From the IMG/VR virus record IMGVR_UViG_3300031977_000416, positions 1-24,132 of that record: a stretch of 24,132 bases of DNA; one strand, 5' to 3'. Below the pieces are notes generated by a model. The model was not told the DNA's origin and made no database searches. It saw only the letters and a program-made list of their open reading frames with translations. How positions within the stretch are numbered: the first letter of the stretch is position 1; each line of letters begins with the position of its first letter. Positions 1 through 24,132 of the stretch are shown in pieces. The translations under genes were made by a program, and so were the position numbers. Source of the stretch: a virus.

Positions 1-2
1 AA

Positions 3-131
3 TCAGCAATGGGTGATGTAGCAGCTGCACAACAAATTCAAAAAGCACAATCTGAATTAGCTTCTGAACAAGCAGTGACATTAGGAGCTGCTAGAAAAAA
101 TGGACAAATAACTGGACTAATTGAAGGATAG
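3..131 (+). CDS. C-terminal fragment of a structural protein, probably portal (partial, 5' end outside window)
   Basis: An open frame runs in from the window edge and stops with TAG at 129-131, giving the last 42 residues. They are Ala/Gln-rich and helical (DVAAAQQIQKAQSELASEQA) and end in LIEG. No domain is visible in such a short tail. Its place directly before scaffold and major capsid genes is where podoviruses carry the portal (head–tail connector) gene, and portal C-termini are often helical and Ala/Gln-rich. The portal call is therefore from context, not from a motif. The TATAAT box of the next transcription unit starts three bases after the stop codon. Confidence 0.55.
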   Translation, partial: SAMGDVAAAQQIQKAQSELASEQAVTLGAARKNGQITGLIEG

Positions 132-139
132 TGTATAAT
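132..139 (+). promoter_or_regulatory. Probable promoter -10 box of the structured RNA and capsid unit
   Basis: A perfect TATAAT lies at 134-139, immediately after the stop codon of the upstream gene. The expected transcription start, about 7 nt downstream at 146-147, falls just before the first strand of the predicted RNA closing helix at 151. That is the arrangement expected for a promoter dedicated to this RNA. The -35 region is weak: TGGACT at 113-118 matches TTGACA in four positions but with a short 15-nt spacer. Confidence 0.55.
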
Positions 140-146
140 ATACTTA

Positions 147-310
147 TGCGTTGCGTGGTCCGCTGACAATAGACCTGCAAATCGGCTTTCAATGCCTGCG
201 TGGAAAGCTTGTACAAAAACCGCAGAGTAATGGACTTATAGCTTGAAGCTACCAGAGATGTAAGTCAAGTGGTAAAGGTAGCACCACGGCAAGATGCCTA
301 TGGTCTTGTC
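147..310 (+). ncRNA. Candidate structured RNA with two tandem H-type pseudoknots
   Basis: This stretch has no credible ORF and is richer in G+C (about 47% by hand count over 151-310) than the AT-rich genes around it. Base pairing seen by eye: closing helix P1, 151-159 with 283-292 (9 bp, one bulged G). First pseudoknot: 184-190 with 203-209 (7 bp, one G-U) whose loop bases 196-200 pair with 221-225 (5 bp); its third loop, 210-220, is A-rich. Second pseudoknot: 233-240 with 259-266 (8 bp, one U-G) interleaved with 248-253/277-282 (6 bp). The 3' strand of that last helix abuts P1, so they could stack. A small hairpin, 290-294 with 304-308, competes with the end of P1. I recognise no known RNA family. 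It could act in cis on the scaffold/capsid genes or as a free RNA. Confidence 0.6.
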
Positions 311-339
311 TGAAGGTTAATACATAGTGGAGGTACTAA

Positions 340-798
340 ATGAGTGAATTTGAGGCACCAGAAAACGGTGTTAAACAGATGAGAGAAACTATTGATAGAA
401 AAGATGACACTATCAAAAAGCTTGAGGCTGAGTTAGCTTCTTATAAAGATAAAGAAATTAACAATGTCTTTGGTAAGTTAGGGTTATCTACTGACAAAGG
501 TTTCGGTAAAGCGTTGAAACAAGTGTATGATGGACCAGTTGATATAGAGTCTATTTCACAGTTTGCTAAAGATGAGTATGGTTTTGAAGCAACAGGACAA
601 GTTCAAGAAGAACCACAACCTGAAGTTGCACCAGTTGTTCAAGATGATGCTAGGTCTAGAGTAGCTGCACTTGATGCAAATTCTACAAGTGACGTACCAA
701 GAAACGTTCTTGATGATTTACAACAAATAATTGCTAAGGGTACACCTAAAGATAGTATCCGTGCAAAGTTGAATTTATTAGAACAGGATAAAAAATAA
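340..798 (+). CDS. Capsid assembly scaffolding protein
   Basis: A 152-aa acidic, highly charged protein. Residues about 10-40 form a coiled coil (KDDTIKKLEAELASYKDK). A central part rich in Pro/Glu/Gln (about 85-105) looks disordered, and the C-terminus is short, helical and charged. This is the usual build of phage scaffolding proteins, which line the inside of the procapsid, bind the coat protein through a basic C-terminal helix and are lost before or during DNA packaging. Its position immediately before the major capsid gene supports the call. The start has a clear ribosome site (GTGGAGG at 327-333). It is the first gene after the structured RNA, so its translation or dose is what that RNA would most directly affect. 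Confidence 0.8.
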   Translation: MSEFEAPENGVKQMRETIDRKDDTIKKLEAELASYKDKEINNVFGKLGLSTDKGFGKALKQVYDGPVDIESISQFAKDEYGFEATGQVQEEPQPEVAPVVQDDARSRVAALDANSTSDVPRNVLDDLQQIIAKGTPKDSIRAKLNLLEQDKK

Positions 799-835
799 GT
801 ACAAGTAATAATTAAATATACGGAGGTAATTTACT

Positions 836-1963
836 ATGGCGGAAATAACGCTAACAGGTAATGCTATTTATTCCCAAAATGTGAATAACTTCACAGGGGA
901 ATTATTCCGTGTAGGTGGTCAAAGAACTCCTTTCTTATCAGCAACAGGAGGATTAAACGGAGGTAAGGTTTTACAATCTACTTTCTGGCAAATCCAAGCT
1001 GCTGATAGTCATACTGTTAACTCTGAGCCAAGTAAAGCTCAAGAAGGTGCGCAACCAACAGAATATCTTGGAAGAGATAGAGTTGCATATACCAATGTTA
1101 CACAGGTCTTCCATAAAGGTGTAAAGATGACCTACACAGCTATGGCAACATATCAACATCAAAATCCATTTACAATATCAGCAGCTGCTGTTAATACATC
1201 AGATGGTGACGGAACAGTAACAGCAGGAGACCAATTGTCTTTAGCTGGTGGTAATCCAATTGTTGATGAGTTTGCTGAGCAAATGTCTTTGGCTCTTGAA
1301 AAAGTAGCTAGAGAAGTTGAATGGTTCGCATTCAATGGTACTTTCTCTGACGGTGCTAATGTCACTCCAGGAGCTGGTACTAGAGAAATGCGTGGATTAA
1401 AAGAATGGTGTGAGCTTAATGCTAACGCTAACAATACTGTTGCTCCAACATTTGTTGGTGGTAATATTTATTACAACGACACAGTTGGTGATGGTACAGG
1501 TACAGCTCAAGTTTTATCTTGGGATGCTATTGCAGAATCTTTAAAGAGACTCTATGATGCACACGCACCTATGGTACAACCAGTACTTTGTGTTAATCCA
1601 AAACAACTTCTTGACTTAAACAAAGAGCTTATAAACAACTCTCTCTCTGGAACATTAGGAACTATCCTACCTAGAGATAGAAATATCGCTGGTATCGATG
1701 TTGATACAATCGTTACACCATTCGGTTCAATTGGATTGATGGTTATCGACCCTAACATTATGCCAACTGATACTGCGTTTATTTTGGACTTTGCTTTCAT
1801 ACAACCAGTATTTACCAATATCCCAGGATTTGGTACTGTGTTCGTAAGAGACTTAGACCAAAATGATTATGCTCAAATTGGTAAAGCTATCTATATGGAG
1901 ATGGGTTATGACTTTGGTCCTAACTCTTATCACCTAAAGATTGCTGGAGCTGATTCAGCTTAA
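836..1963 (+). CDS. Major capsid protein
   Basis: A 375-aa protein in the usual size range for a phage coat protein, placed directly after the scaffold with a strong ribosome site (CGGAGG). Features typical of coat proteins are seen by eye: an N-terminal segment that mentions FRVGGQRTPFLSA, a long helix-like stretch with EQMSLALEKVAREVEWFAFNG (about 147-168, the position of the HK97-fold spine helix), the segment TREMRGLKEW, and a C-terminal sheet region with VFVRDLDQNDYAQIGKAIYMEMG and YHLKIAG. I infer an HK97 fold from family knowledge and gene order. Codon use contains more C-ending codons (ttc, atc, cca) than the tail genes, as expected for the most highly expressed late gene. A terminator follows within 25 bp of the stop. 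Confidence 0.85.
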   Translation: MAEITLTGNAIYSQNVNNFTGELFRVGGQRTPFLSATGGLNGGKVLQSTFWQIQAADSHTVNSEPSKAQEGAQPTEYLGRDRVAYTNVTQVFHKGVKMTYTAMATYQHQNPFTISAAAVNTSDGDGTVTAGDQLSLAGGNPIVDEFAEQMSLALEKVAREVEWFAFNGTFSDGANVTPGAGTREMRGLKEWCELNANANNTVAPTFVGGNIYYNDTVGDGTGTAQVLSWDAIAESLKRLYDAHAPMVQPVLCVNPKQLLDLNKELINNSLSGTLGTILPRDRNIAGIDVDTIVTPFGSIGLMVIDPNIMPTDTAFILDFAFIQPVFTNIPGFGTVFVRDLDQNDYAQIGKAIYMEMGYDFGPNSYHLKIAGADSA

Positions 1964-1986
1964 GGAATAAGATAATTTCAAGATTA

Positions 1987-2014
1987 GGGTAGGAACTCCA
2001 CCTCCTGCCCTTTT
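1987..2014 (+). terminator. Rho-independent terminator after the capsid gene
   Basis: GGGTAGG at 1987-1993 pairs with CCTGCCC at 2004-2010 (seven pairs, one T-G) around a 10-nt loop. The stem is followed directly by TTTTCTT. It starts 23 bp after the capsid stop codon and lies just before the next promoter, so it should separate the abundant scaffold/capsid transcript from the tail genes. Confidence 0.75.
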
Positions 2015-2018
2015 CTTG

Positions 2019-2027
2019 TGCTATTAT
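2019..2027 (+). promoter_or_regulatory. Extended -10 promoter of the tail gene block
   Basis: TGC-TATTAT, an extended -10 element, ends 8 nt before the ATG at 2036. Transcription would start at about 2034, leaving a leader of roughly two bases and no ribosome binding site. It sits immediately 3' of a terminator hairpin. No good -35 box is seen, and the normal -35 position is inside the terminator stem. Confidence 0.6.
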
Positions 2028-2035
2028 AGAAAAAT

Positions 2036-3049
2036 ATGAGTACCAACGTTAACAGCCTTATCGACAGAATATTTCGTGAATATTTAGAACCTAATGATGA
2101 TGTTCAATCTTTTTCTATATTAAGACTAGGTTTGACTGCTGATACCTCAGATACAACAGTAAACTATTCAAATTCATTTTTAACTTCAGAAGAAGAAGAT
2201 GCACTGGAACCTGGTGCTGTAATAGAAATTAATCAAGAATTAATGTTAGTTACTTCTTTAAGTACATCTGCTGAACAAGTAACTGTTAAAAGAGCTTGGA
2301 AAGGTACTACATTAGCTGAACATTCAGTTGATGACATTATAAGAATTAATCCTGTATTTACTAAAAAAGCAGTATTTGATACTATATCTGACCAAATAAA
2401 AAATCTGTATCCTACTTTATTTGCTGTAGAAACAATTGAATTAACAGCAAGTACAGGTTATAAAATACTAGGAACATATGGTACTGATGGAGATAGTTAT
2501 AATCATTTAGTACAACCACTTAAAGCTATATCACAATATACAGATTGGCAAGCTGGTTCTAATGAAACAGGACTTAAGTATCAAGGTGTAGCTATAGAAA
2601 TGATTGACTTACCTAATCCATTTACTTGGACTGATGAAGATAGTGTTGAAAGAACTAAAGAATATACAACAGGACCTGATGTTGTACACGCAGTACAATT
2701 TGTAGGTATAGCAGCAGGCCACGAAGTATTTGTTACTTTTAAAAAGAAATTTGTAGCTCCAACAGATGGTGATACAACTTTATCTTCTATAGGTTTAGAA
2801 ACAGAATACGAACCAATTATTATGACAGGTGTAGCTGCACAATTAATGTCAGGTAGAGATATACCTGCTGCTACTATAGAAAACATAACACAAGGTGTTG
2901 CATTACAACAATATCCTGTAGGTTCATCAACAAGTATAAGAAACTCTTTATTACAATATCAACAAGCTTTAATACAACAAGCTCGTAAAAATCTTAGAGC
3001 TAGATATCCAGAACCAGTTACTCTTAATAGTATAAATTACCCAGGTTAA
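2036..3049 (+). CDS. Head–tail adaptor-like structural protein
   Basis: A 337-aa protein that opens the tail gene block. The N-terminus (LIDRIFREYLEPNDD) is followed at about 50-105 by a small beta module with the pattern E-I-N-Q-E-L-M-L-V and VKRAWKGTTLAEHSVDDIIRI. A related module with the signature R-x-x-x-x-G-x-x-A-x-x-H appears near the N-terminus of the fibre encoded at 5023. Residues about 200-260 look beta-rich, and the C-terminus is helical (LLQYQQALIQQARKNLRARYP). No enzyme motif is visible. Position between capsid and the propeller-like nozzle protein suggests the podovirus adaptor (gp11-like) role, but at 337 aa it is larger than T7 gp11 and I cannot show homology. No Shine–Dalgarno precedes the start. 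Confidence 0.5.
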   Translation: MSTNVNSLIDRIFREYLEPNDDVQSFSILRLGLTADTSDTTVNYSNSFLTSEEEDALEPGAVIEINQELMLVTSLSTSAEQVTVKRAWKGTTLAEHSVDDIIRINPVFTKKAVFDTISDQIKNLYPTLFAVETIELTASTGYKILGTYGTDGDSYNHLVQPLKAISQYTDWQAGSNETGLKYQGVAIEMIDLPNPFTWTDEDSVERTKEYTTGPDVVHAVQFVGIAAGHEVFVTFKKKFVAPTDGDTTLSSIGLETEYEPIIMTGVAAQLMSGRDIPAATIENITQGVALQQYPVGSSTSIRNSLLQYQQALIQQARKNLRARYPEPVTLNSINYPG

Positions 3050-3050
3050 T

Positions 3051-5021
3051 ATGCCTAGAGTACCTTCTACTTCTACAATTAGTAATCCTAAAAGAAAAGG
3101 ATATGATGTTGTATTAGATGATTTATTATTTAGAGCTGCTATAGGACCTGGTAGAGAAATGACTATATCTACTGCTGAGTTTCCTAATCAAGATATAAAT
3201 ACAAAACAAAATCCAGAAGATATTACAACTAACATTGGACAAATATTTTCTAGGTCAAACTTTTCTGGTGGCCAAGGATTAGATACGGCACATAGAAGAA
3301 ATGCAAAAGAAAATGATGTTATAAGATTTTGGGATAGCAAAGGTGTAGATGTATTTCACGGAGATGAAGATACTTCATATCATATACATTTACTATACAC
3401 AACAAATACAGAAGGATTGTCTATAAGTAATACAAATAACTATATGACAAAAACTACTAACGGTAATATATACATTACTGATGGTACAACTGTACACGAA
3501 TATGATGCTAGTACAGAAACTTGGGATGAAATAGATAATACTGTTAATGGTGCAACATATAATTTTACAGGTATTACTGCATTTGGAAATACAATATATC
3601 TTACTACTGCTGACGGTACATCTAACTCAGAGTTTATACATTATGAACCAGGTGGACACGGTTGGTCTACACATAACACAGCTTTTAATACATTAGGTGG
3701 ATTAACAGGTGTATGGTTTGCTAAAAATACTTTATTTGTATCTGGTAATGATGGTAGTGCAGAATATGTATGGGAAGGAAATCCGTTTACAGATAGCTGG
3801 TCATCAGCATTTGCAGTAGGCGATGCAATAATAGAAGTAGAACCTACACATCAAATAACAGGTATTGTTGATGGTGGTGCAGTAGTTTTAGCTGGTAGTA
3901 CTGATGGTAATGTTTATTCTTTTAAATTAGATGGTTCAGCATTTGTTGTTAAAGGCCAAACAAAAATACCTTTTGAACAAGTACATTCTATTGCAGCTGT
4001 TGAAGGTCTTATATTTATAGGAACTAAAGAAGAAACTAGAGATGTAGGACGTTTATACAGGTCAGAGTTAACAGTTGCTGATGATTTATATGTACTTGGT
4101 AATAGACAATTAATAAAAGAATGGGTTACTAATGTAGATAGTACACCTAAAGGTATGTTTGTTAGTCGTGATAGTGTGTATATGGGTGTTAAAGAAGATA
4201 CTAATGAAGTAAATTTGTGGCGATATTACTTACCAACAGGTGGTTTGGCTAGAGATTTACAAACATCTGGTAATGGATATGTACAAGGTATAACACAAAC
4301 TGAAGGTAAATTTGTCATATGTGTGTCAGGTTCTAATGTATATAAAGAAACATCTACATATGAAAGTGAAGGTTATATCATATTACCTAATGCAGATTTT
4401 TTTACATCAGAAGATAAACAGTGGGTTGGTGTAGAAGTAGAACACGATGAATTGTCAGAAGGTAAAGCAGTAAACATATTTGTATCAACAACATATGACA
4501 CAATAGATGACCCTAATAGTATTAACTGGGAACTTATAGGTCAATCAGTAACTGGTACAGGTAATGTAGAATATCAATTAAACAGAAATGCTAGATATAT
4601 AAATACTAAACTTGTATTAGAACCTAATGTAACACAAACAGAAAGTCCTAAATTTAGAACAGTATCTGTTAGAGCTTTGCCTAGACCAGAACTTGTTGTA
4701 GTAACAATACCTATTAATTTATCTGACCAAGTAGAAAGACGTAATAGAAAAGCATTTAAAGTTAAAAATTTAGGTGAAGTTATATATCAAACTTTAAAAC
4801 AAAAAGAAGGAGATTCTGTTACATTACAATTATTTGAACCTAGCGAATTAATAAGAGGTGTGGTAGAATCTGTTCAGTATCCTATTTCTGAAAGGTCAGA
4901 AGTAGGTTCTGTAACGCAATATTGTTTACTAAGAGTGCGTGGTGTGAGAGCTGAAGATGCTGCTACAATAGTAACAAGATTATTAGGTGTAGGACAATTA
5001 GGAGTAGCAGGATTAGGATAA
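3051..5021 (+). CDS. Beta-propeller tail protein, probable tail nozzle / tubular protein B
   Basis: A 656-aa protein starting one base after the previous stop. From about residue 110 to 440 it shows serial propeller-like beta units: short strands with repeated G-N-x-I-Y/V-x-x-T/D patterns such as NGNIYITDGTTVHEYD, GNTIYLTTADG, DGNVYSFKLDG, EGLIFIGTKEE and RDSVYMGVKED. The C-terminal 200 residues are beta-rich with VRALPRPELVVVTIPINLSDQVERR and TLKQKEGDSVTLQLFEPS. T7 gp12 and related nozzle proteins have a propeller core and sit directly after the adaptor gene, which fits here. The N-terminus (DLLFRAAIGPGREMTISTAEFPNQDINTK) looks like a virion-binding part. The functional name is an inference from fold pattern and order. 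Confidence 0.6.
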   Translation: MPRVPSTSTISNPKRKGYDVVLDDLLFRAAIGPGREMTISTAEFPNQDINTKQNPEDITTNIGQIFSRSNFSGGQGLDTAHRRNAKENDVIRFWDSKGVDVFHGDEDTSYHIHLLYTTNTEGLSISNTNNYMTKTTNGNIYITDGTTVHEYDASTETWDEIDNTVNGATYNFTGITAFGNTIYLTTADGTSNSEFIHYEPGGHGWSTHNTAFNTLGGLTGVWFAKNTLFVSGNDGSAEYVWEGNPFTDSWSSAFAVGDAIIEVEPTHQITGIVDGGAVVLAGSTDGNVYSFKLDGSAFVVKGQTKIPFEQVHSIAAVEGLIFIGTKEETRDVGRLYRSELTVADDLYVLGNRQLIKEWVTNVDSTPKGMFVSRDSVYMGVKEDTNEVNLWRYYLPTGGLARDLQTSGNGYVQGITQTEGKFVICVSGSNVYKETSTYESEGYIILPNADFFTSEDKQWVGVEVEHDELSEGKAVNIFVSTTYDTIDDPNSINWELIGQSVTGTGNVEYQLNRNARYINTKLVLEPNVTQTESPKFRTVSVRALPRPELVVVTIPINLSDQVERRNRKAFKVKNLGEVIYQTLKQKEGDSVTLQLFEPSELIRGVVESVQYPISERSEVGSVTQYCLLRVRGVRAEDAATIVTRLLGVGQLGVAGLG

Positions 5022-5022
5022 T

Positions 5023-6576
5023 ATGACCGCACAAAAAAGTATATTACAAAACGCATATGAAACAACATTAGCTTTAGCTATTGGTGCAGATGCAACTGAA
5101 GTATCAATTCAAGTAAATGCAGCACCAGTAGGAACACCAACATCATCAGAACCAATGTATTTGGTTATTGACCCAGATAGTGATAGCACTAGAGAGTATG
5201 TAAAAGTTACATCTAGAAGTGGTGTGTCACTTACTGTTGTAAGAAATATTGATAATGATAGTGGTGGGTTAAATGCACACGCTGTAGGTGCTAAAGTCAG
5301 AATGGTTGCTATGAAGCAACACTTTGATGATTTAAATGACAGAGTAGATACCATAATAAATGCAGATGGTACAGCAGTTGTAACTACAGGTGTAGTAAAA
5401 GATGAAGATGATTTAGTATCTAATAGTAATACACACCTTGCTACACAGCAATCAATCAAAGCTTATGTAGATAGTCAAGTAGCTAGTAAAGATGATTTAT
5501 CAGAACTTACTGGTACTACTGATGATGTTACAGAAGGTAGCGCAAACTTATACTTTACTACAGAAAGAGTAGATGACCAGGTTGCAGCATTATTAACTGA
5601 AGGTTCTAACATAACTTTAACTTATGATGATACAGCAGGAACACTTACAATAACTGCTGTAGAAGATGACCTTAGTAACAACACTACATCAGATTTAGCT
5701 GAAGGTACAAATTTATATTTTACAACAGAAAGAGTAGATGACCAAGTAGCTGCTTTGCTTACAGAAGGTTCTAATATAACACTTACTTATGATGATATTG
5801 CAGGTACATTAACTATTTCAGGTGTTGAAGATGACTTATCAAATAATACAACAGATGATTTAGCAGAAGGTTCAACTAATCTTTATTACACTACAGCTAG
5901 ATTTGATACTGCTTTTAGTGGTAAATCAACAACAGATTTAACAGAAGGTACAAACCTTTACTATACAACTGCAAGATTTGATACAGCATTTTCTGGTAAA
6001 ACTACTACAGACTTAACAGAAGGAACTAATCTTTATTACACAACTACAAGAGCTAACACAGATATAGATGCAAGAGTAACTAAATCTTTTGTTGATGCAC
6101 TTAATGTAGATGCAGATACTTTAGATGGTAGTGATAGCACAGCATTTGCTACATCTGCACAAGGTGCTTTAGCTGATAGTGCAGTACAACCTACTGATAG
6201 TGTTGATGTATTATCTGATGTAGATACAACTACTTCTACTCCTACAAGTGGTCAAGCATTACTTTGGGATGGTACTAATTGGATACCAGGAGATGTTGCT
6301 TCATCTACTGCTGCAAAGATTATTGATGCTGATGGTGATACTCAGATACAAACAGAAGAAAGTGCTGATGAAGATATACTTAGATTTGATACAGCAGGTG
6401 TAGAAAGAGCTACACTACAAGGTGCATTAGACCTAACAGATAATGGTGGTGCATTTATCCATAGTCAAACACAAGCAGGTACTTACACTATCAATTCTGG
6501 TAAAGGAACTTTATTCGCTGGACCAATAACCATTACTGGAACTGTAACTAATGCAGGTACAATGGTGGTTATTTAA
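5023..6576 (+). CDS. Tail fibre protein with tandem EGTNLYYTT repeats
   Basis: A 517-aa fibre. Residues 1-110 form an N-terminal module ending in LTVVRNIDNDSGG and NAHAVGAKVRM, similar in pattern to the module in the protein encoded at 2036, followed by QHFDDLNDRV (helical). The middle (about 169-343) holds five copies of a unit built on EGxNLYxTTxR; the first two carry an extra ALLTEGSNITLTYDD insert and the next two carry FDTAFSGK. Such units are typical of long phage fibres that trimerise into beta-helices or coiled segments. The C-terminal part ends in TITGTVTNAGTMVVI, a beta-rich tip. It likely links the tail to the receptor-binding proteins encoded next. It lies two bases after the nozzle gene and overlaps the following start by one base. 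Confidence 0.8.
   Translation: MTAQKSILQNAYETTLALAIGADATEVSIQVNAAPVGTPTSSEPMYLVIDPDSDSTREYVKVTSRSGVSLTVVRNIDNDSGGLNAHAVGAKVRMVAMKQHFDDLNDRVDTIINADGTAVVTTGVVKDEDDLVSNSNTHLATQQSIKAYVDSQVASKDDLSELTGTTDDVTEGSANLYFTTERVDDQVAALLTEGSNITLTYDDTAGTLTITAVEDDLSNNTTSDLAEGTNLYFTTERVDDQVAALLTEGSNITLTYDDIAGTLTISGVEDDLSNNTTDDLAEGSTNLYYTTARFDTAFSGKSTTDLTEGTNLYYTTARFDTAFSGKTTTDLTEGTNLYYTTTRANTDIDARVTKSFVDALNVDADTLDGSDSTAFATSAQGALADSAVQPTDSVDVLSDVDTTTSTPTSGQALLWDGTNWIPGDVASSTAAKIIDADGDTQIQTEESADEDILRFDTAGVERATLQGALDLTDNGGAFIHSQTQAGTYTINSGKGTLFAGPITITGTVTNAGTMVVI
5527..6051 (+). repeat. Tandem in-frame fibre repeats
   Basis: Five in-frame units encode E-G-(S/T)-x-N-L-Y-(F/Y)-T-T. Units 1-2 are about 165 bp apart and units 3-5 about 63-66 bp apart. 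Protein sequence is nearly identical between copies while synonymous positions differ, so the units are held by selection and are not fresh slippage copies. Confidence 0.85.
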
Positions 6577-6767
6577 TGGTTAATGTCAAAGTCAATACTA
6601 TAAGCACAAATGATGGCAACAATGTTGCTATGCAAGTGCCTTTAAATTTAAAGAATTATACAACTACAGAACGAGATGCTTTAACAAGTTCTGCTGGAGA
6701 TGTGATATACAACACCACAGACAGTAAAGTACAGTTCTATAATGGAACAAGCTGGAACGATTTATAA
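6576..6767 (+). CDS. Stand-alone fibre adaptor-domain protein (63 aa)
   Basis: The whole protein is the same module found at the N-termini of the next two genes: K-x-N-x-I-S-x-N-D-x-N-N-V-A, then YTTTERDALTSSAGDVIYNT, then VQFYNGTSWNDL. In those paralogues the module is followed by a polyglycine adhesin domain; here translation stops right after the final Leu. It overlaps the stop codon of the fibre before it and the start codon of the paralogue after it by one base each (TAATG), so it is embedded in a coupled operon and is a neat, full-length gene, not a broken one. It may cap or join fibre subunits, or be a remnant of a third adhesin. In other phages this module is a common fibre N-terminal attachment piece. 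Confidence 0.7.
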   Translation: MVNVKVNTISTNDGNNVAMQVPLNLKNYTTTERDALTSSAGDVIYNTTDSKVQFYNGTSWNDL

Positions 6768-7828
6768 TGAGTACACTAGAAACAAACTCTATAGGTAAAT
6801 ATTCTGGTAATAATATTTCTATTGATGATGCTTTAAATTTAAAGTCATACACCACAACACAAAGAGATGCACTTACATCTGTTGCTGGAGATATAATTTA
6901 CAATACTACTGAAAATAAACCACAATTTTACGATGGTACATCTTGGAATAGTTTTGGAAATGACTATTTTGCAGTAGAGTATTTAATCGTTGCTGGCGGT
7001 GGTGGAGGCGGCGGTGGTAATGGTGGTGGTTTTTACGAAGGTGGTGGAGGTGGTGGTGCTGGTGGATTTTTAAATTCATACGCATCTGAAAACTCTGGTG
7101 ATGAAAGTGCTGGATTAGATGAAGTAATCCTTGTTTCTGATGGTACTACATATCCAATAACTGTAGGTGCTGGAGGTTCTAGAAATTTTAAAGCTAGAGG
7201 TAGTAATGGTACTAATTCAAATTTTATGACTATTACTGCTATAGGTGGTGGAGGTGGAGGTTCTACTAATTATGGAAATGACAGAAATGGTGCTGCTGGA
7301 GGGTCATCAGGTGGCGGTGGTGCTGTTGGTGGTGGTAGAGGTTCTGCTACAGCTAACCAAGGTAATTTAGGTGGAGTTGGTGGTAGTGGAAATCCAAACT
7401 ATGGTGGTGGCGGTGGTGGTGGTGCTAGTAGTAATGGTGGTAGTGGAAGTAGTACTGGAGGTGTTGGCGGTCCTGGTCAAGATAGTTTAATAACTGGAAC
7501 ACTAACTTATTATGCTGGTGGCGGTGCAGGCGGAAGTTACAATACTACTAACCAATCTGGAGGTATTGGTGGTGGTGGTCAAGGTGGTAATCAAGGTACT
7601 GGAGGACCAACAGCAGGAACTGCTAACACAGGCGGCGGCGGAGGTGGTGGCGGTCGTGATGAAAGTTATGGCTCTAATGGTGGCTCTGGTGTAGTTATTT
7701 TAAGTTATTTAAAAGAAAAAACAATTTCTGTAGGTGCTGGTTTAACTTGGAGTGGAACAGAAGGAATTAATGGAGATTATAAATACGCTGTTTTTACAGC
7801 AGGAACAGGAACAGTAACTTTTAGTTAG
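6767..7828 (+). CDS. Polyglycine-rich tail fibre adhesin (paralogue A)
   Basis: A 353-aa protein in three parts. Residues 1-65 are the adaptor module shared with its neighbours (YTTTQRDALTSVAGDIIYNT, PQFYDGTSWNSF). Residues about 68-315 form a glycine-rich domain that starts with VEYLIVAGGGGGGGG and closes with GGSGVVILSYL, the start and end signature of the Gly-rich fibre domain family. Runs of four to eight Gly alternate with short N/S/T/A/Y loops, as in adhesins that pack polyglycine-II helices and recognise receptors through the loops. Residues 316-353 are a short beta-rich tail (ISVGAGLTWSGTEGINGDYKYAVF). It should be a receptor-binding protein; the loops are the probable specificity determinants. 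Confidence 0.8.
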   Translation: MSTLETNSIGKYSGNNISIDDALNLKSYTTTQRDALTSVAGDIIYNTTENKPQFYDGTSWNSFGNDYFAVEYLIVAGGGGGGGGNGGGFYEGGGGGGAGGFLNSYASENSGDESAGLDEVILVSDGTTYPITVGAGGSRNFKARGSNGTNSNFMTITAIGGGGGGSTNYGNDRNGAAGGSSGGGGAVGGGRGSATANQGNLGGVGGSGNPNYGGGGGGGASSNGGSGSSTGGVGGPGQDSLITGTLTYYAGGGAGGSYNTTNQSGGIGGGGQGGNQGTGGPTAGTANTGGGGGGGGRDESYGSNGGSGVVILSYLKEKTISVGAGLTWSGTEGINGDYKYAVFTAGTGTVTFS

Positions 7829-7834
7829 GATAAT

Positions 7835-8866
7835 ATGAGTGAATTAAAAACAAATAAGATTTCAACAAATGACCAAAACAATGTAGCTATAGATAATGCA
7901 CTTGGATTAAAGTCATATACAACTACTCAAAGAGATGCTTTAACTTCTGCTGCTGGAGATTTAATATATAATACTACTGAAGGTAAACCACAATTTTACA
8001 ATGGAACTGCTTGGGAAAATTTTGCAACACCACAATTAACAGTATCTTATCTTGTTATTGCAGGTGGAGGTGCAGGTGGTGGTGGTACAGGAGGAAACAG
8101 AAGTGGTGGTGGTGGTGCAGGAGGATATAGAAACTCTTATGCTTCTGAAACTTCTGGTGGTGGAGGTTCTACTGAAACACCATTAACTTTATTTACAGGA
8201 CAAGATTATATGGTCCAAGTGGGTGCTGGTGGTGCTATTTATAATGGCTCAACTATAGGAAGGAGTGGTAGCAATTCATCTTTTAGTACAGTATTAAGTT
8301 TAGGTGGTGGTGTTGGTGCAACTTTTGGATTATCTGGAGAAATAGGTGGTTCTGGTGGTGGAGGTGCTTATAATACTGCTCCTTCAAATGGAACAACTAA
8401 TCAAGGTTTTGCAGGTGGTGCAGCAAATACTTCATCTTTAAATAACTTTATTGGTGGTGGAGGTGGTGGTGCAGGTGCTGCTGGTAGTACTCGTGCTGGA
8501 GATGGTGCTGGAGGTGCAGGTTTAAGTTCATCAATTACAGGTTCTGCTATTTCAAGAGGTGGTGGAGGTGGTGGTGGAGTTGGTTCATCAAGAACACCTG
8601 CTACTGCACAAGATGGTGGTGGTACTGGTGGAGAAGAAAGTACAAGTCACGCAACTGCTGGAACTGCCAATACTGGTGGTGGTGGTGGTGGAAATGAAAG
8701 TGGTGCAAATGCTGCTAATGGTGGAAGTGGAGTAGTTATACTTCGTTATTCAAGTGATTATAGTATTACAGTAGGTACTGGTTTAACTGCTGGAACAGAA
8801 ACCACAGATGGTTCAGATAAGTACATAGAGATAACTGCTGGATATGGTGCAGTCAGTTGGAGTTAG
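7835..8866 (+). CDS. Polyglycine-rich tail fibre adhesin (paralogue B)
   Basis: A 343-aa paralogue of the preceding gene. The adaptor (1-67: YTTTQRDALTSAAGDLIYNT, PQFYNGTAWENF) and the tail (YSITVGTGLTAGTETTDGSDKYIEITAG) align well with it. The Gly-rich domain (about 70-305) opens with VSYLVIAGGGAGGGG and closes with GGSGVVILRY, but its inner loops are different. The same ends with divergent middles suggest duplication followed by loop replacement or recombination through the Gly-codon runs. The start follows TTAGGATAATATGA, nearly the same 14 bases that precede the fibre start at 5023. Confidence 0.8.
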   Translation: MSELKTNKISTNDQNNVAIDNALGLKSYTTTQRDALTSAAGDLIYNTTEGKPQFYNGTAWENFATPQLTVSYLVIAGGGAGGGGTGGNRSGGGGAGGYRNSYASETSGGGGSTETPLTLFTGQDYMVQVGAGGAIYNGSTIGRSGSNSSFSTVLSLGGGVGATFGLSGEIGGSGGGGAYNTAPSNGTTNQGFAGGAANTSSLNNFIGGGGGGAGAAGSTRAGDGAGGAGLSSSITGSAISRGGGGGGGVGSSRTPATAQDGGGTGGEESTSHATAGTANTGGGGGGNESGANAANGGSGVVILRYSSDYSITVGTGLTAGTETTDGSDKYIEITAGYGAVSWS

Positions 8867-8885
8867 TGTATAATAGGAGATAGAT

Positions 8886-9272
8886 ATGGCACATTACGCA
8901 TTTATAAACGAAAATAATATAGTAACAGAAGTCATTGTTGGAAAAGATGAGGATGACTTAGATACATTACCAGAAGGTTTTGCTAACTGGGAAGAATGGT
9001 ATGCAGATTTTAGAGGACAAACCTGTAAAAGAACTTCATACAATACTATAGCTAATACTCATACTGGAGATGGTACACCTTTTAGAGGTAACTATGCTGG
9101 TATAGGTTTTATTTATGACACAGAGAATGATGTATTCTATCCACCTCAACCTTATCCTAGTTGGATACTAAGTGCTGACTGGGTATGGGAAGCACCAGTT
9201 GCTTATCCTGATGATGGAGAAACATACATTTGGAATGAAAACCAAGGTAATTGGGAATTAGATAATGGCTAG
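8886..9272 (+). CDS. Conserved phage virion protein of the MAHYAF...YAGIG type
   Basis: A 128-aa Trp/Tyr-rich acidic protein. It begins MAHYAFINENNIVTEVIVG and contains GQTCKRTSYNT, PFRGNYAGIGFIYD and PPQPYPSWIL. I know this pattern from short structural proteins of marine cyanophages and other ocean phages, where the gene sits among tail genes; its exact role is unknown. The single Cys and the conserved NYAGIG loop are the most family-like features. An AGGAGA ribosome site lies 5 nt before the start, and the 3' end overlaps the next fibre by 8 bp. It may be a fibre accessory or baseplate-like piece. Confidence 0.65.
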   Translation: MAHYAFINENNIVTEVIVGKDEDDLDTLPEGFANWEEWYADFRGQTCKRTSYNTIANTHTGDGTPFRGNYAGIGFIYDTENDVFYPPQPYPSWILSADWVWEAPVAYPDDGETYIWNENQGNWELDNG

Positions 9273-10392
9273 TGAATTAAAAGTAGATACAATATCAGAA
9301 AAAACTACAGCTAGTGGTGTAACTATTGATGGCGTAGAACTTAAAGATGGTTCTGTAAAAGGTAATGGTTTAGGAAGAAAAAATCTTGTAATGAATGGAG
9401 ATTTTAGAATTGCACAAAGAGGTACTTCTTTCTCTCCTCTTACAACAGGTTCTTATCCTGCTGATAGATGGAATTGGCAATTAAATGCTTTTTCAGGTGC
9501 AGTAGATAGTACAATTTCAACAGGAACTCCTACTGGTTTTGGAAATTCTTTAAAGTTAGATTGTACAACTGCTAATACTTCTGTTGCAGCAAATAACTTT
9601 GTTCTTTTGAGAACACATTGGGAAGGACAAGATATACAACATTTAGCTTATGGTACTTCTGCTGCAAAATCTGTAACTATATCATTTTGGGTTTTTTCAA
9701 CTAAGACAGGAACTTTTAATGTAAGTTTATATAATGCTGATACCAGTCATTCTTATATTGTTGATGAAACTGTAGACACAGCATCAACTTGGGAAAAGAA
9801 AACAATCACTATTACTGGAGATACTGCTAATGCTTTTAATAATGATGCAAATAGAAGTTTAAGTCTTTATTTTGCTTTTAGTGCAGGAACTGATTATCAG
9901 GGAACTTCTGATAGTTGGATTTCTGGTTTTAAAATAGCTTCCTCAAATATAGATAACTTTTTTGACAGTACAGCAAATGAAATATATATAACAGGTGTAC
10001 AAATGGAAGTGGGTAGTGTAGCTACAGATTTTGAAGTAAGACCTATTGCAGAAGAACAGAGTTTATGCAACAGATATTATCAAATCTATATAGAGGGTTT
10101 TCAAGGAATAGCGACAGGTGCTATGTATAACTCAACAACAGTATTAGGTGTAATAAATTTTGAGGAAATGAGGGTAGCACCATCATTAGAAGTTGTTACA
10201 GGAACAAATTATTATAGATTTTGGAGAAATAATTCATCAGATGATTTTAATGATTTTGCTTTTTCAGGTGCTATTGGTAAAAAAAGTCTTAGATTGCAAA
10301 GTAATACAAATCTTTCTGGAACAGCAGGTCAATGTGGAACTATTGAAGGTTATCACGCTAATGCAAAAATGGCATTGGATGCAGAATTATGA
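9265..10392 (+). CDS. Tail fibre with carbohydrate-binding-like beta-sandwich
   Basis: A 375-aa protein. Residues 1-33 (SELKVDTISEKTTASGVTIDGV, ELKDGSVKG) are a fibre N-terminal adaptor. It is followed at about 37-55 by GRKNLVMNGDFRIAQRGTSF, the hallmark N-x-x-M-N-G-D-F-x-I-x-Q-R-G-T start of a beta-sandwich found in many phage tail fibres and tailspikes, and by YPADRWNWQL. The sandwich core spans about 40-245 and ends with ITGVQMEVGSVATDFEVRPIAEEQSLCNRYYQ, another family hallmark. The C-terminal 120 residues form a separate beta-rich tip. It likely binds surface sugars. The stop codon overlaps the next start (ATGA). Confidence 0.8.
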   Translation: MASELKVDTISEKTTASGVTIDGVELKDGSVKGNGLGRKNLVMNGDFRIAQRGTSFSPLTTGSYPADRWNWQLNAFSGAVDSTISTGTPTGFGNSLKLDCTTANTSVAANNFVLLRTHWEGQDIQHLAYGTSAAKSVTISFWVFSTKTGTFNVSLYNADTSHSYIVDETVDTASTWEKKTITITGDTANAFNNDANRSLSLYFAFSAGTDYQGTSDSWISGFKIASSNIDNFFDSTANEIYITGVQMEVGSVATDFEVRPIAEEQSLCNRYYQIYIEGFQGIATGAMYNSTTVLGVINFEEMRVAPSLEVVTGTNYYRFWRNNSSDDFNDFAFSGAIGKKSLRLQSNTNLSGTAGQCGTIEGYHANAKMALDAEL

Positions 10393-10559
10393 TACAAGAA
10401 GTAGAAAATAGTTACGATTTAGCAGGTAATCATTGTGGTTATAAGATTACTTATCCAGATGGAATTATAGCTTTAGTACCTTTAGATGAAGGCAATAGAC
10501 ATTATCAAAAAATTATGGATTGGGTTGCTGAAGGCAACGAAATTTTTGAACCAAGCTAA
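10389..10559 (+). CDS. Small fibre-associated protein with DxGNRHYQK...W...GN motif
   Basis: A 56-aa protein starting inside the ATGA overlap with the fibre stop. It contains ALVPLDEGNRHYQKIMDWVA followed by EGNEIFEPS. The pattern P-x-D-x-x-N-x-x-Y-Q-x-x-x-x-W-x-x-x-G-N-x-x-x-P is common at the end of short phage proteins next to tail fibres and in fibre-chaperone-like proteins. No biochemical role is established for this one. Its coupling to the fibre suggests an assembly helper. Confidence 0.6.
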   Translation: MIQEVENSYDLAGNHCGYKITYPDGIIALVPLDEGNRHYQKIMDWVAEGNEIFEPS

Positions 10560-10576
10560 ACCAGTTTAAACAAGTA

Positions 10577-10585
10577 TGCTACAAT
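10577..10585 (+). promoter_or_regulatory. Extended -10 promoter of the lysis and small-gene block
   Basis: TGC-TACAAT ends 7 nt before the ATG at 10593, so transcription would start on or one base before the start codon, giving a leaderless message. An 8-bp palindrome, GTTTAAAC (10564-10571), lies just upstream and could be an operator or part of the promoter. No convincing -35 box is seen. Confidence 0.55.
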
Positions 10586-10592
10586 CGTAATT

Positions 10593-10751
10593 ATGGATTA
10601 TCTAATAGGATTTTTACTAGGATTTTTTTTAAAAGATATTAGTAACTTTATTAAAAGAATAAGTAATTATGATTGGGAAAATCGTAACTACTTTGATAAA
10701 GCATATACCTGGTCAGATGATATCTATATGTCAGAGGATGACCTACCATAA
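10593..10751 (+). CDS. Small membrane protein (52 aa)
   Basis: Residues 2-13 are strongly hydrophobic (DYLIGFLLGFFL), followed by a basic helix (KDISNFIKRIS) and an acidic, aromatic tail ending in YMSEDDLP. It reads as an N-terminally anchored membrane protein with the charged tail in the cytoplasm. It is the first gene after a leaderless-type promoter, has no ribosome site, and its stop overlaps the next start by one base (TAATG). It is too short for a firm family call; given its neighbours, a lysis accessory protein is a reasonable guess. Confidence 0.6.
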   Translation: MDYLIGFLLGFFLKDISNFIKRISNYDWENRNYFDKAYTWSDDIYMSEDDLP

Positions 10752-10924
10752 TGTCTGACTATCTTGGTAATGGTTATACACAGAAAGAGATGTTAGATAT
10801 GGTATTAAAACGCCTTGATGAAATAGATTCAAAACTAGATGCAAAACTAGACAAAGCAGAGTTTTATAAAGTATTAGGATTATTGGTAGCAGTAGGTGGT
10901 GTTGTTGTTGCTGCTTTAATGTAG
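10751..10924 (+). CDS. XhlA/holin-like small membrane protein
   Basis: A 57-aa protein with an amphipathic N-terminal helix (MLDMVLKRLDEIDSKLDAKL, about 14-33) and a single C-terminal membrane segment (VLGLLVAVGGVVVAALM). Coiled coil first and one hydrophobic helix at the very end is the layout of haemolysin XhlA-type proteins that assist holins. It overlaps the upstream stop and is followed 7 bp later by another membrane protein with a GGAG ribosome site. Function is inferred from layout. Confidence 0.6.
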   Translation: MSDYLGNGYTQKEMLDMVLKRLDEIDSKLDAKLDKAEFYKVLGLLVAVGGVVVAALM

Positions 10925-10931
10925 GAGAACA

Positions 10932-11135
10932 ATGGCAACATTAAAGATAGACACAAAGACACTAGCACCAATAGTTATAACAGCTATGCTTAGTGCATTT
11001 GGTTGGGTATTCAACTCAATAGAAGAAATTAAATCACATCAGAACGCTTGTGATGCTATGGTGTTAGAAATGAATAGTGAATTAGATATGTTAGAATCTA
11101 ACTTTACAGAATTATTATTTAAATTAAATGGATGA
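10932..11135 (+). CDS. Small membrane protein, possible holin component (67 aa)
   Basis: It has one hydrophobic segment near the N-terminus (LAPIVITAMLSAFGWVFNSI, about 11-30) followed by a long acidic helix (EEIKSHQNACDAMVLEMNSE and more) with a coiled-coil look. This is the mirror image of the preceding gene (membrane first, coil second), so the two helices could pair across a complex. It has a clear ribosome site (TAGGAGAAC), and its stop overlaps the next ATG (ATGA). No named family is recognised. Confidence 0.6.
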   Translation: MATLKIDTKTLAPIVITAMLSAFGWVFNSIEEIKSHQNACDAMVLEMNSELDMLESNFTELLFKLNG

Positions 11136-11263
11136 AACAATTATTCAAATATGTAACTGCCCTGATGGTAGTATTAATTGTAGTTGCGAATAGCTTTATA
11201 GATGTAATATCGTTATACTTAGTACGTAAAGAAAACAGGAGATATAATGGCACACGAAACTAG
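11132..11263 (+). CDS. Single-pass membrane peptide (43 aa), overlapping both neighbours
   Basis: A short gene with a start in the ATGA overlap at 11132 and a stop at 11261-11263, 17 bp inside the following gene. The protein is a basic N-terminus (MKQLFKYV), a hydrophobic helix (ALMVVLIVVANSFI) and a basic tail (VRKENRRYNGTRN). The start is supported by coupling to the previous stop. Without this gene, 11136-11246 would be the only gap in the block. It could be a third holin-cassette member or an antiholin. Confidence 0.5.
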   Translation: MKQLFKYVTALMVVLIVVANSFIDVISLYLVRKENRRYNGTRN

Positions 11264-11537
11264 GAAAAAAAACCTACTTAAAAAACACGGATTAAGTGGC
11301 GTTAATAAACCTAAACGTACACCTAGTCATCCTACTAAATCACACGTTGTATTAGCACAAGAAGGCCACCAACTTAAGTTAATTAGGTTTGGTCAACAAG
11401 GTGTTAAAGGTGCAGGTAAAAATCCTAAATCAGCTAAAGAAAAAGCTAGACGTAAATCTTTTAAAGCAAGACACGCTAAAAATATTAAAAAAGGAAAAAT
11501 GTCAGCAGCTTATTGGGCTGATAAAGCTAAGTGGTAA
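11247..11537 (+). CDS. Conserved small basic phage protein with KARHxKNIxKGKMSAAYWAxKxKW tail
   Basis: A 96-aa, very Lys/Arg/His-rich protein. The C-terminal 30 residues (ARRKSFKARHAKNIKKGKMS, then AAYWADKAKW) form a signature I recognise from many phage and phage-like genes, either as a small stand-alone protein or as the tail of larger ones. The pattern H-x-K-N with a terminal YW-x-x-K-x-K-W suggests a small folded basic domain. The N-terminal half contains VLAQEGHQLKLIRFGQQGV. It may bind nucleic acid in or on the virion, but no function is known. It has a ribosome site (ACAGGAG) and lies 1 bp before the next gene. Confidence 0.65.
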   Translation: MAHETRKKNLLKKHGLSGVNKPKRTPSHPTKSHVVLAQEGHQLKLIRFGQQGVKGAGKNPKSAKEKARRKSFKARHAKNIKKGKMSAAYWADKAKW

Positions 11538-11538
11538 T

Positions 11539-11667
11539 ATGGCTAGAACAGTAAGTTGGAAGTGGGGTGGCAAAACCTATAGAGGTACAGTTACTCGTGA
11601 AACTAAAAACTTTATATATGCTAAAACACATAACAATAAAATTAAAAAGATTCGCAAGAAAAAGTAA
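11539..11667 (+). CDS. Small basic protein (42 aa) with WKWGGKTYRGT motif
   Basis: The start at 11539, one base after the previous stop, gives a compact protein: MARTVSWKWGGKTYRGTVTR, then a beta-like middle and the tail KIKKIRKKK. The same frame is open upstream, but that part lies inside the preceding gene. It is strongly basic and probably a single small beta barrel or hairpin. The stop overlaps the next ATG (TAATG). It is not recognised as a named family; nucleic-acid or virion binding is a guess from charge. Confidence 0.6.
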   Translation: MARTVSWKWGGKTYRGTVTRETKNFIYAKTHNNKIKKIRKKK

Positions 11668-11840
11668 TGGCGTTACCTGGAGCATATGTTAACAGAAGTA
11701 ATACAATTGGTCAGTATTGTAGTAATTGCGAATATTATTCTAATAACTATTGCGTTAAATTTCAGGAACAAGTAGCACCATATGGTTGGTGTGCAGTATG
11801 GGAACCAGTAGAAGATGAAATTAGAAGTACTGAGGTTTAG
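11667..11840 (+). CDS. Four-cysteine HiPIP-like / metal-binding small protein (57 aa)
   Basis: Cys18, Cys21, Cys29 and Cys42 lie in the pattern C-x2-C-x7-C-x12-C with the context YCSNCEYYSNNYCVKF and APYGWCAVW. The spacing and the final G-W-C-x-x-W match the four cluster ligands of high-potential iron–sulfur proteins, although this protein is shorter than typical HiPIPs. A plain zinc site is the main alternative. HiPIP-type electron carriers are not expected in a phage lysis/structural block, so the fold may serve as a small rigid virion part. It is coupled to the previous gene (TAATG) and its last 26 bp overlap the next gene in another frame. Confidence 0.6.
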   Translation: MALPGAYVNRSNTIGQYCSNCEYYSNNYCVKFQEQVAPYGWCAVWEPVEDEIRSTEV

Positions 11841-12435
11841 TTCACAAGAAGATTCTACGTCTGGAATATTGTTTGATGTAGTTAATGGTAAAAGAAACTT
11901 TCTTTGTTATACATTAGAAGATGAACATCGTGACACTAAAGTGTGGGGTGAAACTAGAATACCTGCTGGTACTTACAAGTTAGAGTTTCGTACAGAAGGT
12001 GGCTTTCACAATCGTTATTTATCACGTTACGGTACACCATTTCATAAAGGTATGATATGGGTTAAAGACGTACCTGGCTTTGAATATATATTATGGCATA
12101 GCGGTAATACTGATGAAAACACTGCTGGTTGTTTATTATTAGGCAATACACAAACAAGTAACTTAGTAGCTAAAAATGGTTTTGTAGGTAGTAGTCGTGA
12201 TGCTTATGAACAAGTATATCCTTACGTTGCAGCTGCTATAGAAAACGGAGATGTATACGTGACATATACTGATTATGATGGTGTTATTACTAATGACATA
12301 TCAGATGTAAATACTATTGACAATAAACAAAAAGAACATATGATATTAGCTGACTCAGTATATGAAAAACTACAAGAGATTAGTGGAGAAATCCAAATAC
12401 TTTCTGCTAAGATGGATAAGAAAAAAATATTATGA
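11815..12435 (+). CDS. DUF5675-type L,D-transpeptidase-fold protein, likely cell-wall active
   Basis: A 206-aa protein. Residues 1-150 match the pattern I know for DUF5675: an N-terminal strand (KLEVLRF), S-x-G-I-L-F, CYTLEDEHRD, RIPAGTYKLEFR, then GMIWVKDVPGFEYILWHSGN and ENTAGCLLLG. H95 and C106 in H-x-G-N...G-C-x-x-L-G are the equivalents of the His/Cys pair of L,D-transpeptidase-like folds. The C-terminal 40 residues form a coiled coil (HMILADSVYEKLQEISGEIQ). No signal peptide is seen, so it would need a holin or act in the virion. It sits among small membrane proteins and upstream of an r1t-like holin, which supports a lysis role. Confidence 0.7.
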   Translation: MKLEVLRFSSQEDSTSGILFDVVNGKRNFLCYTLEDEHRDTKVWGETRIPAGTYKLEFRTEGGFHNRYLSRYGTPFHKGMIWVKDVPGFEYILWHSGNTDENTAGCLLLGNTQTSNLVAKNGFVGSSRDAYEQVYPYVAAAIENGDVYVTYTDYDGVITNDISDVNTIDNKQKEHMILADSVYEKLQEISGEIQILSAKMDKKKIL

Positions 12436-14453
12436 AAAACGTACCATTTAAAAGAAGTATAAAATTTGGAGATGTAGATGAAATACAACCTTGGAAAGAT
12501 GACCAAGGTGGTGCTAAATATTCTAAAGAAACTAAAAAAGCATTCTTAGAAACAGATATAAAAGCTGGTATGGATGTTGTTACTGAAGATGTATTTAGTG
12601 GTAGTACACAATATGGTGGTTCTACTAGCAAAGGATACAAACCACAAACACCTGAAGCAGCTAAACAATTAATTAAAGAACGCGCTACATTTGACATTGA
12701 TACTGACATTGAATTGTATGAATCTATACATAAAGAATATCAAGGTCAAAAGATGTCTATTGATATACAAAATAAACCTGGTGTACAAGCTAAAGAACTT
12801 AAAACAAACGTAGCTGAAACTGCTGCACCTGATTATACAACTACAAAAAGAATGGCTGGAGAACCTTCACAATTTAAAGTAACTTCTGAAGGTGTAATTG
12901 AAGAATGGAGTACTAGACCTGTTGGTATTAAATCAAAAAAACCTATTGGTATTAAAGGTGTAGATTTAGCTACATCGCGTAAAGCATTTCAAACAGCAGA
13001 AAAATTAGCTTCTTTAAAATTAGAACGTGCAAATATTGTAAGAAACATTAATAAAGAATTATATGGTGTTGCTTATGATACAGATGTATTAACTGAATCA
13101 GATTATAAAAAAGCAGAAGTGTTAGGTAAAGCACAAGGTATAACTACATCAGAAGCAGTACCACAAGTTAAAGCTTCTAAACCAGACTTAACTGCAATTA
13201 AAGGTGACCCTTTTGAAGCTAAAGCAGAGTACAAACAAACATCTGCTTATGACTATTCACCTATTGAAGAAGGTAATAAATACAGAGATTTACAAACAGA
13301 GATAGTAGAAAAACGTTTTGGTATGACTACTATGGATGAAAGAATAGCTGCTACAGGTACTGGTAGTTTTAAAGAATATCCTAAAGGTGGTGGTAAAGGT
13401 GGAGTTACATATCCTGCATTACAAGAATCTGTAGGATTATCTGGTTCAGGTATGACAGGTGGAGGAGTTCAAGGTTTAGGATACAAACAAGCTGACTTAC
13501 TTAGCAAATCTATAGTTCCATTTAAAACTAGAACTGTAGATAATGTAGCTCAATTACCATTTGCTGTATCAGATTATGAACGTCAAGCAACAAGAATATT
13601 AGGTAAAGCTAAAGCTAAACAACATATGAAAAATATTATAGACCCTGGTTTTCAAACACCTGCTGACCCTAAAGCACCTAGCGCTATTGTTAAAAGTCCT
13701 ACTGTTCCTGACGTAAGAACTACACCTATAAGTAAAATACAAAGTGGACCTGCATACAATGAGTTAATGAGAGTTCACCAAAAAATAGAAGCAGCTGCTA
13801 CAGAATACGCTGACATTAGAAAAGACATACAAGATACTATGGGTGGTACAAGTAAAGCTGACATTCAAGCATATTTTAAAGGTGAGAAAGTTACTAAGAA
13901 ATTTAAATTAGAAGGTAGAGAAACTAAAGTTACTTATAATCCTGCGTCTGGAGTATTCCGTGATGTTCGTAGTGCAACAATTGCTGGTATAAATACTGAA
14001 GGATTAAACCTACCTGCTATTAGTGCTAAAAGAAGTGCTGAAATAGCTGGTAAATATGGTGATATAGACAATACAAGTTTTAAAACATTTACTGGTACAC
14101 AGGGATTAAAACAACCAGGACCTAAACCTACTATAAAAGAACAAGTAGTTGTACCTAATCCACAACCTGAATACACTAGACGTGCAACTGAATACAAAAA
14201 ACGTGAGTTATCTTTAGAACAACGCGCACAAAAAATACTATCTACTCCTGGAGTAGGATTGTCAGATGTTGAAAGTGCTGTACAAAAAGAACTTAAGAAA
14301 GCAGCTAAAGCAGTTGGTAGTGTTGGTGCAATTAAAGGATTAAAAAATATAATGGGTCCTATTACAAAAACTAATCCAGCATTGACTGGTTTGTCATTGT
14401 TGCCTAAGAAAATTATTGATGATATAATTAAACCAAAGAAACCAGAGGCTTAA
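12432..14453 (+). CDS. Large unrecognised late protein, possible internal virion or ejection protein
   Basis: A 673-aa protein starting in an ATGA overlap. I recognise no family. It is rich in Lys, Thr, Ala, Glu and Pro, has no membrane helix and no cysteine motif. Residues about 1-190 look extended (IQPWKDDQGGAKYS; RPVGIKSKKPIGIKG). Short helical parts follow (KLASLKLERANIVRNINKEL; MRVHQKIEAAATEYADIRKD), and the C-terminus is basic and helical (AVQKELKKAAKAVGSVGAIK) with a final IIKPKKPEA. Size, charge and late position resemble podovirus internal core or DNA-ejection proteins, but this is only an inference. The mixed helical and disordered build would also fit an assembly or structural scaffold role. 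Confidence 0.55.
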   Translation: MKNVPFKRSIKFGDVDEIQPWKDDQGGAKYSKETKKAFLETDIKAGMDVVTEDVFSGSTQYGGSTSKGYKPQTPEAAKQLIKERATFDIDTDIELYESIHKEYQGQKMSIDIQNKPGVQAKELKTNVAETAAPDYTTTKRMAGEPSQFKVTSEGVIEEWSTRPVGIKSKKPIGIKGVDLATSRKAFQTAEKLASLKLERANIVRNINKELYGVAYDTDVLTESDYKKAEVLGKAQGITTSEAVPQVKASKPDLTAIKGDPFEAKAEYKQTSAYDYSPIEEGNKYRDLQTEIVEKRFGMTTMDERIAATGTGSFKEYPKGGGKGGVTYPALQESVGLSGSGMTGGGVQGLGYKQADLLSKSIVPFKTRTVDNVAQLPFAVSDYERQATRILGKAKAKQHMKNIIDPGFQTPADPKAPSAIVKSPTVPDVRTTPISKIQSGPAYNELMRVHQKIEAAATEYADIRKDIQDTMGGTSKADIQAYFKGEKVTKKFKLEGRETKVTYNPASGVFRDVRSATIAGINTEGLNLPAISAKRSAEIAGKYGDIDNTSFKTFTGTQGLKQPGPKPTIKEQVVVPNPQPEYTRRATEYKKRELSLEQRAQKILSTPGVGLSDVESAVQKELKKAAKAVGSVGAIKGLKNIMGPITKTNPALTGLSLLPKKIIDDIIKPKKPEA

Positions 14454-14454
14454 T

Positions 14455-14664
14455 ATGAAACAAGAATATAAAGACATTATTGAAAAAACAATATGGACAT
14501 TTGTTGAAGCATTCATATCTGCATTGACAATTGCTCCGTTAGTAGGTGTTGACGCAGAAGCTATACAATTAGCTGCGTTATCAGGTGGTGCTGCAGCTTT
14601 AGTAGTAATCAAAGAGTTTGCTAAAAAACAATTAGTCAAACCTGTTAAGAAAGTGAGTAAGTAA
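14455..14664 (+). CDS. Holin, r1t-like two-helix type
   Basis: A 69-aa protein with two hydrophobic helices: TIWTFVEAFISALTIAPLVG (about 12-31) and IQLAALSGGAAALVVI (about 38-53), joined by a short acidic loop, followed by a basic tail (KKQLVKPVKKVSK). The W-T-F-V-x-A-F-I start of helix 1, the A-A-L-S-G-G-A-A-A-L helix 2 and the charged end match the r1t/class II holin pattern. Class II holins make lesions in the inner membrane that release or activate endolysins at the end of infection. It begins one base after the previous stop, and its own stop overlaps the next ATG. Confidence 0.75.
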   Translation: MKQEYKDIIEKTIWTFVEAFISALTIAPLVGVDAEAIQLAALSGGAAALVVIKEFAKKQLVKPVKKVSK

Positions 14665-14909
14665 TGCCTAAACAAGTAAAACGTATTGAAGGTGGTACTA
14701 GCAAACCTTATAGCGATTTAGAACCTACACAAACTTTTGAAAAAAACTTAGGTTTTATATCAAATACAAAGGTAACACATCTTGGTGGACCTATGACTTA
14801 TAAAAAAATGCAAAAAGATTTTGTATTTTTAGCACCTATAGTTGCAGCTGATGTAAAACCTTGGGAAGATAGAAACATTAAAAATCGTGGAACAAAATTA
14901 AATCGATAA
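14664..14909 (+). CDS. Small unrecognised protein (81 aa)
   Basis: It starts in the TAATG overlap with the holin and ends in a TAATG overlap with the next gene. The protein is basic (MPKQVKRIEGGTSKPYSDLE; IKNRGTKLNR), with a central LGGPMTYKKMQKDFVFLAPI and DVKPWEDRN. There are no membrane helices or Cys/His sites. The phrase VKPWEDRN faintly echoes IQPWKDDQ near the start of the large protein encoded at 12432, perhaps a shared binding peptide. Conserved coupling argues that it is a real gene; function unknown. Confidence 0.6.
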   Translation: MPKQVKRIEGGTSKPYSDLEPTQTFEKNLGFISNTKVTHLGGPMTYKKMQKDFVFLAPIVAADVKPWEDRNIKNRGTKLNR

Positions 14910-15265
14910 TGAAAAAAAATCAACCTTTTGATTATACAACTCACGGTATGGGTGAACGTGAAATGAAAAGACGTATTAAGTCACACAGTGCAATGGCTAA
15001 AAAAGGTTTTGAAAAACACGCACAATATAAAATACCTGACGCATTTTTAAGTGATAGTTTTAGAATGTGGATGAAAAATAATCCTGAAAGTCCTTGGATA
15101 AAATCTGGTGGTTGGGATAAATTAGTTGACCAACAAATGACTGCACTTAATGCTAAAGCTAGAGCTACTAAAAGAAGTAATACTAATTATAAATTAAATA
15201 AAGCTTTAGAAGTTAAAAAAGCTGAGAAAGTTAGGAAAGACCTTAAAAAATTATTAGGTTATTAA
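14909..15265 (+). CDS. Basic helical unrecognised protein (118 aa), last late gene
   Basis: A Lys/Arg/Met-rich protein: N-terminal HGMGEREMKRRIKSHSAMAK, a central segment with Trp residues (FRMWMKNNPESPWIKSGGWD) and a C-terminal basic helix (NKALEVKKAEKVRKDLKKLL). It looks like a nucleic-acid-binding or DNA-packing protein, but no family is recognised. It is the last plus-strand gene; its TAA shares bases with the stop codon of the converging HNH gene, and no terminator hairpin lies between them. Confidence 0.6.
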   Translation: MKKNQPFDYTTHGMGEREMKRRIKSHSAMAKKGFEKHAQYKIPDAFLSDSFRMWMKNNPESPWIKSGGWDKLVDQQMTALNAKARATKRSNTNYKLNKALEVKKAEKVRKDLKKLLGY

Positions 15266-15540
15266 GTAGTTCTATATCTATTTAGATAAGCTTGTAATAA
15301 ATCCCTGTAATCTCTTTTAGCACCTGATACAGTCTTGCCGTCATATATGTCGTGATGTCTTTTACATAACATAGCTACATTATTTATGTCGTACTTACTT
15401 GCTTTATCTCTACCACCCATACCAATACCTAATATGTGTGCTAGTTCTAGCCAGTTAGTGTTGCCACAATTTGGCCACTCACACGCGTTTCTAGCCCTTT
15501 TAAGGGCCTGTTCTCTTAGTTCTGATAGATTGTCCATCAT
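15262..15540 (-). CDS. HNH nuclease
   Basis: A 92-aa HNH-fold protein. A Cys pair at C20/C25 (CEWPNC), the catalytic-type LELAHILGIG with H35, the D-x-x-N-V-A-M-L-C segment (N54, C59) and KRHHDIYDG (H62/H63) give a complete beta-beta-alpha-metal site with an added Cys4-type zinc knuckle. Phage HNH proteins either help terminase cut DNA or are homing/nicking nucleases; here it is the last gene of the early strand, far from any terminase in view. Two in-frame ATGs (15540 and 15537) follow a GAGGAGG ribosome site embedded in the 3' end of the upstream gene; the second has the better spacing. Confidence 0.85.
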   Translation of the reverse strand: MMDNLSELREQALKRARNACEWPNCGNTNWLELAHILGIGMGGRDKASKYDINNVAMLCKRHHDIYDGKTVSGAKRDYRDLLQAYLNRYRTT

Positions 15541-15839
15541 TCCTCCTCTGGATTATAAAGCTCGTATTTAACTGTAATTTCTTCGCCTGTAATTATTTCT
15601 ACTAATGTTCTTAATAAAAAAACTTTATTACCTTTTATTAATTCACAATTAGGAAAATTACTATGGTTTATAAATCCACCTAGTGGTGTACGAATTACAC
15701 CGTGTTGAAATAGTTTATCTTTAACGTGAGTAATACCTAGCACTTTACCCTTAGCGATAGGACGTGTACTAAAGAGGCCCAAGCCTTCCACTTTGGACCT
15801 CTTTATAGTTAATGATTTAGGTAATGGTTTATATTTCAT
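15537..15839 (-). CDS. SET-domain protein, probable lysine methyltransferase
   Basis: A minimal 100-aa SET domain. Hallmarks: the cofactor-binding start SKVEGLGLFSTRPIAKG (G19-x-G-x-F), the knot segment GGFINHSNFPNCEL (N-H-S at 58-60, replacing the usual N-H-S-C with a later Cys), and ITGEEITVKYELY (G85-E-E-I-T with the active-site-type Tyr). The post-SET zinc region is absent. SET enzymes move methyl groups from S-adenosylmethionine to lysines. A phage copy could modify a host or virion protein. I chose the Met at 15839 because the longer upstream frame lies inside the previous gene and does not look like SET sequence; the two genes then overlap by 11 bp. The 3' end EEE encodes the ribosome site of the HNH gene. 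Confidence 0.8.
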   Translation of the reverse strand: MKYKPLPKSLTIKRSKVEGLGLFSTRPIAKGKVLGITHVKDKLFQHGVIRTPLGGFINHSNFPNCELIKGNKVFLLRTLVEIITGEEITVKYELYNPEEE

Positions 15840-16446
15840 CAGGATAACTGTATACAGTTTCAGGATTGAAGTATGGGTCATACTCTGGAAAATCCCAAGC
15901 TCTATACAAATCTGCGTAACTAATATCTGTAGGGCCAGTACCACCACCTACATATATAGCGTGTGCTACTTTACTTAAAAAGAATTTAGTAACTTTCTTT
16001 TTATAAAAACCTTTATGATTTTTAGCGTCAGCTAAGTTCTTAAGACGCTGTAACCAATATAAAGTTTTCACTGTTACTTCACCACGTTGATGTGATATCT
16101 TTCTTGTAAGCTGGTCGTCTGTATCATATATTGTTTCGTTATGTTTATATGAATAACGTTGGCCAGCAAACATAGAACCTTCCTGTAATAAGACTGATAA
16201 GTTATGAGTAAAGTCTATTTTTAAATTACCGTCTTTATATACAGTGTAACTAGCAAATACCCTATTGCCCTTTGGCGTCAAGCCAAGAAATCTCTTTCCG
16301 CCAAAGCTATCTATTGTTTTAGCGTACTCCATCTTAGCTTTACGTTTCTTAATTTTACGTTTAGCTTGTTCTACTAATTGGTCATTAGATAAATCATTGT
16401 AACCTTTAGGTGCAAATACGCTATTATTGGTCGCGTTATAAACCAC
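15829..16446 (-). CDS. Unrecognised basic protein (205 aa)
   Basis: It starts with GTG at 16446, directly after an AAGGAGGA ribosome site. The N-terminal 40 residues are helical and very basic (QAKRKIKKRKAKMEYA). A beta-rich middle follows (GLTPKGNRVFASYTVYKDGN; LKIDFTHNLSVLL), then TVKTLYWLQRLKNLADA and a Tyr/Pro-rich end (YADLYRAWDFPEYDPYFNPE). No Cys/His metal site, no membrane helix, no known motif. The gene overlaps neighbours on both sides, so it belongs to the early operon. Charge suggests nucleic-acid contact, but this is weak. Confidence 0.6.
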   Translation of the reverse strand: MVYNATNNSVFAPKGYNDLSNDQLVEQAKRKIKKRKAKMEYAKTIDSFGGKRFLGLTPKGNRVFASYTVYKDGNLKIDFTHNLSVLLQEGSMFAGQRYSYKHNETIYDTDDQLTRKISHQRGEVTVKTLYWLQRLKNLADAKNHKGFYKKKVTKFFLSKVAHAIYVGGGTGPTDISYADLYRAWDFPEYDPYFNPETVYSYPDEI

Positions 16447-16532
16447 TATTCCTCCTTACACTTATGTACTTCTTCTAGTTGTACATTACATTCTTCACAA
16501 TAATATGACATACCTGGTATAGGATGTGACAT
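16446..16532 (-). CDS. 28-aa putative zinc-knuckle microprotein
   Basis: A very short gene between tightly coupled neighbours. The start shares bases with the upstream stop (TAATG at 16532), and the stop at 16446 shares a base with the next GTG start. The protein contains C-x-x-C then H-x-C (SYYCEECNVQLEEVHKCKEE), a complete CCHC-type set of zinc ligands. The last codons, AAG GAG GAA, are also the ribosome site of the next gene. Without this gene 16447-16531 would be the only gap in the block. It may be a real micro-zinc finger or mainly a translational coupler. Confidence 0.5.
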   Translation of the reverse strand: MSHPIPGMSYYCEECNVQLEEVHKCKEE

Positions 16533-16717
16533 TATTCTTCTTCTCGTTTCTTTTGTTGTTCAAATTGGTAGTTATAATCTGATACAAATTGTGCTAACAA
16601 TTTATCAACTTCTTTTGTATTAGGTCCAGTCTGTGTAACTGGAGAACCTAATTGGTCTATTAAATTAACTGCCCACTTTCTCAGTTGCATAGGGCTGCTA
16701 AATATATTTTCTGTCAT
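16532..16717 (-). CDS. Small unrecognised protein (61 aa)
   Basis: I chose the ATG at 16717, whose A is the last base of the upstream TAA (TAATG); the longer frame lies inside the lysozyme-like gene. The protein MTENIFSSPMQLRKWAVNLI continues with a Gly/Pro/Thr linker (GSPVTQTGPNT) and a charged helix (KLLAQFVSDYNYQFEQQKKR). It looks like a small helical protein with a flexible joint. Function is unknown; its place after a cell-wall enzyme gene gives no firm clue. Confidence 0.6.
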   Translation of the reverse strand: MTENIFSSPMQLRKWAVNLIDQLGSPVTQTGPNTKEVDKLLAQFVSDYNYQFEQQKKREEE

Positions 16718-17124
16718 TAAGTGTCCTTCCAACAATGTGCGCTTGGATTCCAATGGTGCCAACCGTCATTGTATATAAGCCAAGATGCTACTGCTGTAGC
16801 TGTCTCTGGGTCTGTCCTTTTCTTTTTGATTTTAAGTTTAGGTTTAAGCCAAGTCCAAGTATTGTCATTAAACTGCCATAAACCTATGTCGTATGTACCG
16901 TCTTTATTAAGTCCTTTAGCGTATTTATTACCTCTACTTTCACAATAAATAATCTTTAACGCCTGTATTTTGTCATCTGTTGTGTCAAAATATTTGTTAA
17001 CTAATGGTTGCCATTCTTTAACATACTCAATCATATATACGTCATCACGACATTGGATATACTCAGTCAAGCTCTCCACGCTCACAGGCAATGTAACTGC
17101 GCAACTGAGTAATATACCAATCAT
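16717..17124 (-). CDS. Secreted lysozyme-like / SLT-type muralytic protein
   Basis: A 135-aa protein with a signal-peptide-like start (MIGILLSCAVTLPVSVES, cleavage likely near 18) and a compact lysozyme-like domain (about 40-130). It shows ALKIIYCESRGN with E62 as the probable catalytic Glu, then DGTYDIGLWQFNDNTW, the G-L-W/M-Q-x-N helix-strand of SLT/goose-type enzymes, and SWLIYNDGWHHWNPS. Such enzymes cut the glycan strands of peptidoglycan. Gene position in the minus-strand block, away from the plus-strand holins, and the export signal suggest a use other than holin-gated lysis, such as a signal-dependent endolysin. It lies 2 bp after the HTH gene. Confidence 0.8.
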   Translation of the reverse strand: MIGILLSCAVTLPVSVESLTEYIQCRDDVYMIEYVKEWQPLVNKYFDTTDDKIQALKIIYCESRGNKYAKGLNKDGTYDIGLWQFNDNTWTWLKPKLKIKKKRTDPETATAVASWLIYNDGWHHWNPSAHCWKDT

Positions 17125-17126
17125 AA

Positions 17127-17435
17127 TTAGGCTTGTTGTCTAGATTTATGTAGACGTTTGCTTTTAGCCATTTCTTTACGTGTATCGTTTGGTGTAGATA
17201 TTACGTAGTATTTAAAATGACCACGTTCTTTAGCTGGCATAGTAACAATGTCATACCCTTCTTCCCTAAGGTTAAACAATGTTCCACCAAATCGTGTACA
17301 TCTTAAGTCAAATACAAATTCACTATTACTAATAGGTTCATTGTATCTTTCTGTTTCTAGTACGTACCTAATTAAGTTCTCTTTAGACTTAATATAACTA
17401 GGGATTTTTTTACCCCTAAATGATTTTACAATCAT
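17127..17435 (-). CDS. Helix-turn-helix protein
   Basis: I chose the ATG at 17435 because an AAGGAGGA ribosome site precedes it; the upstream in-frame Met would overlap the previous gene by 25 bp. The 102-aa protein has a compact DNA-binding-like domain at about 18-65: SKENLIRYVLETERYNEPIS, then VFDLRCTRFGGTLFNLREEG and YDIVT. This matches the HTH_42-type pattern (helix, 'R-x-x-x-x-L-x-x-x-G-Y-x-I' end). The C-terminus is basic (RKEMAKSKRLHKSRQQA). It could be a phage regulator of the early operon or a structural DNA binder. Confidence 0.7.
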   Translation of the reverse strand: MIVKSFRGKKIPSYIKSKENLIRYVLETERYNEPISNSEFVFDLRCTRFGGTLFNLREEGYDIVTMPAKERGHFKYYVISTPNDTRKEMAKSKRLHKSRQQA

Positions 17436-17443
17436 ATTCCTCC

Positions 17444-17989
17444 TTATAATTCGTTGGTTATATTCCACTCATCTGGTAAATCAGAGTTGTCCATCCACCA
17501 ACTTTTTCTCCACTTTCCACTATGTCCACCGCATATAGCAGGGTCATTTGTAGAGCATACAAAGTCAGGACTTTTGTCTGACTTCTTATTGTTTCTGTTA
17601 TCGTAAACCATTTGGCCACAATAAGGGCATTTCAAATCGTCACGATATGCTTTCTTTTCTTCCAATTTGTTAACTACTTTCTCTACTACATTAGATATAT
17701 CTGATACAGTAACAACATCAGCAGTTTCTAACGTTGTTATTTTTTCTTCCAAAGACATTTGGTCAAAGTCATTTGGTATCTTTGCCTCTAAAGTACCTGA
17801 TAATTTTTCTAACATTCCAAGATATTTATCCAATTGCTCATCATTCCATTGTTCTTTATTGTTAGGGAACTTCTTAAGCTTGGCATAATCATTGGCTTTA
17901 CCTATAACGTTTCTACGTATGTCTGCATCTTTAATATGTTCAGTCATAGTAGCAACTGTTTGTGCTATGAATTGTATATCTTGTGCCAT
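17444..17989 (-). CDS. Zinc-ribbon protein, partner of the Rad52-like gene
   Basis: A 181-aa protein with an alpha-helical N-terminal part (about 1-115; TEHIKDADIRRNVIGKANDY; VVEKVVNKLEEKKAY) and a C-terminal zinc ribbon: C121/C124 in KCPYCGQ and C145/C153 in FVCSTNDPAICGG, followed by GKWRKSWWMD, probably an aromatic contact surface. Small ssDNA-related zinc-ribbon proteins commonly follow phage annealing-protein genes. The first codon overlaps the last base of the Rad52-like stop (17989), so the pair is co-translated. Loading or regulation of the annealing protein is the likely role. Confidence 0.65.
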   Translation of the reverse strand: MAQDIQFIAQTVATMTEHIKDADIRRNVIGKANDYAKLKKFPNNKEQWNDEQLDKYLGMLEKLSGTLEAKIPNDFDQMSLEEKITTLETADVVTVSDISNVVEKVVNKLEEKKAYRDDLKCPYCGQMVYDNRNNKKSDKSPDFVCSTNDPAICGGHSGKWRKSWWMDNSDLPDEWNITNEL

Positions 17990-18594
17990 TAGAAAGGTGG
18001 CTCTTCTGTTTTAACCTCTGCTTTAGGTTCTTCAGTGTTACCACCATCAGCATTGAGTATGTCATCCATAATAGAGTTCATACGTTCAATGTCTTCTTTA
18101 GTAGGTTTGTTTTCTTTCTTACGCATATCAACTTTAGTAACCTCAACCATTGCGTCTTTCTCAGCCATCTCTTGTGTATAGCCATCAGGTGCAATAGTTG
18201 TAGCTTCTTCTTCTGATTGTACAGAACCAGACCATAGTTCTACACCTAAGCCAAACCTCATACAAGCTCTCTTGAATGCGTCTGACTCTGCGTCTTTAAG
18301 ATTACTTCCATCGTTAAACTTATCACTGTTTAACTTGAAAGTATCAACATCGCCAAAGCCAACGTAGCTACCCATATCTTCAATAGTTATGGTGCCTTTA
18401 GCTCCGACAATCCTTTTCTCTCCTTTGTGTATACCATATACAGGTTCACACTCCCAGGAATATGACACACCACTATCACGTAGTCTTTCTACATAGTTAG
18501 CGTGTGGTACATAATCCCCAAACTTTCCAGCTGGTGCTTTTCGCACTAAGTTCTCTGGAAATGGGGATAGCAATTTCTTGGTATCTTTTACCAT
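17989..18594 (-). CDS. Rad52-like single-strand annealing protein (Sak type)
   Basis: A protein of about 201 aa; an AAGGAGA ribosome site precedes two ATGs (18597, 18594), and the second has better spacing. The core matches the Rad52/Sak pattern: YVPHANYVERLRDSGVSYSW, then a beta-hairpin (GEKRIVGAKGTITIEDMGSY), VGFGDVDTFKL and the highly characteristic DAESDAFKRACMRFGLGVEL helix. The last 70 residues are acidic and low in order (KTEEPPF at the end), a tail type used by phage annealing proteins to contact SSB or partners. It pairs complementary single strands during phage DNA recombination and concatemer formation. A conserved hairpin lies in its 5' leader at 18620-18649. Confidence 0.85.
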   Translation of the reverse strand: MVKDTKKLLSPFPENLVRKAPAGKFGDYVPHANYVERLRDSGVSYSWECEPVYGIHKGEKRIVGAKGTITIEDMGSYVGFGDVDTFKLNSDKFNDGSNLKDAESDAFKRACMRFGLGVELWSGSVQSEEEATTIAPDGYTQEMAEKDAMVEVTKVDMRKKENKPTKEDIERMNSIMDDILNADGGNTEEPKAEVKTEEPPF

Positions 18595-18619
18595 CATTCT
18601 CCTTTTCATATTCGTTGTA

Positions 18620-18655
18620 GGCCTTAATAACCCAAGAGGGAATAAGGCCGTCTGT
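18620..18655 (-). promoter_or_regulatory. Conserved leader hairpin, copy 1 (before the Rad52-like gene)
   Basis: Minus-strand RNA reads ACAGAC box (18655-18650), stem GGCCUUA/UAAGGCC (18649-18643 with 18626-18620, 7 perfect pairs), internal UU and UUAU bulges, an inner CCC/GGG helix and a UCUU tetraloop. The same apical motif and ACAG box recur at 23508-23546 with a different, equally perfect stem. It begins directly after the stop of the 52-aa gene. There is no T-run after the stem, so it is unlikely to be a terminator and better fits a regulatory or processing element. Confidence 0.6.
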
Positions 18656-18814
18656 TTATTCTTGTGTTAAAACTTCTAATTGAGTTACGCCACGTTCAAT
18701 AGGTATAAACCTTATTCCTAGTTCGTCATTAATAACGAAGTAAGGTTGACTACCTATGCCAGCGTATTCAATTGCTATTGTCTTAACAGTAGAATTGACA
18801 TTCTCTCTTGACAT
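18656..18814 (-). CDS. Small unrecognised protein (52 aa)
   Basis: ATG at 18814 to TAA at 18656. The protein (MSRENVNSTVKTIAIEYAGI ... GVTQLEVLTQE) is beta-rich with YFVINDELGIRFIPIERGV and no metal ligands or membrane helix. It has no ribosome site; a TATAAT box lies 9 nt before the start, so the message may begin within 2-3 nt of the ATG. Function is unknown. Position just before the Rad52-like gene and its leader hairpin suggests it heads a recombination transcript. Confidence 0.6.
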   Translation of the reverse strand: MSRENVNSTVKTIAIEYAGIGSQPYFVINDELGIRFIPIERGVTQLEVLTQE

Positions 18815-18823
18815 ATCTATCCA

Positions 18824-18829
18824 ATTATA
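18824..18829 (-). promoter_or_regulatory. Promoter -10 box (minus strand) before the 52-aa gene
   Basis: A perfect TATAAT on the minus strand (18829-18824) starts on the base right after the TAG stop of the phosphoesterase gene. The ATG at 18814 is 9 nt downstream, giving a leader of 2-3 nt. No -35 match is clear. The same 'stop codon then TATAAT' layout is found at 129-139 on the plus strand. Confidence 0.5.
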
Positions 18830-19894
18830 CTAGACATTATCTAAATTAACAAGGTATTCAGCTGTTACTCCTGCACCATCTTTGCAAAATAACAACCATT
18901 GACAAGGTTTGCCCATACTTGCTAACTGTTCTAACGCATATGTGTTGTAGCTTTCGGTACTTCCATTAACCCATAACCTAATACCATTAAGGTACATTGT
19001 TGTAGGTGTATGAAAGTGTCCTGCTATAGCCATATCAAATGGCTTCATCATACCGTTAGCTGCTAATGTTTTCCAGCCTTGTAACTTTTTACCGAAACCA
19101 TACCAGGGAAATCCATTAAATCCTCTGACATTATCTCCGTGCCATAATAGAAACTTACAATTATCTCCAAGGTCTGCTATATCAAACCAATGATTATCGT
19201 TAGAACTATCTGGTATTGTCCATTTAATTCTTTTTTCGTCTCTATATATCATTGACATTATGCTTCCAAGCATTCTATCTGCGTTACTATCTGGGTGATA
19301 ATCTTTTCTTGACCTTCCACCAAGATGTCCGTGATTACCAATAACCCAATGAACATCTACTTCTGCAAAGTTTGCTAATAAGATATCAAAGAACTGCGTC
19401 ATTATTCTAGGACCGTCTATCGTTACTTGTTTGTATAGTGAACTATCAATTAAGTGTGATTGTCCTGGGAATATTAATTCTCCTTCTATGATATCTCCTA
19501 CTGCAAACACTGCACATTTGTTTACTGGGTGTGATTTACGTTGTAGATTTGCTAACTCAACTATCTTATGTGCGTATTCAATTACTCTTGCTTCAGCAAT
19601 TTCTGAATTATATTCAGGTGTTACTTTAGCTAATTGTATATCAGATAAAACAGCTATTGCTATTTCTTCTTTCTTTGAACTTTTACTTAAGATAGGTTTA
19701 GGTATTTTAGGTTTATCCCAAGTCCTTAAGTTAGTATCTACTGCTTGATACACTGCGTCTACCATATCTGCTTTTTTGTTTTTAGCTTTATCAAGTTGTT
19801 TTAAAAGATTTAAGTTATCTTTTTTTAGGTCTTGAATTTGCTTTGACTCAGCTTCAGCAAGCATATCTTCTATGTTTATTTTTTTATTTGGCAT
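18830..19894 (-). CDS. Calcineurin-like metallophosphoesterase
   Basis: A 354-aa protein. An N-terminal coiled coil (about 11-45; MLAEAESKQIQDLKKDNLNL) precedes a full metallophosphoesterase core: motif I VLSDIQ (D85, with Gln87 where the family usually has His), motif II VGDIIEG (D134), motif III IGNHGH (N187, H188), a later metal His in LLWHGDN (H252) and motif V AGHFHTP (H293, H295). The residues bind two metals that cut phosphoester bonds. Phage members of this type are thought to process DNA ends, possibly like SbcD, but the substrate is not known. The gene overlaps the small gene before it by 11 bp, suggesting a two-protein unit. Confidence 0.85.
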   Translation of the reverse strand: MPNKKINIEDMLAEAESKQIQDLKKDNLNLLKQLDKAKNKKADMVDAVYQAVDTNLRTWDKPKIPKPILSKSSKKEEIAIAVLSDIQLAKVTPEYNSEIAEARVIEYAHKIVELANLQRKSHPVNKCAVFAVGDIIEGELIFPGQSHLIDSSLYKQVTIDGPRIMTQFFDILLANFAEVDVHWVIGNHGHLGGRSRKDYHPDSNADRMLGSIMSMIYRDEKRIKWTIPDSSNDNHWFDIADLGDNCKFLLWHGDNVRGFNGFPWYGFGKKLQGWKTLAANGMMKPFDMAIAGHFHTPTTMYLNGIRLWVNGSTESYNTYALEQLASMGKPCQWLLFCKDGAGVTAEYLVNLDNV

Positions 19895-20123
19895 TATATA
19901 ACTTTTCTAAATAGTTAGTCATTGCCGTGTCAGATATTCTAATATCAAAATTGTCTTTCAATATTCTTGTTAAAGTATATGATTTCATTTTGACATTATC
20001 TTCTGTGATTCTTTTTTTAACTGCTTCCCAAAACTCAGCGGCTTCAGGAGTAATTCTACTTTCTACGAAATTACCCCTGGAACCATACTGTGCTTCGTCC
20101 AACAGTTTATTTATGTCTACCAT
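19884..20123 (-). CDS. Small HTH-like partner of the phosphoesterase (79 aa)
   Basis: A helical 79-aa protein: KLLDEAQYGSRGNFVESRIT, then TPEAAEFWEAVKKRITEDN, and a C-terminal MKSYTLTRILKDNFDIRISD, TAMTNYLEKLYNAK. The last third reads like a small helix-turn-helix (DFDIRISDTAMTNYLEKL). Its start has no ribosome site; an extended -10 box ends 7 nt before the ATG, so the transcript is probably leaderless. It heads the phosphoesterase unit and could act as a regulator or DNA-targeting subunit. No family is recognised. Confidence 0.6.
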   Translation of the reverse strand: MVDINKLLDEAQYGSRGNFVESRITPEAAEFWEAVKKRITEDNVKMKSYTLTRILKDNFDIRISDTAMTNYLEKLYNAK

Positions 20124-20130
20124 ACAAAGT

Positions 20131-20139
20131 AGTATAGCA
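20131..20139 (-). promoter_or_regulatory. Extended -10 promoter (minus strand) of the phosphoesterase unit
   Basis: TGC-TATACT on the minus strand ends 7 nt before the ATG at 20123, so the predicted start site is at about 20124. TTGTAT lies 15 nt upstream of the -10 box and is a possible but short-spaced -35. It shares the TGC-TAnnnT form and spacing with plus-strand promoters at 2019 and 10577. Confidence 0.6.
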
Positions 20140-20171
20140 GAATATAAATTAATACAAATGAATTGAAGAGA

Positions 20172-20234
20172 AAGGTTGGCACTTACCCTGGGAAAGGAGG
20201 ACCAGACCAGCCGCTAAACTGTGATGCCAACCTT
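20172..20234 (-). terminator. Long hairpin, probable terminator and divergent copy of the leader-hairpin family
   Basis: AAGGTTGGCA and TGCCAACCTT (20172-20181 and 20225-20234) form a perfect 10-bp inverted repeat with a 43-nt loop. On the minus-strand RNA the stem is followed by UUUCUCUU, a terminator-like tail, and it starts 7 nt after the stop of the VWA gene. The loop carries an ACAGU (20222-20218), a GGCUGGU (20212-20206) and UUUCCCAGGGUAAG next to the 3' arm, which resemble the parts of the two clear hairpin copies. GGCUGGU could pair imperfectly with the 3' arm (one mismatch, one U-G), so two foldings compete. Confidence 0.55.
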
Positions 20235-20241
20235 GCCCTTA

Positions 20242-21741
20242 TTATAACTGATTAAGTTCTAAAGCAAATTTCTTTACTTCATCTATATCAGCTAATCTAG
20301 TAATGCCAGACTTCCTCATAATCTGGTTACATTCTTTTAATAAATTTGCACTGCTTGTATTATCTGCACCAAATACATACATATCTGATACCCATATACG
20401 TTTAGGTGCTTGTTGAGATAACCAACGTAGTGCTGGACCATCTACTAAGTTACCTCCACCTGTCCACTTATCTAAGTATTCTTGATTAACACGTTTACCT
20501 TTGTCACCAATAATACGTAATGAACCTACATCATAGCTATATCTTCTTTGTGTTTTGTTATTAGTTGAGTTATACATAGCTATTTTTACAGCAGGTAACA
20601 TCTGCATTATTTCTAAGATGTCATCACCAGTAAAGTGCATAGAACCTGATGCGTCTATTAAGATAGTACCACCATAAGTACGTTGTCTTTGTTTAAAGAC
20701 TTTCTTATCTACGCACCATCTATTCATATACTTAGGATTAACACCGTAATCCATAGGCCTATACTCTCTACCACCTTTGATTTTACCTTGAAGGTTTACA
20801 GATAATTCTGGTGTGTATATTTCCATACGACCCCATCTACCTGTCATATCATTGATGTCTGGTTCATAGTTCATATCAGCACTTGCTAATATTTCAGACA
20901 TTTCATACTTACTTTCAAGCATAGATTCTTCCAATGTTTTGTTGTCACTTTCGCCTTCGGCTTGTGACTTACTAGCATTGCGATTAGCAGATTGTTTTTG
21001 TTTAGCAGCTTCTTTAGCTTTACGTATTGATTCATAAACCTGTTCGTCTGTTGGACGTTCGCTAAAATCATCACGTAATTTGCTAAGTTCTTTTGCTACT
21101 TTACGAACTTTACGATAACTAACCATAGTTGCGTAAGTATGTCTATTTTGTAGAATATTTCTATAGAACTTATTAGCTCTATTTAAAGCCCAATCTAATT
21201 GTGCTTTTCTATAACCAGTTAATTCTCCAGAGTCTTGCACTTCTTTACATAGTTTTAAGAAGTTTTTATATTCTGGATTGTTAGGTTCACGATTCCAGTA
21301 GTAATGATTATCATCTGTTACGTGCCACATCTTAGACATAAGATAAGTAATAAGTTCATATTCTGAAAACTTGTATATAGCTTCATAATCTAAACGTGTT
21401 ACTTTATCTGGACACATAACCCAGTCTTTTATCTCTAATCCTTTGCGACCTAGTAAATAATTAATTCTTACTTCTTCGCAAACTTCTACAGAGAATGAGT
21501 CTTCGTCTTCACCAAGTTTACCTACAGTCATTGGTGACCATTTGACGTGACCTAGTTCGTGTCGTCTGATATATTTTGAGTGATTAATGCCACATTCTGT
21601 ACATTCATTGTCTAAAGGTACGTGCATTTCTTTAGACATATTAGATGTACGTGGCTGGTCAGCGTCTTCAAAGATACGCCAACCAGCTTTACCAGATACT
21701 ATCTCTGGGAATGGTGCATTAACGTGATTATTCTTCCTCAT
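20242..21741 (-). CDS. Metallopeptidase-like plus VWA-domain protein (CobT/DUF2201-type), partner of the AAA+ ATPase
   Basis: A 499-aa protein. N-terminal: CTEC (C47, C50), then RRHELGHVKW with a complete H-E-x-x-H (H61-E62-H65) and a later E-E-V-R-I-N (E89/E90), as in zincin-type domains of VWA partners. A charged linker (about 235-285, KAKEAAKQKQSANRNASKSQ) leads to a VWA domain with a full metal-ion site: GGTILIDASGSMHF (D363, S365, S367), GGGNLVDGP (428-436) and VSDMYVFG (D453). MoxR/CobS-like ATPases and such VWA proteins work as pairs to remodel or insert metal into target proteins. The gene overlaps the ATPase by 14 bp. The usual cobalamin-synthesis label is unlikely here. Confidence 0.8.
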   Translation of the reverse strand: MRKNNHVNAPFPEIVSGKAGWRIFEDADQPRTSNMSKEMHVPLDNECTECGINHSKYIRRHELGHVKWSPMTVGKLGEDEDSFSVEVCEEVRINYLLGRKGLEIKDWVMCPDKVTRLDYEAIYKFSEYELITYLMSKMWHVTDDNHYYWNREPNNPEYKNFLKLCKEVQDSGELTGYRKAQLDWALNRANKFYRNILQNRHTYATMVSYRKVRKVAKELSKLRDDFSERPTDEQVYESIRKAKEAAKQKQSANRNASKSQAEGESDNKTLEESMLESKYEMSEILASADMNYEPDINDMTGRWGRMEIYTPELSVNLQGKIKGGREYRPMDYGVNPKYMNRWCVDKKVFKQRQRTYGGTILIDASGSMHFTGDDILEIMQMLPAVKIAMYNSTNNKTQRRYSYDVGSLRIIGDKGKRVNQEYLDKWTGGGNLVDGPALRWLSQQAPKRIWVSDMYVFGADNTSSANLLKECNQIMRKSGITRLADIDEVKKFALELNQL

Positions 21742-22471
21742 TAAGCTTGCCTAAATCTTGTAGGTTTGCTTCATCTGATAATGTAATCGCGTCAAGAAGT
21801 TCTTCACCTCTCTCACCAAACACTAACTGAGCTGCAATGTTCTTGTCAACTTGCTTAGCGGTTAAGTCAAAGAACTCTTTCCAGCTACGTATAGATAGTC
21901 TTGTGTCCATATCTTCTGATAAAGATGTATCAGATACGACTTTATGCCAAGATTTAGGAAAGATAGACAGTGCTTTAGGGTGAATTGTATCAACCTTAAT
22001 CTTTACTGGGAACCTATCTTTCAATGCCATAGGCAAGCTATCTGGTTCTGAGTTGGTTGTTGCTATAACAGTAAAGCCTTCTTTAGGTCTTACTGTTTCT
22101 TTGTTGTCATTGTTAAGTGTCAACTGTGCAATTGCTTTGTCATCCATAATGGCGTGTAAGAATGTCATTGCGTCTGGTGATGCGTGGTCAATCTCGTTGA
22201 CTACCAATCTACCACCTGTACGCCACGCTTGTATTGCAATACCATCGTGCCATTCAAAGCCACCTGCATTGTTAGGTTTATAAAAACCTTCTAAGTTTGC
22301 ACTAGCTGTATCTTCTGTCATTGTTATCTGATACACATTAGGTTCTCCGTCCATATTGTATCCGATTTTATTTGTTGCAGCTGCATATGTTTTACCTGTG
22401 CCTGGTGGCCCGTATAACAATATTCTGTCTGCGTTACCAATAGCGTTAGCTACTAAGTTCCAACAATCCAT
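21728..22471 (-). CDS. MoxR/CobS-type AAA+ ATPase
   Basis: A 247-aa AAA+ protein. Walker A at 21-28 (LLYGPPGTGKTYAA), pore-loop-like segment ANLEGFYKPN, Walker B LVVNEIDHA (89-97), sensor 1 VIATTNS (135-141), and the Arg-finger-like D-R-F-P (R153). SIRSWKEFFDL in the C-terminal lid is a typical sensor 2 region. It lacks accessory domains and is close to the minimal size for the MoxR group. It should form a ring that uses ATP to act on a client together with the VWA/metallopeptidase protein encoded next (14-bp overlap). It overlaps the previous gene by one base. Many phages carry this pair; its client is not known. Confidence 0.85.
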   Translation of the reverse strand: MDCWNLVANAIGNADRILLYGPPGTGKTYAAATNKIGYNMDGEPNVYQITMTEDTASANLEGFYKPNNAGGFEWHDGIAIQAWRTGGRLVVNEIDHASPDAMTFLHAIMDDKAIAQLTLNNDNKETVRPKEGFTVIATTNSEPDSLPMALKDRFPVKIKVDTIHPKALSIFPKSWHKVVSDTSLSEDMDTRLSIRSWKEFFDLTAKQVDKNIAAQLVFGERGEELLDAITLSDEANLQDLGKLNEEE

Positions 22472-22782
22472 TAGATTGTCTCCTTTCTGTTAGGGATATA
22501 TCTACAATAAATGCCTACATATCCATTATCTTTTTTACGTTGTTTAATTTCGAATCTACCTTTGTCTTTCAAGTGTCTAATATTTGATTGTTTCATACTC
22601 TCAATATTCTTTTTAACACCTGATATCCATTTATCAGATTCGCCAATTAAATACCACACTTCTGGTGTGGATAGTAAAGTTTGTACCTTTGCATCTGTTA
22701 ATAGTGTTGGTTGTTTACCGCTTCTACTTAAACCAGCTGCTGGTGGTTCTTCTCTAGTAATGTCATTGTTAACAATACCCAT
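22471..22782 (-). CDS. Unrecognised small protein upstream of the ATPase (103 aa)
   Basis: It starts in a TAATG overlap preceded by a GAGGAG ribosome site in the 3' end of the gene before it. The N-terminus is disordered (GIVNNDITREEPPAAGLSRS). The remainder is folded: LLSTPEVWYLIGESDKWISG, then KKNIESMKQSNIRHLKDKGR and FEIKQRKKDNGYVGIYCRYI, a beta-hairpin-like, basic end. The middle helix pair plus basic wing could be a small winged-helix DNA binder. No known family. It overlaps the ATPase start by one base. Confidence 0.6.
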   Translation of the reverse strand: MGIVNNDITREEPPAAGLSRSGKQPTLLTDAKVQTLLSTPEVWYLIGESDKWISGVKKNIESMKQSNIRHLKDKGRFEIKQRKKDNGYVGIYCRYIPNRKETI

Positions 22783-23291
22783 TACTCCTCCTCTTGATTA
22801 GCCCAATTAGCTACGTCAGATATAAATGCGTCTGACTTTTCAATAAATTGATTCTCCATATCTAGATGTATCATATCTTTGTTAGCTACTAACAAGCAAG
22901 ATATTGTTGTAGGTTCAGTATTAAACCATTGTCCAAACTGGTCTTTATCTATAAGAAAACCATACATATCTTCTAATAACTTAGGTGTTAATTCTTCACC
23001 GTGGTCATTTTGTAAATGTTCTGTAATGCTTGGCCAAGTAGCTGCTACTTCCATTTTACGTGTATCATCTAGTTGTTTTGCTTGTGCAATTGCATTAATC
23101 ATTGACACATCATTGACAATATAAGTAAATATAATTACATCATTATCATCTAACTCAGCCCAAGCTAATACATTATCTTCACTTTGTTCAGCAGTTTTGT
23201 TGTGTTTATCTGCTTTATGATATGACATAGTTACTTCGTATTTATGTTGCGCCAATTTAGGTGCTTTTTGTATGTAAGCATTTCTACTCAT
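22782..23291 (-). CDS. Unrecognised protein (169 aa), AAA/VWA operon
   Basis: Mixed alpha/beta protein: MSRNAYIQKAPKLAQHKYEV, a beta-strand pair (NVLAWAELDDNDVIIFTYIV), VSMINAIAQAKQLDDTRKME and LLEDMYGFLIDKDQFGQWFN, then a final acidic helix (SDAFISDVANWANQEEE). No metal or nucleotide motif. It is co-transcribed with the ATPase module (overlapping the small gene before it by 4 bp and that after it by 1 bp). It may be a module-specific adaptor or client. Function unknown. Confidence 0.6.
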   Translation of the reverse strand: MSRNAYIQKAPKLAQHKYEVTMSYHKADKHNKTAEQSEDNVLAWAELDDNDVIIFTYIVNDVSMINAIAQAKQLDDTRKMEVAATWPSITEHLQNDHGEELTPKLLEDMYGFLIDKDQFGQWFNTEPTTISCLLVANKDMIHLDMENQFIEKSDAFISDVANWANQEEE

Positions 23292-23488
23292 TGTTCTTCT
23301 CCTTTCAAATTCTTATCATATGCTTTGTTAACTTGATACTCTACAGCTTCAGATAACATAGCACACCATCCTTTGACTTTCTCATCAAGTCCTGAATAAT
23401 TATTCGCAGCATTTTTTAAATCATTAACAGTCCAGTTAATAACTTGTATAAGTTGCGAATGTGTCAAGCTCTCTAATTTGTCTTGCAT
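23288..23488 (-). CDS. Small helical unrecognised protein (66 aa)
   Basis: An all-helical, acidic protein: MQDKLESLTHSQLIQVINWT, VNDLKNAANNYSGLDEKVKG, then WCAMLSEAVEYQVNKAYDKN. It has a strong ribosome site (GAAAGGAGAATATG) and follows the second leader hairpin (23508-23546), making it the gene directly downstream of that element. Function unknown; a helical dimer is likely from heptad-like spacing. Confidence 0.6.
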   Translation of the reverse strand: MQDKLESLTHSQLIQVINWTVNDLKNAANNYSGLDEKVKGWCAMLSEAVEYQVNKAYDKNLKGEEQ

Positions 23489-23507
23489 ATTCTCCTTTCA
23501 ATTAGAA

Positions 23508-23546
23508 GGGCTGGTATGAACCCAGAAGGGAAAACCAGCCCGACTG
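23508..23546 (-). promoter_or_regulatory. Conserved leader hairpin, copy 2 (before the 66-aa gene)
   Basis: The minus-strand RNA reads (A)CAGUC box (23546-23542), stem GGGCUGGU/ACCAGCCC (23541-23534 with 23515-23508, 8 perfect pairs), UUU and UUCAU internal loops, inner CCC/GGG helix and a UUCU tetraloop. It starts directly after the stop of the 77-aa gene, as copy 1 does after its upstream stop. UUCUAAUU follows the stem, so weak termination is possible, but the conserved apical motif suggests a specific binding or folding role. Confidence 0.6.
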
Positions 23547-23780
23547 TTACTTGTTATTTTTGATACGTTGTTTGTAAACGCGTTCATCAATAACTACATT
23601 GTCTGTATCTTTAAATGTCTTTTGCTTTGGTGCATTCGTATCCCCATACGTTATTACTGTTTTACCAAATGCTCTTGACACTGCTATTACAGGCAAACTT
23701 TTATGACCTATTGTAATTAATTCATCATTTTCTGTTACATCTTTAGCATATCTAGATACACCGTGACTACAAGCTTTCAT
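23547..23780 (-). CDS. Small unrecognised protein (77 aa)
   Basis: The protein has a short N-terminal Cys/His stretch (MKACSHGVSRYAKDVTENDE) followed by beta-strand alternation (ELITIGHKSLPVIAVSRAFG, KTVITYGDTN) and a basic end (VYKQRIKNNK). A small beta-barrel is plausible. It starts in a TAATG overlap with the gene before it, and its stop is followed within six bases by the second conserved hairpin. No family recognised. Confidence 0.55.
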   Translation of the reverse strand: MKACSHGVSRYAKDVTENDELITIGHKSLPVIAVSRAFGKTVITYGDTNAPKQKTFKDTDNVVIDERVYKQRIKNNK

Positions 23781-24132
23781 TATTCTTCTTCTACTATTAT
23801 TTCAACAGCAGCTTTATCAATAGCTACGCGTTGAGCATCTAGTGATTTAGCCCAAGTATTATCTAATTCAGCACGTTGTAGTATTGGCATTGGATAATTA
23901 CTTAACCCAGCATTATCAAACTCAACATCCCAAACATTTTTGATAGTTAAGCTGTATTTATTTGCTATGTCATCAAGCAATAAAAATGGTTCACCCCAAG
24001 CTGATTCAAAATTAAGTACTAATGTTGTTTCAGTTTCTTTGAGGATTTCTGTATTACAGTCACCCCATTTAGTACCCCAGTTTTTATATTGCCAATCAAT
24101 GCTATCCATAGCACCTGTTAGTTTAAGTATTT
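23780..24132 (-). CDS. YubB/Api92-type ferredoxin-fold-like protein (probably partial, 5' end outside window)
   Basis: The C-terminal part is clear: NWGTKWGD followed by ETTLVLNFESAWGEPFLLLD, the W-G-T-K-W...F-x-S-A-W-x-x-P hallmark of the DUF1281/YubB-like family. A Met at 24109 gives 109 aa, but the frame stays open to the window edge (ILKLTGA before that Met), no ribosome site precedes it, and in the family this motif normally follows an N-terminal part. I therefore regard it as partial. Members are common on phages and plasmids; their function is not established. The gene ends in a TAATG overlap with the next. Confidence 0.65.
   Translation of the reverse strand, partial: ILKLTGAMDSIDWQYKNWGTKWGDCNTEILKETETTLVLNFESAWGEPFLLLDDIANKYSLTIKNVWDVEFDNAGLSNYPMPILQRAELDNTWAKSLDAQRVAIDKAAVEIIVEEE

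Follow-up and report, generated by a model that had tools for sequence, protein, structure and literature searches.

The fibre protein gp24 of cyanophage Pam3 (7ypx/7yfw) is described as the product of one fibre gene accompanied by a chaperone; a helical N-terminal part for docking and trimerisation precedes its glycine-rich tip, whose distal loops vary (PMC9608196). In the gp38 adhesins of T2, S16 and PP01, a polyglycine sandwich with hypervariable receptor loops is located at the fibre tip, and a T2-PP01 chimera indicates that the gp38 N-terminus decides which gp37 is accepted (PMC12892980). CBA120 (Kuttervirus) has a branched complex of four tailspikes whose N-terminal regions set the assembly; it is built on the XD domains of TSP4 and TSP2, and the accessible sections of the text mention no headless member (PMC8825819). 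Mtd of a Bordetella phage is described as a homotrimer located where the fibre ends (PMC3567102).

The window, i.e., the whole stretch of 24,132 nt of viral DNA analysed here, contains three consecutive genes named A, B1 and B2 (Table 1). The modelled head of B1 (residues 65-320) has the fold of Pam3 gp24 (7ypx; Z 13.4, rmsd 2.8, 172 aligned residues, 31% identity) and likewise stands behind an N-terminal part; however, this part consists of a tag and a small beta module, and several slots and a headless paralogue take the place of the single fibre gene with its chaperone. The best fold match of the B1 head is the tail-tip protein of mycobacteriophage Bxb1 (9d93 chain Qb; Z 13.8, 175 aligned residues), a likeness that concerns the head fold alone. 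Polyglycine heads with variable loops are also found in the gp38 adhesins, but our array holds several tandem copies and no gp38-type N-terminus was recognised in it; the fold matches listed for B1 do not include gp38 of S16 or PP01, an absence that excludes nothing. As in CBA120, several receptor-binding proteins per phage carry distinct N-terminal regions, which are here slot-specific tags, although A resembles TSP4 residues 23-75, used for the comparison with the XD2/XD3 beta-jellyroll docking domains, only weakly (Z 3.3, rmsd 4.2). The variable part of Mtd, which has a C-type lectin fold, is diversified by a retroelement, whereas here whole heads are exchanged between slots.

Table 1. Coordinates of the array, its parts and the adjoining genes in the window.
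Feature	Position	Strand	Evidence
517-aa fibre protein encoded upstream of A, C-terminus GPITITGTVTNAGTMVVI	5023..6576	+	stop overlaps A start
Gene A, headless adaptor-only protein, 63 aa	6576..6767	+	ORF list
Slot tag of A, residues 1-30	6576..6665	+	identity within vs between slots
Putative trimerisation module of A, residues 23-63	6642..6764	+	weak Mtd/TSP3/collagen XV matches
TAATG stop/start overlap, A-B1 junction	6765..6769	+	kept in relatives
Gene B1, adaptor + glycine-rich head, 353 aa	6767..7828	+	PF21722, AF2 model, fold matches
Slot tag of B1, residues 1-30, starts MSTLETNSIGKY	6767..6856	+	nearest-row test
Putative trimerisation module of B1, residues 23-63	6833..6955	+	Mtd Z 5.1
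Exchangeable B1 head (64-353), glycine-rich + flanking strands	6956..7825	+	fold matches; no slot signal
Gene B2, adaptor + glycine-rich head, 343 aa	7835..8866	+	PF21722, alignment with B1
Slot tag of B2, residues 1-30, starts MSELKTNKISTND	7835..7924	+	nearest-row test
Putative trimerisation module of B2, residues 23-63	7901..8023	+	alignment with B1
Exchangeable head of B2, residues 64-343	8024..8863	+	PF21722, alignment with B1, no slot signal
128-aa gene directly 3' of array, phrog_7759 (unknown function)	8886..9272	+	
Further fibre-type gene, N-terminus MASELKVDTISEKTT like slot tags	9265..10392	+	phrog_4492 tail fibre

When A was used as a query against the record of the window, three places were found, i.e., A itself, 7841-8020 in the B2 adaptor (67% identity, E 2e-25) and 6773-6952 in the B1 adaptor (60% identity, E 2.6e-23), the last two far beyond chance. 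This bears out the first-pass annotation, which had described one adaptor, here of about 63 residues, repeated three times in a row, and the open reading frames agree that it stands alone in the first gene and is joined to glycine-rich heads in the next two. The two adhesins had been said to be alike at both ends and different between, and in fact B1 and B2 are 50% identical overall and have in common the adaptor, numerous runs of glycine and some of the C-terminal region, with different intervening stretches. The adaptor had been taken as one unit, and although the repeated module is real, it is made of two parts, the slot tag (residues 1-30) and a head-side part (residues 31-63). The proposed origin by duplication also stands, but the event is old, as A, B1 and B2 form separate groups in the adaptor tree. 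The TAATG overlap at the A-B1 junction was found in 28/28 arrays of a smaller set and in 43/46 non-duplicate arrays, suggesting that A and B1 are translationally coupled.

Both heads belong to the Pfam family PF21722 (Gly_rich_2; cut-off 24.3 bits), with E 2.3e-20 and 74 bits for residues 69-314 of B1, and E 9.4e-14 and 52.4 bits for residues 69-305 of B2. A search of the PDB sequences with B1 found nothing useful, but its AF2 model (mean pLDDT 90.9) has the glycine-rich layer and flanking beta strands of the gp24-type fold. We propose that the variable loops of the heads bind the host.

The slot to which an adaptor belongs can be read almost wholly from its residues 1-30, in a set of 68 rows as well as in one of 44. 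The nearest row from another genome was of the same slot for 68/68 rows at residues 1-10, 68/68 at residues 11-20 and 62/68 at residues 21-30, and past residue 30, the sequences of B1 and B2 from different phages can hardly be told apart by slot. A small slot signal was seen at residues 41-50 in the 68 rows (0.666 vs 0.653; 4/300 permutations as high). Before the removal of near-copies, the bodies gave a faint signal, with 4/200 permutations as high for residues 64-314 and 6/200 for residues 64-353, which faded to 36/300 and 64/300, respectively, in the 44 rows and to 175/300 for residues 64-353 in the 68 rows. As counter-evidence, the nearest row for residues 64-314 was still of the same slot for 30/44 rows. 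Over residues 1-20, the A proteins are 0.70 identical to each other and 0.43-0.51 to other slots; A-B1 and A-B2 identities are 0.43 and 0.46, against 0.53 for B1-B2. The tag of B1 is poorly predicted by AF2 (pLDDT 52-56 for residues 1-20). The conservation of the tags and their N-terminal position suggest a docking role, by which they would set the place of each protein, and as the B1 and B2 tags are closer to each other than either is to the tag of A, A would own a site of its own.

Fibre genes are mosaic between phages, and what this group offers is one genome with several slots, in which the sequence record documents the crossing of heads, with exchange points inside the adaptor. The B1 protein of L141 and the B3 protein of L028 are 0.91 identical in the body and 0.50 in the tag, and their DNA identity per ten residues is 0.40, 0.57 and 0.70 over the first 30 residues and rises to 0.93-1.00 at residue 31, with some dips later in the gene. 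The same values (body 0.91, tag 0.50) were obtained for B1 of L171 and B2 of L141, exchanged from residue ~55-61 to ~313. In addition, heads are shared within one slot (B1 of L009 and L026, 0.85), so that a head can also travel from one phage to another without changing its slot. In the alignments, heads are shown to cross by recombination between slots and between phages, and each slot keeps its tag. The copy number in relatives ranges from 1 to 5 headed copies per contig among 29 contigs, some of these cut short; the three-member array of the first-pass annotation holds for the window, but relatives reach five headed copies. Its idea of a host-range cassette of paralogues is strengthened by the Pam3-like heads, the variable copy number and the movement of heads between slots. 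Given these copy numbers, the receptor diversity of each phage could be read from metagenomes, and since the needs of the slot (residues 1-30) are separable from those of the head (residue 31 onward), docking and binding become separately testable.

Among the distinct B1 genes for which the sequence covers the preceding position, all 37 have A directly 5' of them. It is intact, with 60-65 aa, in 46 non-duplicate arrays, being exactly 63 aa in 39 of them; type A was set by length (≤70 aa), which is partly circular, and was checked by its position upstream of B1 and by looking for A-type tags elsewhere. None of the headed genes carried an A-type tag, the sole exception to the length rule, L293, being cut off by the contig end. 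Six rows shorter than 58 aa, three of them from L174 and the others from L031, L136 and L171, were left out of the A counts and correspond to broken headed or downstream genes. Among the 61 clusters, 38 have A together with B1/B2; eight have A beside headed genes outside the B1/B2 name rules or beside broken ones (L174); seven have B1/B2 on contigs that start before or inside the place of A, including L004, where A is present without its start codon; and eight have neither A nor B1/B2. These last are L293, in which A is cut by the contig end, L236 and L239, in which a single headed gene lies 425 and 506 bases, respectively, into the contig, and L240-L244, which carry an 81-82-aa adaptor-only gene of another type. 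In the tree of 94 adaptor domains, A forms a clade of 28 rows (support 98/94), B2 one of 25 rows (90/83) and B1 one of 27 rows plus one row of L043 (99/97). The median dN/dS of A is 0.225, i.e., purifying selection, and those of the B1 and B2 adaptors are 0.324 and 0.300. The A genes stop at the same module boundary across relatives, and identity at residues 51-63, the chain end of A, is 0.74 among A, 0.50 among B1 and 0.49 among B2, where these residues adjoin the exchangeable head. A had no match in Pfam.

Residues 23-63 are a putative small trimerising module, as judged from model comparisons. The module of A resembles Mtd residues 5-47 (Z 5.0, rmsd 1.9, 41 aligned residues) and, also weakly, the C-terminal residues 583-622 of tailspike TSP3 and the trimerisation domain of collagen XV, these matches together giving Z 3.9-5.0 and rmsd 1.3-2.2 over 38-41 residues. 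The models are of monomers, and the best match (Z 5.0, Foldseek E 0.29) is too low to exclude a mere common arrangement; a sequence search of the PDB with the module gave no convincing match (best E 0.83). In the core, G41 and W60 are invariant over 94 rows, and A35, L36, A40, D42, Y45 and N46 are nearly so.

With moderate confidence, we read the locus as a receptor-binding cassette made of several slots in tandem, whose heads can be exchanged and whose headless slot, A, is most likely a structural piece of the virion. Each headed gene would join a docking tag (1-30), a trimerising module (23-63) and an exchangeable head like that of Pam3 gp24, and recombination with break points in the conserved adaptor or at the borders of the head moves heads, the tags staying with their slots. 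A, with its own tag, the module and a conserved chain end but no head, encoded in a gene that overlaps the upstream fibre gene and B1, would form a small trimer that attaches to its own site, either next to the headed fibres or at the tip of the fibre encoded upstream; A is probably a connector, collar or plug.

The first-pass annotation had reasoned that A would be a simple remnant if it were absent or disrupted in all relatives, and the adaptor common to A and the full adhesins could recall a decaying third adhesin; every array holding the place upstream of B1 has an intact A, and we reject this extremely improbable reading, already contradicted by the relatives. The A found before 37/37 B1 genes, its intact lengths, constant stop, purifying selection and own clade indicate that A is a conserved part and not debris. 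It is very improbable that A serves to couple translation or as a landing pad for recombination, with a protein of little importance, since its dN/dS is lower than that of the B1/B2 adaptors and its tag and chain end are conserved at the protein level, even if the 28/28 TAATG overlaps and the position of A at the 5' border of the array in which recombination takes place would suit such a role. Reading the junctions by eye revealed no conserved slippery heptamer for a frameshift fusion of A to its neighbours, and no promoter was found at the A/B1 junction in a scan that gave 8 promoter-like sites vs a shuffled mean of 15.7. The earlier suggestion of a decoy or competitor on the attachment sites of the adhesins found no support and appears quite improbable: the modules are alike overall and A has no head, but its tag departs from those of B1 and B2 more than these do from each other, and its retention in every array that holds the place fits an integral part better than a modulator.

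Small adjacent chaperones often serve phage fibres, and A could in principle help assembly as a chaperone, or cap the heads or the upstream fibre for a time, and be absent from the mature particle. Chaperones have been proposed as transient caps in marine Alteromonas phages (PMC10579305), and in Pam3 gp25 is the chaperone of gp24 (PMC9608196). We regard this role as unlikely, as A consists only of the tag and module of its paralogues, without the fibre-binding and helical domains described for gp25, and the 128-aa gene behind the array is an equally good chaperone candidate. Similarly unlikely is the co-trimerisation of A with B1/B2 through the common module, setting the number of heads per fibre tip. 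The near-identical core and the adjacent, overlapping genes agree with it, but across 24 genomes no clear correlation links the module of A to its counterpart in B1 (rho 0.16, p 0.09) or in B2 (rho 0.02, p 0.44), the identity of the A module to those of B1 and B2 in the same genome (0.68 and 0.68) is barely above that to other genomes (0.65 and 0.67), and L008 and L044 combine a strongly diverged A module with ordinary B modules.

With regard to the surroundings of the array, the C-terminus type of the upstream protein is kept in the 22 upstream genes found (24 sought), having diverged in L024 and L043. A 128-134-aa homologue of the phrog_7759 gene follows 17/17 of the arrays listed. The tag profile matches N-termini of the gene 9265 type in relatives with E 6e-6 to 0.06, against a background of 0.16 for the best shuffled sequence and 0.08 for a chance ORF of the window, where the 9265 gene itself misses 0.1; BLASTP of this gene against B2 gave no match.

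Among cultured phages, the major capsid protein is at best 30% identical, to those of Mycobacterium phages. The adaptor search returned 18 records, all of them cyanophages. The only locus in the bacterial collection, L128 in a Gemmatimonadota MAG (CP070815.1), was discarded as host evidence and read as a mis-binned phage contig, a ~3-kb piece between N runs with GC 0.40-0.47 vs 0.53-0.69 around it. The conservation of A raises the question of why an uncultured marine group keeps a head-free copy before its adhesins, and among the matches listed by a literature search, no title or beginning of an abstract reported a gene of this kind. It is possible, although we put it forward only tentatively, that headless adaptors constitute a separate class of proteins in the fibre clusters of marine phages; instead of bearing a head, such proteins would attach through an N-terminal tag, form trimers and present a fixed chain end to a partner encoded by another gene, and, if so, headless connectors would set the spacing or valency of exchangeable heads.

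Other headless genes hint at such a class. L095, on the contig shared with L069, and L096 have headless genes of 62 and 72 aa beside headed ones, with an unrelated tag family; no phage record matched the L069 adaptor. The 81-82-aa genes of L240-L244 have another tag type, and L021, L022 and L026 contain 44-aa tag-only genes. Both kinds end in ..GLV[VIL]AL.., and in 8/8 cases they are followed by a 107-110-aa gene that starts with MAE or MAN.

The window covers the entire virus record (24,132 bases), and its three adaptor-bearing open reading frames match exactly the coordinates of the first-pass annotation, whose observation of an adaptor array was right. When the headless gene A was used as query against the record, only A itself, B2 (67%) and B1 (60%) were matched. 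Both headed paralogues carry PF21722 Gly_rich_2 and phrog_2295, and they share 50% identity. No close relative was found among cultured phages.

Relatives were collected by scanning IMG/VR with B1, A, B2, a 94-row adaptor alignment, another A and the adaptor of locus L069, which yielded 324 loci including one genome-collection match, i.e., 325 sequences with the window, other families included. Loci whose adaptor gene did not differ over its first 180 bases were merged, which left 61 clusters; 46 have an A of at least 58 aa and 15 have none of that length. Since A was one of the queries and was defined by length, two other counts were taken as fairer. In the B1-query scan, near-duplicates included, A was present in 29 of 30 loci (truncated in L004, where the start codon is missing), and the remaining locus, L029, starts at B2. 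An intact A lies directly upstream of all 37 distinct B1 genes whose upstream place is covered by the locus; three further B1 rows, at most 200 bases from the locus start, fall outside this count. A is 63 aa long in 39 of the 46 clusters, 62 in three, and 60, 61, 64 and 65 in one each, and it overlaps the next gene through a TAATG stop/start in 43 of 46. In four loci (L031, L136, L171 and L174) A is intact and B1, B2 or B3 is broken by apparent frameshifts, possibly a sequencing error, all four being from sample 3300050343.

A tree built from 94 adaptor domains, which has few columns and whose bootstrap had not settled, places A in one group (support 98/94), B2 in another (90/83), and B1 in a third together with a single L043 row (99/97). 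Median dN/dS, computed over pairs with dS of 0.05-1.5, was 0.225 in A (298 pairs out of 351), against 0.324 in the adaptor of B1 (324 out of 351) and 0.300 in that of B2 (289 out of 300). The constant intact presence of A upstream of B1, its own tree group and its dN/dS refute the idea that it is a remnant.

The comparison of slots, i.e., places in the array, used 68 rows (33 B1 and 35 B2, nine same-slot near copies left out) and revealed a two-part adaptor. Identity within and between slots was 0.956 versus 0.600 at residues 1-10, 0.915 versus 0.469 at 11-20, and 0.843 versus 0.713 at 21-30, and the nearest row from another genome belonged to the same slot in 68, 68 and 62 of 68 cases, respectively. 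Beyond this tag, the nearest row was from the same slot in just 26-40 of 68, and the values became 0.740/0.739, 0.666/0.653 and 0.480/0.483 over three successive stretches of residues 31 to 63, and 0.392/0.393 over residues 64-353. Plain saturation hardly explains this loss, because residues 31-50 are still 65-74% identical. Direct swaps exist as well. The B1 of L141 and the B3 of L028 are 91% identical in the body and 50% in the tag, DNA identity climbing at about residue 31; the B1 of L171 and the B2 of L141 have residues 61-313 in common (DNA identity of 0.82-1.00 in ten-residue steps), both flanks being different. The same-slot B1 pairs L141/L028 and L171/L141 show the opposite pattern, the tag agreeing and the body differing. 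Thus, the shared ends noticed earlier in the two adhesins may represent the arms of recombination, and their different loops its cargo.

The AF2 model of A, built on the 94-row alignment, had a mean pLDDT of 91.8 (other models, 80-85). Its residues 23-63, the putative trimerisation module, matched with low scores Mtd 5-47 (Z 5.0, rmsd 1.9), CBA120 TSP3 583-622 (Z 4.5, rmsd 1.3), the trimerisation domains of collagen XV (Z 3.9) and XVIII (Z 3.0-3.5), and phage or streptococcal hyaluronidases (Z 3.1-3.8). Unrelated matches, among them one to a ribosome-associated factor (Z 2.8-2.9), were interspersed, and trimer elements as the common theme are suggestive, no more. The B1 model (64 rows, mean pLDDT 90.9, tag predicted poorly) scored Z 13.8 against the Bxb1 tail tip, 13.4 and 12.7 against the Pam3 fibre and, more distantly, 4.8-5.5 against the glycine-rich domains of ALK/LTK. 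The Pam3 fibre paper likewise describes a likeness to ALK, together with a stem that is conserved and a distal tip that varies (PMC9608196).

Judged from sequence, A would fit best as a structural connector, collar or plug, because it combines tag and module, has a fixed chain end (identity at residues 51-63 of 0.74 among A genes versus 0.50 in B1 and 0.49 in B2) and its own tag, overlaps the preceding fibre gene, and no headed version of it was found among the relatives. Mixed trimers of A with its headed paralogues are possible, but covariation gives little support to them. The proposal that A is a decoy for the headed adhesins finds no support in the tag, which a decoy would probably have in common with the protein that it displaces and which A does not share with them. 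The cassette is a variant of known multi-receptor-binding-protein systems; within the limited literature covered, we have not met tags that stay while heads cross slots, nor a conserved head-free slot.

The C-terminal half of the module also lies at the C-terminus of long fibre proteins in more distant phages (e.g., L045-L055). The headless and headed genes of L095/L069 and L096 have a different tag, MAIQISGTTVID, and belong to an unrelated tag family (MAIQISGTTVIDDSR/NSR). The second adaptor-only family has a common end (..GLV.AL..) and is followed by a 109-110-aa gene in 5/5 loci; the 44-aa genes resemble it in their end and in their follower, a 107-110-aa gene without tag.

Coordinates of the array, its neighbours and related features (L-numbers, loci from relatives)
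Locus	Position	Strand	Feature
Window	6576-6767		A, 63 aa, headless
Window	6767-7828		B1, headed
Window	7835-8866		B2, headed
Window	8886-9272		128-aa gene (phrog_7759), conserved immediately 3' of array; candidate fibre chaperone
Window	15537-15947	-	ORF, putative SET-domain protein by eye
Window	20242-22471	-	AAA ATPase gene (phrog_16448 and phrog_249, the latter porphyrin biosynthesis) beside a 499-aa gene
L021	4629-4763		tag-only 44-aa gene in downstream SELKVDTISEKT slot, occupied in the window by a 375-aa fibre gene
L022	8233-8367		same
L026	7543-7677		same
L031	6192-8369		array with apparent frameshifts, A intact
L063	5248-7395		single open reading frame in which the module's C-terminal half recurs in tandem, 14 copies in all
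L095 (same contig as L069)	4001-4189		headless 62-aa gene next to headed paralogues
L096	4001-4219		headless 72-aa gene next to headed paralogues
L128 (CP070815.1)	5001-7290		low-GC phage fibre piece in Gemmatimonadota MAG, flanked by N runs, A-B1-B2 array intact; probably mis-binned
L240	2603-2848		second adaptor-only family, 81-82 aa, MSILKVNEIRPR..
L241	994-1239		same
L242	5001-5246		same
L243	901-1146		same
L244	5001-5249		same

The gene upstream of the array was found in 22 of 24 arrays examined, each time with a C-terminus like AGPITITGTVTNNGTMVVI, which has diverged most in L024 and L043. Directly after the array there is a 128-134-aa gene in 17 of 17 arrays listed, and then a gene with a SELKVDTISEKT-type N-terminus in all 16 whose sequence reaches that far (the other, L017, ends); its body size is very different, 375 aa in the window, 133-218 aa in twelve others and 44 aa, tag only, in L021, L022 and L026. 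Elsewhere in the window, the AAA ATPase gene adjoins a 499-aa gene that, from its sequence, we take to be a putative VWA/CobT-like partner.

Follow-up and report, generated by a model that had tools for sequence, protein, structure and literature searches.

A hairpin kept at early-gene junctions of marine phages linked to Actinobacteria, a proposed boundary in early mRNA

Intercistronic hairpins that block decay or shield 5' ends after cleavage have been described in puf, papBA and many E. coli operons (PMC5927463). In phage T7, the RNase III sites of the early mRNA (R1.1 and others) are imperfect hairpins between co-transcribed early genes that separate cistrons into mature mRNAs, and they offer a precedent for boundaries within early messages (PMC8708148; PMC4858673). 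The ESAS/SAS elements of cluster K mycobacteriophages and cluster EF Microbacterium phages present inverted repeats just upstream of early-region ribosome-binding sites; they lie in larger intergenic gaps and their function is unknown (PMC3203893, PMC7302621). Here we describe a hairpin that shares features with all of these. It occurs twice in a window of 24,132 nucleotides, the whole stretch of phage DNA analysed (IMG/VR record IMGVR_UViG_3300031977_000416), and we file it neither under SAS/ESAS nor under RNase III sites.

As in T7, the hairpins are imperfect and lie between co-directional early phage genes. However, a T7 site is a long stem carrying a proximal, a middle and a distal box, and sites of this type have roughly two turns of double helix, whereas hairpins of the window's phage group have 10-11 Watson-Crick pairs, and the cleavage that separates T7 cistrons is something we infer for the present hairpins. 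The position just upstream of early-region ribosome-binding sites recalls ESAS/SAS. In cluster K, though, the ESAS inverted-repeat arms are conserved and stand next to a 13-bp SAS, whereas the present element conserves its tip and leaves the arms free to vary. Arms differ between copies and only the base GG..CC and the tip recur, so there is no ESAS-like arm consensus. Searching the window for the 13-bp SAS gave a single match with three mismatches, fewer than expected by chance and not at these genes. With the decay-block hairpins of puf, papBA and E. coli differential decay (PMC5927463), the element shares an intercistronic position, the lack of a U-tract and the primacy of structure over sequence; it differs in that its tip is conserved in one group and its position is kept family-wide. 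It also departs from lambda nut/boxB in that a GNRA-like loop is absent, the loops being UCUU, UUCU, CCCU, ACAC and UACU.

Both window copies are on the minus strand. Copy 1 (18620..18649) reads GGCCUUA-UU-CCC-UCUU-GGG-UUAU-UAAGGCC, with GGCCUUA at 18649-18643, CCC at 18640-18638, GGG at 18633-18631 and UAAGGCC at 18626-18620; including its flanks (18617..18655) it has ACAGAC 3' of the upstream stop codon and UAC 3' of the stem. A small ORF of 52 aa (18656..18814, minus) ends at UAA 18658-18656, 6 nt before the stem. Downstream lies the gene for a Rad52-like single-strand annealing protein (SSAP; 17989..18594, minus; PHROG 3290, E 2.3e-10; Pfam PF04098, E 2.7e-4), whose likely start at 18594 we infer from the spacing of the Shine-Dalgarno (SD) sequence AAAAGGAG near 18606-18599, 13 nt past the copy 1 stem. 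Copy 2 (23508..23541) reads GGGCUGGU-UUU-CCC-UUCU-GGG-UUCAU-ACCAGCCC, with GGGCUGGU at 23541-23534, GGG at 23523-23521, ACCAGCCC at 23515-23508 and CAGUC between stop and stem. It follows an ORF of 77 aa (23547..23780, minus; stop UAA 23549-23547, 5 nt before the copy) and precedes the gene for a 66-aa three-helix protein (23288..23488, minus), whose orthologues in related phages are also preceded by a hairpin.

Much of what the preliminary description had claimed can be read directly from these letters: the outer stems differ in sequence and are fully paired (7 and 8 bp), both copies carry the UU(U)-CCC-N4-GGG-UU apex, and both downstream genes share the early-gene strand. Two details needed revision. 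The CCC of the apex becomes YCC in several copies from relatives. The ACAG box said to follow the stop codon is present in copy 1 (ACAGAC), but in copy 2 its first A belongs to the stop codon, and across relatives it is replaced by GAGAAC, GAGAC, ATTAGAC or TTTAGAC; what recurs there is limited to AC-GG at the stem base and, on the 3' side, CC-UAC.

Folding energies were -16.1 kcal/mol for copy 1 (z -3.9) and -21.8 kcal/mol for copy 2 (z -4.9), and no shuffle was equally good. Chance does not explain the two copies: when the window was shuffled 400 times at first order, no shuffle contained a TTCCC-N4-GGGTT hairpin whose stem had at least 7 pairs. No Rfam model among 4227 reached its gathering cut-off for the hairpins, a permissive Rfam scan of 18300-24132 returned chance matches only, away from the hairpins, and we found no account of the element in the open-access literature. 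The hairpin is a real, previously undescribed RNA signal.

For a search of relatives, a covariance model, R1, was built from an ungapped alignment (A3) of five distinct hairpins that included neither window copy. It matched copy 1 at 18615-18653 (E 2.5e-10) and copy 2 at 23503-23545 (E 4e-7); because copy 1 has its stem in common with two training copies, copy 2 tests the model more independently. Outside the training set, R1 identified the 66-aa-gene leader of phages G010 (E 7.7e-10) and G008 (3.2e-8), with weaker matches to the leader of a gene for a 116-aa protein (MSSEITT...) in G010 (0.005), G008 (0.04) and G034 (0.2). The further copies that had been predicted for relatives were therefore found, and at orthologous gene leaders: the element is present at three of them (SSAP, 66-aa and 116-aa) in four divergent phages, whose orthologous proteins are only ~40-64% identical. 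Flanking UUAG/CUAA often extends the hairpin by an outer helix in the 66-aa and 116-aa leaders. Neither protein had an informative match in our searches, and the 116-aa protein gave a low-confidence structure model (pLDDT 67) with no PDB match at E <0.1.

The near-identical phage G001 (35.5 kb) contains four CCC-N4-GGG-TT sites, all on the early strand, with none on the opposite strand and none in the reversed control. Its real sites are the two of the window and the third leader, that of the 116-aa gene. A site at 17921-17883 (minus) falls within a zinc-finger/SSB-like ORF whose protein motif LPxWV accounts for CTTCCC...TGGGTT; its R1 score was just 12.8 bits (E 0.8), and it was rejected as a coincidence. 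Applied to 80 loci, or ~1 Mb of relatives, R1 gave no convincing match beyond the window's group. Matches to the pattern ACAG-N-CGG...TTCCC-N4-GGGTT across IMG/VR were likewise dismissed as chance beyond close relatives, and the pattern with CCTACTA gave four matches, two real and two by chance.

MAFFT alignments of all copies (A1, A2) placed the tips out of register. Covariation was therefore scored on the ungapped five-copy A3 and on A4, an alignment of 16 matches that was fitted to the model and so leans towards structure. Covariation was 0.473 in A3 against 0.200 in shuffles, with 92.7% of cells paired and four pairs changed on both sides; A4 gave 0.459 against 0.199 when shuffled, with 27 doubly changed cells and five pairs having changes on both sides. 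None of 500 shuffles was as high in either case. Compensatory changes affected five of the eight lower-stem pairs, which bears out the selection for structure claimed from the two window stems. In the apex helix of three tip pairs, 0/45 cells were broken and 10/45 were U.G wobbles. Because an apex U.G would be a mismatch on the other strand, sense RNA is likely the functional strand in the window's group. Also kept in this group are the YCC-N4-GGG tip and an internal loop rich in pyrimidines (UU x UU..).

Leaders of SSAP genes were re-derived by tblastn with the window protein, giving 169 loci and 64 distinct leaders. On inspection of the folds, all 64 hold a hairpin in the spacer that separates the upstream stop codon from the SD, and in many relatives this hairpin begins immediately past the stop. 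Among 35 distinct SSAP leaders tested, the median z was -3.24 and 32 fell below -2; the corresponding values for 31 distinct 66-aa-gene leaders were -4.33 and 29, and for random windows of the same contigs -0.29 and 6 of 80. Many relatives' hairpins have 13-22 Watson-Crick pairs. Leader types at the SSAP gene are mutually unrelated. They include CCC/GGG tips, variable stems capped by a UAAC tetraloop, and long stems interrupted by UC x UC or C x C internal loops. Within the UAAC type (C-UAAC-G; L037, L216, L222, L225, L237, L268, L269, L271), stems include GGUAUCC, GGGACC, GUAACC, GGACUAC and GGCUGC. As stem sequences are unrelated between groups, structure rather than sequence is kept. Tetraloops are commonest (37 of 63 hairpins), and stem mismatches are mostly pyrimidine-pyrimidine (23 vs 5 purine-purine).

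These comparisons narrow the claim of a conserved loop on a variable stem, which stands within the window's phage group and fails in more distant relatives. Most of the 64 distinct SSAP leaders lack the CCC/GGG apex, an outcome that the preliminary description had itself named as refuting; the refutation is only half realised, since these leaders fold other hairpins in its place. What the family conserves in general is therefore the presence of a hairpin at these junctions, and the CCC/GGG apex is a dialect peculiar to one phage group. SSAP and 66-aa hairpins of the same genome were more alike than hairpins across genomes (p 0.003-0.01), although this signal weakened to p 0.09-0.22 and then 0.3-0.6 on exclusion of the window group plus one or two further groups. 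The genomes whose two hairpins share a tip or internal loop are those of the window group, L032, L047, L065 and L025. On the SSAP tree the CCC/GGG type is clustered but does not form one clade, and L127 sits on a long branch, a pattern that tentatively suggests that leader type tracks the genome more than the gene.

The window's capsid protein most resembles capsid proteins of mycobacteriophages and other actinobacteriophages, and an SSAP 85% identical to the window's occurs in a metagenome-assembled genome (MAG) titled Actinomycetota. Together these make a marine actinobacterium the likely, not proven, host. A near-DNA search of public and isolated phages with the window found no near relative. 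In the MAG (~1.1 Mb), the hairpin model matches the phage-bearing contig only, at two places.

What the hairpin does must be argued from its place and its evolution. The preliminary description had included a small ligand sensor among its suggestions; nothing favours this in a single hairpin of ~30 nt, and it is unlikely because the hairpin's sequence is replaceable. In the sites read, the stem leaves the SD free, which also makes a switch acting on the ribosome-binding site unlikely. A partial terminator or attenuator could reduce transcription into the downstream gene, as a G+C-rich hairpin between genes might suggest, and under loose settings a terminator scan accepts part of copy 2, with tail TTCTAATT. 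Copy 1 was not called by that scan, however, and we judge termination very unlikely because there is no U-tract (UACAACGA and UUCUAAUU follow the two stems), a promoter has no room between hairpin and SD, and strong U-tract terminators are present elsewhere in the same genome. Even less probable is a DNA-level palindrome or mobile repeat, whether as a protein site, a recombination boundary or a selfish repeat. Antisense folding equals sense folding in much of the family, similar hairpins recur at several junctions of one genome, and leader type departs from the SSAP tree in places, all of which a DNA element would accommodate. It would not account for the fixed place after the stop and before the SD, the single orientation or the sense-strand wobbles in the apex of the window's group, and the stems are too divergent for recent copies.

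With the terminator, SD switch and ligand sensor unlikely, there remain processing, a decay block or a separation of translation. In the last case, the hairpin would stop terminating ribosomes from sliding to, or re-initiating at, the next start, and the downstream gene would use its own exposed SD. The SD outside the stem agrees with this, as does the distance from the stop codon, 5-9 nt in most copies of the group and none in many relatives. Such an insulator would need neither a conserved tip nor an internal loop, though, and at the 116-aa-gene site in two phages the hairpin lies ~50 nt beyond the nearest upstream stop, which leaves us decidedly sceptical of it. We regard as doubtful that the primary role is recognition of the YCC-N4-GGG tip and U-rich internal loop by a phage or host factor co-regulating translation, or processing, of three early genes. 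In favour of a recogniser, four phages share the tip and the base flanks (AC-GG ... CC-UAC) across three unrelated genes, and SSAP and 66-aa hairpins are alike within a genome. That likeness fades with the removals described above, other relatives' hairpins at the same sites lack the tip, and no candidate binding protein emerged, the 66-aa and 116-aa products included.

Our preferred, still tentative, proposal is that the hairpin is a cis-acting intercistronic boundary in polycistronic early mRNA, acting in processing, as a decay block, or both; it probably marks where the phage mRNA is cut, protected or split into independently read genes. The hairpin lies between one gene's stop codon and the next gene's ribosome-binding site on an early mRNA whose co-transcription of flanking genes was judged from their spacing. 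The transcript would be cut at or beside the hairpin, exonucleases would be halted by it, or both, and the SSAP, 66-aa and 116-aa genes would then fall on separate mRNA segments with differing stability and independent translation. This proposal rests on where the hairpin sits, on its structure and compensatory evolution, on its return at orthologous junctions and on the absence of a U-tract. A recognised RNA signal or processing site, also among the preliminary suggestions, is a fair reading, and antitermination or protein binding, likewise suggested there, may or may not play a part. Against it, the 10-11 Watson-Crick pairs of the window copies are short for an RNase III site, the conserved apex exceeds the needs of a passive block, and strand asymmetry in the wider family is slight: antisense folds slightly better than sense in 27 of 35 SSAP leaders, and sense-only wobbles show a modest excess (13 vs 6 antisense-only). 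Greater stability of sense over antisense was accordingly rejected as a general property.

The conserved tip in the window's group suggests, at lower confidence, a specific recogniser in addition to the boundary role; tip and U-rich internal loop would fit recognition by a particular putative nuclease or protein. If a specific factor reads the tip, the hairpins would define a phage post-transcriptional regulon. In an extended form that we consider unlikely, each lineage would keep its own tip dialect at the same early junctions, read by a co-evolving phage or host nuclease or RNA-binding protein, and recombination and other early genes would form one such regulon. The element constitutes a new RNA family, though its kind is known, and its mechanism is a proposal. 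In marine phages linked to Actinobacteria it represents an RNA element not described before, one in which a hairpin is kept at given junctions while its sequence is almost free. R1 allows its annotation, and post-transcriptional punctuation of phage early mRNA becomes testable by comparative genomics.

Other structured elements were observed in the window and its relatives. At 132-339 (plus), ~205 nt of non-coding, strongly folded sequence has 84% mean column identity across four divergent phages, starts with TGTATAAT and ends in the SD of the gene preceding the capsid gene; with compensatory changes in three pairs and no Rfam match, it looks like a structured late-leader RNA. After the capsid gene, a hairpin AGGGUAGGAAC..CACCUCCUGCCCUUUUCUUG at 1964-2035 (plus) has a similar counterpart at the same place in G010, G008, G011 and G034. 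The exonuclease-gene leader at 20124-20241 (minus) resembles a three-way junction whose closing stem compensates in G008 (AAGGUUGGCA/UGCCAACCUU vs AAGGAUGGCG/CGUCAUCCUU) around an invariant CUGGUCCUCCUUUCCCAG; it ends in CUUUCUCUU, beyond which comes an AT-rich stretch resembling a promoter. A structured leader of a zinc-finger/SSB-like gene (L108 18017-18099, minus; L209, G034 29534-29610) conserves ACUUGAAAGGAGC ... CCAU ... AUGG ... GAAGU in a long stem, with an SD-like AAAGGAG within the structure.

Several phages carry long hairpins built on AGCUACUUACA ... UGUAGGUAGCUUGUAGCACAUA, at times two in tandem (L108 15580-15734; L111, G010 25058-25210; L022 4432-4520; L065 5028-5132). The motif GCAAAATAAAGACGA occurs just past terminators or ahead of early-gene leaders (L108 18450-18620; L111, G010; L113/L114, G008 17541 and 19063). 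Many small early proteins of these phages, in the window at 22782-23291 and in 15829-24109 (minus) generally, end in EEE or EEQ, and at overlapping junctions the codons for these residues (GAGGAGGAA) double as the next gene's SD.
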